NCBI GenBank assembly: GCA_025451675.1
Contig: JANWJZ010000023.1
Span: 1 to 64,000 of the forward strand
Length of the DNA: 64,000 nucleotides
Direction of reading: 5' to 3'
Origin: Halanaerobiales bacterium
Lineage (GTDB): Bacteria; Bacillota; Halanaerobiia; Halanaerobiales; DTU029
Shown: positions 1-64,000 of the stretch, piece after piece
How positions within the stretch are numbered: position 1 is the stretch's first letter
Layout of the letters: each line of letters opens with the position of its first letter
Position numbers and translations under genes: made by a program
Notes under the pieces: model-generated
The model's input: the letters and a program-made list of their open reading frames with translations, nothing else
What the model was told of the DNA's origin: nothing
The model's database searches: none

Positions 1-2
1 AA

Positions 3-641
3 GGAGAGGCACTGAAAAAGGCCTTTGAATTAGGAGCTTTTGATTATATAAAAAAACCTGTTGACAGGATGGAGGTACTGGCCCGGCTTTCAGCAGCACT
101 GGAATATTATGACGAGCAAAAAAGGCTCCGGGAAATGGCCATGAGGGATGGCCTGACAGGCCTGTATACCCATAACCTTTTACTTGAGCTATTGGGAAAA
201 GAGTGTAGTAAAGCCTGGCGTTATAAGACCCCTATGGCGTTCCTTATGATAGATATTGATTATTTTAAGATGGTAAATGATACATATGGCCACAGGATAG
301 GGGATAAAATCCTCCGCCTGGTAGCTGATATATTGCAGGCCAATTCAAGAAGGAGCGACATTGTGGGGAGATACGGGGGAGAAGAATTCGGGATTGTTTT
401 ACAGGATATTAGCTTTGATAATGCGTGGCTTGTATGTGAGAGGATTAGAAGGGCTGTTGCAGATTTTGAATACAGGATTGATGGTAAATCAATAAGTGTT
501 ACTGTCAGTATAGGAATGGCCTTTAAGGAACCGGAAATACTTGCAGATTTGGAAGAAATGATTGCAATTGCAGATAAGGCATTGTATCAGGCTAAAAATA
601 ATGGACGTAACAGGACAGAGTTTATTGTTTTGTCCCGGTAG
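3..641 (+). CDS. Response regulator receiver (C-terminal end only) fused to GGDEF diguanylate cyclase; 5' truncated by window
   Basis: Open frame continues upstream of the listed M (GEALKKAFELGAFDYIKKPVDRMEVLARL, end of a CheY-like receiver); GGDEF signature RYGGEEFGIVLQ. Confidence 0.9.
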   Translation, partial: GEALKKAFELGAFDYIKKPVDRMEVLARLSAALEYYDEQKRLREMAMRDGLTGLYTHNLLLELLGKECSKAWRYKTPMAFLMIDIDYFKMVNDTYGHRIGDKILRLVADILQANSRRSDIVGRYGGEEFGIVLQDISFDNAWLVCERIRRAVADFEYRIDGKSISVTVSIGMAFKEPEILADLEEMIAIADKALYQAKNNGRNRTEFIVLSR

Positions 642-804
642 CAGTTAAAGAATAAAATTTAAATTGAAGAAAGCTCTCAAAAAAATCAGGATGCATGGCT
701 CCAATAGGATATAGAAACCATGCATCCAGATGTGCTGAAGATTATTACTCCCAAATTCCAGTTTAAATTGTATAAGCTATAGATGAGTCCTCTTTATTAT
801 TGGA

Positions 805-1041
805 TTAGAACTGCTGGCCTGACTGGTTTACCAGTGAATTCTGGTAGGCCTCAATCATCTTTCTTACCATATGGCCGCCGATATCACCCGTATCTCTTGT
901 GGTCATGTTTCCATAATAACCACTCTGGGGAATCTGGATACCCAGCTCGTTGGCAACTTCATATTTGAATTTTTCCATAGCCTGGGCAGCCAGGGGGTTA
1001 ATCAGGGTATTACTTTTTTGTCCTGTACCCAAGGATGACAC
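805..1041 (-). CDS. Small acid-soluble spore protein, alpha/beta type
   Basis: 78 aa with SASP features: MEKFKYEVANELGIQ and GGHMVRKMIEAYQ. Confidence 0.9.
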   Translation of the reverse strand: MSSLGTGQKSNTLINPLAAQAMEKFKYEVANELGIQIPQSGYYGNMTTRDTGDIGGHMVRKMIEAYQNSLVNQSGQQF

Positions 1042-1166
1042 CTCCTTTCCTGTTTTCTATTACTAGTTTTCTGAAACTGGATTTAAAATATACAGGAATA
1101 AACTGTTTATTATCTTCAGGATATAAAATCCCTCCATTTCATAAAATACTAATGGAGGGAAAATCG

Positions 1167-2312
1167 ATGCTAAGAAAACGGGAACTATTGATTATTGTTT
1201 TATATTTTCTCCTCTTATTTCCCCTGCAGGCTGAAGATATGGTATATAAGGGTGATGTCTGGAACCTAATGAATTATTTCAGGATAGATCATGCCCTGAA
1301 AAAATATATTCAGATTCAGGAGAAGGGCGGCTGGCCTGCCTTACCGGCTGATATAATTTTGAAAAAAGGTGATTATTCAGAACATGTCCTCGCTCTGAGA
1401 GAAAGGTTAGAGATCACAGGGGACCTTTTCACTGTCAGGAAAGAAAATTTATATTTTTTTGATGAAGAAGTAGAGGAGGCTGTTAAGAGGTTCCAATACC
1501 GTCATGGTTTAATAATTGACGGTATAGTCGGACCGGATACCCTGGCTGCCATGAATGTTCCTGTGGCAGAGAGGGTCAGGGAGCTGAGCCTGAACCGGGA
1601 GAGGATTTTTAGTCTTTTTGATTCCTATGTAGAAAGATATGTCCTGGTTAATATTCCTGCCTATGAGCTTAAAGTAATTGAAAAGGGCAAAGAGATTCTT
1701 AAAATGAAGGCCATTGTAGGCAGTACTGGTAGTAAAACCCCCGTATTTCAGGATGAAATTGAGTATCTAGTGTTTAATCCTGACTGGAGGATCCCTATCA
1801 GGAAAACTGTCCGGGACATCATTCCGATAATAAAAAGCGATCCCACTTATCTGGAGAGAAAAAACATCCGGATTTTCGATGGCTGGGGTAAAGATGCCAG
1901 GGAACTGAGGCCAGAAGAGGTAAATTGGGATTATTATGACCTGAATAATTTTAATCTGATGCTGGTACAGGAACCAGGGCCCGAGAATGAGTTAGGTAGA
2001 ATAAAATTCATGTTTCCCAACGAGTATCTGGTCTATATACATGATACACCGGCCAGGGAACTCTTTACCTACAATGACAGGGCTTTCAGCTCCGGTTGTA
2101 TCCGGGTAGAGAAACCTATTGACCTGGCCTTATATTGCTTAAAAGACCAGTCAGGGTGGGACCTGAATCGTATTCTGTCAGTGATAGACGGGGGTGAACC
2201 AGTGGAAGTGTATCTGGAAGAAAATATCCCTGTTGTAATTGTTTACTGGACTGCCTGGGTGGATGAGTCAGGCCTGGTTCATTTCCGGAAAGATATTTAT
2301 AATTATAATTAA
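1167..2312 (+). CDS. L,D-transpeptidase (YkuD family) with peptidoglycan-binding domain
   Basis: PG_binding_1-like AVKRFQYRHGLIIDGIVGPDTLAAMN; YkuD motif IHDTP...FSSGCIRVEKPIDLA. Start moved to ATG 1167 after RBS ggaggga, ahead of a signal-like sequence. Confidence 0.9.
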   Translation: MLRKRELLIIVLYFLLLFPLQAEDMVYKGDVWNLMNYFRIDHALKKYIQIQEKGGWPALPADIILKKGDYSEHVLALRERLEITGDLFTVRKENLYFFDEEVEEAVKRFQYRHGLIIDGIVGPDTLAAMNVPVAERVRELSLNRERIFSLFDSYVERYVLVNIPAYELKVIEKGKEILKMKAIVGSTGSKTPVFQDEIEYLVFNPDWRIPIRKTVRDIIPIIKSDPTYLERKNIRIFDGWGKDARELRPEEVNWDYYDLNNFNLMLVQEPGPENELGRIKFMFPNEYLVYIHDTPARELFTYNDRAFSSGCIRVEKPIDLALYCLKDQSGWDLNRILSVIDGGEPVEVYLEENIPVVIVYWTAWVDESGLVHFRKDIYNYN

Positions 2313-2433
2313 AGGCAATTCCAGGGAAATTCTCCCTGGAATTCTTACTTGAAAGGAGGATTTTATTTCTATATAATGAATTTATATTTATAAAAAAATA
2401 TTTGATAACTGATGCAGGAGAGGAGATAATTCT

Positions 2434-3735
2434 GTGATCTGGAATGAGAAATTTGAGACTATGCCCAGAGAAGAGATGAGGAAGTGGCAGGGCGAAAAAT
2501 TAAGGGAAATGGTGGAAAGGGTATACTATAATGTACCTTTCTATCGCAAAAAATTGCAGGAAATTAATATACAACCGGAGGATATAGAGGGAATAGATGA
2601 TTTAGCCCGTTTACCCTTTACGTCCAAAACAGATTTACGGGATAATTATCCTTATGGCCTTTTTGCAGTACCGATGAGTGAGATAATCAGGATTCACGCC
2701 TCCTCAGGTACTACCGGGAAACCTACTGTTGTCGGTTATACCCGCAGGGATATTGCCCTCTGGTCTGAGGTGGTGGCCAGAATTTTAACCAGCGCCGGTG
2801 TTGAGCGAGATGATTACATACATGTTGCCTATGGTTATGGGCTTTTTACCGGCGGCCTGGGAATCCATTATGGCAGTGAGAAAGTGGGGGCAACAGTAAT
2901 CCCCATCTCCGCAGGGAATACAAAGAAACAATTGCAATTGATGGAGGACCTGGGCAGTACTGTCCTGGCCTGTACACCCTCCTATGCCTTATATCTGGCA
3001 GAAACCATCGAGGAACTGAATATAGACCGGAATCGATTGAAGCTCAGGGTGGGAATTTTTGGCGCAGAGCCCTGGTCCGATAGTATGCGGAAAAAGGTGG
3101 AAGAAAGGTTAAATATTAAAGCCATTGATATTTATGGTTTAAGTGAGATAATTGGTCCTGGGGTAGCCAGTGAGTGTGAATATCAGGATGGTTTACATAT
3201 AAATGAAGACCATTTTATACCGGAAATAATTGATCCGGAAACCCTGGAAGTTTTGCCACCAGGGGAAAGGGGGGAACTGGTATTTACCACTGTCACCAAG
3301 GAGGGTTTGCCCCTTTTACGATACCGGACAGGTGATTTAAGCAGGCTGGTCTATGAGAAGTGCCGTTGTGGAAGGACCCTTGTCAGAATGGAAAAATGTC
3401 TGGGTAGAAGTGATGATATGTTGATTATCCGGGGTGTTAATGTCTTCCCTTCCCAGATAGAAAGTGTATTGCTGGAAATGGGTGAAACAGAACCTCATTA
3501 CCGCCTTATTGTTGACAGGGAAAATAATCTGGATGTACTGGAGGTTCAGGTAGAAGTAGGTGACCAGTTTTTCTCTGATGAAATCAGGAAACTGGAACAA
3601 CTCACTAATAAAATCAGAAAAAATATTGAGAGCACTCTGGGAATCGGTGTAAAGGTAAAATTGGTTGAACCTAAAACCTTTGAAAGATGTGAAGGAAAAA
3701 CCACAAGGGTCATTGATAGGCGAAAGCTGGATTAA
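2434..3735 (+). CDS. paaK: Phenylacetate--CoA ligase family (AMP-forming)
   Basis: AMP-binding motif [33 protein letters not shown]-terminal [10 protein letters not shown]. Confidence 0.9.
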
Positions 3736-3758
3736 ATTTTTTGCCAGGGGGGAAAAGA

Positions 3759-4184
3759 ATGATAATAAAACAGTTGTCTGTTTTTCTGGAAAACAAAGCG
3801 GGACGGCTGACTGAGCTGACCGGGATTCTGGGTAATGCAGGTATCAATATGACTGCTTTAAGTATTGCTGATACTTCTGAATTCGGGATTATACGTGTTG
3901 TTGTGTCAGATCCCGAGAAGGCACTCCAGATCCTGAAAGAGCATAATTTTTCAGTAAACCTGACGGATGTAGTCTGCCTGATGACAGAAAATCAGCCAGG
4001 GGCCCTGGCCAGGGCACTGGAGCTTTTGTCTGCCGAAAGAATAAGTATTGAGTATATGTATGCCTTTTCCATCGGTGAACGGGCTTTTATAATCATGAAG
4101 ACCGAGGATATAAATAGGACTATTGAACTTTTAAGGAAAAATAATATAGAATTATTAAAGGCTGACGAGTTATATAATATGTAA
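3759..4184 (+). CDS. Tandem ACT-domain protein
   Basis: Two ACT-like repeats (LSVFLENKAGRLTELTGILGNAGINMTAL; VVCLMTENQPGALARALELLSAERISIEYMYAF); common neighbour of paaK. Confidence 0.85.
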   Translation: MIIKQLSVFLENKAGRLTELTGILGNAGINMTALSIADTSEFGIIRVVVSDPEKALQILKEHNFSVNLTDVVCLMTENQPGALARALELLSAERISIEYMYAFSIGERAFIIMKTEDINRTIELLRKNNIELLKADELYNM

Positions 4185-4252
4185 GGCCTGTGCATTAAAC
4201 GGGATATATTAAGCAAAGATAATAGGAGAGTAAGTTTATAAGGAGTGTAGAG

Positions 4253-4990
4253 ATGTTGCAGGGGATTAGCCGAAAGATTATTTTAATAATAGCAATAATT
4301 ATATTATTATTTTTGAGCGGAATTCTGGTCTGGGACTATATGACGGAAGGGAAACTTCTCTTATCTACCAGGGTACTCAGGCTTCTTTCGGATGCGGAAG
4401 AGTTAAGGGAATTTATCCTGCAGTATGAATTTTTTGCTCCCTTGATACTTTTTTTGTTCCAGTTGCTGCAGGTTATTATTGCCCCTATTCCCGGTAATGT
4501 GACTATTTTTATTGGCGGTAGTTTGTTTGGTGCCTGGTATGGTTTGCTTATCAATACCCTTTCCGTATATCTGGGCTCCCTGGTTGCCTTTTACCTGGGC
4601 AGAAGATTTGGTAAACCCTTAATATTGAGACTGGTAGATGAAGAAACCTACAGAAAGTATAATAGGTTTTTTGAGAAAAAATACCTGGCAGTTTTATTCC
4701 TGTTCTTTCTTTTTCCCCTTTTTCCTGACGATGCCCTTTGTTTATTGGCAGGGATTTCCTCCATTCCTCTGAAAACCTTTTTGTTTCTCCTGATAATCGG
4801 GCGTTTTCCCAGTATATTTACCGGAACATTGATGGGCTCTGGCTTATTGGAACTTTCCGTCCGGGAATGGTTTATCATTGCTATCCTTTTTATCCTGGGT
4901 TTAATCTTAATCCTTGTTTATGGTAAAAAGATTGAAGAATGGCTTTATAAAAGGATAGTCAGAACGGAAGTAAATGAAGAAATTGAATAA
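4253..4990 (+). CDS. TVP38/TMEM64 (SNARE-associated, DedA-like) membrane protein
   Basis: PGNVTIFIGGSLFGAWYGLLINTLSVYLGSLVAFYLGRRFGKP motif region; multiple TM segments. Confidence 0.85.
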   Translation: MLQGISRKIILIIAIIILLFLSGILVWDYMTEGKLLLSTRVLRLLSDAEELREFILQYEFFAPLILFLFQLLQVIIAPIPGNVTIFIGGSLFGAWYGLLINTLSVYLGSLVAFYLGRRFGKPLILRLVDEETYRKYNRFFEKKYLAVLFLFFLFPLFPDDALCLLAGISSIPLKTFLFLLIIGRFPSIFTGTLMGSGLLELSVREWFIIAILFILGLILILVYGKKIEEWLYKRIVRTEVNEEIE

Positions 4991-5062
4991 TATATAAAGA
5001 GGATATCTTTCTTTCTTGTAGAATATAAAATGTGTAGACATTTATATAATGGAGGGCTTTTT

Positions 5063-5716
5063 GTGGGCAGGAAAGAGAGGGGCTTTATTGCGCTTCCAGC
5101 TAATATTTTTAAGGACAGGCGGTTGAATGCACTGGATATTTCTCTTTTGTCCATATTTTTTTTTCTTCTAAAAAAAGAAAAAGGGACTTTACAGCTGGAT
5201 GTTGATGCCTTAATTGACAGGCTTGATATATCGAGAAATCAGTTTAAGTTAAGCCTGGAAAGACTGGAAAGGTTTGGCTGGGTCAGGGTTAAGGATTTTG
5301 AAAGGATCATGGCTTCCAGTATGGAATTAGATATAGATATTCCAGAATTAATTGATGATCCCTATAATCAACCGGGGAGCATGATTGCTAAATCCTGGAA
5401 CAAGTATTTCGGCAATAGGCTGATAAAATATGAGGAAGTACAGGAGCTGAAAAGGTTTGTCCTCGATGGTATGGAGGAAGAACTGGTATTAAAGGTCATG
5501 GAATACAGCGGCCTGAGGGCAGAGAATCCATTTCATTATACAAAAGCAATTTTACTGGATCTTTATAGCCGCGGTATCCTGACCCTGGAGGATTATAATA
5601 AAGAAAAAAGGAAGGGGGAAGCTGGCCATGGACAATATTTTTCAGAGGATGATCGAAGAAAGAAAGAAGAAGTTGAACGAAAACGCGCCCGCTTCAAAGC
5701 AGACGAATACAGATAA
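5063..5716 (+). CDS. DnaD-domain replication initiation protein
   Basis: N-terminal winged-helix-like region plus DnaD-like C-terminal (WNKYFGNRLIKYEEVQELKRFVLDGMEEELVLKVMEYSGLRAENPFHYTKAILLDLYSRGI). GTG 5063 follows RBS ggagg. Confidence 0.75.
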   Translation: MGRKERGFIALPANIFKDRRLNALDISLLSIFFFLLKKEKGTLQLDVDALIDRLDISRNQFKLSLERLERFGWVRVKDFERIMASSMELDIDIPELIDDPYNQPGSMIAKSWNKYFGNRLIKYEEVQELKRFVLDGMEEELVLKVMEYSGLRAENPFHYTKAILLDLYSRGILTLEDYNKEKRKGEAGHGQYFSEDDRRKKEEVERKRARFKADEYR

Positions 5717-6482
5717 TAGAATCCTTTATTATAGTGATCAGGAGGCTATCGAAAGGATATATCAGATTCTACTGAAAAATGCCAGAATTCCCCGGGAGTA
5801 TATCAATTGTTCCTTCAGTAATTTTGATTTAAGTTTTATGCCGGAAAATGAACCCAAAGTAAAGGCCTTGAAGGAATTTGCTTTAAATTATGATAAATAT
5901 TTCCGGAAAACCAACTCACCTCAGTCAGTCCTGCTTTATAGCAGGAATAATGGTGTAGGTAAGACCCATATAGCTGTAGCAACAGCCAAGCTTTTGTTAT
6001 ATGAAATGGCTAAAGATATCTTTAATTCCAATCCTTATGAATATAAACGCAGGGGAGTTATTTTGGACAGGATCAAGTATAAAACGCCTGTTTTTTTCAT
6101 GAGTGAGAAGAAATATATCTGGTGCAGGAAAAGATATTCATCAAAAAATGAAGATATAATCGATTATATAGAAGCCTGTGAAAAAGCCTTTCTTGAGTCA
6201 GAGTTTATTATCTATGATGATCTTTTCAGGGCCAGGGATACAGATTTTTACTTTGATGAGCTGGAAGGGATTATCGATATCAGGTATGATAGCCAGAAAC
6301 CCATGATCTTTACTACTAATGTTAATATAAAAACTATAGATCAACTGGATCCAGAGATAAATCCCTTCGCGGAGCGGGTAGGCCAGGGTGCCTATCTCTT
6401 GTCCAGGATAGAGAAAATGACAAAAGGATATCAATTTGAGTTTGCTGATTATAAGGATTACAGGAAGGAAGGAATTTACTAA
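5628..6482 (+). CDS. DnaC/DnaI-like ATPase, putative helicase loader
   Basis: Walker A RNNGVGKTHIAVATAKLL, Walker B-like FIIYDDLF, TTNVN sensor; next to the DnaD-domain gene. Confidence 0.8.
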   Translation: MDNIFQRMIEERKKKLNENAPASKQTNTDNRILYYSDQEAIERIYQILLKNARIPREYINCSFSNFDLSFMPENEPKVKALKEFALNYDKYFRKTNSPQSVLLYSRNNGVGKTHIAVATAKLLLYEMAKDIFNSNPYEYKRRGVILDRIKYKTPVFFMSEKKYIWCRKRYSSKNEDIIDYIEACEKAFLESEFIIYDDLFRARDTDFYFDELEGIIDIRYDSQKPMIFTTNVNIKTIDQLDPEINPFAERVGQGAYLLSRIEKMTKGYQFEFADYKDYRKEGIY

Positions 6483-6501
6483 ACGGGAGGCTATATAGCT
6501 T

Positions 6502-6840
6502 ATGCTGAACAGGACTGAGGTGCTAAAAAGGCTGCTTTTAATCCGTAAACAGATTTATAATAAGGAGATGCTTATGGAGCATCCCCCATCCATAGATGAT
6601 ATTAAAATCAGGAAAGAACTGGATCAGCTGATAAAAGATCTTATTGGTGACTTTCTTTCCAGAGAAGATCAGGAAGACATGGATAAAATAATACTGAAGG
6701 CTATCTGTGGAGATATTTCCATCGAAATGGCTCTTGTAGCCATTAAAGAGATTGTTTATACTTATTACCAGGAAAAGCAGGAGAAAAAAACAGGCAATAA
6801 AAAAGGGCTGAATGCATATTATAATAATGGTTACCGTTAG
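6502..6840 (+). CDS. Hypothetical protein, same operon as dnaD/dnaC-like genes
   Basis: 112 aa ORF with RBS gggagg upstream; no family recognised. Confidence 0.6.
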   Translation: MLNRTEVLKRLLLIRKQIYNKEMLMEHPPSIDDIKIRKELDQLIKDLIGDFLSREDQEDMDKIILKAICGDISIEMALVAIKEIVYTYYQEKQEKKTGNKKGLNAYYNNGYR

Positions 6841-6864
6841 ATGGGCTGAATAATTAAAAATATC

Positions 6865-6893
6865 TTGACAAGATTTATCTGATATGCTATTAT
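6865..6893 (+). promoter_or_regulatory. Sigma-A-type promoter for tRNA-Leu
   Basis: TTGACA, 17-nt spacer, TATTAT. Confidence 0.7.
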
Positions 6894-6933
6894 TAAAGTT
6901 GTCCTAAATAGGGCGACCTGTGGTGTTTACTAT

Positions 6934-7018
6934 GCGAAGGTGGCGGAATTGGCAGACGCGCTAGACTTAGGATCTAGTGGGTATTCCCGTGCGGGTTCGA
7001 CTCCCGCCTTTCGCACCA
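6934..7018 (+). tRNA. tRNA-Leu (anticodon UAG)
   Basis: GCGAAGG...CTTTCGC acceptor stem, anticodon arm CTAGA-CTTAGGA-TCTAG, long variable arm, TTCGA T-loop, encoded CCA. Confidence 0.95.
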
Positions 7019-7033
7019 TAATACCGATAGTAA

Positions 7034-7077
7034 CCCCGATTGTTGGTGAAGGCCAAATCGGGGCTTAAATTTATTTT
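7034..7077 (+). terminator. Rho-independent-like terminator after tRNA-Leu
   Basis: Inverted repeat ccccgatt...aatcgggg followed by a T-rich tract. Confidence 0.6.
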
Positions 7078-7122
7078 TATAGATATTAAGCGGAATAAGA
7101 AAATTTCATAAGGAGGCTAATC

Positions 7123-8403
7123 ATGGAAGTTGCAAAGGAAGTCCTGGAGGGCAATAAGGTAAAATTAAAAGTAGAAATTGAAAAAGAAAGGGTAAATGAA
7201 GCCCTGGATAAGGCTTACAGGAAAATAGTCAAAGATCTGGCTTTACCCGGTTTTCGTAAGGGAAAGGTACCCCGCACAATTCTGGAAGCAAGATTTGGCA
7301 AGGAAGTCCTACATAATGATGCCTTTGATTTTCTGGTTCCCCAGGCTTATATGGAGGCAGTAAAGGCAGCTGAGATTGAGCCAATTGATCAACCGGAAAT
7401 TGAAGAATTTTATATCGCCGAAAATGAGCCGGCCACTTTTACAGCCATTGTACAGGTGAAACCAGAGGTGGAATTAGGCCAATATACAGATCTCGGTATT
7501 GAAAAAGAAGAAGTAGAATTAAGTGACGAAGAAATTGAGGAAGTTTTAAAGAGGCAACAGGAGCAACATGCCTATCTGGAGACTGTTGATAAAGAAACAG
7601 TTGAAGAAGGAGATTTTGCCATAATAGATTTCACCGGTTATATTGATGGAGAGGAATTTCCCGGCGGTTCTGCTGAAGAATATACTCTGGAGATAGGTTC
7701 CGGTTATTTTATTCCCGGCTTTGAAGAACAGTTAATCGGACAAAAAGTCGGTGAAGAGGTAGAGGTCAAGGTAACTTTCCCGGAAGATTACAGGGCTGAG
7801 AACCTGGCCGGTAAAGATGCTGTCTTTAAAGTTAATATTAAAGAGCTTAAGGAAAAAAGATTACCTGAGCTTAATGATGATTTCGCCAGAGAAGTCGGAG
7901 AGTTTGAAAGCCTTGCTGAGTTAAAGGAAGATATTAGAGAAAAACTCTTGAAACATAAAGAAGATCATGCTCAACAGGAATATGAAGAAAAATTACTGGA
8001 AAAAATTAGTGATAATGCCGAAGTAGATGTTCCGGATGTATTGGTTAATAACGAACTGGATATGATGTTACAGAATATGGACTATACATTAAGGCAGCAG
8101 GGTATTAATGTTGAGCAATACTTTAATTTTATGGGAATAGACCCGGAAGATTGGCGTAAGGAAAACTGGGAGATGGCTAAAAAGAGAGCCAAAATTAACC
8201 TTGTCCTGGAAGCTATTGCAAAAAAAGAAGGAATCGAAGTAACTGATGAAGAATTAGATAATAGGATTAAAGAAATGACTGAAGGTAGTGAACAGAAACC
8301 TGAACAATTAAAGGCTTACTTAATGGCCAGTGGACAGATGGATGGCCTGGTTCATACCATGCTGATGGGTAAGGTCTATGAATTTTTAATGGCTAACAAT
8401 TAA
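7123..8403 (+). CDS. tig: Trigger factor
   Basis: LPGFRKGKVPRTILEARFGKEVLHNDAF and PPIase region DFAIIDFTGYIDGEEFPGG; upstream of clpP-clpX. Confidence 0.97.
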   Translation: MEVAKEVLEGNKVKLKVEIEKERVNEALDKAYRKIVKDLALPGFRKGKVPRTILEARFGKEVLHNDAFDFLVPQAYMEAVKAAEIEPIDQPEIEEFYIAENEPATFTAIVQVKPEVELGQYTDLGIEKEEVELSDEEIEEVLKRQQEQHAYLETVDKETVEEGDFAIIDFTGYIDGEEFPGGSAEEYTLEIGSGYFIPGFEEQLIGQKVGEEVEVKVTFPEDYRAENLAGKDAVFKVNIKELKEKRLPELNDDFAREVGEFESLAELKEDIREKLLKHKEDHAQQEYEEKLLEKISDNAEVDVPDVLVNNELDMMLQNMDYTLRQQGINVEQYFNFMGIDPEDWRKENWEMAKKRAKINLVLEAIAKKEGIEVTDEELDNRIKEMTEGSEQKPEQLKAYLMASGQMDGLVHTMLMGKVYEFLMANN

Positions 8404-8476
8404 ATTTATAAATTGTTGATGGTTGGTTTAAATATCTTATATTGAGGGAATAATGGTTTTAGAGGAGGGATCTTCA

Positions 8477-9064
8477 GTGCCGTTAGTTCCAATTGTTGTT
8501 GAACAGACAAATAGGGGTGAACGCTCCTATGATATTTATTCAAGATTGTTAAAGGACCGGATTATCTTTTTAGGTGATGTTGTTACTGATCAGTTGGCTA
8601 ATCTGGTTATTGCCCAACTATTGTTTTTAGAAGCAGAAAATCCTGACAAAGATATTTACCTTTATATTAATAGTCCTGGGGGTTCGGCTACTGCAGCACT
8701 GGCCATGTATGATACAATTCAGTATATCAAGCCAGATGTACAGACTATCTGTATGGGGCAGGCTGCCAGTGCAGGAGCACTCTTGCTGGCTTCTGGAACC
8801 AAGGGTAAGAGATATGCCTTACCATATGCCAGGATTATGATTCATCAGCCTTCTGGCGGTGCCCAGGGAAAGGCTACTGAAGCAGAAATACACATCAGGG
8901 AATTATTAAGAATAAGAGAGATTCAGAATGAAATTTTAAGTAAACATACTGGAAAAGATATTGAACAAATTCGCCGCGATGTTGAACAGGATTATTTTAT
9001 GTCAGCCCAGGAAGCTGTTGAATATGGTATAATAGATGAGGTAATAACCCGTAAAAAAGATTGA
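8477..9064 (+). CDS. clpP: ATP-dependent Clp protease proteolytic subunit
   Basis: Catalytic [35 protein letters not shown] 8477 follows RBS gaggaggg. Confidence 0.97.
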
Positions 9065-9079
9065 AAAGGGTGATATGAA

Positions 9080-10333
9080 TTGTTCAAATTTGGAGATGAA
9101 AAGAGTCAGCTTAAGTGCTCTTTTTGTGGCAAATCACAGGAACAGGTACGCAAGTTAGTGGCCGGGCCAGGAGTATATATTTGTGATGAATGTATTGAAC
9201 TCTGTAATGAAATTATTGAAGAAGAATTGACCGATGAATACAGTCTCACTCTGGAGAATATACCTAAACCCCATGAGATTAAGAATATACTGGACCAGTA
9301 TGTTATAGGACAGGAAAAGGCCAAAAAATCTCTTTCTGTAGCTGTTTACAATCATTATAAACGGGTTAATACAGATATGAAGATTGATGATGTAGAGCTA
9401 CAGAAGAGTAATATACTGCTGGTGGGCCCTACCGGTTGTGGGAAAACATTGCTGGCACAAACCCTGGCCAGGATATTAAATGTTCCTTTTGCCATTACCG
9501 ACGCTACATCTCTAACGGAGGCTGGCTATGTAGGCGAAGATGTGGAAAATATTCTGTTGAAACTCATTCAGGCTGCAGATTATGATATTGAGAGAGCAGA
9601 AAAAGGGATTATCTATATAGATGAAATCGATAAAATAGCGAGGAAATCAGAAAATCCCTCCATTACAAGGGATGTGTCTGGTGAAGGTGTTCAACAGGCT
9701 CTTCTGAAAATACTGGAAGGAACGGTTGCCAGTGTACCTCCCCAGGGAGGCAGGAAGCATCCTCACCAGGAATTTATCCAGATTGATACTACCAATATCC
9801 TCTTTATTGCTGGCGGAGCTTTTGATGGCCTTGAAAATATAATTAATTCCAGAATAAACAGTAAGGTAATGGGCTTCGGGGCAGATATCCAGAGCAGATC
9901 AGAGAGAAACCTGGGAGAGGTATTGGAGAATATTATGCCGGAGGATCTCCTGAAATATGGGCTGATTCCAGAATTTATCGGTCGTTTTCCTCTGGTAGTA
10001 ACCTTAAATGAGCTAACTGAGAACGATCTGGTGGATATCCTGACAAAACCCAAAAATGCCCTTGCCAAACAGTATCAGAAGTTCTTTGAGATGGATAATG
10101 TGGAACTGGAATTTACAGAAGATGCCTTAATTGCCATTGCCAAAAAGGCCATAGATAGAAATACCGGTGCCAGAGGTTTGAGGGCAGTAGTGGAAGAAGC
10201 CATTCTGGATTTAATGTATGATCTGCCTTCACAGACAGATGTTGAAAAATGTATTATTGATGCAAAGGTTATAACAGAAAACAAGGCGCCAGAGTTAATC
10301 AGAAGAAATAAAGAAAAAGAAGAGACTGCCTGA
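9080..10333 (+). CDS. clpX: ATP-dependent Clp protease ATP-binding subunit ClpX
   Basis: Zinc-binding [47 protein letters not shown] start. Confidence 0.97.
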
Positions 10334-10348
10334 GACAGGCGGCTCATG

Positions 10349-10378
10349 AGTCCTTTCCTCCAGGGGAAAGGACTTTTT
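10349..10378 (+). terminator. Rho-independent terminator after clpX
   Basis: agtcctttcc...ggaaaggact followed by T tract. Confidence 0.85.
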
Positions 10379-10494
10379 TACTGGAATAATTGAATAAGAA
10401 AATTGCCCCGGATATTCTACAGGTAAACAGGATATACTAAATTCTGTAAATAAAGAACATAATCACCAGGATTGTGTGAAGAGGGGGCAATTCA

Positions 10495-12171
10495 ATGGAT
10501 CTGTCAGTTGTTGCTGCTTTGACTGTATTACAGTTGTTTTTTAGTATTGTAATCGGCCTATATTTCTGGAACCTGCTGAAGAGCCAGCAGGGAACGAAAA
10601 GGGCGGTTATAAAGGAATCGAAGAGTGAATTGAATAAACTGCGGGCGATGAGAAGGATTTCCTTAACAGAACCCCTGGCCGAAAAGACCCGTCCGGAGAA
10701 ATTTCAGGATATAATTGGCCAGGAAGAAGGGATAGAAGCCCTGAAGGCTGCTATCTGCGGTCCCAATCCCCAGCATGTCATTATCTATGGCCCGCCTGGT
10801 GTCGGTAAAACTGCTGCCGCCAGGCTGGTTCTGGAGACAGCTAAAAGATCAGCAACTTCTCCTTTTAGAATGGATGCCAAATTTATAGAAATAGACGCCA
10901 CTACGGCCCGTTTTGATGAAAGGAGTATCGCCGATCCCCTGATTGGTTCTGTACATGATCCTATTTATCAGGGGGCTGGAGCCATGGGGGTGGCCGGCAT
11001 ACCGCAGCCCAAACCGGGAGCTGTTACGAAAGCCCATGGTGGTATACTCTTCATTGATGAGATCGGTGAACTCCACCCCATACAGATGAATAAGCTCTTA
11101 AAGGTCCTGGAGGACCGGAAGGTATATCTGGATAGTGCCTATTACAATGAAGAGGATACTAATATTCCTCAATATATCCATGATATCTTTCAGAATGGTT
11201 TACCGGCTGATTTCCGTTTAATCGGTGCTACTACCAGGCAGCCTCATGAGATACCTCCGGCGATAAGGTCCCGCTGCCTGGAGATTTATTTTAATCCCCT
11301 CACCCCTGAACAGTTGAGGATAATTGCCCAAAGGGCAGTTGATAAGATAGATTTCTGTATCGAGGAGAAAGCCCTGGATTTGATTACTGGTTATGCGGGG
11401 AATGGGCGGGAAGCTGTAAATATGGTTCAACTGGCTGCGGGAATGGCCTTAACTGATGGCCGCAATATTATCATTCAGGAAGATATGGAAAGGGTTATCA
11501 ATAGTGGCAGATATACGCCAAGACAGGACAGAAAGATTCCTGAATTTCCCCAGGTGGGGGTTGTCAATGGACTGGCAGTTCATGGTGCCAATACAGGAAT
11601 ATTACTGGAGATAGAGGCCTTTGCAATCAGGGTAGGAGCAGGTAAAGGAAGTATCAGGATTACCGGAGCTATTGATGAGGAGGAACTGGATGGTGGTAGC
11701 CGTAAGATCAGGAGAAAAAGTATGGCAAAAGAGGCAGCAGAGAATGCTTTAACAGCTTTACGCCGAATACTGGACATTAATCCCTTTGATTATGATATAC
11801 ATATTAATTTTCCGGGAGGAATACCGGTAGACGGGCCTTCAGCCGGTGTATCCATGGCCGTAGCCATTTACTCTGTCCTCAGCAATAAGCCTGTAGATAA
11901 TAAAATCGCCATGACCGGGGAGGTATCCATTAGAGGCCTGATTAAACCGGTCGGCGGTGTAGCGGCTAAGGTGGAAGCAGCTTTGAGGGCAGGAGCACGG
12001 AAGGTCCTTATACCTGCCGATAATTATCAGAATATCTTCAGGAAATTACGGGGAATAGAGGTTATCCCGATCAGGACACTGGAAGAAGCCATTAAGATGG
12101 CCATCACTGTAAATGAAGAAGAGAGAATTAAACTGGTAACTGCAGAAAGGTTGCTGCCTATTTCAACCTGA
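10495..12171 (+). CDS. lonB: ATP-dependent protease LonB
   Basis: N-terminal TM segment, [16 protein letters not shown], Lon protease catalytic region GGIPVDGPSAGVSMAVAIYSVLSNKPV. Confidence 0.93.
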   Translation: MDLSVVAALTVLQLFFSIVIGLYFWNLLKSQQGTKRAVIKESKSELNKLRAMRRISLTEPLAEKTRPEKFQDIIGQEEGIEALKAAICGPNPQHVIIYGPPGVGKTAAARLVLETAKRSATSPFRMDAKFIEIDATTARFDERSIADPLIGSVHDPIYQGAGAMGVAGIPQPKPGAVTKAHGGILFIDEIGELHPIQMNKLLKVLEDRKVYLDSAYYNEEDTNIPQYIHDIFQNGLPADFRLIGATTRQPHEIPPAIRSRCLEIYFNPLTPEQLRIIAQRAVDKIDFCIEEKALDLITGYAGNGREAVNMVQLAAGMALTDGRNIIIQEDMERVINSGRYTPRQDRKIPEFPQVGVVNGLAVHGANTGILLEIEAFAIRVGAGKGSIRITGAIDEEELDGGSRKIRRKSMAKEAAENALTALRRILDINPFDYDIHINFPGGIPVDGPSAGVSMAVAIYSVLSNKPVDNKIAMTGEVSIRGLIKPVGGVAAKVEAALRAGARKVLIPADNYQNIFRKLRGIEVIPIRTLEEAIKMAITVNEEERIKLVTAERLLPIST

Positions 12172-12209
12172 GAAATAGTTTCCTAAATATAAGAATATAC
12201 AGGATAAGT

Positions 12210-12237
12210 TAACCTCGTCATCTGACGAGGTTATTTC
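12210..12237 (+). terminator. Rho-independent-like terminator after lonB
   Basis: taacctcgtca-tc-tgacgaggtta then ttt. Confidence 0.7.
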
Positions 12238-12331
12238 TGGAATTGAGAATTTATGAAAATTGTATTAAAATAATAAGTCAGGCAGGAAAATCAATTTATG
12301 AATAGAAGTTAATTTATGGAGGTGATAAGAG

Positions 12332-14689
12332 GTGATAAAGAAAAAGGTTAAATATATAGAAGACATAATTAATGTCATTGAATTGCCTTTACTGGCATCA
12401 CGTGGTGTTGTAATCTTTCCACATATGGTTTTGCCATTACTGGTTGGTCGCGATAGATCTATTGGGGCCCTGGAAAAGGCCATGGAAGAGGGCAAACAGA
12501 TTATAGTTACAGCCCAGAAAGACGAGACAATAGAAGATCCGGAGAAAGAAGACCTTTACGATGTTGGTACCATTTCCGAGATTAAACAGCTTGTTAAATT
12601 GCCCAATGGTATGATTAAGGTAGTTGTAGCCGGAATTGCCAGGGCAAAAATACTGGAGTTTATTCAGGAAGAAGATTATTTTCTGGTTAAAGCGGAGCGT
12701 CTGGAAGCCGGAGAGGAAAAAGACATTCAGGTAGAGGCTCTGATGCGTTCTGCCCTGGATGGGTTCCAGGAATATATAAAATATAACCGCCATTTACCGG
12801 CAGAAACTATTCTGACTGTTAATAATATAGAAGAACCAGGCAGATTGGCAGATGTGATTGCCTCTCATCTGGAATTGAAGCTGAAAGATGAACAGACACT
12901 ATTGGAGATCATAGATGTTAAAGAAAGACTGGAAACATTGTTGACTTTCCTCAGCAATGAGATAGAGATCTTAAAGGTAGAGGAACAGATACATAAAAGA
13001 GTGAGAAAACAGGTAGAAAAGACCCAGAAAGAATATTACCTGCGGGAGCAATTAAAGGCTATCAAGGAAGAACTGGAAACAGATTCAGATGATCTGGAAA
13101 TACAGGAATACGAAGAAAAGGCAGCCAGTCTTGCCCTGCCGGAAAAAGTTGCCGAACGGATTCAGGATGAAATCAATAAACTCAGCAGGACCCCTTCCAT
13201 GTCTCCAGAGGCTACTGTAATCAGGAATTATCTGGATTGTGTCCTTGATTTACCCTGGGGTATCTATGATGAAGAAGAGATAGATTTAGAAGAAGCTGAG
13301 AAAATTTTAAATGAAGATCATTATGGACTGGAAGATGTAAAGTTAAGAATCCTGGAGTATCTGGCTGTGAGAAAACTGGCACCGGAACAGAAGGGCCCAA
13401 TCCTGTGCCTGATTGGCCCTCCGGGTGTTGGTAAGACCTCCCTGGGCCGGTCCATTGCCAGGGCTTTAAAGAGGAAGTTTGTCCGCATCTCCCTGGGAGG
13501 TGTGCGGGATGAGGCGGAAATTAGGGGCCACCGCAGAACCTATATTGGTTCCCGGCCGGGCCGGATAATCAACGGTATGCGGGAGGCCGGTACCAGCAAT
13601 CCTGTCTTTTTGCTGGATGAGGTCGATAAGATGACTGCCGATTTCCGCGGAGATCCGGCAGCTGCCTTACTGGAGGTCCTTGACCCGGCACAGAATAGTG
13701 ATTTTACCGATCATTATCTGGAATTACCCTTTGATCTTTCCCAGGTTATGTTTATTACTACAGCCAATATATCTTATCCTATCCCCCCTCCATTACTGGA
13801 CAGGATGGAGGTTATAGAAATATCCGGCTATACGGATGAAGAAAAAGTGGAGATAGCCATAAGGCATCTAATCCCACGGATTATAGAGGAACATGGCCTG
13901 GATGATGAGAAGATTAACTTCTCCAGGAATTCTATATACCGGATTATCAGGGAATATACCCGGGAGGCCGGTGTACGGAACCTGGAAAGGAAACTGGCCA
14001 CTGTAGCCAGAAAGGTCAGCAAGGAGATTGTAGAGGGAAGAGCACGGCAGGCCCGGATAACTACACAGAATCTGGAAAAGTATCTGGGAGTTCCTATCTT
14101 TAAGGATGAGAAGGCAGAGAAGAAAAACCGCATTGGCGTTGCAACAGGAATGGCCTATACTGAGGCAGGAGGAGATATACTGGATATAGAGGTGGCTGTT
14201 GTGCCCGGTAAAGGTAAGCTTTTGCTGACCGGTTCTCTGGGTGATGTTATGAAAGAATCTGCCCAGGCAGCCCTCAGTTATATTAGATCCAAATACCAGC
14301 TCCTGGGCCTGGAAGAGGATTTTCATGAGAAATATGATATCCATATCCATGTTCCCCAGGGTGCCGTTCCCAAAGATGGCCCATCAGCGGGGATCACAAT
14401 TGCTTCAGCAATAGCTTCTGCCCTGAGCAACAGGCCGGTCAGGGGAGATCTGGCCATGACCGGTGAGATAACTTTGAGGGGCAGGGTCCTGCCAGTGGGA
14501 GGAATCAAGACAAAGGTACTGGCGGCACGCCGTTCAGGCCTGAAAAAGGTAATACTTCCCCTGGAGAATAAAAAAGACTTCCAGGAGATAGATGAAAAGA
14601 TAAGGCGCAGCATTAAGGCAGAGTTTGTAGAGCATATGGATGAGGTCCTGGGACTGGTTCTGTTGGATGGTGAGCAGGGTGAGGTTTAA
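12332..14689 (+). CDS. lon: ATP-dependent protease La (Lon)
   Basis: N-terminal LON domain [41 protein letters not shown]; catalytic [19 protein letters not shown]. Confidence 0.97.
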
Positions 14690-15284
14690 TAATCCCCGTT
14701 TTGAAATCAGTGCCTATAGCAGCAAAGATTTTCCTGTCCATAATAATCCGGAGGTTGCTTTTTCTGGCCGCTCCAATGTAGGGAAGTCCTCCATGATCAA
14801 TAAGCTGGTAAATAGCAATAAACTGGCCAGAACCAGTTCCCAACCAGGGAGAACCCAGAGCATAAATTTTTATAATATAGATGATCGATTTTATCTTGTA
14901 GATCTCCCTGGTTATGGTTTTGCCAAAGTCCCGAAGAAATTGAAAGAAAAATGGTCTGTCTTAATTGACGATTACCTACATAATAGAGAAAACCTTGCCG
15001 GAATAATACAGATTGTTGATGCCCGTCATAAACCTTCCCGGGAGGACCAGATGATGGTTAACTGGCTGCTGGAAACCGGGATACCTACATTAATCGTGGC
15101 TACAAAGGTTGATAAGATTTCACGTGGCCAGTGGGCAAAACAGGAAAAAATGATTAAGGAAACACTTGCTTTGAGGCCAGATATTCCTTTCTGTTTTTTT
15201 TCAGCTAAAACCGGTGAGGGTTTAAAAACGGTAGAAAATTTTATCAGTGATATTATTGATAAAAAAAGGATGTCAGTGCAATGA
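14679..15284 (+). CDS. engB: GTP-binding protein EngB/YsxC (ribosome biogenesis)
   Basis: [43 protein letters not shown] 14679 overlaps the lon stop by 11 nt. Confidence 0.93.
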
Positions 15285-16105
15285 AAAATAAGGCGTATAC
15301 ATCCTCATTTGCCAGCATCTATGATGATGTCATGGGTACGGTACCTTACCAGGTGTGGTATGACTATTTGAAGGAGATTTTGGACTATTACCAGCTTGAA
15401 GCCAGAAAAGTACTGGATCTGGCCTGTGGTACTGGGAATATGAGTCTTTTGTTTGCCCGGGATAATTACCAGGTTACGGGAGTGGATCGTTCCAGTGGCA
15501 TGCTGGAGGTAGCGAAGCAGAAAGCCAGGGAAGAAGAGCTGGAGATCAATTTTATTGAAGCGGATTTATGTTCTTTTCAGCTGGAAGAAAAATTTGATCT
15601 GGCTATCTCCCTTTTCGATAGTTTAAATTATATCCTGCAACTGGAGGATTTAAAAAAGGTATTTAAGAATGTATTTGACTCCCTCAGAGATGGTGGTATT
15701 TTCATCTTTGATGTAAATACCCTGAGCAGATTGATGAGTATTGAACCAGGAACAACTATATTAAATGGAGAAGATTATACCTGTATCTGGGAAGATATTG
15801 TCAATGAAGAAAAAAAGCTCTGGCAGGTAAAACTAAAGATATACCATAAAGATACAGGAGAGTATCATGAAGAATTCCATCAGGAAAAGGGGTATAAAAT
15901 TGCGGATTTGAAGGGAGCCTTAAAGGAAGCTGAATTTGAGGATATCGCTGTTTTTAATGCCTATACATTTACTGAAGCCACTGATAATGATAACAGAATT
16001 TATTTTGTTGCTTTAAAGAACAGGAAAAGGTCAGCAGAAAGACCAGTACTCCGTTCAGTCAAAAATCTGAAATGGGGTATTAAAAGATTTATAAATGGAT
16101 TGTAA
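15281..16105 (+). CDS. Class I SAM-dependent methyltransferase
   Basis: VLDLACGTGNMSLLFARDNYQVTGVDRSSGML. Confidence 0.88.
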   Translation: MKNKAYTSSFASIYDDVMGTVPYQVWYDYLKEILDYYQLEARKVLDLACGTGNMSLLFARDNYQVTGVDRSSGMLEVAKQKAREEELEINFIEADLCSFQLEEKFDLAISLFDSLNYILQLEDLKKVFKNVFDSLRDGGIFIFDVNTLSRLMSIEPGTTILNGEDYTCIWEDIVNEEKKLWQVKLKIYHKDTGEYHEEFHQEKGYKIADLKGALKEAEFEDIAVFNAYTFTEATDNDNRIYFVALKNRKRSAERPVLRSVKNLKWGIKRFINGL

Positions 16106-16107
16106 TT

Positions 16108-16374
16108 TTATTTACGTGTTCCGATTAAAATCAGGGCTACACCTGCTGCTATAAGCAGCAGGTTTTTTAATTCCAGCCTGTCTCTGATTTCAATCAGTCC
16201 GACAAAGGTAACCAGAAGCAGAATCAGGGGGCCCAGTAGCCCAAGAAAGGCATTGATTTTAATGGCGGTTGTAACATTTTTGAAATAATACATTAAACAG
16301 GCAGCTCCCATCTCCATTAAACTTGAGAGAAGCCTCAGAAAGATCATTATATAAAGGGCATTGTTTATTTTCAT
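16108..16374 (-). CDS. YqhV-like small membrane protein (DUF2619)
   Basis: LRLLSSLMEMGAACLMYYF...IKINAFLGLLGPLILLLVTFVGL resembles YqhV; good RBS. Confidence 0.7.
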   Translation of the reverse strand: MKINNALYIMIFLRLLSSLMEMGAACLMYYFKNVTTAIKINAFLGLLGPLILLLVTFVGLIEIRDRLELKNLLLIAAGVALILIGTRK

Positions 16375-16517
16375 AAGATAGCTTTCCTCCTGATTTTATA
16401 TAATGAATACTACAGTAAAGTATTCCTGTTTTAATTTATATTCAGTGAATTTACGTTAATGACAGGAAAAGCCCGGCTCCAATCAATGTAGTTACAGGAA
16501 TAAAGTTTTTAGAAAGA

Positions 16518-16560
16518 AAAAAGAGGCATAGTTCCTTCTGTGGAATTCATGCCTCTTTTT
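16518..16560. terminator. Bidirectional-type hairpin 3' of the ndh-2 gene
   Basis: aaaaagaggcat...atgcctcttttt; A and T tracts on both sides. Confidence 0.75.
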
Positions 16561-16594
16561 ATTCATTATACTATTTATAAAGGAAACCTGGATT

Positions 16595-18361
16595 TTATAC
16601 CTTTTGGATTGGCTTTACCACTTTCCCTAAAGCTTCCTTTTTTCCCTTTTTCCTGGGCCAGAGGATTTTTTTCAGCCAGGGCAGCAGGTAATAGTCTGCA
16701 CTTAAAGCCCGGCCAGCCCCTATAAGGGCGATAGAACTGAATAACCACCAGGGTAATGTAGGATTAGATGGATAGAATCCGGAAAGGAAGAAGTTAATGG
16801 TCATAAAGGTAGAACCAAGAGCGGCCAGGGGTGTAAGGATTCCCAGGGTAAGGGCAATACCCAAGGCCAGTTCACCCAGGGTTATCATATATTGAAATAA
16901 TAAAGCATTGGGAAAGACCACTGCTTCCATAAAATCTACATACCAGCCAACCGGATTGGGGCCAATTGGTGAAGTGGAAGCACCGGCAACCAGCTTATCC
17001 CCATAGACAAGCCAGCCGCTATATACTTTATCTATTCCGGATTTAAGCCATTGTATACCAAGGAAGATACGTAAAATGGCGAAGAAGATTGAATACCCCC
17101 TATGAGTGGCATGGCCAAGTATCCGGGCAGCAAATCCCTCGCCTTTGCCCTGTCTTTCCATGTAGTTCAGGGAGTATCTTATTCCATTTTTGAGTCCACC
17201 GATTCCAAGTAGATAGTGGATATTAACCATATGTTTCATAAAAATGGCTGGCCAGCCCCTGAGGGAGATTCCCATCAGATTGGCGATGCCGTATCTGCCG
17301 CCAATGGAGACCATGATACCATGTAACCTGGGATTAATTTCTTCTTTTGTTCTTCCATTTATATCTGCCGCAATATTTATGGCGGCAGTTTTACCGGTTT
17401 GCAGGGCTGCTTCTACCAGTGCCGGCAGGATTTTTTTATCATGCCAGGGTGTTGCAGCATTATCACCGATGGCATAAACCTCCGGGTAATCCAGGGTCTG
17501 TAAATACTCATTTACTTTTATCCGTCCATTTTTTTCACTTTTTAATTCCAGACTGCTGGCAATTTCAGAGGCACTTATGCCGCAATTCCAGATAACTGTT
17601 CTACAGGCAATCTCTTCGCCACTATCCAGGATCAGGCTATTTCCTTTTACTTCTTTTACAAAGGAACCTGTCTTTAGCTTGACCCCTCTTTTTTTCAGAT
17701 AGTCACTGGCTCTTTCGGCCAGCCGTCTCTCGAAATTGGGCAGGATTTGTTCCAGCCCTTCCACCAGATAGAGTTCTACATCTTCTCTGGGTATCTCATA
17801 CTGGTCACAGAGCTTGTCTATCCATTCCAGTAATTCACCTGTCATTTCCACCCCGGTGAATCCTCCGCCACAGACAGCAAAACTCAATAATTCCTTTCTG
17901 CTTTCCGTATCCCTGGCCAGCCTGGCTTCCTGAAAACAATTCTGGATATGTTTATTTATTCTTTCCGCATCTTTCAGAGACCAGAGGGTAAAGGCGTTTT
18001 CACTGATGCCCTTTACTCCGCAGTCACTTGGTTTGCTGCCTGTTGCCAGGATCAAATAATCATAATTATATTCATAGTTATCAGATCTCAGGGTTTTTTC
18101 AGCAAAATTGATTCCAGTTATATAATCTTCAATTACATTTACCCTGGTAGAAGCAAAGAGCTCATCCAGGCTTATCTGAACACCTTCACAGTCAATTCTG
18201 TTTCCTGCTACTTCATGGATTCCGCTTAATAGAATATGGTAAGGGTTATTGTTTATTAGTGTAATTGTCACATCATAATTATCTTTAAGTAACCTGTTGA
18301 GAGTTTTTGCTGCTTCTATGCCTCCATATCCTGCTCCCAGAACTATGATATTTTTTCCCAT
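16595..18361 (-). CDS. Type II NADH dehydrogenase (NDH-2)-like FAD oxidoreductase with C-terminal DoxX-like membrane domain
   Basis: N-terminal GAGYGGIEAAKTL, AVCGGGFTGVEMTGEL, VYAIGDNA; C-terminal about 150 aa with LRIFLGIQWLKSGIDKVYSGW...MITLGELALGIALTLGILTPLAALGSTFMTINFFLSG typical of DoxX. Confidence 0.88.
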   Translation of the reverse strand: MGKNIIVLGAGYGGIEAAKTLNRLLKDNYDVTITLINNNPYHILLSGIHEVAGNRIDCEGVQISLDELFASTRVNVIEDYITGINFAEKTLRSDNYEYNYDYLILATGSKPSDCGVKGISENAFTLWSLKDAERINKHIQNCFQEARLARDTESRKELLSFAVCGGGFTGVEMTGELLEWIDKLCDQYEIPREDVELYLVEGLEQILPNFERRLAERASDYLKKRGVKLKTGSFVKEVKGNSLILDSGEEIACRTVIWNCGISASEIASSLELKSEKNGRIKVNEYLQTLDYPEVYAIGDNAATPWHDKKILPALVEAALQTGKTAAINIAADINGRTKEEINPRLHGIMVSIGGRYGIANLMGISLRGWPAIFMKHMVNIHYLLGIGGLKNGIRYSLNYMERQGKGEGFAARILGHATHRGYSIFFAILRIFLGIQWLKSGIDKVYSGWLVYGDKLVAGASTSPIGPNPVGWYVDFMEAVVFPNALLFQYMITLGELALGIALTLGILTPLAALGSTFMTINFFLSGFYPSNPTLPWWLFSSIALIGAGRALSADYYLLPWLKKILWPRKKGKKEALGKVVKPIQKV

Positions 18362-18436
18362 ATTGCGACCTCCTTAAGGCTTATTATTTCCTACTAAGTT
18401 ATTTTTTAATATGTAAAAGTATGTTTTTGAAAAATA

Positions 18437-18454
18437 TTGTTATATATTGCACAA
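18437..18454. promoter_or_regulatory. Rex-like operator candidate
   Basis: 18-bp TTGTTATATATTGCACAA; ends TTGT/ACAA with the overall spacing of Rex sites (TTGTGAA-N4-TTCACAA). Confidence 0.45.
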
Positions 18455-18458
18455 CTTA

Positions 18459-18486
18459 ATTATATCAGAATAATAACTATTTGCAA
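18459..18486 (-). promoter_or_regulatory. Predicted promoter of the ndh-2 gene
   Basis: Minus strand TTGCAA, 16-nt spacer, TATAAT. Confidence 0.55.
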
Positions 18487-18504
18487 CAAAAATTCGAAAA
18501 TAAA

Positions 18505-18533
18505 TTGACGGATGTAATAAAATATTATATAAT
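18505..18533 (+). promoter_or_regulatory. Predicted promoter of the FMN-binding protein gene
   Basis: TTGACG, 17-nt spacer, TATAAT. Confidence 0.65.
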
Positions 18534-18640
18534 ATTAAATCATAAAGAATAAGAAATAGTGTACCTAACTAACAAAACATGTTAGAGTTTTCACTATTAA
18601 AATCTTTTGTTAATTAATATTAGAAAGGGAGGCGTTATTA

Positions 18641-19312
18641 GTGAAAAGAATTTTTTTAATGACTGTAGCTATTTTTTTAGTATCAAGTTTACTTATTTTT
18701 GCTGCTGATTATAAGGATGGGCTCTATATAGGAGTGGTACCTGGTAGAGATGTTACTGTGGTAGAAGTAGGTATTACCAATGGTATTATCGTAGAGGTAA
18801 ATATTGTTTCGCCCGTTAAACTGGAGGCTACATATAATTTTGGCCCCGGTATTGATGCCTTTATTGAATATCCAGGAAAGGTACTGGCCCAGCAGAATAC
18901 AGAAATTGACGCAGTTGCCGGAGCTACTGGCAGCTATCAGGATTACAACAAGGCAGTACAGATGGCCCTGGATATAGCCAGTGGTAAATATAAGGGCAAC
19001 AAATATTATGGTTTAGCTAAAGATTTTGCCCACGGCCATGTTTTGATCGAGATTACTGTTGAAGGTAAGAAGGTAACTGATCTGCAGTTTATAACCAATG
19101 ATAGCGGCAGCAACAGAGTTACTTTAATGGGACCCAAAAATGAAAGCTATCCATATGGCCCTGCAAGAGAATTGTTTAGTTCTTTCAAGGATAAAGCTCT
19201 AGCAGCCATCGCAGCAGGTAAAAATGAGGTAGATGTAGTCACTGGAGCTACTTCCAGTTCCCATAGCTTTAATGCGGCTTTAAAACATGCCTTGAGCCAG
19301 GCTGGTTTATAA
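18641..19312 (+). CDS. Exported protein with two FMN-binding (FMN_bind) domains
   Basis: Signal peptide, no lipobox Cys; two flavinylation-like motifs, DAVAGATGS and DVVTGATSSS. Confidence 0.85.
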   Translation: MKRIFLMTVAIFLVSSLLIFAADYKDGLYIGVVPGRDVTVVEVGITNGIIVEVNIVSPVKLEATYNFGPGIDAFIEYPGKVLAQQNTEIDAVAGATGSYQDYNKAVQMALDIASGKYKGNKYYGLAKDFAHGHVLIEITVEGKKVTDLQFITNDSGSNRVTLMGPKNESYPYGPARELFSSFKDKALAAIAAGKNEVDVVTGATSSSHSFNAALKHALSQAGL

Positions 19313-19340
19313 AGACTATTAATTTTATATCACAGATAAG

Positions 19341-19363
19341 AGCCCCTTTAAAGGGGCTTTTGT
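19341..19363 (+). terminator. Rho-independent-like terminator/attenuator between FMN_bind gene and apbE
   Basis: Perfect palindrome agcccctttaaaggggct followed by tttgtttt. Confidence 0.75.
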
Positions 19364-19436
19364 TTTAATTGACATAATTTCTATTATCTTTTATACTTAA
19401 GTTGGTTAAAATACTTAACAGGCCAGGTGTTAAATT

Positions 19437-20501
19437 ATGAAAAGAAAAAATAACTACCCAGTATTTGTAATACTGCTTTTTATTATTTTAATGATCGCTT
19501 TCTTCCGTTCTGGTTCTCCGCAATATAATTTAAAAAAGATGACGGAGAAAACCAGAACAAATTTTTTAATGAATACACTGGTACAGATCAGAGTCTACGG
19601 TGAAGATCCGGACAGGGTTATTGACAGATCCTTTGAACGGATACAGAATATAGAGGAAATGATGAGCAGGACTCTTGCCGGCAGTGATATTTACAGGATT
19701 AATGAAAACAGTTCTTCCAGTGAATTTATTCCTGTTAATCCTGATACATTTAAAGTTCTGGAAAGAGCCTTGTTTTTTGCTGAGCTGACAGGGGGGAAAT
19801 TTGACCCTACTATCGGTCCATTGGTTGAATTATGGGGCATAGGTACTGCTGATGCCCGGGTACCAACAGAAGAAGAAGTAAAAGAAGCATTATCCCTGGT
19901 TGATTATAGGAAACTTATACTGAACCCCGGAGACAATGGTGTAAAATTATTGCTGGAAGGAATGAAACTGGATTTAGGAGGTATAGCCAAGGGCTTTGCT
20001 GCCGATGAAGTTAAGAAGATTTTAAAGGAAGAGGGCATAGAGAGTGCCTATATTAATCTTGGCGGTAATGTAATGCTTGTTGGCGGCAAGCCTGATGGAA
20101 GTCCCTGGAAAATAGGCATACAGGATCCCCGTTTTAACAGGGGTAATGTAATGGCCAGTATTGAATTAGAGGACAAGACTATTGTTACCTCCGGAAATTA
20201 TGAGCGTTATTTTGAGGAAGATGGAGTTATCTATCATCATATCCTGGATCCGGAGACAGGTTATCCAGCCAGTAGTGGTATAATAAGTGTCAGTATTATC
20301 TGTGATAGCTCTCTTGATGCTGATGCGCTTTCCACCAGTGTCTTTATCCTGGGGATGGAAAAAGGGCTGGAATTGATTAATCAGTTAGAAGGCTATGAGG
20401 CTATTATCATTACTGATGATCTGGGAATAGTATTAACGGAAGGCTTAAAAGGTAAAGTTACCTTATTAAATAAAGATTTTTACTTCCTGGGAAGTGATTA
20501 G
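19437..20501 (+). CDS. apbE: FAD:protein FMN transferase (ApbE family), membrane-anchored
   Basis: N-terminal TM; LDLGGIAKGFAADEV; AYINLGGNVMLVGGKPDGSPWKIGIQDPR; HHILDPETGYPA; DADALSTSVFILG. Confidence 0.93.
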   Translation: MKRKNNYPVFVILLFIILMIAFFRSGSPQYNLKKMTEKTRTNFLMNTLVQIRVYGEDPDRVIDRSFERIQNIEEMMSRTLAGSDIYRINENSSSSEFIPVNPDTFKVLERALFFAELTGGKFDPTIGPLVELWGIGTADARVPTEEEVKEALSLVDYRKLILNPGDNGVKLLLEGMKLDLGGIAKGFAADEVKKILKEEGIESAYINLGGNVMLVGGKPDGSPWKIGIQDPRFNRGNVMASIELEDKTIVTSGNYERYFEEDGVIYHHILDPETGYPASSGIISVSIICDSSLDADALSTSVFILGMEKGLELINQLEGYEAIIITDDLGIVLTEGLKGKVTLLNKDFYFLGSD

Positions 20502-21452
20502 ATGGAGAGGTTTGCAGCATTAATTGAGAAAATAGACGCTTTTATGGTAAATTACTGTAAATCCACCAGTTTGATTCTTGATACGGCAGTAAAGGATTTG
20601 CTCTATGGTGGCGGTAAGAGGTTAAGGCCTATTATGGTAATGTTGGCCGGCAGCTTTGGCGACTATGATGAGGACAGGCTGCTTCGTATTGCTGCCGGTA
20701 TAGAGCTTTTGCATATGGCTACACTGGTCCATGATGATATAATAGATGAAGCCAGGCTGCGGAGAGGCAGGATAACCGCCCAGGAGAAGTTTGGCAATGA
20801 TGTTGCTGTTTTTGTTGGAGATTTTCTATTAACAAAATCCTATAGCTTATTTGTTGACAATCTTTCTCAACACAGTCTTGTTAAACTCAACAAAGTTGTA
20901 AAAATGGTCTGTATAGGTGAGATCAGGCAATATGAAGAGAAGTACGACCTGGATCTGAGTTTAATAGATTATTTTAAAAGGATCAGAAGGAAGACAGCCT
21001 TACTTTTTGCCATTAGTGCTTACATTGGTGCCTATGAAGCAGGTGTCCGGGGAAAAAGGTTATTTCAACTTTATAAATTTGCCCTTGAGATGGGGATGGC
21101 TTTCCAGATCCAGGATGATATACTGGACTTTATTGGAGATGAAGATACTACTGGCAAAGAAATTAACCAGGATCTTGCGTCCGGTATTTATACATTGCCT
21201 GTTATCTGCCTGCTGAAAGATGAAAGGTATAGCAGCAGAACCAGAAATATATTAGGCAAAAAGGATATTTCCCGGCAGGATATAGCTGTATTAAAAGAGA
21301 TGTTTAAGGAAAGTAATGTACTGGAAACTAGCAGAACATATGTAAAGAAGTTTCTGGATAGGGCAATTGATTATCTTAAATATTTACCGGATATTGAAGC
21401 CAAAAAAGATTTTCAATTTATTTTGAACCTGCAACTCCAACGAAAGGCATAA
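20502..21452 (+). CDS. Polyprenyl (heptaprenyl-type) diphosphate synthase
   Basis: GGGKRLRPIMVMLAG; first DDxxD-type motif LVHDDIIDEARLRRG; second FQIQDDILDFIGD. Confidence 0.9.
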   Translation: MERFAALIEKIDAFMVNYCKSTSLILDTAVKDLLYGGGKRLRPIMVMLAGSFGDYDEDRLLRIAAGIELLHMATLVHDDIIDEARLRRGRITAQEKFGNDVAVFVGDFLLTKSYSLFVDNLSQHSLVKLNKVVKMVCIGEIRQYEEKYDLDLSLIDYFKRIRRKTALLFAISAYIGAYEAGVRGKRLFQLYKFALEMGMAFQIQDDILDFIGDEDTTGKEINQDLASGIYTLPVICLLKDERYSSRTRNILGKKDISRQDIAVLKEMFKESNVLETSRTYVKKFLDRAIDYLKYLPDIEAKKDFQFILNLQLQRKA

Positions 21453-21474
21453 AAAAGAGCATATTTCTATATAT

Positions 21475-21505
21475 ATTCCAGCCTGAGTGCTGGAATTTTT
21501 TATTT
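21475..21505 (+). terminator. Rho-independent terminator
   Basis: attccagc-ctgagt-gctggaat followed by ttttttatttt. Confidence 0.8.
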
Positions 21506-21624
21506 TCTATTTTTGTATTGACATAGGAAAGGATTGTGTATGATTTTATCAGGGAGCAAGAAAAAGAAAAAAATAAAGCCAGAAAAAATATTGTTGACTT
21601 TTCCTAAATATTATGGTAATGTTG

Positions 21625-21822
21625 TAAATAAATCGATTGAGCAAAAGACGTTACTTAAATCGATTAATTTTTAAAATATATGTTAAATCGATTAATTATT
21701 AATTTTATAAAATAATATGTATTTTATTTTGCTAAATCGATTAAATTGAAAATATTTGCTCGATCGATAAAACTAAATTATGATTTAGGCAAGCGTGTGT
21801 GCTTGCTAAATCGATTGAATGC
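21625..21822. promoter_or_regulatory. Array of six LacI-type operator-like sites, consensus TTGCTNAATCGATTNAGCAA
   Basis: Core AATCGATT at 21631, 21658, 21686, 21735 and 21809, plus variant GATCGATA at 21762; several flanked by TTGCT or AGCAA arms. Confidence 0.75.
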
Positions 21823-21842
21823 ACTTAAGGAGGATGATGAAA

Positions 21843-22685
21843 ATGTATCAGGAAGTAGATGGTGCAACTCTTTATTACAAAGAATATGGTTCTGGAGATA
21901 AGTATATTATCTCTGCTCAAATGGGTTTTGATCTTGATGAAAAGGGATGGCCGATGGACCTGGCAGAAGAAGGCTATCATGTTTTTACAATTCAAATCAG
22001 AGGTTATGGAAAATCCACCCATGTATACGAAGATTTGGGGGATGAATGGTATAACATCTGGGCTGATGACGTATATGAATTTGCCAGGAGAAAAGGGATT
22101 GAAAAATTTCTATATACGGGACAATCTCATGGTGCAGGGATAGGCTGGCATCTCGCCTTAAGGCATCCAGAAGTTTTAGTTGGTTTTGTAGCTCTGGTAG
22201 GTGGTCCCCATTCCAGAAAAGGTGGAGAGGTTTCCCGGGGAAGACTTGAAACAATTAAATCAGCAGGAGATCCTGAGGCCAGTAAAAAGCGTGCAGAACA
22301 GGCAAGAAACAATTTTCTTTATTTTGCAAACAAATTTTCAAATAATCCAGAACTAAGAAAAGAATTTGAAGGAAAAGCAGAAAAGGCATATGAAGAAGAA
22401 CTTAACAGGACCGAGGAAGAACTCCGTATAAATCCACGAAAGCCCCTTTCTTACCTGAAAACTGATGAAGAAGTATATGAGGAGCTTTCAAAAATACAAA
22501 TTCCTGTTTTAATGATTAATGGTTTTCAGGATGATGTAGTCCCTGTAACAGATATTATCTGGCCAATTAAGGTAATTAAAAATTCAAAATGCATTATCTA
22601 TCATGATGCTGGACATGGAATTCATTATGATTACAGGGAAGATATCAGGCGTGAAATAGCTTTATTTGCTTCAGGATTGTTCTGA
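21843..22685 (+). CDS. Alpha/beta hydrolase
   Basis: GQSHGAGIGWHLALRHPEVL nucleophile elbow (G-Q-S-H-G), PVLMINGFQDDVVP acid region, DAGHGIHYDY His region; RBS aaggagg. Confidence 0.82.
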   Translation: MYQEVDGATLYYKEYGSGDKYIISAQMGFDLDEKGWPMDLAEEGYHVFTIQIRGYGKSTHVYEDLGDEWYNIWADDVYEFARRKGIEKFLYTGQSHGAGIGWHLALRHPEVLVGFVALVGGPHSRKGGEVSRGRLETIKSAGDPEASKKRAEQARNNFLYFANKFSNNPELRKEFEGKAEKAYEEELNRTEEELRINPRKPLSYLKTDEEVYEELSKIQIPVLMINGFQDDVVPVTDIIWPIKVIKNSKCIIYHDAGHGIHYDYREDIRREIALFASGLF

Positions 22686-22781
22686 TATTTTTATTACATA
22701 AAATTAATAGAATCTATTTATTTTTTTAAATAGATTACTAATATCTAACAAAAATCTATACAAAAAAGGAGGAAATTAATT

Positions 22782-23300
22782 ATGAAAAAAGCAAAAGTAA
22801 TGAATTTGGCAATGCTTGTCTTATTGTTGACTCTTTTTAGTTTTGTTTCAACTATCGAGGCAAAAACATCAGAACAGAAACAAGGTGGAGTTTTAAGAAT
22901 TGTATATGGTGATGCGATTAATTGCATAGGATATCCGGGGGGAATAGCATCATTCCAGGAACATCAAGTTGCTGAACCTGCTGTTGAGACCCTGGGAAGA
23001 TATGATGAGACAGGTGCTCTTGTTCCCTATCTGGCCAGGGATTTTAAATTGGATGCAGACTCATTAACATTGACTATTTATTTGCGCGACGGTGTTAAAT
23101 TCCATGATGGAACTATCTGTGATGCCGAAGCAGTAAAATGGAACCTGGAAGAATTCAAGGCATCTGGCCGTAATGAAATAGATGATGTTACCAGCATAGA
23201 GGTTGTTGATCCTTTAACATTGGTTCTTCACTTATCGAAATGGAATAATTCCATTGCAGATGCAGTTCTTTTTACCGTCCATTTATACAATTACTGCTAA
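22782..23300 (+). pseudogene. Truncated ABC transporter solute-binding protein (family 5), N-terminal third only
   Basis: Signal peptide then GGVLRIVYGDAINCIGYPGG...LGRYDETGALVPYLARDFKLDADSLTLTIYLRDGVKFHDGTICDAEAVKWNLE, ending abruptly at about 160 aa; full-length members are about 500 aa. Confidence 0.8.
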
Positions 23301-23493
23301 ATGTATAATTGAGAATGGCAAAATAATAGAAACCCGCTTTGTCCCGATGATTGTAAATAAAGCCGGGATACCTGAGGTGGTATTAAGGGAGTCTGGTGGA
23401 GAAGAAGTTTTAAATTATATGAAAAAAATTACCCAGGAGGCAAATTTGAATGCTACCTATGAATGGGATGGGGATGAGGTAATAATCGGGTGA
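23281..23493 (+). pseudogene. 3' remnant of a CapA-like (poly-gamma-glutamate synthesis) protein
   Basis: TAKCIIENGKIIETRFVPMIVNKAGIPEVVL...WDGDEVIIG resembles the C-terminal end of CapA-family proteins; no 5' portion present. Confidence 0.6.
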
Positions 23494-23507
23494 GGTGATA
23501 TAAACAT

Positions 23508-24536
23508 ATGGTGAGTATTTATGATATTGCCAAAGAAGCTGGCGTTTCAGCCAGTACAGTATCCCTTGTCTTGAATGGGAAAGGGAAAAAAATGCGTATT
23601 TCCCCGGAAACAGAAAAATTAATCCTGGAAACTGCAAGGCGTATGGGGTATATTCCCAATATGTCTGCGCGTAAATTGCGAACAAATAAAGCCAGCCATA
23701 TACCTGAGATTGCCTTATGCTGGTCACCTACTCAACATAGTCTGTTTTTGAATACATTTATAAATGTATTACAGAACATGATTTCCAGTGGAGAAGTTAG
23801 AGAAATGAGATTTATGATACTACCATATAAGAATGGTGAATTGGAAAAACTGGAATCTGTTATTTCTACCAATTATTTTAATGGAATAGTTGTACCACCA
23901 GTTTTAAAGGAAGATATTGAATTTCTGGAAAAAACAAATATTCAGGTACCTGTGGTTATGTTATATGGTGATATTCCCCAATATAACCTGGTTACTGTTG
24001 ATAATTATAAAGTAGGGAAGGAAATTGCCAGCATATTCCACCGGCATGGTCATAATACTGTTGGTATTATGCAGTCGGTAGTAAAGAGGCCTACTATATC
24101 TGTAGAGCAAAGGAAAGAGAGTTTTTTAAATAGTTGCCAGGACTATAAAATGGAAGTTAAAGAGATCAGCAGCGGACTTCCGGCGCCCATCCTTAATAAG
24201 GTTGAAGAAGGGAAAATCGCAGCGCAAAAAATGATAGAAGAGAATAATTTTCCTACTGCATTGTTTATCCAGAATGACCTGTTGGCTTTAGGGGCTCTTT
24301 CAGTTTTTGCTGAACATGGAATCAATATTCCGGAAGATATGGAGATAATTGTTTATGGTGTTAATGATTTATTGGAAATTCATAACCCACCGATTACAAG
24401 TGTATCTTATCCGACAGAAGAGATATCCCGGGAATGTATTTTGGTCATAGATAATGCCTTGAATAATCCCGGGACAAGACCAGTAAGGAAAATTATTGAT
24501 ATGACCTATGTTTTTCGCGAGAGTTGTCTTTATTAG
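23508..24536 (+). CDS. LacI-family transcriptional regulator
   Basis: HTH VSIYDIAKEAGVSASTVSLVLNGKGKKMRISPETEKLI; periplasmic-binding-like effector domain. Confidence 0.92.
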   Translation: MVSIYDIAKEAGVSASTVSLVLNGKGKKMRISPETEKLILETARRMGYIPNMSARKLRTNKASHIPEIALCWSPTQHSLFLNTFINVLQNMISSGEVREMRFMILPYKNGELEKLESVISTNYFNGIVVPPVLKEDIEFLEKTNIQVPVVMLYGDIPQYNLVTVDNYKVGKEIASIFHRHGHNTVGIMQSVVKRPTISVEQRKESFLNSCQDYKMEVKEISSGLPAPILNKVEEGKIAAQKMIEENNFPTALFIQNDLLALGALSVFAEHGINIPEDMEIIVYGVNDLLEIHNPPITSVSYPTEEISRECILVIDNALNNPGTRPVRKIIDMTYVFRESCLY

Positions 24537-24570
24537 TTTTTAATATATTAGTTATTTATGGGGTGAAATA

Positions 24571-25758
24571 ATGGAAGATAGCAGAGTACATGGTTGTTTA
24601 TGGAATAAATACTATATAACATTGCTTTTTGTAGGTCTAATAACATCATTAAGTTCCAGTATGTTATATACTATTGTATCTGCTTATGCTGTTGAGATCG
24701 GTTCAACATTAGCAGTGGCAGGAATAGTGGCAGGAATTTTTTCCATATCTGCACTGGTATTGCGACCTTTTTCCGGTCTTATATCAGACAGGAGAAATAA
24801 GAAATGGGTATATGCTTTTTCATTATTGGTGATAACTCTTACTTCTATTGGATATGCTATATCAACTAATATACCTGCATTTATGTTTTTTAGAATACTT
24901 CATGGGGCAGCTTTTGGTATTAGCAGTACTGTGACTATATCATTATTAAGTGAATTTATTCCCAGAAAGCGTCTGGCAGAAGGGCTGGGATATTTTGGTG
25001 TCAGTCAGGTGATTTCCCGCATAATTGGCCCTACACTTGGTGTTAATATTGCGACAATTTTTAGTTATAATGTCCTTTTTTTTATCATAGCGATTTTTAA
25101 TTTTCTGGCTTTCCTAATTTTATGGAGGTTACCCTATGAATATAGAGCAGCAAATGGTGGGAAAGCAACCATAAAAATTAATTCTCTTATAGCTAAAGAA
25201 GTAATCGTTTATGCAGCTGTTGGAGGTGTTTTTTCTTTAGGTAATGGTATTGTGAATTCCTTTCTGGTTTTGTTAGGGAATGAAAGAGCCATTTCTGGAG
25301 TGAGTATATTCTTTGCTATCAATGCCCTGACACTAGCTATAGTAAGATTATTTGTAGGACGCCAGGCTGATAAAAAAAGTATAACACTTATTGTTAATAT
25401 TTCATTACTTTGCTCAGCTATATCCATGCTGTTTTTAGGGTTTGCCTATTCTTTAACCTTTGTTATTTTTGCTGCTATCCTTAAGGCCCTGGGCCTGGCA
25501 GGTGGACAGGTATCTTTACAGGCAGAGTGTATACGAAGAGTGGATGAGGATAGGAGTGGTGTAGCGGCAAGTACTTATTATATTGGGGCAGATATTGGAA
25601 ATGGTATAGGCCCTATGCTGGGAGGAGCTATTTCCAGTATGTTTAACTATAAAATCATGTTTATTTCAGTCAGTGTTTTCATGGGGCTTACAGCTATATT
25701 CTTTAATATATACCAAAAAAACAAAGCATATCCTGCGCCTATTGGAAAACAACTTTAA
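24571..25758 (+). CDS. MFS transporter
   Basis: About 12 TM segments; LRPFSGLISDRRNKKWVYAFSLL motif A-like region. Confidence 0.88.
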   Translation: MEDSRVHGCLWNKYYITLLFVGLITSLSSSMLYTIVSAYAVEIGSTLAVAGIVAGIFSISALVLRPFSGLISDRRNKKWVYAFSLLVITLTSIGYAISTNIPAFMFFRILHGAAFGISSTVTISLLSEFIPRKRLAEGLGYFGVSQVISRIIGPTLGVNIATIFSYNVLFFIIAIFNFLAFLILWRLPYEYRAANGGKATIKINSLIAKEVIVYAAVGGVFSLGNGIVNSFLVLLGNERAISGVSIFFAINALTLAIVRLFVGRQADKKSITLIVNISLLCSAISMLFLGFAYSLTFVIFAAILKALGLAGGQVSLQAECIRRVDEDRSGVAASTYYIGADIGNGIGPMLGGAISSMFNYKIMFISVSVFMGLTAIFFNIYQKNKAYPAPIGKQL

Positions 25759-25799
25759 GGAAGATATTTAATTTAACGGAAATTAAGCTAAGGTTACCC

Positions 25800-25828
25800 T
25801 TGACAAAAGGTTTCTACCCGTGTATAAT
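25800..25828 (+). promoter_or_regulatory. Promoter of tRNA-Arg
   Basis: TTGACA, 17-nt spacer, TATAAT. Confidence 0.75.
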
Positions 25829-25866
25829 TAATTATTGTCAGAGACAATAATTTTCTAAACAAATGT

Positions 25867-25943
25867 GGGGCTATAGCTCAGCAGGATAGAGCGACAGATT
25901 CCTAATCTGTAGGCCACAGGTTCGAATCCTGTTAGCCCTACCA
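25867..25943 (+). tRNA. tRNA-Arg (anticodon CCU)
   Basis: GGGGCTA/TAGCCCT acceptor, anticodon arm ACAGA-TTCCTAA-TCTGT, TTCGAAT T-loop, encoded CCA. Confidence 0.94.
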
Positions 25944-25959
25944 TTTTTTTATCAGGAAA

Positions 25960-25992
25960 AACTCCCGGTTTAAATTAACCGGGAGTTTTTTA
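25960..25992 (+). terminator. Rho-independent terminator after tRNA-Arg
   Basis: aactcccggtt...aaccgggagtttttt. Confidence 0.85.
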
Positions 25993-26162
25993 TTTTATAT
26001 GGAAGTAAAATTACCTAATTTTTAAGCTAAAGGTCAGACAATTTCAGATCTAGGCAAATTTATGCAATTAGTTTGTATTTAATAAAAAATAAATTAATGT
26101 TGGAACGAGAAAACTAAGGGTAGTTTTTATGTTTCATAAATATTTTAGATAAAAGAGAAATT

Positions 26163-26204
26163 TTGACTTAAATCATATTTTTTTTAAACTATCTCAGTTA
26201 CAAT
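26163..26204 (+). promoter_or_regulatory. FNR/HcpR-like site and -10 upstream of mini-RIC gene
   Basis: TTGACTTAAATCAT at 26163-26176 and TACAAT at 26199-26204; site centre about 41.5 bp upstream of the expected start. Confidence 0.4.
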
Positions 26205-26235
26205 GGAATCAGTAAATGAAGAAAGGAAGATAGAT

Positions 26236-26535
26236 ATGACTGATAAAAACAAATTTAATGCAGTTAAAGAAAAACATCTACCTTTATTGGAGCAATATGT
26301 ACCGATAGTAGCCAGGGTGCATGGCGGCAGTCATCCGGAATTTCATGAGGTTAAAAAAATATTTGATAAAATCAGTGGTAAGTTAAAAGGAGGAGAAAAT
26401 AGGACGGAGCTGGAGGGGGAGTTTGCCCGCCTGCGTCAAATAACAAACAATTATACAGTGCCTGCAGATGTCTGCGAGACCTATGAAGCAGTATATAATA
26501 TGCTGGCTGAGTTAGACGAAGCATACTATCTATAA
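26236..26535 (+). CDS. Short RIC/YtfE-like (iron-sulfur cluster repair) protein lacking the usual terminal hemerythrin His motifs
   Basis: VPIVARVHGGSHPEFHEVKKIFDKI and LRQITNNYTVPADVCETYEAVYNMLAELD match internal RIC-family segments as I recall them. Confidence 0.65.
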   Translation: MTDKNKFNAVKEKHLPLLEQYVPIVARVHGGSHPEFHEVKKIFDKISGKLKGGENRTELEGEFARLRQITNNYTVPADVCETYEAVYNMLAELDEAYYL

Positions 26536-26631
26536 GGATGACAAGGCCGATCATGAATGATAGTTAAAAATGGAGATGCAGGATCAACAGGATAATATAG
26601 ACACAAATTTAAGAAAGGGAGGGAGAAAGGG

Positions 26632-28482
26632 ATGCAGGGATTTATATTGAGTAAAAAAAACCAGATAACATTGATCAGTGCAATTCTAATTGCCACTGGC
26701 TTTGTCAGTATCTTTGCTTTTTCCAATGAAGATGTCTTTAACCTGGCCTTTATAACAGCTTCCATTCTGGGGCTTTTGCCTATAGCTATCCAGGCCTATC
26801 AGGCCCTGAGGGTGAAAGTAGTCAGTATAGATGTTTTAGTTACTGTTGCCGTTATCGGGGCCTTTTTAATAAAGAATTATGAGGAATCCGCAATTGTTAC
26901 ATTCCTGTTCTTATTCGGGGCCTTACTGGAGCAACGTACCCTGAATAAAACCCGGTCTGCAATCAGAGAATTAACTGAAATGGCACCGGAAAAAGCCTTA
27001 AAGCAGATGCCAGGTGGTGAATATGAAGAAATAGATGTGGATGATGTAGAAGAAGGGGATATACTACTTGTTAAGACCGGGGCCAAGATACCTGTTGATG
27101 GTCTTGTTTTAACAGGTGAGGGATATGTCAATGAAGCAAGTATTACCGGTGAATCTGTTCCTGTAAACAAAAAGAAAGATTCAAAAGTTTTTGCCGGGAC
27201 CATTCTGGAAAATGGGACCCTTCAGATTCTTGCTGAACGTGTCGGTGAAGATACTACTTTTGGTAAGATAATTGAACTGGTTGAAGAAGCCCAGGATTCA
27301 AAATCGGCAGCAGAACGTTTCATTGATAGATTTTCCAGGTATTATACTCCGGCAGTACTGCTCCTTTCGATATTGGTCTGGCTTTTATCAAGGGATATAG
27401 AACTGGCAATTACCATATTGGTACTGGGCTGTCCAGGAGCACTGGTTATCGGTGTACCTGTATCAAATGTTGCCGGTATAGGTAATGGGGCAAGAAAGGG
27501 TGTACTCCTGAAAGGCAGTGAGGTTATTCATGCTTTCAGTAAAGTCGATACAATGGTATTTGATAAAACAGGCACATTGACAATAGGTAATCCCGAAGTG
27601 GCTGAAATTGAGGTTTATGCAGATAATGCCGGGGAAGTCTTTGCCTACCTGGCCAGTATTGAAAATGAATCTGACCATCCGCTGGCCAGAGCAGTCCTGG
27701 AATATATAGGTGACGTGGATTTCTATACAGTTGAAAATACGCATGTGGTCAAAGGCAGCGGGATAGTGGCCTATGTAAAAGGCCACAGGGTAGCGGTGGG
27801 TAATCTGGCCTTAATGGAGAGAGAAAAAGTCCATTTAAGTGAAAAGGCCCGGTCAGACATCCTGCGCTTTGAAGAAAAAGGGAATTCCCTGGTACTGACA
27901 GCGGTTGACGGCGAATTAAAGATATTGATGGGAATCCGTGACAGGATACGGCCAGGTGTGAAAAAAGACCTGCAGAGATTAAAAAAGCTGGGAGTAAAAA
28001 ATCTGGTGGTTTTATCTGGCGATAACCAGGGAACAGTTGATACGGTAGCCAGTGAACTCGGTTTAACCGAAGCCCATGGAAATATGCTGCCTGAAGGTAA
28101 GGCCGCCTATATTAAGGAATTACAATCCCGTGGCCGGGTTGTTGCCTTTGTCGGTGACGGGGTTAATGACAGTCCCTCTATAGCCCTGGCGGATATCGGA
28201 ATTGCCATGGGGGGCGGTACGGATGTTGCCATTGAAACCTCTGACCTGGTTTTAATGAATTCAGATTTTAGCCGGCTGCCCCATGCTCTGGGCCTTGCTA
28301 AAGCAACGGTAAAAAATATGCGGCAGAATATCTTTATCGCTGTAGGGGTTGTATTATTTCTAATGGTCAGTGTATTCTTCAGTGAGTGGATGAACATGTC
28401 CATTGGTATGCTGGTACATGAGGCAAGTATACTGGTAGTCATTTTAAATGGGATGAGGCTTCTCAGTTATAGGTTAAGATAA
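26632..28482 (+). CDS. Heavy-metal P1B-type ATPase with CPG motif
   Basis: ITGESVPV, VLGCPGALVIGVPVSNVAGIGNGARKGVLLKG, DKTGTLTIG, VGDGVNDSPSIALADIGIAMG. Confidence 0.92.
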   Translation: MQGFILSKKNQITLISAILIATGFVSIFAFSNEDVFNLAFITASILGLLPIAIQAYQALRVKVVSIDVLVTVAVIGAFLIKNYEESAIVTFLFLFGALLEQRTLNKTRSAIRELTEMAPEKALKQMPGGEYEEIDVDDVEEGDILLVKTGAKIPVDGLVLTGEGYVNEASITGESVPVNKKKDSKVFAGTILENGTLQILAERVGEDTTFGKIIELVEEAQDSKSAAERFIDRFSRYYTPAVLLLSILVWLLSRDIELAITILVLGCPGALVIGVPVSNVAGIGNGARKGVLLKGSEVIHAFSKVDTMVFDKTGTLTIGNPEVAEIEVYADNAGEVFAYLASIENESDHPLARAVLEYIGDVDFYTVENTHVVKGSGIVAYVKGHRVAVGNLALMEREKVHLSEKARSDILRFEEKGNSLVLTAVDGELKILMGIRDRIRPGVKKDLQRLKKLGVKNLVVLSGDNQGTVDTVASELGLTEAHGNMLPEGKAAYIKELQSRGRVVAFVGDGVNDSPSIALADIGIAMGGGTDVAIETSDLVLMNSDFSRLPHALGLAKATVKNMRQNIFIAVGVVLFLMVSVFFSEWMNMSIGMLVHEASILVVILNGMRLLSYRLR

Positions 28483-28510
28483 ACTTTAAAAAAGGAAGGA
28501 GAAATATAGG

Positions 28511-28744
28511 ATGCAAAAGGCAACTATACAATTAGAAACATTGACTTGTCCTTCATGCTTACAGAAAATCGATAAGGCAGTAAAGGCCCTGGAAGGTGTA
28601 GATAAGGAGAGCGTAGAAGTATTATTTAACTCCAGTAAGGTTAAAGTGAATTACGATGAAGAAAAAACATCCATAGAAGAGATAGAAAAGGCTATTACTG
28701 CCTTAGGCTATGAGGTACTGAAATCAAGGGTAAAGGCATTATAA
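28511..28744 (+). CDS. Stand-alone heavy-metal-associated (HMA) domain protein
   Basis: LETLTCPSCLQKIDKAVKALEGVDKESVEV; 77 aa. Confidence 0.9.
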   Translation: MQKATIQLETLTCPSCLQKIDKAVKALEGVDKESVEVLFNSSKVKVNYDEEKTSIEEIEKAITALGYEVLKSRVKAL

Positions 28745-28754
28745 TATGCGGGAT

Positions 28755-28792
28755 AAAAGACCGGCAAAATTTTGACTGGTCTTTTATTATAA
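28755..28792 (+). terminator. Rho-independent-like terminator
   Basis: aaaagacc...ggtctttt followed by attataat. Confidence 0.6.
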
Positions 28793-28824
28793 TGTCTGTT
28801 TTGTATATAAAAACAAGAAAAACA

Positions 28825-28853
28825 TTGAAAAAAATATAGGGAAAAAGTATAAT
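28825..28853 (+). promoter_or_regulatory. Predicted promoter of bacteriohemerythrin gene
   Basis: TTGAAA, 17-nt spacer, TATAAT. Confidence 0.55.
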
Positions 28854-28910
28854 GTTAGAAATGGTACCTGATAACAGGCATCAGGGAAAGAGGACGAAGG
28901 AGGAAAAAAA

Positions 28911-29327
28911 GTGATCTGGAAGGAGAAATATGCTATCGGCGTTGAGGTGATTGATAGGCAGCATAAAGAATTGTTCGAAAGATTTAATAAGTTTTTAAGG
29001 GTAGTAAGAAGCGAGCAGAGCATGGAAGAAAAGATTGCCGATATCGAAGAGACTTTTAATTTTATGGGGGAATACGTTATTGCCCATTTTGATTCTGAGG
29101 AAGCTGTACAACGAAAATATAATTTTCCGGAATATGAGAGGCACCGGAAGATTCATGAAGATTTCAAGAAAGATGTAATGGAATTTAAGAGAAAATTTGA
29201 AGAAAACAAATATGATGAAGAACTGATAATGCAATTCAGTGGGCGCTTATTAACCTGGTTAATCAATCATGTAACCGGAGAAGACCAGAAAATCAGTAAA
29301 TATATAAACAGGAAGGAAGAGGAATAG
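28911..29327 (+). CDS. Bacteriohemerythrin
   Basis: IDRQHKELFERFNKF, YVIAHFDSEEAVQRKYNFPEYERHRKIHEDF, LLTWLINHVTGEDQKISKYI. Confidence 0.93.
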   Translation: MIWKEKYAIGVEVIDRQHKELFERFNKFLRVVRSEQSMEEKIADIEETFNFMGEYVIAHFDSEEAVQRKYNFPEYERHRKIHEDFKKDVMEFKRKFEENKYDEELIMQFSGRLLTWLINHVTGEDQKISKYINRKEEE

Positions 29328-29785
29328 TGAAAGCAACATATATTAATCCCATATTTATAGCAGCACGTGAAGTATTCAGGAATATGTTTTCTATAGAATT
29401 GGAGAGAGGGGATTTACGGGTAGATGAAAAGATTGTACCAAATCATGTAATCAATGTTTCAATAGGTATTACAGGTGATTTAAATGGGATTATTTTATTT
29501 AGTTTTCCGGAAGAAATGGTATTTAAACTGGTGGAAGAGATGGCTGGTATGGAGTTTAAGGAATTTGATACCTTTATGGCTTCAGCCATTGGAGAGCTGG
29601 CCAATATTATAACCGGTAATGCAATGAGTAATTTGTCTGAATCAGGCTATGCCTGTAATATTGTTCCTCCCCAGATTACCGTAGGATTAAATAAAAGCTT
29701 TTCAACAGCATCTAAAAAGATACTGATAATCCCAATGCAGGCAGGTAATAAAAGCTTTGATTTATATATTTCAATAAAGGAATAA
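29327..29785 (+). CDS. CheX-like chemotaxis phosphatase-family protein
   Basis: CheC/CheX signature region ASAIGELANIITGNAMSNLSE; start shares 1 nt with the preceding stop. Confidence 0.8.
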   Translation: MKATYINPIFIAAREVFRNMFSIELERGDLRVDEKIVPNHVINVSIGITGDLNGIILFSFPEEMVFKLVEEMAGMEFKEFDTFMASAIGELANIITGNAMSNLSESGYACNIVPPQITVGLNKSFSTASKKILIIPMQAGNKSFDLYISIKE

Positions 29786-29816
29786 GCATAAATAATCCGG
29801 ATAGAGGTGATTACAT

Positions 29817-30359
29817 ATGGAGAGATATGAAAAAGCGACATTGGCCGGTGGTTGTTTCTGGTGTCTGGAAGCTGCATATAAAGACTTAAAAGGTGTGCTG
29901 GCAGTTATACCGGGTTATACAGGAGGGCATACTGAGAATCCGACCTATGAAGAGGTTTGTACAGATACTACTGGACATGCAGAAGTTGTACAGATAACCT
30001 TTGATCCGGAAACAATTACATATCGGGATTTGCTGGAAATATTCTTTTTTGTCCATGATCCTACCACATTAAACCGGCAGGGTAATGATATCGGTACACA
30101 GTACCGTTCTGCGATTTTTTATCATAATGAGGAACAGAAAGAGCAAGCCCTGGCCATGATAAAGAGCCTGGAAGAAGAGTCAGCATATCCAGATCCTATA
30201 GTAACACAGGTGGAGAGACTGGAGAAGTTTTATCCTGCGGAGGAATATCACCATAATTATTATGAAAGAAACCCGGAACAGGCCTATTGCGCGATGGTAA
30301 TAGCACCAAAACTGGCAAAATTCAGAGCAAAATATCAGGAAAAATTAAAGAAAGCATAA
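29817..30359 (+). CDS. msrA: Peptide-methionine (S)-S-oxide reductase
   Basis: ATLAGGCFWCLEAAYKDLKGV, GYTGGHTENPTYEEVCTDTTGHAEVV, AEEYHHNYYERNP. Confidence 0.96.
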   Translation: MERYEKATLAGGCFWCLEAAYKDLKGVLAVIPGYTGGHTENPTYEEVCTDTTGHAEVVQITFDPETITYRDLLEIFFFVHDPTTLNRQGNDIGTQYRSAIFYHNEEQKEQALAMIKSLEEESAYPDPIVTQVERLEKFYPAEEYHHNYYERNPEQAYCAMVIAPKLAKFRAKYQEKLKKA

Positions 30360-30441
30360 GAAAAATCATAGGATATTTGAAAAAAATTTTTTGATATAAT
30401 ATAATAAAAACAGTAAAAGTAATGATTATCACAAAGATATA

Positions 30442-31269
30442 ATGGATAGGGTGATTAAAATAGAGAATGTAGCTTATGCCTTTATTTTAACATGTATTGC
30501 TGGCCTCGCTACAGGAGTAGGTAGTTTTCTTGCCTTTTTCACCAAAAAAACCAATAAATCATTTCTGGCTGTTTCCCTGGGTTTTTCTGCAGGAGTAATG
30601 ATTTATGTTTCCTTTCTGGAGATTTTCCCCAAAGCCCAGGAAGCTCTGCGTTCATATTTAGGGGAAGGGCCAGGTGATTGGGCAACAGTTGCTTCTTTCT
30701 TTTTCGGGGTTTTGCTTATTTTAATAATTGACCGGCTAGTTCCAGAAACTGAGAACCCCCATGAAGCCAGAGAAGAAGAAAAGTTAATTGATCTAAAAGA
30801 GGATATTCTGAATGAAAAAGACAATTTACAGAGGATGGGGATGTTTTCAGCTCTGGCCATTGCCATACATAATTTTCCTGAAGGCTTAGCAACCTTTGCT
30901 TCAGCCCTGAGCGACCCAGCCTTAGGACTCTCAATTACTATAGCTATAGCCCTTCACAATATACCGGAAGGTATTTCTGTAGCGGTGCCTTTGTACTATG
31001 CAACAGGTAGCAGGAAAAAGGCCTTTTTCTATTCATTTCTTTCTGGCCTGTCAGAACCCCTAGGGGCACTGATTGGTTATTTTATCCTGCGCAGTTTCTT
31101 TAATGATTTAGTTTTTGGTATTTTATTCGGTGCTGTTGCAGGTATCATGGTCTACATATCAATTGATGAGTTGTTGCCGACTTCAAGGGAATACGGACAG
31201 AACCACCAGGAAATATATGGTTTTATTGCTGGAATGTTTGTAATGGCTTTAAGTCTGCTCTTTCTTTAA
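30442..31269 (+). CDS. ZIP-family metal transporter (ZupT-like)
   Basis: AIAIHNFPEGLATF and ALHNIPEGISVAVPLYYATGSRKKAF. Confidence 0.92.
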   Translation: MDRVIKIENVAYAFILTCIAGLATGVGSFLAFFTKKTNKSFLAVSLGFSAGVMIYVSFLEIFPKAQEALRSYLGEGPGDWATVASFFFGVLLILIIDRLVPETENPHEAREEEKLIDLKEDILNEKDNLQRMGMFSALAIAIHNFPEGLATFASALSDPALGLSITIAIALHNIPEGISVAVPLYYATGSRKKAFFYSFLSGLSEPLGALIGYFILRSFFNDLVFGILFGAVAGIMVYISIDELLPTSREYGQNHQEIYGFIAGMFVMALSLLFL

Positions 31270-31392
31270 AATTTCTAAAATGATTCTCGATATGGCAAGA
31301 TGGAATTTAATAACAAATATGTTTGAGTTTTTTATATTAATATGTTAATATAATAAGCAGATTAATAAATTTGATGTATCGAGGTGAGTCTA

Positions 31393-32079
31393 TTGAATTT
31401 GAGTATAGATACCGATATTGATAGCCGAACAATGAAAGATTATGTTTATCAGATTTTAAAAAGAAATATTATGGAGTTAAGATTAAAACCTGGCTCACCT
31501 CTTAAGAAAGAAAAGATATCCAGGCAGTTACAGGTCAGTGTAACTCCAGTCAGAGAGGCATTTGCCAAGCTGGCAGAGGAAGATTTAGTGGATATCCTTC
31601 CCCAGAATGGTACCTTTGTTTCTCATATTAATATAGACAAGATTATCCAGGCCCAATTTATGCGGGAGAGCCTGGAACTGGCTGTTATCAAGATAGCCTG
31701 TGAAATGGATTTTCCTAAAGATAAGCTTTTTAAATTACAGACTATAGTTAAAATGCAGGAAATCCTTGCTGAGGAAGAAAATCTAATCCAGCTTTTTGAA
31801 TTAGATAACCAGTTTCACCGGCTTGTTTTTGATGCCTGTAATAAAAAGTATGTCTGGGAAGTTTTGCAACAGGCCAGTACCCATATAGATAGAATCAGGG
31901 TTCTAAGTTTAACCACTTCCTTTAATAGAAAGGAGATCATTGCTGATCATCAAAAAATAATTGATGCTATTAAGGATAAAAATTTAGAGTTGGCCGAGCG
32001 GGTAGTAAAAGAACATACTAACCGGATTAAGTTTGACATAGAGGAATTGAAGGAAAAATATAGCGACTATTTCGATTAA
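31393..32079 (+). CDS. GntR-family regulator with FCD-type effector domain
   Basis: LKPGSPLKKEKISRQLQVSVTPVREAFAKLAEEDLVDILPQNGTFVS; TTG 31393 after RBS gaggtgag. Confidence 0.88.
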   Translation: MNLSIDTDIDSRTMKDYVYQILKRNIMELRLKPGSPLKKEKISRQLQVSVTPVREAFAKLAEEDLVDILPQNGTFVSHINIDKIIQAQFMRESLELAVIKIACEMDFPKDKLFKLQTIVKMQEILAEEENLIQLFELDNQFHRLVFDACNKKYVWEVLQQASTHIDRIRVLSLTTSFNRKEIIADHQKIIDAIKDKNLELAERVVKEHTNRIKFDIEELKEKYSDYFD

Positions 32080-32108
32080 GGGAAATTTTATATTAAGTTT
32101 TATGATAC

Positions 32109-32137
32109 TTGACTTTTAATGGATTTTAAGCTATATT
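32109..32137 (+). promoter_or_regulatory. Predicted promoter of the ileS T-box leader
   Basis: TTGACT, 17-nt spacer, TATATT. Confidence 0.6.
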
Positions 32138-32157
32138 TATTTAAAAGTAAAAATTTT

Positions 32158-32455
32158 AAAGGCTGTGAAAGGGAGAGTAGTAAAGAGAATCTTTAGTACA
32201 GAGAGGTAATTCAGCGGCTGAAAGATTACCCGAAAAGACTCTTTATGAAGATCACCCTGGAGCCGGGGCCTGAAGGTACTGTCTATCTGTACTGTGTAGG
32301 GATTCCTCGCCAGGTGCGTTAAACTAAATGAGTGATAGGATAAGAATTCCTGATTTATTAGTATATATCAGGAAAAATATAGCTTATCCTATAATATGGG
32401 TGGTAACGCGGTAATATCGTCCCTGAGTCTTTTTGGCTTGGGGATTTTTAATTTT
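32158..32455 (+). ncRNA. T-box leader (tRNA-Ile responsive) upstream of ileS
   Basis: T-box sequence gggtggtaacgcgg at 32398-32411, terminator-like gtccctgagtc...ggcttggggattttt, candidate specifier ATC in gaagATCaccctgg. Confidence 0.93.
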
Positions 32456-32515
32456 ATAGAGGAAATTATTAATGGCTATAATTGATTATACAACAGAAAG
32501 GGAAGGTGAATTCAA

Positions 32516-35500
32516 ATGAGCAGATTTGAAGATTTATCTGATTTACCAGTTCATGAAAATGAAAAGCGCATTGCCGATTACTGGGATGAGATCAGTTTAC
32601 TGGAAAAGAGTATATCTACCCGGGAAGGAAATAAGAGATTCATTTTCTATGAAGGGCCACCAACAGCCAATGGCAGGCCGGGTATACATCATGTTATTTC
32701 CAGAGCATTGAAGGATGCTGTCTGTAGGTATAAGACCATGCAGGGTTATCAGGTGAAGAGGAAGGCAGGCTGGGATACCCATGGCTTGCCTGTGGAGATT
32801 GAGGTAGAAAAACAGTTAAATATCAGCAGTAAGAGGGAAATTGAGGAATATGGGATTGCTGAATTTAATGAAAAATGTAGGGAATCCGTCTTTAAATATG
32901 AAAGTTTATGGCGGGAAATGACCAAAAGTATGGGTTATTTGATAGACATGGATAACCCATATATAACCCTGGATAATGATTATATCGAGACTCTCTGGTG
33001 GATACTGGATAAGTTCTATAAAGAAGGCCTGATCTATGAGGGGCACAAAATTTTACCCTATTGTACCCGTTGTGGTACCGGGCTGGCTTCTCATGAAGTT
33101 GCCCAGGGTTATGAGGAGATTAAATCTGTAACTGTTTATGTAAAATTCAAAAGGAAGGATAAAGATGAGTATTTCCTGGTCTGGACTACAACCCCCTGGA
33201 CACTGGCTGCAAACGTGGCTTTAACAGTCAATCCAGAAATGACCTATGTGAAAGTAAAAAATAATGGTGAGATTTTGTATATAGAAAAATCCCTGGCTGG
33301 CAAAGTCCTGGAGGGGGATTATGAGGTTCTGGAAGAGATAAAGGGTAAGGACCTGGAATGGATTGAATATGAGCCCATCATGCCCTTTGTTAAGGCGGAT
33401 AAAAAAGCCTATTTTGTAACCCTGGCTGATTATGTTACAGCAGAGGATGGTACCGGTATAGTTCATACCGCACCGGCTTTTGGTGAAGATGACTATCAGA
33501 CTGGACTGAGATATGACCTTCCTGTCTTACAGCCTGTAAATGAGGAAGGGAAATATACCACTACACCCTGGCAGGGTATGTTTGTAATGGATGCTGATAT
33601 TGAGATTCTGAAATGGCTTTATGAGAAAGGCAAGCTTTATAAGAAAGAAAATATACTCCATAATTACCCACACTGCTGGAGATGTAAAACACCCCTGCTT
33701 TATTATGCCAAACCCAGTTGGTATATTGAGATGACAAAACTGAGGGATAAACTGATTGAAAATAATAATAGTGTAGAATGGTATCCTCAATTTGTAGGAG
33801 AAGGCCGCTTTGGTAACTGGCTTGAAAACTTAAAGGATTGGGCTATATCCCGTACCAGATTCTGGGGAACACCTCTTAATATCTGGATCTGTGACGACTG
33901 TGGCCATAAGACCAGTGTGGGCTCCAGGAAGGAACTGGTAGAAAGGGCCATTGAAGATATCGATGAAAGCATCGAGTTGCACAGGCCATATGTTGATGAT
34001 GTACATCTGAAATGTGAACAATGTGGCGGGACCATGACCAGGGTACAGGATGTAGTCGATTGCTGGTTTGACAGCGGTTCCATGCCTTTTGCCCAGTTAC
34101 ATTATCCATTTGAAAATCAGGAGGAGTTTGAGCAGAATTTCCCCGCTGATTTTATCTGTGAGGGTATTGACCAGACCAGGGGTTGGTTCTACTCCCTGCT
34201 GGCTGTCTCTACCTTTGTGACCGGAAAATCCCCCTATAAGCGGGTTCTGGTCAATGACCTGATCCTGGATAAAGAGGGCAAGAAGATGTCCAAGTCAAGG
34301 GGTAATACCGTTGATCCTTTTGAACTGTTTGAGGAATACGGTGCAGATGCTTTAAGATGGTATCTTTATTCTGTATCCCCTGCCTGGGTCCCGACAAAAT
34401 TTGATATTGATGGTTTAAAAGAAGTGGAAAGTAAGTTTTTCCGGATCATAAAAAATGTCTACTATTTCTTTAAACTATATGCCAATACTGACAACCTGGA
34501 TCCCACTGCGTTCTTTGTTGAATATCAGGAGCGGAGCGAGCTGGACCGCTGGTTATTATCCAAATACAATAACCTGATCAAGACTGTAAATAACTATATG
34601 GATCAATACGATCTGACCAGTGCTGTAAGGGCTATCCAGTTCTTTGTTGATGAAGACCTGTCCAACTGGTACATCAGGCGTTCCAGGAGGAGATTCTGGG
34701 CATCCGAACTGGATACAGATAAAAAATCAGTCTATAATACGACCTATGAGGTTCTGGTGGGAGTGGCTAAAATAATTGCCCCCTTTGTACCCTTTATTGC
34801 CGAAGAATTATATCAGAAATTAACCGGCGAAGAGTCAGTTCACCTGGCCTATTTCCCGGAGGTAAATGAAGCTTTAATCGATAAAAAACTGGAAGAAAAG
34901 ATGGACCTGGTGAGGGATCTGGTTACCCTGGGCCGGGCTGTCCGGGAGGAACATGACCTTAAAGTAAGGCAGCCAATCCAGAAGGTACTGGTTGATGGCA
35001 GGTATGAGGAATTGATCAGTGACCTGATTCCTTTAATGCAGGAAGAATTAAATGTAAAAGAGGTTGTATTTACTAAAGACCTGAATGAATATATGGACTT
35101 TAGGTTGAAGCCTAATTTCAAGGTCGTTGGCCCCCTCTTGAGGGATAAGATGAAACTATTCGCTCCAGCCCTGGCTAAACTTGATGCTTTAGAGATAAAA
35201 GAAAAGGTGGAGAAGGGTGAATCCTTCACAGTAGATCTTGGAGGAGAGGAATTTGAAGTTAAGCCTGAATATGTAAATGTAGAGATTGTAGATAAAGAAG
35301 GCTTTGCTGTAGCCATGGATAATGGACTCTTTGTAATCCTCGATACCACATTGACCCAGGACCTGCTGGATGAGGGTTATGCCCGGGAATTTGTCTCCAA
35401 GGTACAGCAGATGAGAAAAAATAACGGCTATGAAGTACTGGACAAGATTAAAATATATTTCAATGCAGATGAGGAAATCAGCAATGCTGTAAAGGTTTTT

Positions 35501-35614
35501 GAAGAGTATATCAAAACAGAGACCCTGGCTGAGAGCATCGAAAAAGTTGATGGAGATTTCGAGAAATATGATTTAAACGGCCATGAAACAGGCATAAAAC
35601 TGGAAAGATTATAA
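32516..35614 (+). CDS. ileS: Isoleucyl-tRNA synthetase
   Basis: GPPTANGRPGIHHVISRALKD (HIGH-like), DKEGKKMSKSRGN (KMSKS), 1032 aa, T-box leader. Confidence 0.97.
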   Translation: MSRFEDLSDLPVHENEKRIADYWDEISLLEKSISTREGNKRFIFYEGPPTANGRPGIHHVISRALKDAVCRYKTMQGYQVKRKAGWDTHGLPVEIEVEKQLNISSKREIEEYGIAEFNEKCRESVFKYESLWREMTKSMGYLIDMDNPYITLDNDYIETLWWILDKFYKEGLIYEGHKILPYCTRCGTGLASHEVAQGYEEIKSVTVYVKFKRKDKDEYFLVWTTTPWTLAANVALTVNPEMTYVKVKNNGEILYIEKSLAGKVLEGDYEVLEEIKGKDLEWIEYEPIMPFVKADKKAYFVTLADYVTAEDGTGIVHTAPAFGEDDYQTGLRYDLPVLQPVNEEGKYTTTPWQGMFVMDADIEILKWLYEKGKLYKKENILHNYPHCWRCKTPLLYYAKPSWYIEMTKLRDKLIENNNSVEWYPQFVGEGRFGNWLENLKDWAISRTRFWGTPLNIWICDDCGHKTSVGSRKELVERAIEDIDESIELHRPYVDDVHLKCEQCGGTMTRVQDVVDCWFDSGSMPFAQLHYPFENQEEFEQNFPADFICEGIDQTRGWFYSLLAVSTFVTGKSPYKRVLVNDLILDKEGKKMSKSRGNTVDPFELFEEYGADALRWYLYSVSPAWVPTKFDIDGLKEVESKFFRIIKNVYYFFKLYANTDNLDPTAFFVEYQERSELDRWLLSKYNNLIKTVNNYMDQYDLTSAVRAIQFFVDEDLSNWYIRRSRRRFWASELDTDKKSVYNTTYEVLVGVAKIIAPFVPFIAEELYQKLTGEESVHLAYFPEVNEALIDKKLEEKMDLVRDLVTLGRAVREEHDLKVRQPIQKVLVDGRYEELISDLIPLMQEELNVKEVVFTKDLNEYMDFRLKPNFKVVGPLLRDKMKLFAPALAKLDALEIKEKVEKGESFTVDLGGEEFEVKPEYVNVEIVDKEGFAVAMDNGLFVILDTTLTQDLLDEGYAREFVSKVQQMRKNNGYEVLDKIKIYFNADEEISNAVKVFEEYIKTETLAESIEKVDGDFEKYDLNGHETGIKLERL

Positions 35615-35663
35615 TATAGGGGAAGACGACAGGGGGATGGTTCTCCTGTGTCGTAGATGATAA

Positions 35664-35695
35664 AAAGGGCAGCCTTTGAGGACTGCCCTTTCTTC
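35664..35695. terminator. Bidirectional terminator between ileS and DUF3006 gene
   Basis: aaagggcag...ctgcccttt with T tract. Confidence 0.8.
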
Positions 35696-35703
35696 TTTAA
35701 AGT

Positions 35704-35895
35704 TTATTCAAACAGGGAATCAGCAAGTTTTTGAATCCTTTCCTTTCTTTCATCTGTTTTTTCTTTATCGATTACTAATTTTAGAACATCGCCTTCTTTT
35801 GCAGTTGCAGGCAGGTATTTTACTGGAATCTCTATCATTTTATCTTCACATTCTATTATAGCCATGTCTCCTTCAAAACGATCGATAATTAGCAT
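35704..35895 (-). CDS. DUF3006-family small protein
   Basis: MLIIDRFEGDMAIIECEDKMIEIPVKYLPATAKEGDVLKL. Confidence 0.8.
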   Translation of the reverse strand: MLIIDRFEGDMAIIECEDKMIEIPVKYLPATAKEGDVLKLVIDKEKTDERKERIQKLADSLFE

Positions 35896-35954
35896 GGTAC
35901 CCTCCTTTCCAGGATTTAATCCTATATAACCTGGATTGATTGCCGGTATTTTTT

Positions 35955-37118
35955 TTAATAAGTAGCAATTAAATTATTTTTGTCATCATATAGTTCTGCA
36001 GGATCACCATCATTATTCCAGATATAAGATTTGGTCCAGAGCAGGGTATTTTCATCGATATTGCTGGCAGCAGATCCGCTGACGATCTTCAATCTCTCTC
36101 CAGGTCTGATCAAAGTACCCTGAGGGAAGATAAATTCCTGATTTCCTACTACACTGACTAATCTCCAGCGGGATAGGTTTACTGTTTCATTGCTGTTATT
36201 TCTAATTATAACCATTTCCTTTACCAGGTCAACACTTTCAATTATAATACCATGGTTTCCTGTTATGTTTTGATTAACTGGGTCCTGATTAAACAGGATT
36301 TGCTGGCCATCGCTGCGGGCAATTATTGTTCCCTGCAAATCAGTTCGGTAGATCTTTACTCCATGGTTTTGCAATCTTTGGATAACCAGGGCAGAAGGAT
36401 GGCCATAACTATTATCTTTACCGACACTGATAACAGCATAATCGGGAACTACTTTTTCAATAAATTCCTCGCTGGTGGAAGTATTGCTTCCATGGTGGCC
36501 GACTTTCAGGACATGGGATTTGAGACTGGACCCGTATTTTTCTATCATTTCTTCCTCATTAGGTATTTCGGCATCACCGGTAAAGAGGAAAGACTTATTC
36601 AGGAAATCCACCTTTATCACTGCTGAATAATGGTTTAAGTCATCATAATCATTCCTGATAGGTGAGAGGAAATATATCTTTAATTCAGACTCATTTAATA
36701 TACTTACCCCAGCCCTGGCGGGGGTAATTTTTTTACCCTTTCTCTGAACGGCCAGCAATACATCCTCAAAAGTTTTACTGGTATGTATTACCTGTGGAAG
36801 ATAAATCATGCCTATTTCAAAATTATCAATAACATCATCAAGGCCGCCAATATGGTCGGCATGGGGATGGGTGCCGATGAGATAATCAATGGTATCTATC
36901 CCCTTATCCCGCAGGTAACTGACAACTTTCCTACCATCACTGTTATTACCGGCATCAATGAGCATAATCTCGTTATTGGGTAATTCCAGCAAAATAGAGT
37001 CAGCCTGGCCAACATCAAGAAAATGAATTATTAATTCTCCTGTCCTGCCTGGAACATTGATGCCTATAAATAATAAGAACAGAATAAATAAAAGACTATA
37101 TTTTAGTTTTTTATTCAT
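35955..37118 (-). CDS. ComEC/Rec2-related metallo-beta-lactamase-fold hydrolase with C-terminal lamin-tail-like domain
   Basis: LDVGQADSILLELPNNEIMLIDAGNN, GTHPHADHIGGLDDVI, KVGHHGSNTSTSEEFIEKVVPDYAVISVGKDNSYGHP; C-terminal IESVDLVKEMVIIRNNSNETVNLSRWRLVS. Confidence 0.88.
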   Translation of the reverse strand: MNKKLKYSLLFILFLLFIGINVPGRTGELIIHFLDVGQADSILLELPNNEIMLIDAGNNSDGRKVVSYLRDKGIDTIDYLIGTHPHADHIGGLDDVIDNFEIGMIYLPQVIHTSKTFEDVLLAVQRKGKKITPARAGVSILNESELKIYFLSPIRNDYDDLNHYSAVIKVDFLNKSFLFTGDAEIPNEEEMIEKYGSSLKSHVLKVGHHGSNTSTSEEFIEKVVPDYAVISVGKDNSYGHPSALVIQRLQNHGVKIYRTDLQGTIIARSDGQQILFNQDPVNQNITGNHGIIIESVDLVKEMVIIRNNSNETVNLSRWRLVSVVGNQEFIFPQGTLIRPGERLKIVSGSAASNIDENTLLWTKSYIWNNDGDPAELYDDKNNLIATY

Positions 37119-37368
37119 TTACCTGGCTCCTTTTCCGACATTATTATGTATAATATGACAAAATCACTGATTATACTTTTTATTATATCAAAAGGCCCTA
37201 TTATTTCAATCTTAAGTAAAATACAAGGCCAGCCAGATCCAGGACAGAGATACTATATTTTTAGATAGTTCTAATATTAATGATTCTAGATATTTAGTTA
37301 TAATTTAAAAAATTAATCATATAACTTAAAAATATTAATATTAAAATTAAATATTTTAAAAAATGATA

Positions 37369-37404
37369 TTGACAAACTTAAAAAAATTTTATAATATTTT
37401 AAGT
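37369..37404 (+). promoter_or_regulatory. Predicted promoter overlapped by an inverted repeat
   Basis: TTGACA at 37369 and TATAAT at 37390 (15-nt spacer) or TAATAT at 37392 (17-nt); ACTTAAAA-N13-TTTTAAGT at 37376-37404. Confidence 0.45.
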
Positions 37405-37513
37405 AAACAAATAAGAGGTATGATATCTATATAGCAGGTAGCAAAACCAGGCCTGAGCCTTATATTAATTAATTTAAAAATTAAAAATATTCCGGCGAAA
37501 GGAGTTTAAGAAT

Positions 37514-39334
37514 ATGAAAAGTAAAATAAAAGAATTATTCGCAGCCTATAAAGACCTGATAGGGGAGATATACCGGGAAAAGCCCTTTATGGTGATTATG
37601 ACTTTTCTGGCAGCAATACTATTAGGTTTGTTTACACCCTTATCTGTTTATGTAAATAGTCATATCTTTAATGATGGAATCGCCATTGCAAGAGGAGAGA
37701 TGACCTTTGACCAGTACATACCTTTTCTAATCTTATTTGTCCTTCTTACCATATTACCACCTATTATAGGGTGGGTTTTTATCTATGGTTATGTGGAACC
37801 ACGTTCTTTGCTGGTTCTTCGTACATCCATGAGAGGAAGAATGCTGCAGAAGATTAAAAAGATGAAATATGAACATTTTGAGAATGAAGAGAGCATGGAG
37901 ATCATAGATAAGGCTTACCATAGAGCAGAGAATTCCGCAAGGCATATGTTCCCCATGTATGTGGTGAATGCTATCTCATCATTGGTGGCAAGTCTTGGTT
38001 CTTTATGGTATCTGTATTCTGTAAAATGGTGGTTACTGTTAACAGTCCTGATTCCTTTTATTCTGGAGACTTACCTGACAACGAAGACTAATTATAATAT
38101 CTATGATGAGCTGGAAACTTACTGGCAAAAAGAACGCCGCTACTGGATACTGGGTATTTTTTTAAGGTCCAGGGAATACTTAAGAGAAAATAAAACTTTT
38201 CAGGCTGCTGATTATTTAATTGATACATATCGAAAAAGATTAAACTCCCGGAACAGGGAATATGAAAAATATTATTTTAAACATTTAAAAAGCAACTTTA
38301 CCAAGTATTATATAACTGATCTGGCTATAATCCTTAATGTAATAATTTTATTGGTTCTTTTTATAAAGGGAGAGCTAAATATTGGTTTATTTATCTCCTT
38401 ATCTCAACTGATTTTCAGGGATTTGTTTGGCGATTTAATGGGCAGTGTTTGGCCTATTCGCTGGAGTGGACACCATATAAATTTTTTTAATTATTTTAAT
38501 AAGTATCTTGCTTTAGCCGAAGATGAAGATGGTGAATTGGGAGATATACCGGAAAAAGTAAGCATAGAATTTAAGGATGTCTGGTTTAAATATCCCGGGA
38601 CAGAAAGGTATGTTTTAAAGGGCCTTAATCTCCTTATCAATGATCAGGAGAAGATATCTATAGTAGGGGAAAATGGTGAAGGAAAGTCAACTATGGTGAA
38701 ACTCTTATTGGGACTCTTTACTCCAGACCGGGGCCAGATACTTATTAACGGGGTTCCTCTCTTCAATTACTCGGCCAGGGCCAGGAGTAAGATCTTTGGT
38801 CCTATTTTCCAGGATTTTTTCCGCTACAGTATTACAGTCAGGGAAAATGTTGCCATTGGCGATATAGATTATCTTGAAGATAAAGAAAAGCTTGAACAGG
38901 CCCTGAGACAGGCCAGGGCAGATGAATTTGTAAATGAGCTGTCTGATAAAGAGGAGACATTGTTGGGCAGGGATTTTGATGGAGGTAGGGATTTATCAGG
39001 AGGACAGTGGCAGAGGATTGCTATAGCCAGGGCCTTTATGGGAGATAAGCCTGTTTTAATTCTGGATGAGCCCACCAGTCAACTAGATCCTGTTGCTGAG
39101 AGTAATCTTTATAGTGAGTTTGCAGAAATGGCCAAGAATAAAACAGCAATCTTTATAACCCATCGTCTTGCTTCAACCATGATAACTGATAAAATTTATG
39201 TTATATCAGAGGGTAAAGTCCAGGAAAGTGGGACCCATGAAGAATTGATGCAAGCAGGTGGCCTTTACGCACAAATGTTTGAGGCACAAAAACAATGGTA
39301 TCAAAAGGGTGAGGTAAATGCCTATGTACAATGA
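37514..39334 (+). CDS. ABC transporter, fused permease/ATP-binding half-transporter 1
   Basis: Walker A GENGEGKSTMVKL, LSGGQWQRIAIARAFMG, LILDEPTSQLDP; N-terminal TM region. Confidence 0.92.
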   Translation: MKSKIKELFAAYKDLIGEIYREKPFMVIMTFLAAILLGLFTPLSVYVNSHIFNDGIAIARGEMTFDQYIPFLILFVLLTILPPIIGWVFIYGYVEPRSLLVLRTSMRGRMLQKIKKMKYEHFENEESMEIIDKAYHRAENSARHMFPMYVVNAISSLVASLGSLWYLYSVKWWLLLTVLIPFILETYLTTKTNYNIYDELETYWQKERRYWILGIFLRSREYLRENKTFQAADYLIDTYRKRLNSRNREYEKYYFKHLKSNFTKYYITDLAIILNVIILLVLFIKGELNIGLFISLSQLIFRDLFGDLMGSVWPIRWSGHHINFFNYFNKYLALAEDEDGELGDIPEKVSIEFKDVWFKYPGTERYVLKGLNLLINDQEKISIVGENGEGKSTMVKLLLGLFTPDRGQILINGVPLFNYSARARSKIFGPIFQDFFRYSITVRENVAIGDIDYLEDKEKLEQALRQARADEFVNELSDKEETLLGRDFDGGRDLSGGQWQRIAIARAFMGDKPVLILDEPTSQLDPVAESNLYSEFAEMAKNKTAIFITHRLASTMITDKIYVISEGKVQESGTHEELMQAGGLYAQMFEAQKQWYQKGEVNAYVQ

Positions 39335-41147
39335 TAGAACTACAAAGATTGAAGAGATAATAAAAAAGGAGAATAGTCCTAAAATATCATATATCGTCAG
39401 GCTCTGGCGCTATGTTTTTACCAATGCAAAGTTGATGTGCTTGATTTTTATGGGTCTTACTATTATCTTATCATTATTACGTCCTTTACTCGCCTTTATC
39501 TGGGGGAACTATGTTGATAAAGCAAACAATTTCAGTAGTGGAGATAGTATTTTATCGCTTATTGCCCTAATTCTGGCTTATTGGCTGATAGGTTTTGTGG
39601 CTAATTTAATCGATCGCTATACAAAGATCCAGGAACAGATTGAACGCCTTGATGTAGTGCAGGCAAATCGCTTTCAGGAATTGATAAATTCAAAGATGTA
39701 TAAAAAAATCAGCGAGTTAAACCCTGAGTTTTTTGAGATTCCAGCTTTTAATGATACCATGAAACGGGTTTTTGATTTTACATTAGATGGCTGGCAGGGC
39801 TTAAACAATAGTATTATGACACCTGGCTACTGGATTATTGCCAAGACTGTATCCGTTATCTCTATTGCTTCATCCCTTTATATAATAAATCCCTGGCTTT
39901 GTTTGATTCTGCTGATAGCACCAATACCAACTATATATTCTACTTATATTGGGAATAAGCTAAATTACAAGTTCATTAAGGATAATTCAAAGCTTTCCCG
40001 GGAAATAAGCTATTTTCAGGAACTAATGTTGGGGAAAGCAGTAAAAGAGATCAAGACTTTAAATCTTTTTGACTTTTTCTACTCAAAATGGAAGACCAGG
40101 ATAGATGAGTATACAATTAAAGAACAGAAAGTTTATTTAAGGAGAATGCTTTTAAATATAATTAATAATCTCATAAATGGTCTCACCAATGTTTCTGCAA
40201 ACATCCTGGCAATAATCTTATTATCCATGGGGAGGATCAGTATCGGTGAACTGGGAGCGGTAATGGTACTGATTGGTACTCTGGTTAATGATACTTCACA
40301 ACTTTTCTCTTCTATTGGTACCTTTGTTTCCAAGAAAAATGAAGCAGCCATGTTCTTTGATTTAATGGATTTGTCTTCTGAGAGAAATACTGGCACAGAA
40401 ATAGAGGAAATCAATGTGATTGAGGCCAGGGATATAAGCTATCGCTATCCCCTGACGGAGAAATATGCCCTTGATGGAATTAATCTTACTATTAAAAAAG
40501 GTGAAAAGGTTGCTCTTGTAGGAGAAAATGGAGCAGGTAAAAGTACCTTTGTTAAAATGTTAAATGGCCTTCTCACTCCATCAGAGGGAGAACTGATTAT
40601 TAATAATGAAAAAATTGAGCATATAAATCCACAAAGTATATATAGTTCTTTAAGTACTGTTTCCCAGGAACCAGCCAGATATACGACTTTTACCATAGCT
40701 GACAATGTATTTATTGGTGATACTGCCAGGGCAAGGGATGATTTTGAAATAAAAAATGCCATGAATTTTGCCGGTATAGGTAATCTGGATAAAGAATTGC
40801 TGCTGGGAAAGGATATTGGTGGAACGGATTTATCTGGGGGCCAGTGGCAGAAACTGGCTATAGCCCGTGGGTATTATCGTAACAGAGATTTTATGATACT
40901 GGATGAACCGACAGGGAATCTGGATCCAATTGCTGAAACAGAGATATTTAAAAAATATCTGGAGATGTCGGAAGGGAAAACAGTAATATTTGTTACACAC
41001 CGGATCAGCATTGCCTCTCTGGCAGACAGGATCATAGTTTTCTCCAATGGTAAGATAGTAGAGGATGGTACTCATGATACTTTATTGGCAGCGGGTGGAG
41101 AATATAGCAGATTATATGCTACCCAGGCTAAGTGGTATAACAGATAA
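39324..41147 (+). CDS. ABC transporter, fused permease/ATP-binding half-transporter 2
   Basis: GENGAGKSTFVKM, LSGGQWQKLAIARGYY, MILDEPTGNLDP; overlaps preceding gene. Confidence 0.92.
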   Translation: MYNDRTTKIEEIIKKENSPKISYIVRLWRYVFTNAKLMCLIFMGLTIILSLLRPLLAFIWGNYVDKANNFSSGDSILSLIALILAYWLIGFVANLIDRYTKIQEQIERLDVVQANRFQELINSKMYKKISELNPEFFEIPAFNDTMKRVFDFTLDGWQGLNNSIMTPGYWIIAKTVSVISIASSLYIINPWLCLILLIAPIPTIYSTYIGNKLNYKFIKDNSKLSREISYFQELMLGKAVKEIKTLNLFDFFYSKWKTRIDEYTIKEQKVYLRRMLLNIINNLINGLTNVSANILAIILLSMGRISIGELGAVMVLIGTLVNDTSQLFSSIGTFVSKKNEAAMFFDLMDLSSERNTGTEIEEINVIEARDISYRYPLTEKYALDGINLTIKKGEKVALVGENGAGKSTFVKMLNGLLTPSEGELIINNEKIEHINPQSIYSSLSTVSQEPARYTTFTIADNVFIGDTARARDDFEIKNAMNFAGIGNLDKELLLGKDIGGTDLSGGQWQKLAIARGYYRNRDFMILDEPTGNLDPIAETEIFKKYLEMSEGKTVIFVTHRISIASLADRIIVFSNGKIVEDGTHDTLLAAGGEYSRLYATQAKWYNR

Positions 41148-41245
41148 CTTTCTTCTATACAGTAATTAGTCTATTATAGACTTTAAAGCAATAATCGGAG
41201 AAAAAAGCAGAAGTCTTTAATTCTAATAGAAAGGAAGTAATCTTA

Positions 41246-41623
41246 ATGGAACATAAGGTATTAGGAGCTTGCCCCGTTTGTAAAGGAAAATTGAGAATAA
41301 AGGTTTTGCAATGTACAAACTGCGATACAGAGATAAAGGGAAATTTTACTGCGGGAAAGTTTGCTAACCTGACGGAGAGTCAATTAGAGTTTGTAGAGGT
41401 ATTCTTAAAATCCAGGGGCAATATTAAAGAGGTTGAGAGGGAACTGGGGATCTCTTATCCAACAGTAAGAAATAAATTAGACGAGATTATTAAGGCTCTG
41501 GGCTACAGTGTAGATACCAGCCCGGAAGATAGTTTAGGAGAGCGTAGGAAAGAGATCCTGGCCATGCTGGAAAAGGGAGAGATCAATTCCCAGGAAGCAA
41601 TAAAAATGCTTAAAAATCTTTAA
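41246..41623 (+). CDS. DUF2089-like protein with zinc-ribbon-like N-terminus
   Basis: CPVCKGKLRIKVLQCTNCDTEIKGNF, HTH-like VERELGISYPTVRNKLDEIIKALGY. Confidence 0.85.
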   Translation: MEHKVLGACPVCKGKLRIKVLQCTNCDTEIKGNFTAGKFANLTESQLEFVEVFLKSRGNIKEVERELGISYPTVRNKLDEIIKALGYSVDTSPEDSLGERRKEILAMLEKGEINSQEAIKMLKNL

Positions 41624-41638
41624 AAAGGAGGAAGGTCA

Positions 41639-41992
41639 ATGAGTGAAGAAAGGGTCAGGGTTTTAAAATTACTGGAAAGTGGTGAGATAGATGTAGATGA
41701 GGCCATTGGCCTGCTTAATGCCCTGGATAGCAGGGCTGAGGAAAGAGGCAAGAAAAACAAGGTTATCAGGATTATAGTTGCTGAAGATGGAGAAGAAAAG
41801 GTTAATATTAGGGTACCTATCAGGTTGGCAAAACTTTTAACTAGATTTATCCCCAAAAGTGTTCTGGAAGATCTGGGTGAAGAAGATATAGATCTTAAAG
41901 AACTTCTTGAATCCCTGGAATGGGAATCAGTAGAGGGTGAATTGCTCAATGTAAATGATGATGGTGATATTGTTATTATCAGGGTTGAGTAG
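41639..41992 (+). CDS. Small protein with N-terminal SHOCT-like module
   Basis: EERVRVLKLLESGEIDVDEAIGLLNALDSR then a beta-rich and Asp-rich C-terminal half. Confidence 0.7.
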   Translation: MSEERVRVLKLLESGEIDVDEAIGLLNALDSRAEERGKKNKVIRIIVAEDGEEKVNIRVPIRLAKLLTRFIPKSVLEDLGEEDIDLKELLESLEWESVEGELLNVNDDGDIVIIRVE

Positions 41993-42006
41993 ATAAGGAG
42001 GAAAAA

Positions 42007-43020
42007 ATGTTACCAGAAGAGAAATTAATAATAGAGAGAATGTTGGCAGAGGGAAAGATAGATAAGGAAGAAGCCGATTCCTTAATTCAGGTATTAGAGG
42101 GAAGAGATAAACAATCAGTTCAAAAAAATATCCAGACTGAAAGAACTAAGAGTCAGACGACAGATAAAAAGAACAGCACAGAGGATAAGTTCTTATCTCT
42201 GGGTAATATTATAAAAAATTTCTTTCAGAATGGAGATACATTTGTCCCGGGAGACAAATATAAGGTTATCCGGAATTTTTCGGGAGCCTTTCCTGGGGAT
42301 AGTATCCCCCAAATAAGTATTTTTTCTAATAATGGTAATGTTTCTATTAGGGAACAGGAGGAAGCTGGTTATAAGTTAGAATTTGAATTAATGGTAAAAG
42401 CTAAAGAACGGGAAGAAGCAGAAGGCAAGGTAGATGAGACAAGCTTTGTTAAACTTGTTGGAGAGAAGCTGGAAATAGATTGTAGAGATTTCCAGGGAGC
42501 GAAAGTGAACCTCTATCTGTCCAGGGACCAAATATACAGACTCAAATCAGAAATTCAAAATGGAGCATATTATATAGAGAAAAACCGCTATGAAGAGCTT
42601 GAAGTGGTTACAAAAAATGGTATGATTACTGTTAAAGATGTAGATGCTGGCACTGCAAAAATAATGTCTAATAATGGGAAGATAGACTTTAGGGGCTGTG
42701 GAAACCTTGATATCAGTACTAATAATGGTATGATAGATATTGAACTACAGGAAAAGGAAGGTATTAAGACTTCTGTAAATCTATCGACCTATAATGGGAA
42801 ATGTACTGTAAAGCTTCCTGCTAAAAAAGTAGCCTATCTGGATTGTAAAACCAAAAATGGCAGGGTTAATCTGGCTATAGATAACCTTGACTTTACTAAA
42901 AACAAGAAAGCAGGACCAAGTCAGCATATTATTGCGGAAAAGATGGGTGGAGACAAAGAGAAGGGAATTTATTGCCAGGTAGAGACAAAGAATGGTGTAA
43001 TAGATATAATTGGTGTATAA
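42007..43020 (+). CDS. DUF4097-like beta-helix protein with N-terminal SHOCT-like module
   Basis: EEKLIIERMLAEGKIDKEEADSLIQVLEGR, then repeats of the NNG/KNG(M/K)I type (SNNGKIDFRGCGNLDISTNNGMIDIE). Confidence 0.75.
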   Translation: MLPEEKLIIERMLAEGKIDKEEADSLIQVLEGRDKQSVQKNIQTERTKSQTTDKKNSTEDKFLSLGNIIKNFFQNGDTFVPGDKYKVIRNFSGAFPGDSIPQISIFSNNGNVSIREQEEAGYKLEFELMVKAKEREEAEGKVDETSFVKLVGEKLEIDCRDFQGAKVNLYLSRDQIYRLKSEIQNGAYYIEKNRYEELEVVTKNGMITVKDVDAGTAKIMSNNGKIDFRGCGNLDISTNNGMIDIELQEKEGIKTSVNLSTYNGKCTVKLPAKKVAYLDCKTKNGRVNLAIDNLDFTKNKKAGPSQHIIAEKMGGDKEKGIYCQVETKNGVIDIIGV

Positions 43021-43042
43021 GTAGTTATCTTATTATGAGGAG

Positions 43043-43387
43043 GTGATTACAATAGCAATTAATATAAATGGGAAAGAGATTGAAAATCCCTTGCTTAAAA
43101 TAATTATTGCCCTTGCTGTTGTAGGTTTGATTATATTCTTCATATTACCGCTAGTGGGTGTAGTGGTATCTTTTTCTGTCGGTCTGGTCTTCCTTATAGT
43201 TCCGGCAATTATAATAGGGATTCCGCTCCTGGTACTTGGTTCAGTCTTATTCCCTATTGTAAAAATACTGCTGATAATAGCCGGGATTATATTTCTGTTT
43301 TTTGTTCCAGTGGCCATCATTCCCGGCCTGCCTTTGCTGGGGGTATTGCTGATTATAGCCGGTCTATATATTATATTAAAAAAATAG
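43043..43387 (+). CDS. Small integral membrane protein; start codon uncertain
   Basis: 114 aa, about three TM segments; same operon as 41246-43020. GTG 43043 lies inside the Shine-Dalgarno. Confidence 0.65.
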   Translation: MITIAININGKEIENPLLKIIIALAVVGLIIFFILPLVGVVVSFSVGLVFLIVPAIIIGIPLLVLGSVLFPIVKILLIIAGIIFLFFVPVAIIPGLPLLGVLLIIAGLYIILKK

Positions 43388-43412
43388 AGGCAGCCTGGAC
43401 TGCCTCTATCTT
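43384..43412. terminator. Bidirectional terminator between convergent genes
   Basis: atagaggcag-cctgga-ctgcctctat. Confidence 0.75.
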
Positions 43413-44104
43413 ATTTCTATACCCCCCATAAAACATAGGGAGTTAATGATTATTTTTTTCTTTGTTTCTACATTTGCTTTATGTTCATATTCTTTACTGG
43501 AAAAGATGCCCCCATTACCTTCATGAAAGAAGTCAATTCCACCCAGAATAGAAGTATTTCTACAAATGATATCTACATCTTTAGGTGCCCTTATATCGAT
43601 ACCACCCAATACTGCTGTTAATTGAAGATAGGTTTCTCCTTCGGGAATCTCTGCCACATCCAGATCCAGATCAATTCCTCCCAGTAAAGCAATATAATTT
43701 TCATTACTTAGTTTCCAGTGCTTTGTTTTTTCAATACCACTCATTACTGCCCAATTGCTGTCTTTACTGATTGTTCCAGCTCTCAGTAAATTTATACCGA
43801 TAAGGATTAGCACTAATGGCCAGAAAATATTCCATAGTAAGGAAAAACTGAAATAAAATAGACCCATGTTTCTGCCAACAATAGAAAGTCCCAGGATTAT
43901 AAGAATTGCTCCCACCAACAGGTTGGACCTTAACTTTCTATTACTTTTTTCAAAAACGAGTTCTAATCCAGCAATAATAAAGATAACTGGCCAGTAAGTA
44001 GAGATTATTTCCCAGATATCGATGTCGGTGACCCCTAGATTGTTGAGTAATAATGCTAAGCCTAGAAGAATAATAAGTATTCCCCAGAAATAAGAACTTT
44101 TCAT
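43406..44104 (-). CDS. LiaF-like/DUF5668 membrane protein
   Basis: Four TM segments with repeated WPVIFIIAGLELVF / WPLVLILIGINLL, then LGGIDLDLDVAEIPEGETYLQLTAVLGGIDIRAPKDVDI. Confidence 0.82.
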   Translation of the reverse strand: MKSSYFWGILIILLGLALLLNNLGVTDIDIWEIISTYWPVIFIIAGLELVFEKSNRKLRSNLLVGAILIILGLSIVGRNMGLFYFSFSLLWNIFWPLVLILIGINLLRAGTISKDSNWAVMSGIEKTKHWKLSNENYIALLGGIDLDLDVAEIPEGETYLQLTAVLGGIDIRAPKDVDIICRNTSILGGIDFFHEGNGGIFSSKEYEHKANVETKKKIIINSLCFMGGIEIR

Positions 44105-44249
44105 TTTTATTCACCCCTTAATAAAATTATATTTTCATTTAAAGGAAAAACTAACTTACATAATATAATATTATTTAAAATCAAAATATATTTTTATTAA
44201 AATGAAGAGGAATTTTCCTATCTTCATGGAATTAAGTTTATAGATATTA

Positions 44250-44714
44250 TTACCTTGATTCAAGGGAAACATTGATTTCAAAATTCCCTAGGATGGTTTT
44301 AATGGGGATAGTAAATATACTGTTTTTGGTAACTATCCTGGTGTCGGTTCCAATAAAGATCTGTGGGGTTCCTATCTGGCAATGACAATCCTGCTCACTT
44401 AAGTATGTCATGGTGTTCCCGCTTATTATATTGGAAATCTCAGCAACAGCTGAAGCAACAAAATAATTTAGCTCCTTGAAATCCATCCCCAATATTATAG
44501 AAGTAATATTGAAAGCAAGTTCTTTGGAAAAACTATAGATTACTGACCCGGCCAGGTCACCGATAATAGTTATATTGATATTGGCTTCTCTTGTGGCAAT
44601 AAAGTTTTCATGATATTGTATTATACCTGGTTTTATATCTTTTTGGAACATATCTTTAAAAACATTATTGGCTGCAAGATAAAATGGTTCCAGGAATGGT
44701 TCGAAAAATTCCAA
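44250..44714 (-). CDS. CheX-like protein (paralogue of 29327-29785)
   Basis: ASAVAEISNIISGNTMTYLSE; TTG start. Confidence 0.78.
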   Translation of the reverse strand: MEFFEPFLEPFYLAANNVFKDMFQKDIKPGIIQYHENFIATREANINITIIGDLAGSVIYSFSKELAFNITSIILGMDFKELNYFVASAVAEISNIISGNTMTYLSEQDCHCQIGTPQIFIGTDTRIVTKNSIFTIPIKTILGNFEINVSLESR

Positions 44715-44819
44715 TTATCTGCCACCTCCTATGTAGACAATTATTAAATTAGACATTTGGTTTAAAAAACCTTTTTTTATTATTACTAAAAACAATTAAT
44801 AAATAGGGGAGTTGTTTTT

Positions 44820-46322
44820 ATGAGTAAAAGGAAGAGTTTTTTTAGTTTTTTATTTTTTTTACTTATTCTATCTATATTTCTGACCGGTACTGTATACGGG
44901 ATAGAAGAAAAAGAATTCTGGGAACTGTGTAAGGATGGTTCCCGGGAGGAGATTAATGAGGCAATCAAAAATGGTGCAGATATTAATAAGGGGGATCAGA
45001 ATAAAGTATCACCCCTTATGTATGCAGCCAGATATAATCCAGATCCAGAGGTAATCATATTTCTGGTAAAGAATGGGGCCTATATTAATGGTAAAGATAA
45101 GAATGGGGAAACAGCTTTATTTTACGCCCTGGAGAATAGCAACAGGACAATCTTACATATTTTATTAAGTATAGGAGCAAATGTTAATGTAATCAATGAT
45201 AGGGGCCAGAATGCTTTGTTTAAAGCCATTAATAGAGAAGATGAGGATGCTACAAGGACATTATTGCGGGCAGGAATTAATGTTAATCTCAGCGATAATA
45301 AGGGATGGACACCATTGATGTATGCTGTGCAGAAAGATAACCCGCATATTGTGAGGGCCCTGATAAATAATGGTGCTATCATTAATAAAAGGAACCTGCA
45401 GGGGGAGACAGCTTTAATGCTGGCTTTTAAAGAACGCAGCAGTTTATCGATTATAAAGGTCCTTTTGGAAAATCACGCTGATGTTTTAAATACAGATGAA
45501 AATGGAATGACAGCCTTAATGTATGCAGCCCGTTATTATAAAAACCCTGAAGGAATTTCTTTGCTACTGGAAAAGAATATTCCCCTGAATACAGCGGATA
45601 AACTGGGCCGGAATGCTTTATTACATGCCCTGGAGGGAAATAATTCTCCGGCAGTAATTAATAAATTACTTTCTTTCCGTATAGACATAAACCACCGGGA
45701 TCTGCAGGGTAGAACAGCCCTGATTTATGCCATTATTTATAATAATGAGCTGCAGGTAATTAAGAGCCTGCTTGATGCGGGAGCCGATGTTCATCTGAGG
45801 GAAAGGTATAAAGGAATTACTCCTTTGATGTATGCGGTAAGAGACAGTAAAGATCCTGCAGTTATATATCTTTTACTGGAAGCCGGTGCTGATCCAATAG
45901 CCCGTGATTATCAGGGTAAAAGGGTAGTTGATTACCTAAATGAGAATAGCCATTTAAAGGGAACAGATATATACTGGAGATTACATTACCTGGAACCTTC
46001 GAAAACCAGAATACCCCTGGAAACCCACAAAGACCCGGCCAAAGCAGGATTACTTGCTGCAGTAATCCCTTCAGCAGGACATTACTATGCCGGGAATTGG
46101 GGAAAAGGATCCCTTTTTCTCTTAGGAGAAATTACATCACTGGCTATAGGTTTATCCAGTGAGAATGATTCGACCCGGAATGTTTTTATGGGTGTCTTTT
46201 TAGCCCTTAAAGCCTGGGAAGTTTATGATGCAGTAAAGGAAACAGAGAAATATAACCGCTTTGTAGATGAATTTAATAGAGAGGCGATTATATTCAATGA
46301 AAGTATAGAAAGGGATATGTAG
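44820..46322 (+). CDS. Exported ankyrin-repeat protein with C-terminal membrane domain
   Basis: Signal sequence then about ten ANK repeats (e.g. GWTPLMYAVQKDNPHIVRALINNGAIIN); C-terminal AGLLAAVIPSAGHYYAGNWGKGSLFLLGEITSLAIGL. Confidence 0.9.
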   Translation: MSKRKSFFSFLFFLLILSIFLTGTVYGIEEKEFWELCKDGSREEINEAIKNGADINKGDQNKVSPLMYAARYNPDPEVIIFLVKNGAYINGKDKNGETALFYALENSNRTILHILLSIGANVNVINDRGQNALFKAINREDEDATRTLLRAGINVNLSDNKGWTPLMYAVQKDNPHIVRALINNGAIINKRNLQGETALMLAFKERSSLSIIKVLLENHADVLNTDENGMTALMYAARYYKNPEGISLLLEKNIPLNTADKLGRNALLHALEGNNSPAVINKLLSFRIDINHRDLQGRTALIYAIIYNNELQVIKSLLDAGADVHLRERYKGITPLMYAVRDSKDPAVIYLLLEAGADPIARDYQGKRVVDYLNENSHLKGTDIYWRLHYLEPSKTRIPLETHKDPAKAGLLAAVIPSAGHYYAGNWGKGSLFLLGEITSLAIGLSSENDSTRNVFMGVFLALKAWEVYDAVKETEKYNRFVDEFNREAIIFNESIERDM

Positions 46323-46339
46323 GCTTTCTGTTGAAATAC

Positions 46340-46368
46340 TTGACAAAGTGGGAAAAGTTCTATATATT
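46340..46368 (+). promoter_or_regulatory. Predicted promoter of valS T-box leader
   Basis: TTGACA, 17-nt spacer, TATATT. Confidence 0.65.
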
Positions 46369-46395
46369 ATTAGGTAAAATACATAGAATTAGTTT

Positions 46396-46668
46396 TAAAG
46401 ACTGGGAACGGGAGTAGTAGTTTAGCAATGTTCTTCAGAGAGAAAGGTCCACAGGCTGGAAGACCTTTTAGAATATCTAAACGAAGTCGCCCGGGAGTCG
46501 CCTGGCTGAAATAACAGTAGGTCAGGACGGTATTATGCCGTTATCCTGAATGAGTGCTATTCCCTAAGTTTTTTTATATTTCTTATGTTTATATGGGAAT
46601 AGAATTAAGGTGGTAACGCGAAGAGATCCTCTTTCGTCCTTAAAAGGGATGAGAGAGGTTTTTTTATT
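46396..46668 (+). ncRNA. T-box leader (tRNA-Val responsive) upstream of valS
   Basis: T-box aaggtggtaacgcgaag at about 46607-46623; terminator cctctttcgtcct...agggatgagagagg-ttttttt; candidate specifier GTC in gaaGTCgcccgggag. Confidence 0.93.
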
Positions 46669-46730
46669 AATTTTTTTAAGTTTTTGTCCAAAATTTTGGC
46701 CAATACTATTTTGAGAAGGAGGAATTTGCG

Positions 46731-49379
46731 ATGAGCACAAAATTGGCGAAAACATATGACCCGGCACAGGTAGAAGAAAAGTGGTATAAACATTGGGAGG
46801 AAAAGGGGTATTTTAAGGCAAAACTTGACCCTGATAAAAAGGCTTACAGCATAGTTATGCCACCACCAAATATTACAGGAGAACTTCATCTGGGTCATGC
46901 CCTTGATAATACATTACAGGATATTTTGACCAGATGGAAGAGGATGCAGGGATATAATACCCTCTGGTTACCGGGAACCGATCATGCCAGTATTGCAACA
47001 GAAGTAAAGGTTGTTGAAAAGTTAAGGGAAGAAGGCATAGAAAAGGATGAGCTGGGCAGAGAGGGTTTTCTGGAAAAGGCCTGGGAGTGGAAAAGAGAAT
47101 ATAGCGGCAGGATAACCCGACAGTTGAGGAAAATGGGCTCTTCCTGTGACTGGAGCAGGGAGAGATTTACCATGGATGAAGGATGTTCCAGGGCGGTAAG
47201 GGAGGTTTTCGTTGAACTCTATGAAAGAGGTTTGATTTATCAGGGAGACTATATTGTTAACTGGTGTCCTGATTGTCAGACTACTTTATCAGATATCGAG
47301 GTTGAACATGAGGAACGTGACAGCAAGCTCTGGCATCTGAGGTATCCATTGAAGGATAGTGATGGGTATATCGTTGTTGCTACAACGAGGCCTGAGACCA
47401 TGTTAGGAGATACTGCTATTGCCGTTAATCCCCATGATGAACGCTATAAGGATCTGATTGGGAAGACCGTTATTTTGCCATTAATGAATAGAGAAATACC
47501 CATTATTGCCGATGAATATGTTGATAAGGATTTTGGAACTGGAATGGTTAAGGTAACACCTGCCCATGATCCCAATGACTTTGAGATGGGCCTCCGTCAT
47601 AACCTGGAGCTGATCAAGGTTATTGATGAAGAAGCCCGGATGACAGAGGTTACCGGTAAATATGCCGGTATGGACCGTTATCAGTGCCGGGAAGAATTAA
47701 TTAAAGATCTGAATGAACTTGGCCTGGTGGAAAAAATCGAGGATTACCAACATTCAGTAGGCCAGTGTTACCGTTGTGATACAGTCATAGAGCCCTTAGT
47801 ATCAAAACAGTGGTTTGTTAAAATGAAGCCGCTGGCTGAACCGGCTATTCAAGTAGTTAAAGAGGGCAAGGTACGTTTTATACCTGAACGTTTCTCTAAA
47901 GTTTATTTAAACTGGATGGAAAATATCAGGGACTGGTGTATTTCCCGCCAGTTGTGGTGGGGTCACCGTATACCTGTCTGGTATTGCCAGGATTGTGGTG
48001 AGGTGATCGTCAGCAGGGAGGAAGTAGTAGAGACCTGCCCGGCCTGCGGCAGTACTAATTTGCGTCAGGATGAGGATGTCCTGGATACCTGGTTCAGTTC
48101 TGGACTCTGGCCTTTCTCTACTATGGGTTGGCCGGAGGAGACTGAAGACCTGAAACATTTTTATCCTACCAGTGTACTGGTGACCGGCAGAGATATTATC
48201 TTCTTCTGGGTAGCCAGGATGATCTTTATGGCTCTGGAATTTATGAAAGAAGTGCCCTTCAGGGATGTTTATATCCATGGGTTGATCAGGGATGCCCAGG
48301 GTAGAAAAATGAGTAAATCACTGGGTAATGGTATAGATCCACTGGAGATGATTGATAAATACGGTGCAGATGCCCTGCGTTTTACATTAATTACAGGTAA
48401 TACACCCGGTAACGATATGAGATTTAGGGAAGAAAGAATAGAGGCCAGCAGGAATTTTGCCAATAAGATCTGGAATGCCTCCCGCTTTATCCTGATGAAT
48501 ATTGAGGATCTGGATTTTGATAGTATAAAAGAAGAAGAACTGGACTTCACCCTGGCAGATCACTGGATTATCAGCCGTTTGAATAAAATTATTATTGAGG
48601 TTGACGAAGCTCTGGAAAAATATAATTTTGGGGAAGTAAGTAAAACCCTTTATGACTTTATCTGGAGTGAGTATTGTGACTGGTATATAGAATTAATTAA
48701 GGCACGTCTATATCAGGATGAAGATCCAGTAGCAAAGAAAACAGCCCAATATATCGGCACTCTTGTTCTGGAAAAAATACTGCGCCTGTTGCATCCTGTG
48801 ATGCCCTTTATTACTGAAGAGATCTGGCAACAGTTACCGGGAAGGGGAGAGACCATCATGCTGACTCCCTGGCCGGTCAGTGAAAAAGAAAAGATAAATG
48901 ATGAGATAGAAGAAAAGATGAACCTCATCATGGATATTATCAAATCGATCAGGAATATCAGGAATGAGATGAAGGTTAATCCCGGCAAGAGAATCAGGGC
49001 CATCCTTAATACACCGGAAGAGAAAAAGGCCATCCTCATGGAAGGATATGATTATATAATGAATCTGGCCCGGCTCAGTGAGTTAAATATAGAAGTAGAT
49101 TTAAAGGAAAAACCTGATAAAGTCTCCACTGCAGTATCAGGCGGAGTAGAGATTATACTGCCTCTGGAGGGTATGATTGACCTGGAAAAAGAGATTGAGC
49201 GGCTGGAAAAAGAACTGGCGGAGATGGATAGTGAGATAAAGAGAGCAGAGGGTAAGCTGGCCAATGAAGGCTTTGTCAAAAAAGCCCCTGCAGAACTGGT
49301 GCAAAAGGAGAGAGAAAAATTACTGGAGTACCAGGAAAAGAAAAAGATATTACAGATTCGTCTGGAAGAATTAAAATAG
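46731..49379 (+). CDS. valS: Valyl-tRNA synthetase
   Basis: [21 protein letters not shown] (HIGH), [18 protein letters not shown] (KMSKS), C-terminal coiled coil. Confidence 0.97.
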
Positions 49380-49546
49380 GCAGGATAATATCCTGTCTAT
49401 TTTATTATCCAATAGTTTAAATATTCTATTTATTACTTTTATTGATATTTTGCCTTTAAAATTAAAGGGTTTTTGAAGGCAGATGTTGAATTACTTATTG
49501 AAAGAACTTATTCTTATTTTATTATAATTTAAGGAGGAATTTATGG

Positions 49547-50065
49547 ATGATCAGGGTGGCTGTTTTATTTATCAGTGATGAGGAATCCGCTGATAAGGAA
49601 TCAGCTGGTAGTAATTCGTTGGAGGAGATTATCAGTGAGCTTCTGACTAAAATCAATGGCAGGAAAGTTTATTATTCCGTTGTCCGGGAAGATTTCCGGC
49701 AAATCCAGGAAGCATTGTTTAATGTTACGGAAAAGGGATTTGCTGATCTGGTCCTGACAATCGGAGGCACCGGTTTTGCGCGGAAAAATGTTACCCCTGA
49801 GGCAACACTGGCCGTTGTGGAAAAAGAAGTTCCCGGTATTACAGAGTTCATGAGAATGAAAACAGCCAGTAAATATCCCTCAGTTATTTTAAGCCGGGGA
49901 AGGGCCGGTATCAGGAAGACATCTTTAATCATCAATTTACCCGATGTTAAAGAAGAGGTCGTGGAATCTATAGATTGCCTGGCACAAATAATCCCGGAGG
50001 GAATAAGTATTTTAAGAAAGGATCATGATTATTATGGTTATAAAGAATTAAGATTGTGGAACTAA
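49547..50065 (+). CDS. MogA/MoaB-type molybdenum cofactor biosynthesis protein
   Basis: VLTIGGTGFARKNVTPEATLAVVEKEVPGITEFMRMKTASKYPSVILSRGRAGIRKTSLIINLP. Confidence 0.88.
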   Translation: MIRVAVLFISDEESADKESAGSNSLEEIISELLTKINGRKVYYSVVREDFRQIQEALFNVTEKGFADLVLTIGGTGFARKNVTPEATLAVVEKEVPGITEFMRMKTASKYPSVILSRGRAGIRKTSLIINLPDVKEEVVESIDCLAQIIPEGISILRKDHDYYGYKELRLWN

Positions 50066-50074
50066 AAAAAGAAA

Positions 50075-50971
50075 CTATATAAATCTGCTGATAATTAAGC
50101 TTATAACCATGGAAAGGCCGAATATGGCGTTCAGACTTGCCATTTTATGTACAATGCCTGTCAAATCTTTGCTTTCTCTCGCAGAATGTACTGTTTTAAT
50201 TCTGTTTAGAGCCAGGGGAATAGTCAAAAAGACCAGAGAGGCCCAATAAGGTAAGAGTTTATAAACTATTAATATACCCAGGGAGATATAGGCTGAGCCA
50301 ATGAGAAAATAATAATAATACCTGGCTGCTTCAAATCCCATGATTACCGGGGCTGTGAAAAGACCTTTTTTCTTGTCATTTTCATAATCCCTTAATTCAT
50401 TGGAATGCTGCATCCCTGTTATGAGAAAACTGACCGGTATGCCAACCCAGACTGGATACCAGCTCTGAATACCTGTCTGAATGTAATATATGCCCCAGAC
50501 CATCACAATTCCCATCCAGAGAAAAATGGATGGCCCGCCAAGGCCGTAATATTTATAGCTGATGGGTTTGGCTGTATAAAAAAAGCCAGCCAGGGCACCA
50601 ATACTACCAATAATAAAGATAATCCAGCCACGGTAGAGAGATAGGACTATTCCAAATGGGATACTGGCAAGGAAACAAATAATTCCTGTCCGGTAAATTT
50701 CTCCTATGCTGATTATATCTTTTACTTTATTGTAAGTGCTTAAATAATCATTATCAATCCCCAAAATGTAATCATAATAATCATTGATCAGGTTAGTACC
50801 GGTGTGGATTAGAATTAGAGGAATCATACTTAAAAGATGAAGTTTATGATTAAAACTACCATGGTAAAAAGCCAGGGCAGCACCGACACTGGTTGATACA
50901 AGTGTAGTAACAAAACCATGAGGTCTTATAGCGATAGCCCAGGCTTTTATTTTGCTTAATTTGCTTTTCAT
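50075..50971 (-). CDS. UbiA-family prenyltransferase (MenA-like)
   Basis: IRPHGFVTTLVSTSVGAALAFYHG, NLINDYYDYILGID, SNELRDYENDKKKG; about eight TM segments. Confidence 0.88.
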   Translation of the reverse strand: MKSKLSKIKAWAIAIRPHGFVTTLVSTSVGAALAFYHGSFNHKLHLLSMIPLILIHTGTNLINDYYDYILGIDNDYLSTYNKVKDIISIGEIYRTGIICFLASIPFGIVLSLYRGWIIFIIGSIGALAGFFYTAKPISYKYYGLGGPSIFLWMGIVMVWGIYYIQTGIQSWYPVWVGIPVSFLITGMQHSNELRDYENDKKKGLFTAPVIMGFEAARYYYYFLIGSAYISLGILIVYKLLPYWASLVFLTIPLALNRIKTVHSARESKDLTGIVHKMASLNAIFGLSMVISLIISRFI

Positions 50972-51142
50972 ATAAGAAGTCTCCTTTATTGGAAAGATAT
51001 ATGTATAGATTAGAATAGCCTTAAAGAGGAGCTATTATTCATTTGTTCCTTAGTTTTATAGTTCTCATGTATTATTTTTTAAAAAAAGAGAGGACTTTAC
51101 TTTTCGAGGAATAATATATATATTAGTAATGTACATATATCA

Positions 51143-51736
51143 TTGTACAATAAAGGAAGGGGGTATTTCTTAATGAAAAGAAAAGTATTGATGACAATTC
51201 TTGTTCTGGGCTTAGTACTGTCAACTCTGCCAGTCCTGGCATTTAGCGACGAACCTGCCCCTGAAAAATGGGTATACGAGAATTTTATGGTTTTAAAAGA
51301 AGCCGGTTTACTTAAAGGATATCCAGACAATACTTTCAGGGGAGAGAACAAGGCTACCCGTTATGAAATGGTAGAGTTAACGGCGAGGGTTCTGAAATAT
51401 CTCGAGGAAAAGATAGAAGTAAGCCTGGAGGAAAAGGTTTATCTTGATGAACTGGCCATGAAAGAGATATTGGCTGATCTTGTTAGCGTAGAAGGAGATA
51501 ATGATCTCCAGCTTGATGCAGTTTACCAGGCTATCAGAAATCTGGAGAGAGAATTTAAACAGGAACTCTCCAGCCAGGCTCTCAGGATTACCACTCTGGA
51601 AGACGACCTTTCAGCTCTGGAATATGATATTGCAGAATTACAGCGTGATAACGAGGAATTGAAAAAAGAAGTAAGAAATGCCAGGATTATGGCCATTGTG
51701 GGAATCGTGCTGGGATTACTGGGTTTAGCAAATTAA
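51143..51736 (+). CDS. Single-SLH-domain protein with coiled coil and C-terminal hydrophobic helix
   Basis: Start likely 51173 (ATGAAAAGAAAAG). SLH-like WVYENFMVLKEAGLLKGYPDNTFRGENKATRYEMVELTARVL; C-terminal MAIVGIVLGLLGLAN. Confidence 0.85.
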   Translation: MYNKGRGYFLMKRKVLMTILVLGLVLSTLPVLAFSDEPAPEKWVYENFMVLKEAGLLKGYPDNTFRGENKATRYEMVELTARVLKYLEEKIEVSLEEKVYLDELAMKEILADLVSVEGDNDLQLDAVYQAIRNLEREFKQELSSQALRITTLEDDLSALEYDIAELQRDNEELKKEVRNARIMAIVGIVLGLLGLAN

Positions 51737-51832
51737 TTTAATACAATACAGGTAAAAATTAAGTAGAAGGGCCTGCAGGAGAGCAGGCTCTTTATATTGG
51801 TAACAGTGCTTATTTATAAGTTGTAGCAAAGG

Positions 51833-52723
51833 GTGGTTGAAATGGATAAAAAAAATAAGAGAAATATCTATTTTTTATTATTCGCAGGAGTGGTAATCCT
51901 ATCTACATCAGGGATTTTAATTAGACTGGCAACAGCGGCACCATTAATTATCGCTTTTTACAGGATGTTTTTCAGTATTTTGTTTATGTCACCCTTTATA
52001 TTCCAGAAGTACAGGGAAGCCCTGGTCTATTTCAAGGAAATTAAATTGCTTCTGGTGGGTTTTTTTCTGGCCGCTCATTTCTTTTTATGGACCACCGCCT
52101 TTGAATATACCAGTGTATCCAATGCGGTTATTTTTATTGCCTTACAGCCCCTTTTTACCTATCTGCTGGAATATTTTTTTGCCAGAGAGGACCTGCAGCC
52201 CGGAATCATGTCAGGTATAATATTTGCTGTTCTAGGCAGTATCGTTATCAGCATAGGTAATTTTAATGGTTTTTTCGTCAGTCTCCGGGGAGATGTATTG
52301 GCCATTATTGCTACTTTTTTTGCTGCTTCCTACCTCTTTGCCGGCAGGGGCCTGCGGGAAAGGCTGGCTTATTTTCCCTATCTCTATATAATATATACTT
52401 ATGCTGCACTTTTTCTGGGCATAATGTCCCTTTTTACCCGCCAGCAATTTATAGGCCATGGCTGGCAGAATTACCTCTGTTTCCTGGGGTTGGCTCTTGG
52501 GCCGACCCTTATGGGCCATTCCATTTTAAATTACTCAGTCCGCAAATTACCTGCTACGGTAGTTTCCCTGACCATATTACTTGAACCGGTTCTGACCACT
52601 ATTTTTGCCTGGATGTTGCTGGGGGAAGGAATAAAGTGGACAACACTAATTGGGGGATTTTTGATCCTGACTGGAGTCTATAGAGCCTTTCTTAGAAATC
52701 CTCGCAGGGCAGATGTGAATTAA
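51833..52723 (+). CDS. EamA/DMT-family permease
   Basis: Ten TM segments; C-terminal VVSLTILLEPVLTTIFAWMLLGEGI. Confidence 0.9.
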   Translation: MVEMDKKNKRNIYFLLFAGVVILSTSGILIRLATAAPLIIAFYRMFFSILFMSPFIFQKYREALVYFKEIKLLLVGFFLAAHFFLWTTAFEYTSVSNAVIFIALQPLFTYLLEYFFAREDLQPGIMSGIIFAVLGSIVISIGNFNGFFVSLRGDVLAIIATFFAASYLFAGRGLRERLAYFPYLYIIYTYAALFLGIMSLFTRQQFIGHGWQNYLCFLGLALGPTLMGHSILNYSVRKLPATVVSLTILLEPVLTTIFAWMLLGEGIKWTTLIGGFLILTGVYRAFLRNPRRADVN

Positions 52724-52818
52724 TTAGTTTGCCCTTTACCTGACTATTAAATTTTGCTATAATGTATAAAAAATATGTCTTGTATCCCTTAGGGGAACGA
52801 GAACAGGAGGGAACTAAA

Positions 52819-53409
52819 GTGAAGAGTGTACTGCGAAACACCAGGAGCATGACTATACTTGCTGTTATGCTCGCCATTACCATTATACTGGATGTCACCC
52901 CATTGGGGGCTATACCGTTGGGGAGTATCAGTGCGACTATTCTACACATTCCCACAATCATTACAGCACTTATTGTAGGGCCCGTAGCGGGTTTGATAAT
53001 GGGGGCATTATTGGGTTTTGTTACCCTTATCCATGCCCTGACCAGACCGGTTACCCCTCTGGATCCATTATTCATTAATCCCCTGGTTTCTGTTTTGCCA
53101 CGGATGTTTATAGGGGTAGTGGCCTACTATGTATATGTAGGAGTCAAGAAATTATTCAGGAAAGACCGGGCCGGTGAAACAGTTAGCACCCTGCTTGCCG
53201 GTGCAGCAGGTAGTTTAACCAATACTGCTCTGGTATTTCTAATGCTCTATCTGGTTTATGCCCAACGTGTAGTGGAGATTGTGGGGGCAGCTTTCAATGT
53301 TATTATCCTGTCGGTCTTTACGACAAATGCCATTGCCGAAGCAGTGGTTTCTGCCATAATCACTGCGGCTATTGTGGTTGCCTTTAATAATTATAGCAGG
53401 AAAAAGTAG
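52819..53409 (+). CDS. ECF transporter S component, substrate undetermined
   Basis: GSISATILHIPTIITALIVGPVAGLIMGALLGFVTLIHALT; GTG 52819 after RBS caggaggg. Confidence 0.82.
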   Translation: MKSVLRNTRSMTILAVMLAITIILDVTPLGAIPLGSISATILHIPTIITALIVGPVAGLIMGALLGFVTLIHALTRPVTPLDPLFINPLVSVLPRMFIGVVAYYVYVGVKKLFRKDRAGETVSTLLAGAAGSLTNTALVFLMLYLVYAQRVVEIVGAAFNVIILSVFTTNAIAEAVVSAIITAAIVVAFNNYSRKK

Positions 53410-53428
53410 ATGAAAATTTACAGTAAGC

Positions 53429-53466
53429 AAGGGGCTGTCTCAGAAGGGGAGAGCCCCTTTATTTTG
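53429..53466 (+). terminator. Rho-independent-like terminator
   Basis: aaggggct...agcccctt followed by tattttg. Confidence 0.65.
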
Positions 53467-53633
53467 CATATAGGAAGGCTCCTTATAAAAAAGAGCTGGC
53501 CAGAATATCCCTTTTGTGATCAGGAGAGAATAATACTGGACAAATAGCTTTAAACATTATAAAATGATTAATGGTAGTTTATTATCTCTGGTTAATAAAG
53601 ACAAATTTTAAGAAATAATATTTAGGAGGTATA

Positions 53634-55613
53634 GTGATGTTAAGGGAAATTGCTAATGTGGTGAGAGGGTTATCAGCAGATGCTGTAGAAAAAGCCAATT
53701 CCGGCCACCCTGGATTGCCGATTGGCTGTGCTGATATTGGAGCTCTACTGTATGGAGAAGTTATGAAATATGATCCGGAAATGCCAGACTGGCCAGACCG
53801 GGATCGTTTTATTCTATCAGCTGGCCATGGCTCCATGTTATTGTATTCTCTCCTGCATCTGGCAGGATTTAATGTCAGCCTTGATGACCTGAAAAATTTC
53901 CGCCAATTACATTCAAAGACACCTGGTCATCCTGAGTATGGTTATACTGAAGGTGTAGAGACAACCACCGGCCCGCTGGGCCAGGGTTTTGCCAATGCAG
54001 TAGGAATGGCCATTGCCGAGAAGATGCTGGCAGCAAGGTTTAATACTGCAGAAGATAAGATTGTAGATCATTATACATATGTATTAATGGGTGACGGCTG
54101 TATGATGGAAGGAGTAGTTGCTGAAGCAGCTTCACTGGCCGGCCACCTGGGATTAGAAAAATTAATTGCTATCTATGACGATAACGAGATATCCATTGAA
54201 GGAAGTACTGACCTGGCATTTACTGAAGATGTAGCAGCCAGATTTAGAGCCTATAACTGGCATGTGGTTGAGGGTGTAGATGGCCATGATTTTGATTCCC
54301 TGAGAAAGGCCATTGAAGAAGCCAAGAGTGTTACTGATAAACCATCCCTGATTGTTGCCAGAACTAAGATTGCCTATGGTGCTCCTACTAAAGAAGGATC
54401 AGCAGATGCTCACGGAGCTCCTTTAGGTAAGGAGGAAATCAGGGGTCTGAAGGAGAAAATCGGCCTACCTGTAGATGAGGAATTCTATGTTTCCGAAGAA
54501 GTAAAAGAGTTTTTTGCCAGACGGAAAGAAGAGTTAAAGAAAGTCAGGGAAGAATGGGAAGAGAAATTTAAGAGATGGGCTGAAAAGAATCCAGAGCTGA
54601 AAGAGGAATGGGATAATGCCTTTGAATTAAAGTTACCTGCCGATTTCCGTGGGAAAGTAATGGATTTTGATATCTCCAGCCCGATTGCTACCAGAGCAGC
54701 CAGTGGTAAGGTATTAAATGGTATTGCTGATCTGGTACAATACCTGGTTGGTGGTTCTGCAGACCTGGCCCCTTCAACCAAAACCTATCTGGATAAGTAT
54801 GGGGCCATTCAGAAAGATGATTTCTCAGGTCGTAATTTCCATTTTGGTATCCGTGAACATGCTATGGGTTCTATTGTTAATGGTATGATGGCTCACAAAG
54901 GATTCCGGCCTTTCTGCGCTACTTTCCTGGTCTTCTCCGATTATATGCGGCCAGCTGTGAGAATGGCAGCATTGATGAAACTGCCTGTAATCTTTGTCTT
55001 TACCCATGACTCTTTCTATGTCGGTGAAGACGGGCCTACCCATCAGCCAGTTGAACATGTGGAAGCTTTAAGGATTATACCAGGACTCAAGGTTTTCAGG
55101 CCCGCTGATGCAGAAGAGACCAAAGCAGCCTGGATTAAAGCAATGGAGAATACAGAAGGCCCCACTGCTTTAATCCTGACCAGACAGAACCTGCCCTTAC
55201 TTGGAGAAGGGAATGTACTGGACGGTGTTGATAAAGGTGCCTATGTAGTTAAGGCCAACGATAATCCTGATGTAGTATTGATGGCCAGTGGCAGTGAGGT
55301 TTCTCTCGCTCTGGAAACAGCTGAAATACTGGAAAGTAAGGGCAAGGCATGCCGCGTGGTATCTGTATTAGAGAGAAATGACTTTATAGCTCAGGGTAGA
55401 GATTACGTTGAAGAGCTTACCGGTAACTATGAGCAATTTAAGGTAGTACTGGAAGCAGGTACAGCTTCTGGCTGGTATAGTTTATTGGGCAAAAACTACC
55501 ACATAGTCAGTGTCGAGACCTTTGGTGAAAGCGGCCCGGCTGAAAAGGTTGCAGAATATCTCGGTTTCACTGCGGAAAAGATTGCTGCTGATATCCTGGA
55601 TAAATTAAATTAA
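53634..55613 (+). CDS. tkt: Transketolase
   Basis: EKANSGHPGLPIGCADIGALLYGEVM, TTTGPLGQGFANAVGMAIAEK, THDSFYVGEDGPTHQPVEH. Confidence 0.97.
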   Translation: MMLREIANVVRGLSADAVEKANSGHPGLPIGCADIGALLYGEVMKYDPEMPDWPDRDRFILSAGHGSMLLYSLLHLAGFNVSLDDLKNFRQLHSKTPGHPEYGYTEGVETTTGPLGQGFANAVGMAIAEKMLAARFNTAEDKIVDHYTYVLMGDGCMMEGVVAEAASLAGHLGLEKLIAIYDDNEISIEGSTDLAFTEDVAARFRAYNWHVVEGVDGHDFDSLRKAIEEAKSVTDKPSLIVARTKIAYGAPTKEGSADAHGAPLGKEEIRGLKEKIGLPVDEEFYVSEEVKEFFARRKEELKKVREEWEEKFKRWAEKNPELKEEWDNAFELKLPADFRGKVMDFDISSPIATRAASGKVLNGIADLVQYLVGGSADLAPSTKTYLDKYGAIQKDDFSGRNFHFGIREHAMGSIVNGMMAHKGFRPFCATFLVFSDYMRPAVRMAALMKLPVIFVFTHDSFYVGEDGPTHQPVEHVEALRIIPGLKVFRPADAEETKAAWIKAMENTEGPTALILTRQNLPLLGEGNVLDGVDKGAYVVKANDNPDVVLMASGSEVSLALETAEILESKGKACRVVSVLERNDFIAQGRDYVEELTGNYEQFKVVLEAGTASGWYSLLGKNYHIVSVETFGESGPAEKVAEYLGFTAEKIAADILDKLN

Positions 55614-55641
55614 AGAAATAATGAACTGAAGTGAGGATAGA

Positions 55642-55682
55642 AAAGATGACCTCCAGATGAAGAGGGGGTCATCTTTACTATT
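55642..55682 (+). terminator. Rho-independent-like terminator after tkt
   Basis: aaagatgacctcc...gggggtcatcttt. Confidence 0.7.
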
Positions 55683-55925
55683 ATCTGGTAATAAACCTGT
55701 TGAATATTTAATTTCTTGAATTAAAAAGAAAAATGTAATATGATATAATTGATAATAATTACTATTCTGTATGGAGTTTAATCATTATTCTATGACAATA
55801 GGACTAAATTTATCCTGCCCCATTTACTGCCTTACTGGAAATAGATTATAATGGAACAGGGAAGGAAATTTTTGATTGTAGTCGAATAATGTATTTAAAG
55901 CTAATTATCCTGGAGGTTTTATTAG

Positions 55926-58100
55926 ATGAGATCGCAGGGGGACTTAATCTTTACATTGGATATAGGTACCAGGACTGTAGTCGGCTTGGTGATGAGATAC
56001 AGTAATGGTATATATGAAATACTGGCTTCTGATGTGGCTGAACATGAGGAAAGGGCCATGCTGGATGGCCAGATTCATAATGTTAATCTGGTTGTTAAAC
56101 AGGTTAATAGAGTTAAGAATAAACTGGAGGAAACCCTTGCTGTAAAACTTGAAAGAGTGGCAATTGCAGCAGCAGGGCGGGCCCTGAAAACTGTTGACAC
56201 TGAAGATTCCCTTGAATTTACAGAGAAAAGATTAATTACTGAAGATGATATCAGGTCACTGGAATTCAGTGCTATTCAGAAAGCCAGGAGTGAGTTGCTG
56301 AGAACAGGTAGTGAAAGTGCTATTCCCCAGGATTTTCATTTTGTTGGTTATAGTGTAAAGGAATACGAACTGGACGGTATATATATTCAGAATCTGGAAG
56401 GCCATCAGGGTAAACATTTAAAGGTCAAAATTGTCGCGACCTTCCTGCCAAGGGTCGTAGTGGATTCATTATTATCAGTAGTCAATAAAGCTGGTTTGCA
56501 GGTTGATTATCTCACTCTGGAACCAATCGCAGCAGCAAATCTGGTTATTCCAAGGGATATGTACAACTTTAATCTTGCCCTGGTAGATATCGGTGCCGGT
56601 ACATCAGATATTGCTTTGACCAAAGGCGGTGCCATATTTGCCTATTCCATGGTACCAGTAGCGGGTGATGAGATTACTGAAGCTATAGCAGAACATTATC
56701 TTCTGGATTATAATACGGGCGAGAGGGTAAAGCGCAGCCTTCTAGCCGGCCAGGAAATCAGGGTTCATAATATATTGAGCCAGGAAGTTTTTATAACACC
56801 TGACGAGGCTTTCCGGGTTATTGAACCTGTGGTACAGAGCCTGGCTGCCCAGATCAGTGAAGCCATCCTGATGTTAAATAATAGGACTCCCCAGGCTGTT
56901 ATCTGTATCGGTGGTGGCAGTTTAACCCCTAATTTATTAGAAGGGATAGCGGAATATTTAAGCTTGCCTCAGGATAGGGTGGGAATAAAGCAATATAATG
57001 ATATAAAAGTAATTCAGGGAGAGATTTCTGGAATTAATCCTGCCCAGGCCAGTACCCCTATCGGTATAGCTGTTTCTGCCCATGAGAATAAGGGTAAAGC
57101 CCATTTCCTTGATGTTAATGTTAATGGTCATAAATATCAAATTTTTACAGTAAACCGGGGGACTGTTGCCGATGCCCTCATGGCTGCAGGAATCGATTTG
57201 CGGGAAGTTACCGGTTTGCCCGGAAGGGGCATAACCTGTACAGTCAATGGAGAATTAAGGATTATTAGAGGTGAACTGGGAGAACCGGGCCAGATTATCA
57301 TTAATGGTGAAAAGGCCGGCCTGGATACAGAGATTAAATCCGGTGATGTAATTGAAGTAGTTTCTGGCAGTAGGGGGAAAGATGCCAGAGGAGTTATAGG
57401 TGATCTTGTCCCGGAGCTGACTACATATAATATTAGAATAAATGGGGAATATGTCCTGGTCAGGCCGGAGATTTACCAGAATAATCTGCTGGTTGATAGG
57501 GGAACCCCCATCATAGATGGTGCTGAAATTAGATATGACAAATTTGAGACAATCGGACAGGTCATAGCCAAAATTTATAGTTTAAACCCAGCAGGGCTGA
57601 GAAACAATTTTATTTCATATAAGATCAACAATGAGGTAAGGTATATCCCCCAGGATGAATTACTTGTCCTTGTAGATAATAAGCCCATCGATTTGAACAT
57701 GCCTGTAGATGAAAGCCTGGAGTATACTGTGCTGAAGGGGGAAAAAAAGACATTTACCATTAAAGACATAATGGATGCCAGTTTAAATGATAGTATTGAA
57801 ATTATATTTAATGGCAGCAGGCTGAATATCCCCACCAGAGGAAAGCTTTATTGTAATGGTGAAGAAATACTGGATGATAAACAGATTAAGCATGGCGATG
57901 AGTTTGAGTATAAAGAAAAGACCATTACTGTACGTTCTGTTTTTGAATATATAAATTACAAGGTAACACCTTTTTTAAATACCTTTACCTTAACCGTTAA
58001 TGGAGAGGAAGCCAGCCTGGATGATTATTTAAAAGACGGCGATAGACTGGAGTTGACCTATCGAGGGGCCAACAAATACATGAAGAAGGAGAATCTATGA
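55926..58100 (+). CDS. FtsA/PilM-like actin-fold protein with extended C-terminal beta-rich region
   Basis: TLDIGTRTVVGLVMRYSNG, VDIGAGTSDIALTKGGAIFAYSMVPVAGDEITEAIA, VICIGGGSLTPNLLEGIAEYL; C-terminal 330 aa with repeated NGE modules. Confidence 0.8.
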   Translation: MRSQGDLIFTLDIGTRTVVGLVMRYSNGIYEILASDVAEHEERAMLDGQIHNVNLVVKQVNRVKNKLEETLAVKLERVAIAAAGRALKTVDTEDSLEFTEKRLITEDDIRSLEFSAIQKARSELLRTGSESAIPQDFHFVGYSVKEYELDGIYIQNLEGHQGKHLKVKIVATFLPRVVVDSLLSVVNKAGLQVDYLTLEPIAAANLVIPRDMYNFNLALVDIGAGTSDIALTKGGAIFAYSMVPVAGDEITEAIAEHYLLDYNTGERVKRSLLAGQEIRVHNILSQEVFITPDEAFRVIEPVVQSLAAQISEAILMLNNRTPQAVICIGGGSLTPNLLEGIAEYLSLPQDRVGIKQYNDIKVIQGEISGINPAQASTPIGIAVSAHENKGKAHFLDVNVNGHKYQIFTVNRGTVADALMAAGIDLREVTGLPGRGITCTVNGELRIIRGELGEPGQIIINGEKAGLDTEIKSGDVIEVVSGSRGKDARGVIGDLVPELTTYNIRINGEYVLVRPEIYQNNLLVDRGTPIIDGAEIRYDKFETIGQVIAKIYSLNPAGLRNNFISYKINNEVRYIPQDELLVLVDNKPIDLNMPVDESLEYTVLKGEKKTFTIKDIMDASLNDSIEIIFNGSRLNIPTRGKLYCNGEEILDDKQIKHGDEFEYKEKTITVRSVFEYINYKVTPFLNTFTLTVNGEEASLDDYLKDGDRLELTYRGANKYMKKENL

Positions 58101-58684
58101 AAATCTTATTGATAGCTGATAAGGAACATAAGGCTTTATATGATTTTTTTGATAGGGAAAGATGGGAGGATATAGATTTGATTCTCTCAGCAGGTGATTT
58201 GAAACCTGCTTATTTGCGCTTTCTGGTTACCATGATTAATAAACCCTTATTCTATGTTAGGGGTAATCATGATCAGAATTATACCAAGGATCCTCCCCAC
58301 GGTTGTGTGGATATTCATGGCAAGATTGTAGAATTTCAAGGCCTGAGGATTCTGGGGCTGGAAGGTTCCAGCTGGTATAATGGCAAGGGAGTTCAATATA
58401 CAGAAAGACAGATGTGGCGGAAAGTTATAAAACTCTGGCCCAGGCTTAAATTTGGTAACGGGATAGATATCATTTTAACCCACAACCCGGCTTTCGGGCT
58501 TAATGATGGAAAAGGCCATGCCCACCGGGGTTTTAAGTCTTTCCGTTATCTCATTGATACCTTTTCACCACGCTATTTCATTCATGGGCACCAACACCTA
58601 TCCTACGCCATGCGCAACCGTATAATCCAATATAAAGATACGCAGATTATAAATGCCTATGAGTATTATGTGCTGGAAATCTGA
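58097..58684 (+). CDS. Metallophosphoesterase
   Basis: LSAGDLKPAYLRFL, VRGNHDQNY, ILTHNPAFGLNDGKGHAHRGFKSF, FIHGHQH. Confidence 0.85.
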   Translation: MKILLIADKEHKALYDFFDRERWEDIDLILSAGDLKPAYLRFLVTMINKPLFYVRGNHDQNYTKDPPHGCVDIHGKIVEFQGLRILGLEGSSWYNGKGVQYTERQMWRKVIKLWPRLKFGNGIDIILTHNPAFGLNDGKGHAHRGFKSFRYLIDTFSPRYFIHGHQHLSYAMRNRIIQYKDTQIINAYEYYVLEI

Positions 58685-60080
58685 AATTGAGGTGCATTTG
58701 GAATTGTTGAAAGGATGGGATTGTTTAAAAATACTTGCTGAGTTAGTGAAGGAGGAAAAGCTTGAGGCCTATCTGGTAGGCGGGGCTTTACGGGATATAT
58801 TCCTTGGCAAAAATAATGTTGATCTTGATATCGTTTTAAGAAAGCGGGTAGCTGAAATAGCCCGCTATTTTGCTGAAAAAATAAAAGGTAGTTTTGTAAC
58901 ACTGGATGATAAACATAAAATATACCGGGTAATAGGAAAGGATATCTTTTTTGATTTTACTGCTATGAAGGGAGACAGCATCCTGGAGGACCTCTCCAGA
59001 AGGGATTTTACCATTAATGCCATGGCTTTTCCTATATGTTCAGGCGATAATTTTTCCGGTTTCCTGGATTTGCAAAAAGTGATAGACCCCCTTGGCGGCT
59101 TGAGGGATTTAAAGGATAAAAAAATCAGGGTAACAAATGAAAGGGTTTTTATAGATGATCCTCTCCGTTTGTGGAGGGCTTTCCGTTTTGCAACAGAGGG
59201 TTTTGTGATAGAGGAAAAGACAAGGGAATTGATCTCAGAAAACAGTATGCTGGCAGGGCAGGTGGCCCGGGAGAGGATAAAAGAGGAATTAATGAAGATA
59301 TTGCAAAAAAAGGATAGTGCAAAGATCATCAGGGAAATGGAGGAAGAGGGCCTGTTTTCCAGTATTATCCCTGAGATAAAACAAATGAAAGAAACAGGGG
59401 AAAATAAATATCACCATGAAGATGCCTGGAACCATTCCCTGCAGGTTTTGAATGCCTTGGAGGAGATACTGGAGGATGGCAGGTATAATAAATATGTGGC
59501 CATTGAACAGCATCCTCTACTTAAGTTTACAGCTCTCCTGCATGATATAGGGAAGATCAATAGCAGGATTGTAAGGGGAGGCCAGGTTCATTATTATGGC
59601 CATGAGAATGCAGGGGTTAAAATCCTTAAACCTATTCTTAAAGGATTAAGATTCAGCGGGAAAGAGGTCTCTTTTGTTTGTGGGGTGGTCCGTTTCCATA
59701 TGCGGCCTTTTTACCTTTATACAGCAGAGAAACTGAGCAAAAAAGGAATCCTGCGTTTTTTCCGCCAGGGGGATGCACTGGTACCGGCAATCCTGATTCA
59801 TTCCCTGGCAGATAAGTTAGCTAATATGCGGAGCAATAAGCGCAGTGCTGAAATTCCTCTTTATATTGCCTTTATTGATGAACTTTTTACAAAATATGAG
59901 GATTTTCTGGAAAGGACAGAGCTTCTTTACCTGAATGGAAGAGATATCATAGCTATTACCGGCCTTCCTGAGGGTCCCCGTATTGGTGAGCTGTTAAATG
60001 AGTTAATTATTGCCCAGGCAAATGGAGAGGTGAATAACCGTAATGAGGCAATTGCCTATATTAAAAGTATAAGTGATTGA
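58653..60080 (+). CDS. CCA tRNA nucleotidyltransferase-family protein with HD domain (exact start uncertain)
   Basis: YLVGGALRDIFLGKNNVDLDIVL, LSRRDFTINAMAF, HDIGKINSRIVRGGQVHYYGHENAG. Confidence 0.9.
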   Translation: MPMSIMCWKSEIEVHLELLKGWDCLKILAELVKEEKLEAYLVGGALRDIFLGKNNVDLDIVLRKRVAEIARYFAEKIKGSFVTLDDKHKIYRVIGKDIFFDFTAMKGDSILEDLSRRDFTINAMAFPICSGDNFSGFLDLQKVIDPLGGLRDLKDKKIRVTNERVFIDDPLRLWRAFRFATEGFVIEEKTRELISENSMLAGQVARERIKEELMKILQKKDSAKIIREMEEEGLFSSIIPEIKQMKETGENKYHHEDAWNHSLQVLNALEEILEDGRYNKYVAIEQHPLLKFTALLHDIGKINSRIVRGGQVHYYGHENAGVKILKPILKGLRFSGKEVSFVCGVVRFHMRPFYLYTAEKLSKKGILRFFRQGDALVPAILIHSLADKLANMRSNKRSAEIPLYIAFIDELFTKYEDFLERTELLYLNGRDIIAITGLPEGPRIGELLNELIIAQANGEVNNRNEAIAYIKSISD

Positions 60081-60495
60081 GCAAAGCGATCAGTATACCC
60101 AGTAAAGTCCCTACAAGTACTTCTATCGGTGTATGTCCAATCAGTTCCTTTAAATCCTTGATGATTAATTCTTTATCAGCACTTCTATTCAATTGTTTAA
60201 GGTCAAGGTTTCTGATGATTTTATTTAAAACATTGGCCTGTTCACCAACTGCCCTTCTTACACCGCCGGCATCATAGATTATTATCAATGAAAAGACAGC
60301 AACGATGGCAAAAAGATCTGATCTAAAACCATATCTGAGGCCGATGGAAGTGCTCAAGGTGGAAACAAAGGCCGCATGTGAACTGGGCATTCCTCCTGAA
60401 CCTATAACCCGGCTGAAATTAAAGGGATATACTGTGAAAATCTTCAATACCTGGGTTATAAACAAAGATAGTAAAGATATAGCCAATATACCCAT
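60061..60495 (-). CDS. Divergent PAP2-family (DUF212) membrane protein
   Basis: SGGMPSSHAAFVSTLSTSIGLRYGFRSDLFAIVAVFSLIIIYDAGGVRRAVGEQA; ATG at 60495 has RBS aaaggagg. Confidence 0.9.
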   Translation of the reverse strand: MGILAISLLSLFITQVLKIFTVYPFNFSRVIGSGGMPSSHAAFVSTLSTSIGLRYGFRSDLFAIVAVFSLIIIYDAGGVRRAVGEQANVLNKIIRNLDLKQLNRSADKELIIKDLKELIGHTPIEVLVGTLLGILIALLNHLYF

Positions 60496-60726
60496 GGGTC
60501 CCTGCCCTCCTTTCGGATTGTTTTCCGGCATGGATTTATATTTATTTTATGGAAGTATCTTTGTGATATACTTATAAGTAAAGATATGCCAGTTTCCTGT
60601 GTTAATAAAGAAGAAATTTGCCTTCAGTATGGAACAGCGCAAAATTATTTTATATAATATTAGTGCTATATGCAAGTATTACTTAATAAATATTTACTGG
60701 ATTATCTGGAAAAGGAGAGAGTAGAG

Positions 60727-62067
60727 ATGGATCCATATCAATATATCAATAGTTTTGCCCGATTTGGCAGGAAAAAAGGTTATAAGCCTGGACATGAGAG
60801 GATAAATGCACTGTTGGAAACCTTTTCCCACCCGGAAAATAAAATGAAGATTATCCATGTAGCCGGCAGTAATGGAAAGGGTTCAACAGTAACCTATCTG
60901 AAAAATATTTATAAAGAGGCAGGTTATAAGGTAGGTACATATACTTCTCCCCATTTGATTGAATTTAACGAAAGGATAGAGATGAACGGCAGGAAGATCA
61001 GTACTGAAGAATTGGAGGAACTGGTAGATAAGCTTAAACCTGTGGTAGAAAAAATAAAAGATAATGGGCCGGGTGAACCAACTTTTTTTGAACTGGTTAC
61101 AGCTATGGCTTTTATCTATTTCTACCAGGAAAAGGTGGATCTCCTTATTCTGGAAACTGGATTAGGCGGGCTGCTGGATGCCACCAATATTGTCAAAAAA
61201 CCACTGGCCAGTGTAATTACCGGTGTTAGCCTGGAGCATACCGATATTCTGGGGAATTCTATCCAGGATATTGCCAGGGAGAAAGCTGGCATAATTAAAG
61301 AAGGGACTCCTGTTGTAACAGGTGTACAGGATAGGGATGCCCTGGCGGTGATTGAAAAAATAAGTGCAGAAAAAAATAGCAAACTGATTAATATAAATGA
61401 CAGGTATAGTTATGAGCTTAAAGAAAGTAAACTTGAAGGACAGAGCTTTTTACTGAGGCATCGAGAAGGGGACCATGAAGTAAGCCAGCAGGAACTAATT
61501 CCGGAAGGCGAATACAGGACAGGAATGATTGGCAGTTTCCAGGTAAGAAATGCTGTGCTGGCCATGGAAGTAGTCAGGCTTCTCCAGGAAGAACTTCCTG
61601 TTAGCGGGGAGGCTTTACAGGAAGGTTTATTGAAGGCCTATATACCAGGCCGGATGGAGTTAATCAGGAAAGAACCTCTACTACTGGTGGATGGTGCCCA
61701 TAATACTGAGGGAATGGAAAACTTCGTTTCTTCCCTTCTTACATTTAAGAAAGGGGGAGCAATAAACAATAATGGAAGATTATATATTATTCTGTCTGTA
61801 CTGGATGATAAGGATTTGAACAATATGTTGAAGGCTTTAAGCCAGCTGAAAGAGTTTGAGTTAATCATCTCTGAAAACAGTAATGAGAGGGCTCTTTCTG
61901 CCGATGTAATAGAGGAAAAGGCCAGGTTGCTGGGCATAAAGAGCAAGATTTTAAAACCACTGGAAGCGGCCCTAAAGGAGGCCTTGCATAGTGCAAGTAA
62001 AGAAGACCTTATCTGTGTAGTTGGTTCCTTATATAATGTGGCAGAAATTAAAAGGTTCCTGAAATAA
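60727..62067 (+). CDS. folC: Folylpolyglutamate synthase/dihydrofolate synthase
   Basis: HVAGSNGKGSTVTYLKNIYKEAGYKVGTYTSPHLIEFNERI; LETGLGGLLDATNIV; LLVDGAHNTEGM. Confidence 0.95.
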   Translation: MDPYQYINSFARFGRKKGYKPGHERINALLETFSHPENKMKIIHVAGSNGKGSTVTYLKNIYKEAGYKVGTYTSPHLIEFNERIEMNGRKISTEELEELVDKLKPVVEKIKDNGPGEPTFFELVTAMAFIYFYQEKVDLLILETGLGGLLDATNIVKKPLASVITGVSLEHTDILGNSIQDIAREKAGIIKEGTPVVTGVQDRDALAVIEKISAEKNSKLININDRYSYELKESKLEGQSFLLRHREGDHEVSQQELIPEGEYRTGMIGSFQVRNAVLAMEVVRLLQEELPVSGEALQEGLLKAYIPGRMELIRKEPLLLVDGAHNTEGMENFVSSLLTFKKGGAINNNGRLYIILSVLDDKDLNNMLKALSQLKEFELIISENSNERALSADVIEEKARLLGIKSKILKPLEAALKEALHSASKEDLICVVGSLYNVAEIKRFLK

Positions 62068-62139
62068 AAAAATAAAATCAGGCAGGTATAAATTAATATC
62101 CTCTTACATATTTAGTAATTAGAAGGGAGTGAAGGGAAA

Positions 62140-62640
62140 ATGGACCAGAGTAATAGTATGTCTTTAAAGGTTCTGGTGATAGTATTAGCATTATTTGCCT
62201 TATTGGTGGGATATCTAATGGGTAACTGGATTATTCAACTGGTAACGGGGGAAAGCCCCAATACAGGCCGTCTGGCAAAAACCGGTAATAAGGTAGTGGA
62301 AGAGGAGATTATCCTGAAAGATGAAGAGGTTGAAAGCAGTATATCAAATAAATATTCTCTGAATCTGTCTTCTGGCCAGGAAAGAAATATCCCTCAAAAT
62401 AGTCAGGAAAAGCAGGATGTGAGTAGAGAGGTTTTTGTAATCCAGGTTGGTGCCTTTAATAACCGGAAAAATGCGGAAGCTTTGAGTCAGGAATTGGCAA
62501 GTAAAGGTTTTCAGACCTTTATAGCTGATGAAAGTATCCCCTATAAAGTTCAGATTGGAGCCTTTAAAGACCGCAAAGAGGCAGAAGAGGTCGAAAAAGA
62601 GGTCAAGGCTCTTGGCTATGAGGCCTTTATAACCCACTGA
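62140..62640 (+). CDS. SPOR-domain protein with N-terminal TM anchor
   Basis: FVIQVGAFNNRKNAEALSQELASKGFQTFIADESIPYKVQIGAFKDRKEAEEVEKEVKALGYEAFI. Confidence 0.85.
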   Translation: MDQSNSMSLKVLVIVLALFALLVGYLMGNWIIQLVTGESPNTGRLAKTGNKVVEEEIILKDEEVESSISNKYSLNLSSGQERNIPQNSQEKQDVSREVFVIQVGAFNNRKNAEALSQELASKGFQTFIADESIPYKVQIGAFKDRKEAEEVEKEVKALGYEAFITH

Positions 62641-62659
62641 GTAGTGGGCTTTTTTTTGC
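62632..62659 (+). terminator. Terminator overlapping the SPOR gene stop codon
   Basis: cccact-gagt-agtggg followed by a T tract. Confidence 0.75.
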
Positions 62660-62773
62660 TTGTTTTTGCCCCTTACATATATTATAATAAGTTATAGTTA
62701 TTGTTTTTATTTTCGACAAATAAATTTGTCATTTTAGATAAAATTGTATTTAAAATAAAGAGGGGTGAAAGCG

Positions 62774-64000
62774 TTGCGAGCTTTAACTTTTAAGCAGGGT
62801 ATTTATCTGGAAGAAAATAAAAGTCTGACCAGTGATAAACCCTTGAAAAAAGCCAACAGGCCTGCACAGGTAATAATTCCAATGCAGCAACATATAGGCG
62901 TTCCCTGCAAACCTTTGGTAAAAAGAGGAGACCATGTTGAGATGGGAGAAAAGATAGGTGATATAGATGGCTTTATCTCTGCCCCCATTCATTCTTCAGT
63001 CTCCGGTACGGTCAAAGAGATCAGGACAGTTTTGACGCCGGAAGGGAAACTATGTGAAGCTGTAGTCATTGAGGCTGACCCGGAGGACAGGCTGGCTGAA
63101 GGGATTAGTGTAAAAGGAGACCTGGAAGATTTAAATCCGGATGAGATTATAGATATAATCAGGGAAGCAGGTATAGTAGGCATGGGCGGGGCCACGTTTC
63201 CTACTCATGCTAAATTGAGAATACCTGAAGGAAAGAAAGCGGAATACCTTATTATTAATGGTGCAGAATGTGAACCTTTTCTCACGGGAGATTATAGATT
63301 GATGCTGGAGCGTCCCGAAGATATAGTATACGGGATGAAAGCACTTATGAAAGCCATCGGGGCTGAAAAGGGTATAATCGGTATTGAAGACAATAAAGCT
63401 GATGCCATTGAAACATTGCAAAGGGCTATTGACGGAGAAAACAATATTGAAATAAAGAAATTAATAACAAAATATCCCCAGGGCGGCGAGAGGATGCTGA
63501 TTAAGGCTATCCTCAATAGAGAGGTGCCGGCAAAAGGTTTGCCTATTGATGTGGGTGTGATAGTGAATAATATAGCAACAGCAGTGGCAGTGGCAGATGC
63601 CATAAAGAAAGGAATGCCTTTAATTGAACGTTCGGTTACCATATCAGGCCCTGGCGTAAATGAACCTGTAAATTTAATTTTCCGGATTGGTACTCCTATT
63701 GAAGAACTGCTGGCAGAGGCGGGAGGATTAACTGCTGATGCAGCAAAAGTGATTATAGGTGGGCCGATGACAGGTTGTGCCCAGCCTCATCTGGAAATAT
63801 CAGCTACAAAAGGGACAACAGGTATTATTGTTTTAACGGAAAATGAAGTGGAAGCTTTTGATCCACAGCCCTGTATCCGTTGTGCCCGCTGTGTTGATGC
63901 CTGTCCAGAGTTGCTCATGCCATTGAATCTTGCCAGATATGCTGAGCATGGCATGCTGGAACAACTGGAAAAATATCAGGTGCTCAGCTGTATAGAATGC
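62774..64000 (+). CDS. rnfC: Electron transport complex subunit RnfC (3' truncated by window)
   Basis: TTG start; IVGMGGATFPTHAKL, YLIINGAECEPFLTGDYRLMLERPEDIVYG, VVNNIATAVAVADAI-type region, CIRCARCVDACPELLMP. Open to the window end and absent from the ORF track. Confidence 0.93.
   Translation, partial: MRALTFKQGIYLEENKSLTSDKPLKKANRPAQVIIPMQQHIGVPCKPLVKRGDHVEMGEKIGDIDGFISAPIHSSVSGTVKEIRTVLTPEGKLCEAVVIEADPEDRLAEGISVKGDLEDLNPDEIIDIIREAGIVGMGGATFPTHAKLRIPEGKKAEYLIINGAECEPFLTGDYRLMLERPEDIVYGMKALMKAIGAEKGIIGIEDNKADAIETLQRAIDGENNIEIKKLITKYPQGGERMLIKAILNREVPAKGLPIDVGVIVNNIATAVAVADAIKKGMPLIERSVTISGPGVNEPVNLIFRIGTPIEELLAEAGGLTADAAKVIIGGPMTGCAQPHLEISATKGTTGIIVLTENEVEAFDPQPCIRCARCVDACPELLMPLNLARYAEHGMLEQLEKYQVLSCIEC

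Follow-up and report, generated by a model that had tools for sequence, protein, structure and literature searches.

Genomic Evidence for a Putative Flavin- and Quinone-Linked Electron-Export Module in Halanaerobiales

Genes of a putative NADH-disposal module were found in the genome of a diderm fermenter of the order Halanaerobiales, within the window (the whole 64-kb stretch of DNA analysed). The presence of four real and correctly placed genes was confirmed by their open reading frames and by Pfam matches above curated cut-offs: ndh2-DoxX on the minus strand, divergent from the gene of a flavin protein (FMN2), which is followed on the plus strand by apbE and a prenyl synthase gene (PPS). 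The cluster probably encodes an electron-export system, in which electrons would pass from NADH to a naphthoquinone made from a scavenged precursor and further to covalent flavins of the periplasm. The preliminary interpretation of this region is partly supported; its reading as an NDH-2/flavinylation/quinone module is among the points borne out.

Gene ndh2-DoxX (16595–18361, minus strand) encodes a type II NADH dehydrogenase of 588 aa with a C-terminal DoxX/DoxD membrane domain. The Pfam domains Pyr_redox_2, DoxX (34.2 versus a cut-off of 23.6) and DoxD all exceed curated cut-offs, and the C-terminus consists of hydrophobic helices, in agreement with the membrane-extended NDH-2 proposed earlier. 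Among solved NDH-2 structures, 4nwz was matched by phmmer (E 5e-62); about 395 residues of the AlphaFold model resemble NDH-2 of C. thermarum (TM 0.90 of the target), the DoxX part of the model being of low confidence. NDH2-DoxX is present in 23 of 38 Halanaerobiales genomes. The gene of the long-chain trans-prenyl diphosphate synthase PPS (20502–21452, plus strand; 316 aa; Pfam polyprenyl_synt 210.7) begins at the base right after the apbE stop codon; the closest NCBIfam model is GerC3_HepT (262 bits, under the cut-off of 456.6).

The adjacency of these genes is kept far beyond chance. The core genes, ndh2-DoxX and apbE-PPS, are neighbours in 21 genomes from five families, and the full quartet, including FMN2, is intact in eight genomes of four families. 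These counts cover the order Halanaerobiales; a wider scan of genome contigs gave two close relatives only. All four gene families are common, and the lon-ysxC locus surrounding the cluster is shared by most of the order, so that a chance neighbourhood of four housekeeping genes, its adjacency partly inherited, could be imagined. This reading is disfavoured and highly improbable, since in family f7 the intact quartet lies at another chromosomal locus (L111, L112) and the linkage is therefore not accidental; the abutting stop and start of apbE and PPS, as well as the run FMN2-apbE-PPS-ubiD-mqnP-ubiX in Halothermothrix orenii (L107), also argue against it. The four genes had been described as one unit. 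Gene order in the relatives bears this out for ndh2, apbE and PPS, while FMN2 is a variable member: it is absent from most Halanaerobium genomes, which retain the other three genes, and is therefore not obligatory.

FMN2 (18641–19312, plus strand, GTG start) is a putative secreted protein of 223 aa with two Pfam FMN_bind domains. Two flavinylation-like motifs had been noted, DAVAGAT (T96) and DVVTGAT (T204). By the published consensus D-x-x-[S/T]-G-A-[S/T], the second is an exact match, while the first deviates at position 4 (A instead of S/T); the acceptor threonines are conserved, T96 in all ten orthologues aligned (alignment A1) and T204 in nine of the ten. By this heptad, FMN2 qualifies as a predicted covalent FMN acceptor of ApbE. 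Its AlphaFold model (pLDDT 88) consists of two alpha/beta domains. Among solved structures it matches the flavinylated domains 8p2a/8p2b, the probability being 1.00 although E is 0.002–0.02; a sequence search of the PDB with FMN2 as query gave no match. The lipobox cysteine is absent from both FMN2 and the ApbE of the window, as had been stated. Because Halanaerobiales are a diderm lineage (PMC5007114), a predicted periplasmic location fits FMN2 better than an extracellular one; of the two locations suggested earlier, the extracellular one is unproven.

Gene apbE (19437–20501, plus strand) encodes an FAD:protein FMN transferase of 354 aa (Pfam, 327.9 bits) with an N-terminal membrane anchor. 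Its best solved relative is the FAD:protein FMN transferase 7esa (E 1.5e-80), and the motifs KGFAAD and DALST are present, in this sequence and among its orthologues. An N-terminal lipobox-like cysteine occurs in 6 of 11 ApbE orthologues, and its absence from the ApbE of the window is therefore a local change. An Rnf operon had been placed at the right edge of the window, and indeed the gene of RnfC, the first of the operon, lies there (62765–64000, plus strand) and continues past the edge, the remaining Rnf genes following on the same contig. RnfG, encoded just beyond the window, is the other expected client of ApbE.

Since the cluster ApbE is the only one found in the host genome (90% complete), it probably also serves Rnf, as had been suggested. 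This single enzyme, together with the FMN2-less core in about ten Halanaerobium genomes, G001 and G008, would also suit a kit for maturation and redox balance built around Rnf, in which ApbE acts mainly on RnfG/RnfD, NDH2-DoxX feeds the quinone pool for other uses and FMN2 is a later, unrelated insertion. Such a kit is unlikely: the position of FMN2 and its acceptor threonine are maintained across four families, and H. orenii carries a second ApbE within its Rnf-eetA-eetB region, so that the cluster ApbE is not a dedicated Rnf enzyme there. The idea of an ApbE that serves Rnf alone is weakened by the same second enzyme.

Quinone metabolism is represented in the window by the gene of a MenA-type 1,4-dihydroxy-2-naphthoate prenyltransferase of the UbiA family (50075–50971, minus strand; TIGR00751, 111.9 bits versus a cut-off of 102.15), located 29 kb from the cluster; orthologues with 66–85% identity were found in family f1 and in H. 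orenii. A UbiA-family enzyme is encoded in all 23 genomes with NDH2-DoxX and in 9 of the 15 others (Fisher p 0.0018, kinship ignored), although in five of the former (G001, G009, G010, G012 and G021) MenA-like enzymes are weak or undetected and only other UbiA proteins occur. MenB above the TIGR01929 cut-off was found in none of the 38 genomes, the host genome being devoid of any match, and the search for MqnA/MqnD (PF02621) in the same genomes gave nothing convincing, only weak partial matches (best 27.5 bits); positive controls were detected in both searches. A weak PF02621 match on host contig C71 was rejected as an MqnA/D enzyme, the protein being NMT1-like and binding substrate for an ABC transporter. 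The assignment of a methyltransferase (15281–16105) as MenG is not supported (UbiE models 50–55 bits, far under the cut-off).

De novo quinone synthesis by either the Men or the futalosine pathway thus appears to be absent, and the quinone branch would therefore depend on a scavenged precursor, probably taken from neighbouring organisms; a third, novel route to naphthoquinone may also exist. Of the dedicated demethylmenaquinone branch named earlier, a prenyl synthase and a UbiA-type enzyme (MenA) are present. The end steps of the futalosine pathway are represented by MqnP, menaquinone decarboxylase and UbiX. Their genes come right after the module in H. orenii, and two Halanaerobium genomes (L147, L148) carry them as an operon; the upstream MqnA and MqnD were not found in genomes with this set. 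UbiD of H. orenii is a menaquinone decarboxylase (TIGR03701, 677 bits versus a cut-off of 495.9).

Genes eetA and eetB are not adjacent to the cluster, as had been observed, but a pair is present in the same genome on contig C4, encoding EetB (PF07456) and an EetA-like NusG_II neighbour; eetB was found in 38 of 38 genomes. In Listeria, EetB is an FAD-exporter subunit and deletion of eetA leaves the extracellular electron transfer (EET) phenotype unaffected (PMC9973259), so the pair is not the missing electron carrier. An ECF substrate subunit (52762–53409) belongs to PF12822 instead of PF07456 and was rejected as EetB. The view of the module as a non-lipoprotein version applies to the FMN2 and ApbE of the cluster, but not to the genome, where contig C59 encodes a PplA-like lipoprotein with two FMN_bind domains.

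A complete but scattered Listeria-type system, with this lipoprotein as the outer carrier, FMN2 as an intermediate and electrons delivered to the cell exterior, would draw on genes that the genome does contain (the PplA-like lipoprotein, eetA-eetB, MenA, PPS, ApbE and NDH-2). It is nevertheless doubtful, somewhat more so than the kit centred on Rnf: on the PplA model NF041941 the lipoprotein scores 34.9 bits and FMN2 28.1 bits against a cut-off of 325, the outer membrane is an extra barrier without a known conduit, and a literature search gave no EET data for Halanaerobiales.

The FLEET locus of Listeria and L. plantarum comprises ndh2, pplA, fmnB (apbE), fmnA, eetA, eetB, dmkA and dmkB. Shared with it are an NDH-2 with a membrane extension, an FmnB-type FMN transferase, a two-site FMN_bind protein, DmkA/DmkB-like MenA and prenyl synthase, and an EetB subunit. 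Unlike FLEET, the host is diderm, menA and eetAB are remote from the cluster, the latter on another contig, and, as a putative difference, NDH-2 carries a DoxX fusion. Because a two-site lipoprotein PplA is not found within the cluster, an unqualified assignment to the Listeria type is rejected. By analogy, the module is best read as following a Listeria-like working principle in a diderm, precursor-salvaging variant. Quinone-auxotrophic L. plantarum, which resembles Halanaerobiales in that no route of its own to 1,4-dihydroxy-2-naphthoate (DHNA) was found in the latter, contains MK-6 and MK-7 when grown with DHNA, and its EET runs on exogenous quinones (PMC10746273). The EET class of PMC8238504 is defined by a K03885 NADH dehydrogenase that bears a transmembrane helix and is encoded at most five genes away from apbE/FMN_bind with a signal peptide; judged on gene order and domain content, the cluster, with its membrane NADH dehydrogenase beside apbE and FMN_bind, resembles this class as described there. 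The main text of that survey makes no mention of Halanaerobiales, DoxX or precursor salvage.

For the substrate, electron path, precursor uptake, regulation and acceptor of the preferred NADH-disposal module, we infer the following scheme. NDH2-DoxX would oxidize cytosolic NADH and reduce a prenylated naphthoquinone of the inner membrane, whose tail would be provided by PPS and joined by MenA to dihydroxynaphthoate, imported because a de novo pathway was not found; for tail attachment, H. orenii and some Halanaerobium would use MqnP-UbiD-UbiX instead of MenA. An EetB-type exporter would feed FAD to ApbE, which would place FMN on FMN2 and also on RnfG and the PplA-like lipoprotein. The covalent flavins would be reduced by the quinol and would in turn reduce an acceptor located in the periplasm or further out, candidates being ferric iron, humics, oxygen and added quinone.

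A wider reading, possible but tentative, assumes an order-wide flavin electron-export chain on imported dihydroxynaphthoates of either isomer in cells unable to make quinones from scratch. MenA would then use DHNA and MqnP-UbiD-UbiX 1,4-dihydroxy-6-naphthoate, helped by a neighbouring NMT1-type ABC transporter, and electron disposal in these diderm fermenters would therefore be community-dependent. On this reading, the Rnf branch in the window's genus may likewise bear additional covalent flavins, placed on a heptad-repeat tail of RnfG.

If the proposed module is real, the flavin-based electron-transfer logic of Gram-positive Listeria and lactic acid bacteria extends to a diderm, salt-loving lineage and is tied to quinone-precursor salvage. 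Reduction of iron, electrodes or external quinones by a cultivated relative bearing these genes, such as H. orenii, is predicted to require DHNA or its 6-isomer. The module would also bear on how redox is balanced in the hypersaline and digester communities that such bacteria inhabit.

Consensus scans, which found no more promoter-like sites in this region than chance would give, yielded candidate promoters for ndh2-DoxX (18459–18486, minus strand, TTGCAA-16-TATAAT), for FMN2 (18505–18533, plus strand, TTGACG-17-TATAAT, 11/12 matches), mostly conserved in congeners, and a separate one for apbE-PPS (19369–19397, plus strand, TTGACA-17-TATACT, 11/12). The latter is preceded in the gap between FMN2 and apbE by a terminator-like hairpin (19341–19358, plus strand). 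The palindrome TTGT-N10-ACAA (18437–18454), which closely follows the -10 hexamer of ndh2 on its downstream side, is a candidate box for Rex, the NADH-sensing repressor, judging from sequence, and would open ndh2 at high NADH. One other exact match occurs in the window (1.2 expected by shuffling), and the shuffle fraction for its intergenic stretch is 0.016. Beyond the genus the site is not conserved, except for one exact copy in G004, while in three congeners all 18 positions are invariant against a mean column identity of 78% there.

The four reading frames proposed in the preliminary description are confirmed, each with strong domain support. Judging by sequence and model, the minus-strand protein (16595-18361) is an NDH-2: its nearest solved structures are those of NDH-2 from C. 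thermarum and S. aureus, and its AlphaFold model superposes on solved NDH-2 (TM 0.90 of the target); the C-terminal DoxX/DoxD membrane domain is poorly rendered in the model. The FMN2 protein (18641-19312, plus strand; 223 aa) contains two FMN_bind domains and a secretion-signal-like N-terminus without a lipobox, as described earlier. Its AlphaFold model (pLDDT 88) consists of two alpha/beta domains, matching the solved flavinylated domains 8p2a and 8p2b with a probability of 1.00, but with E-values of just 0.002-0.02. ApbE (19437-20501, plus strand) has a hydrophobic N-terminal anchor and the conserved motifs; its closest solved relative is the transferase 7esa, which we take to be Listeria FmnB. 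The prenyl synthase gene (20502-21452, plus strand) starts at the base following the apbE stop codon. Since a terminator-like hairpin and a promoter match (11/12) lie between the FMN2 gene and apbE, FMN2 may be transcribed separately from apbE-prenyl synthase.

Among the 38 Halanaerobiales genomes searched, NDH2-DoxX was found in 23, and its neighbourhood was inspected in all of them. The gene neighbourhood pointed out in the preliminary description is kept in part in relatives: apbE and the prenyl synthase gene lie close to NDH2-DoxX, divergent from ndh2, in 21 of the 23 genomes, with two intervening frames in G019. In the remaining two, G020 and G022, the contig stops beside ndh2; the split contigs of G022 are compatible with the order ndh2-FMN2-apbE. 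The FMN2 gene is located between ndh2 and apbE in eight genomes (families f1, f3, f5 and f7) and elsewhere in the genome of G015, and among the 38 genomes is missing from most Halanaerobium. By gene content, ndh2-apbE-prenyl synthase is the core and FMN2 the variable member. Most copies share a lon-ysxC-methyltransferase locus, despite which family f7 keeps the quartet intact at a different place (L111, L112), which argues that the linkage is under selection. A lipobox-type Cys is present at the N-terminus of 6 of 11 ApbE orthologues.

The quinone genes sought in the genome were found in part. MenA in the window (50075-50971, minus strand) scores above the TIGR00751 cut-off, and a second UbiA-family, MenA-like prenyltransferase, about 29% identical to it, is encoded on contig C67 (L121:7664-8614). 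In none of the 38 genomes was MenB found over its cut-off or MqnA/MqnD matched convincingly; control genomes did match in both searches. In Halothermothrix orenii the module continues into menaquinone decarboxylase (TIGR03701, 677 bits), an MqnP-like prenyltransferase and UbiX. Two Halanaerobium genomes contain a UbiD-MqnP-UbiX operon followed by genes of an NMT1-like binding protein and an ABC permease (L147:8684-13473, L148:5357-10078); the binding protein and permease may together import a naphthoate quinone precursor. With early quinone genes missing and late ones present, salvage of dihydroxynaphthoates is the most economical explanation; a precedent is L. plantarum, a quinone auxotroph containing MK-6 and MK-7 after DHNA-supplied growth (PMC10746273). 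A UbiA protein is encoded in all 23 NDH2-DoxX genomes versus 9 of the 15 genomes without NDH2-DoxX (p 0.0018, kinship not corrected for). A 2026 survey reported quinone pathways to be absent from many fermentative lineages, with no mention of Halanaerobiales in its main text (PMC13386864).

The published flavinylation motif is D-x-x-[S/T]-G-A-[S/T], with a minimal length of seven (PMC12052999). Of the two motifs noted earlier in FMN2, site 2 (DVVTGAT) fits it, and site 1 (DAVAGAT) deviates, with Ala at position 4. The acceptor Thr of site 1 (T96) is invariant in 10/10 orthologues; that of site 2 (T204) is lost in G015 only, among the ten. Members of the Halanaerobiales possess an outer membrane with LPS (PMC5007114), and contig C59 of the studied genome encodes a Kdo transferase, which together suggest that the secreted FMN2 should be periplasmic. 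Electrons would probably pass from NADH to the FAD of NDH2, on to a naphthoquinone, then to periplasmic FMN pairs and finally to a further acceptor, a chain that we favour with some reserve.

In the 2.03-Mb, 90%-complete assembly (90 contigs), the cluster's ApbE is the only one detected, and three FMN_bind clients are predicted for it: FMN2, RnfG and, on C59, a PplA-like lipoprotein with two FMN_bind domains (L120:5641-6408), whose gene has the Kdo transferase gene about 4 kb upstream. The lipoprotein has orthologues in G004, G005, G021 and H. orenii, and its second motif contains TNAT (DLYTNAT) in place of TGAT. EetB, which in Listeria is a subunit of the FAD exporter (PMC9973259), is present in 38/38 genomes; in the studied genome its gene adjoins that of a NusG_II (EetA-like) protein on contig C4. 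A full Listeria-like extracellular system is quite improbable. Beside the PplA-like gene lies a gene of a 396-aa protein (L120:4242-5432), which G005 seems to encode as well (L116:7660-8865). NCBIfam gave no match for this protein, and Pfam gave just marginal indications of a deoxyhypusine synthase or an ArgZ-like Rossmann fold.

RnfG, encoded just right of the window (C23:65061-65981; L001:1267-2187), has a Thr-rich tail of ~128 aa built on a seven-residue repeat, with four exact D-x-x-[S/T]-G-A-[S/T] heptads versus 0.06 expected from composition shuffles, the repeat units not being independent. Tags of this form, seven residues long, are enough for labelling by ApbE and work best at a protein terminus (PMC12052999), so several FMN could be bound along the tail. 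RnfG of the congener G002 ends in a tail of this kind too, its repeats interrupted by an assembly gap; RnfG of H. orenii and G004 is without it, and in these two genomes the NusG_II-EetB pair adjoins the Rnf operon. An Rnf-centred reading of the module is rather unlikely. The kind of system represented by the NDH2-quinone-FMN chain is already known; in the literature searched, which included few subscription journals, its diderm setting, the link to precursor salvage and the conserved core that the DoxX fusion forms with apbE and prenyl synthase appear new.

A TTGT-N10-ACAA palindrome of Rex box shape (18437-18454) closely follows the ndh2 -10 hexamer on its downstream side; all 18 of its bases are invariant in three congeners, with variable flanking columns. 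An exact match to this shape also occurs in the intergenic region of G004 and was not found in those of the remaining genomes; we infer possible Rex control of ndh2. Further along the window, a 172-aa frame (22782-23300), judged by eye, resembles an ABC oligopeptide-binding protein at its start but ends prematurely, and so is probably a decayed gene.
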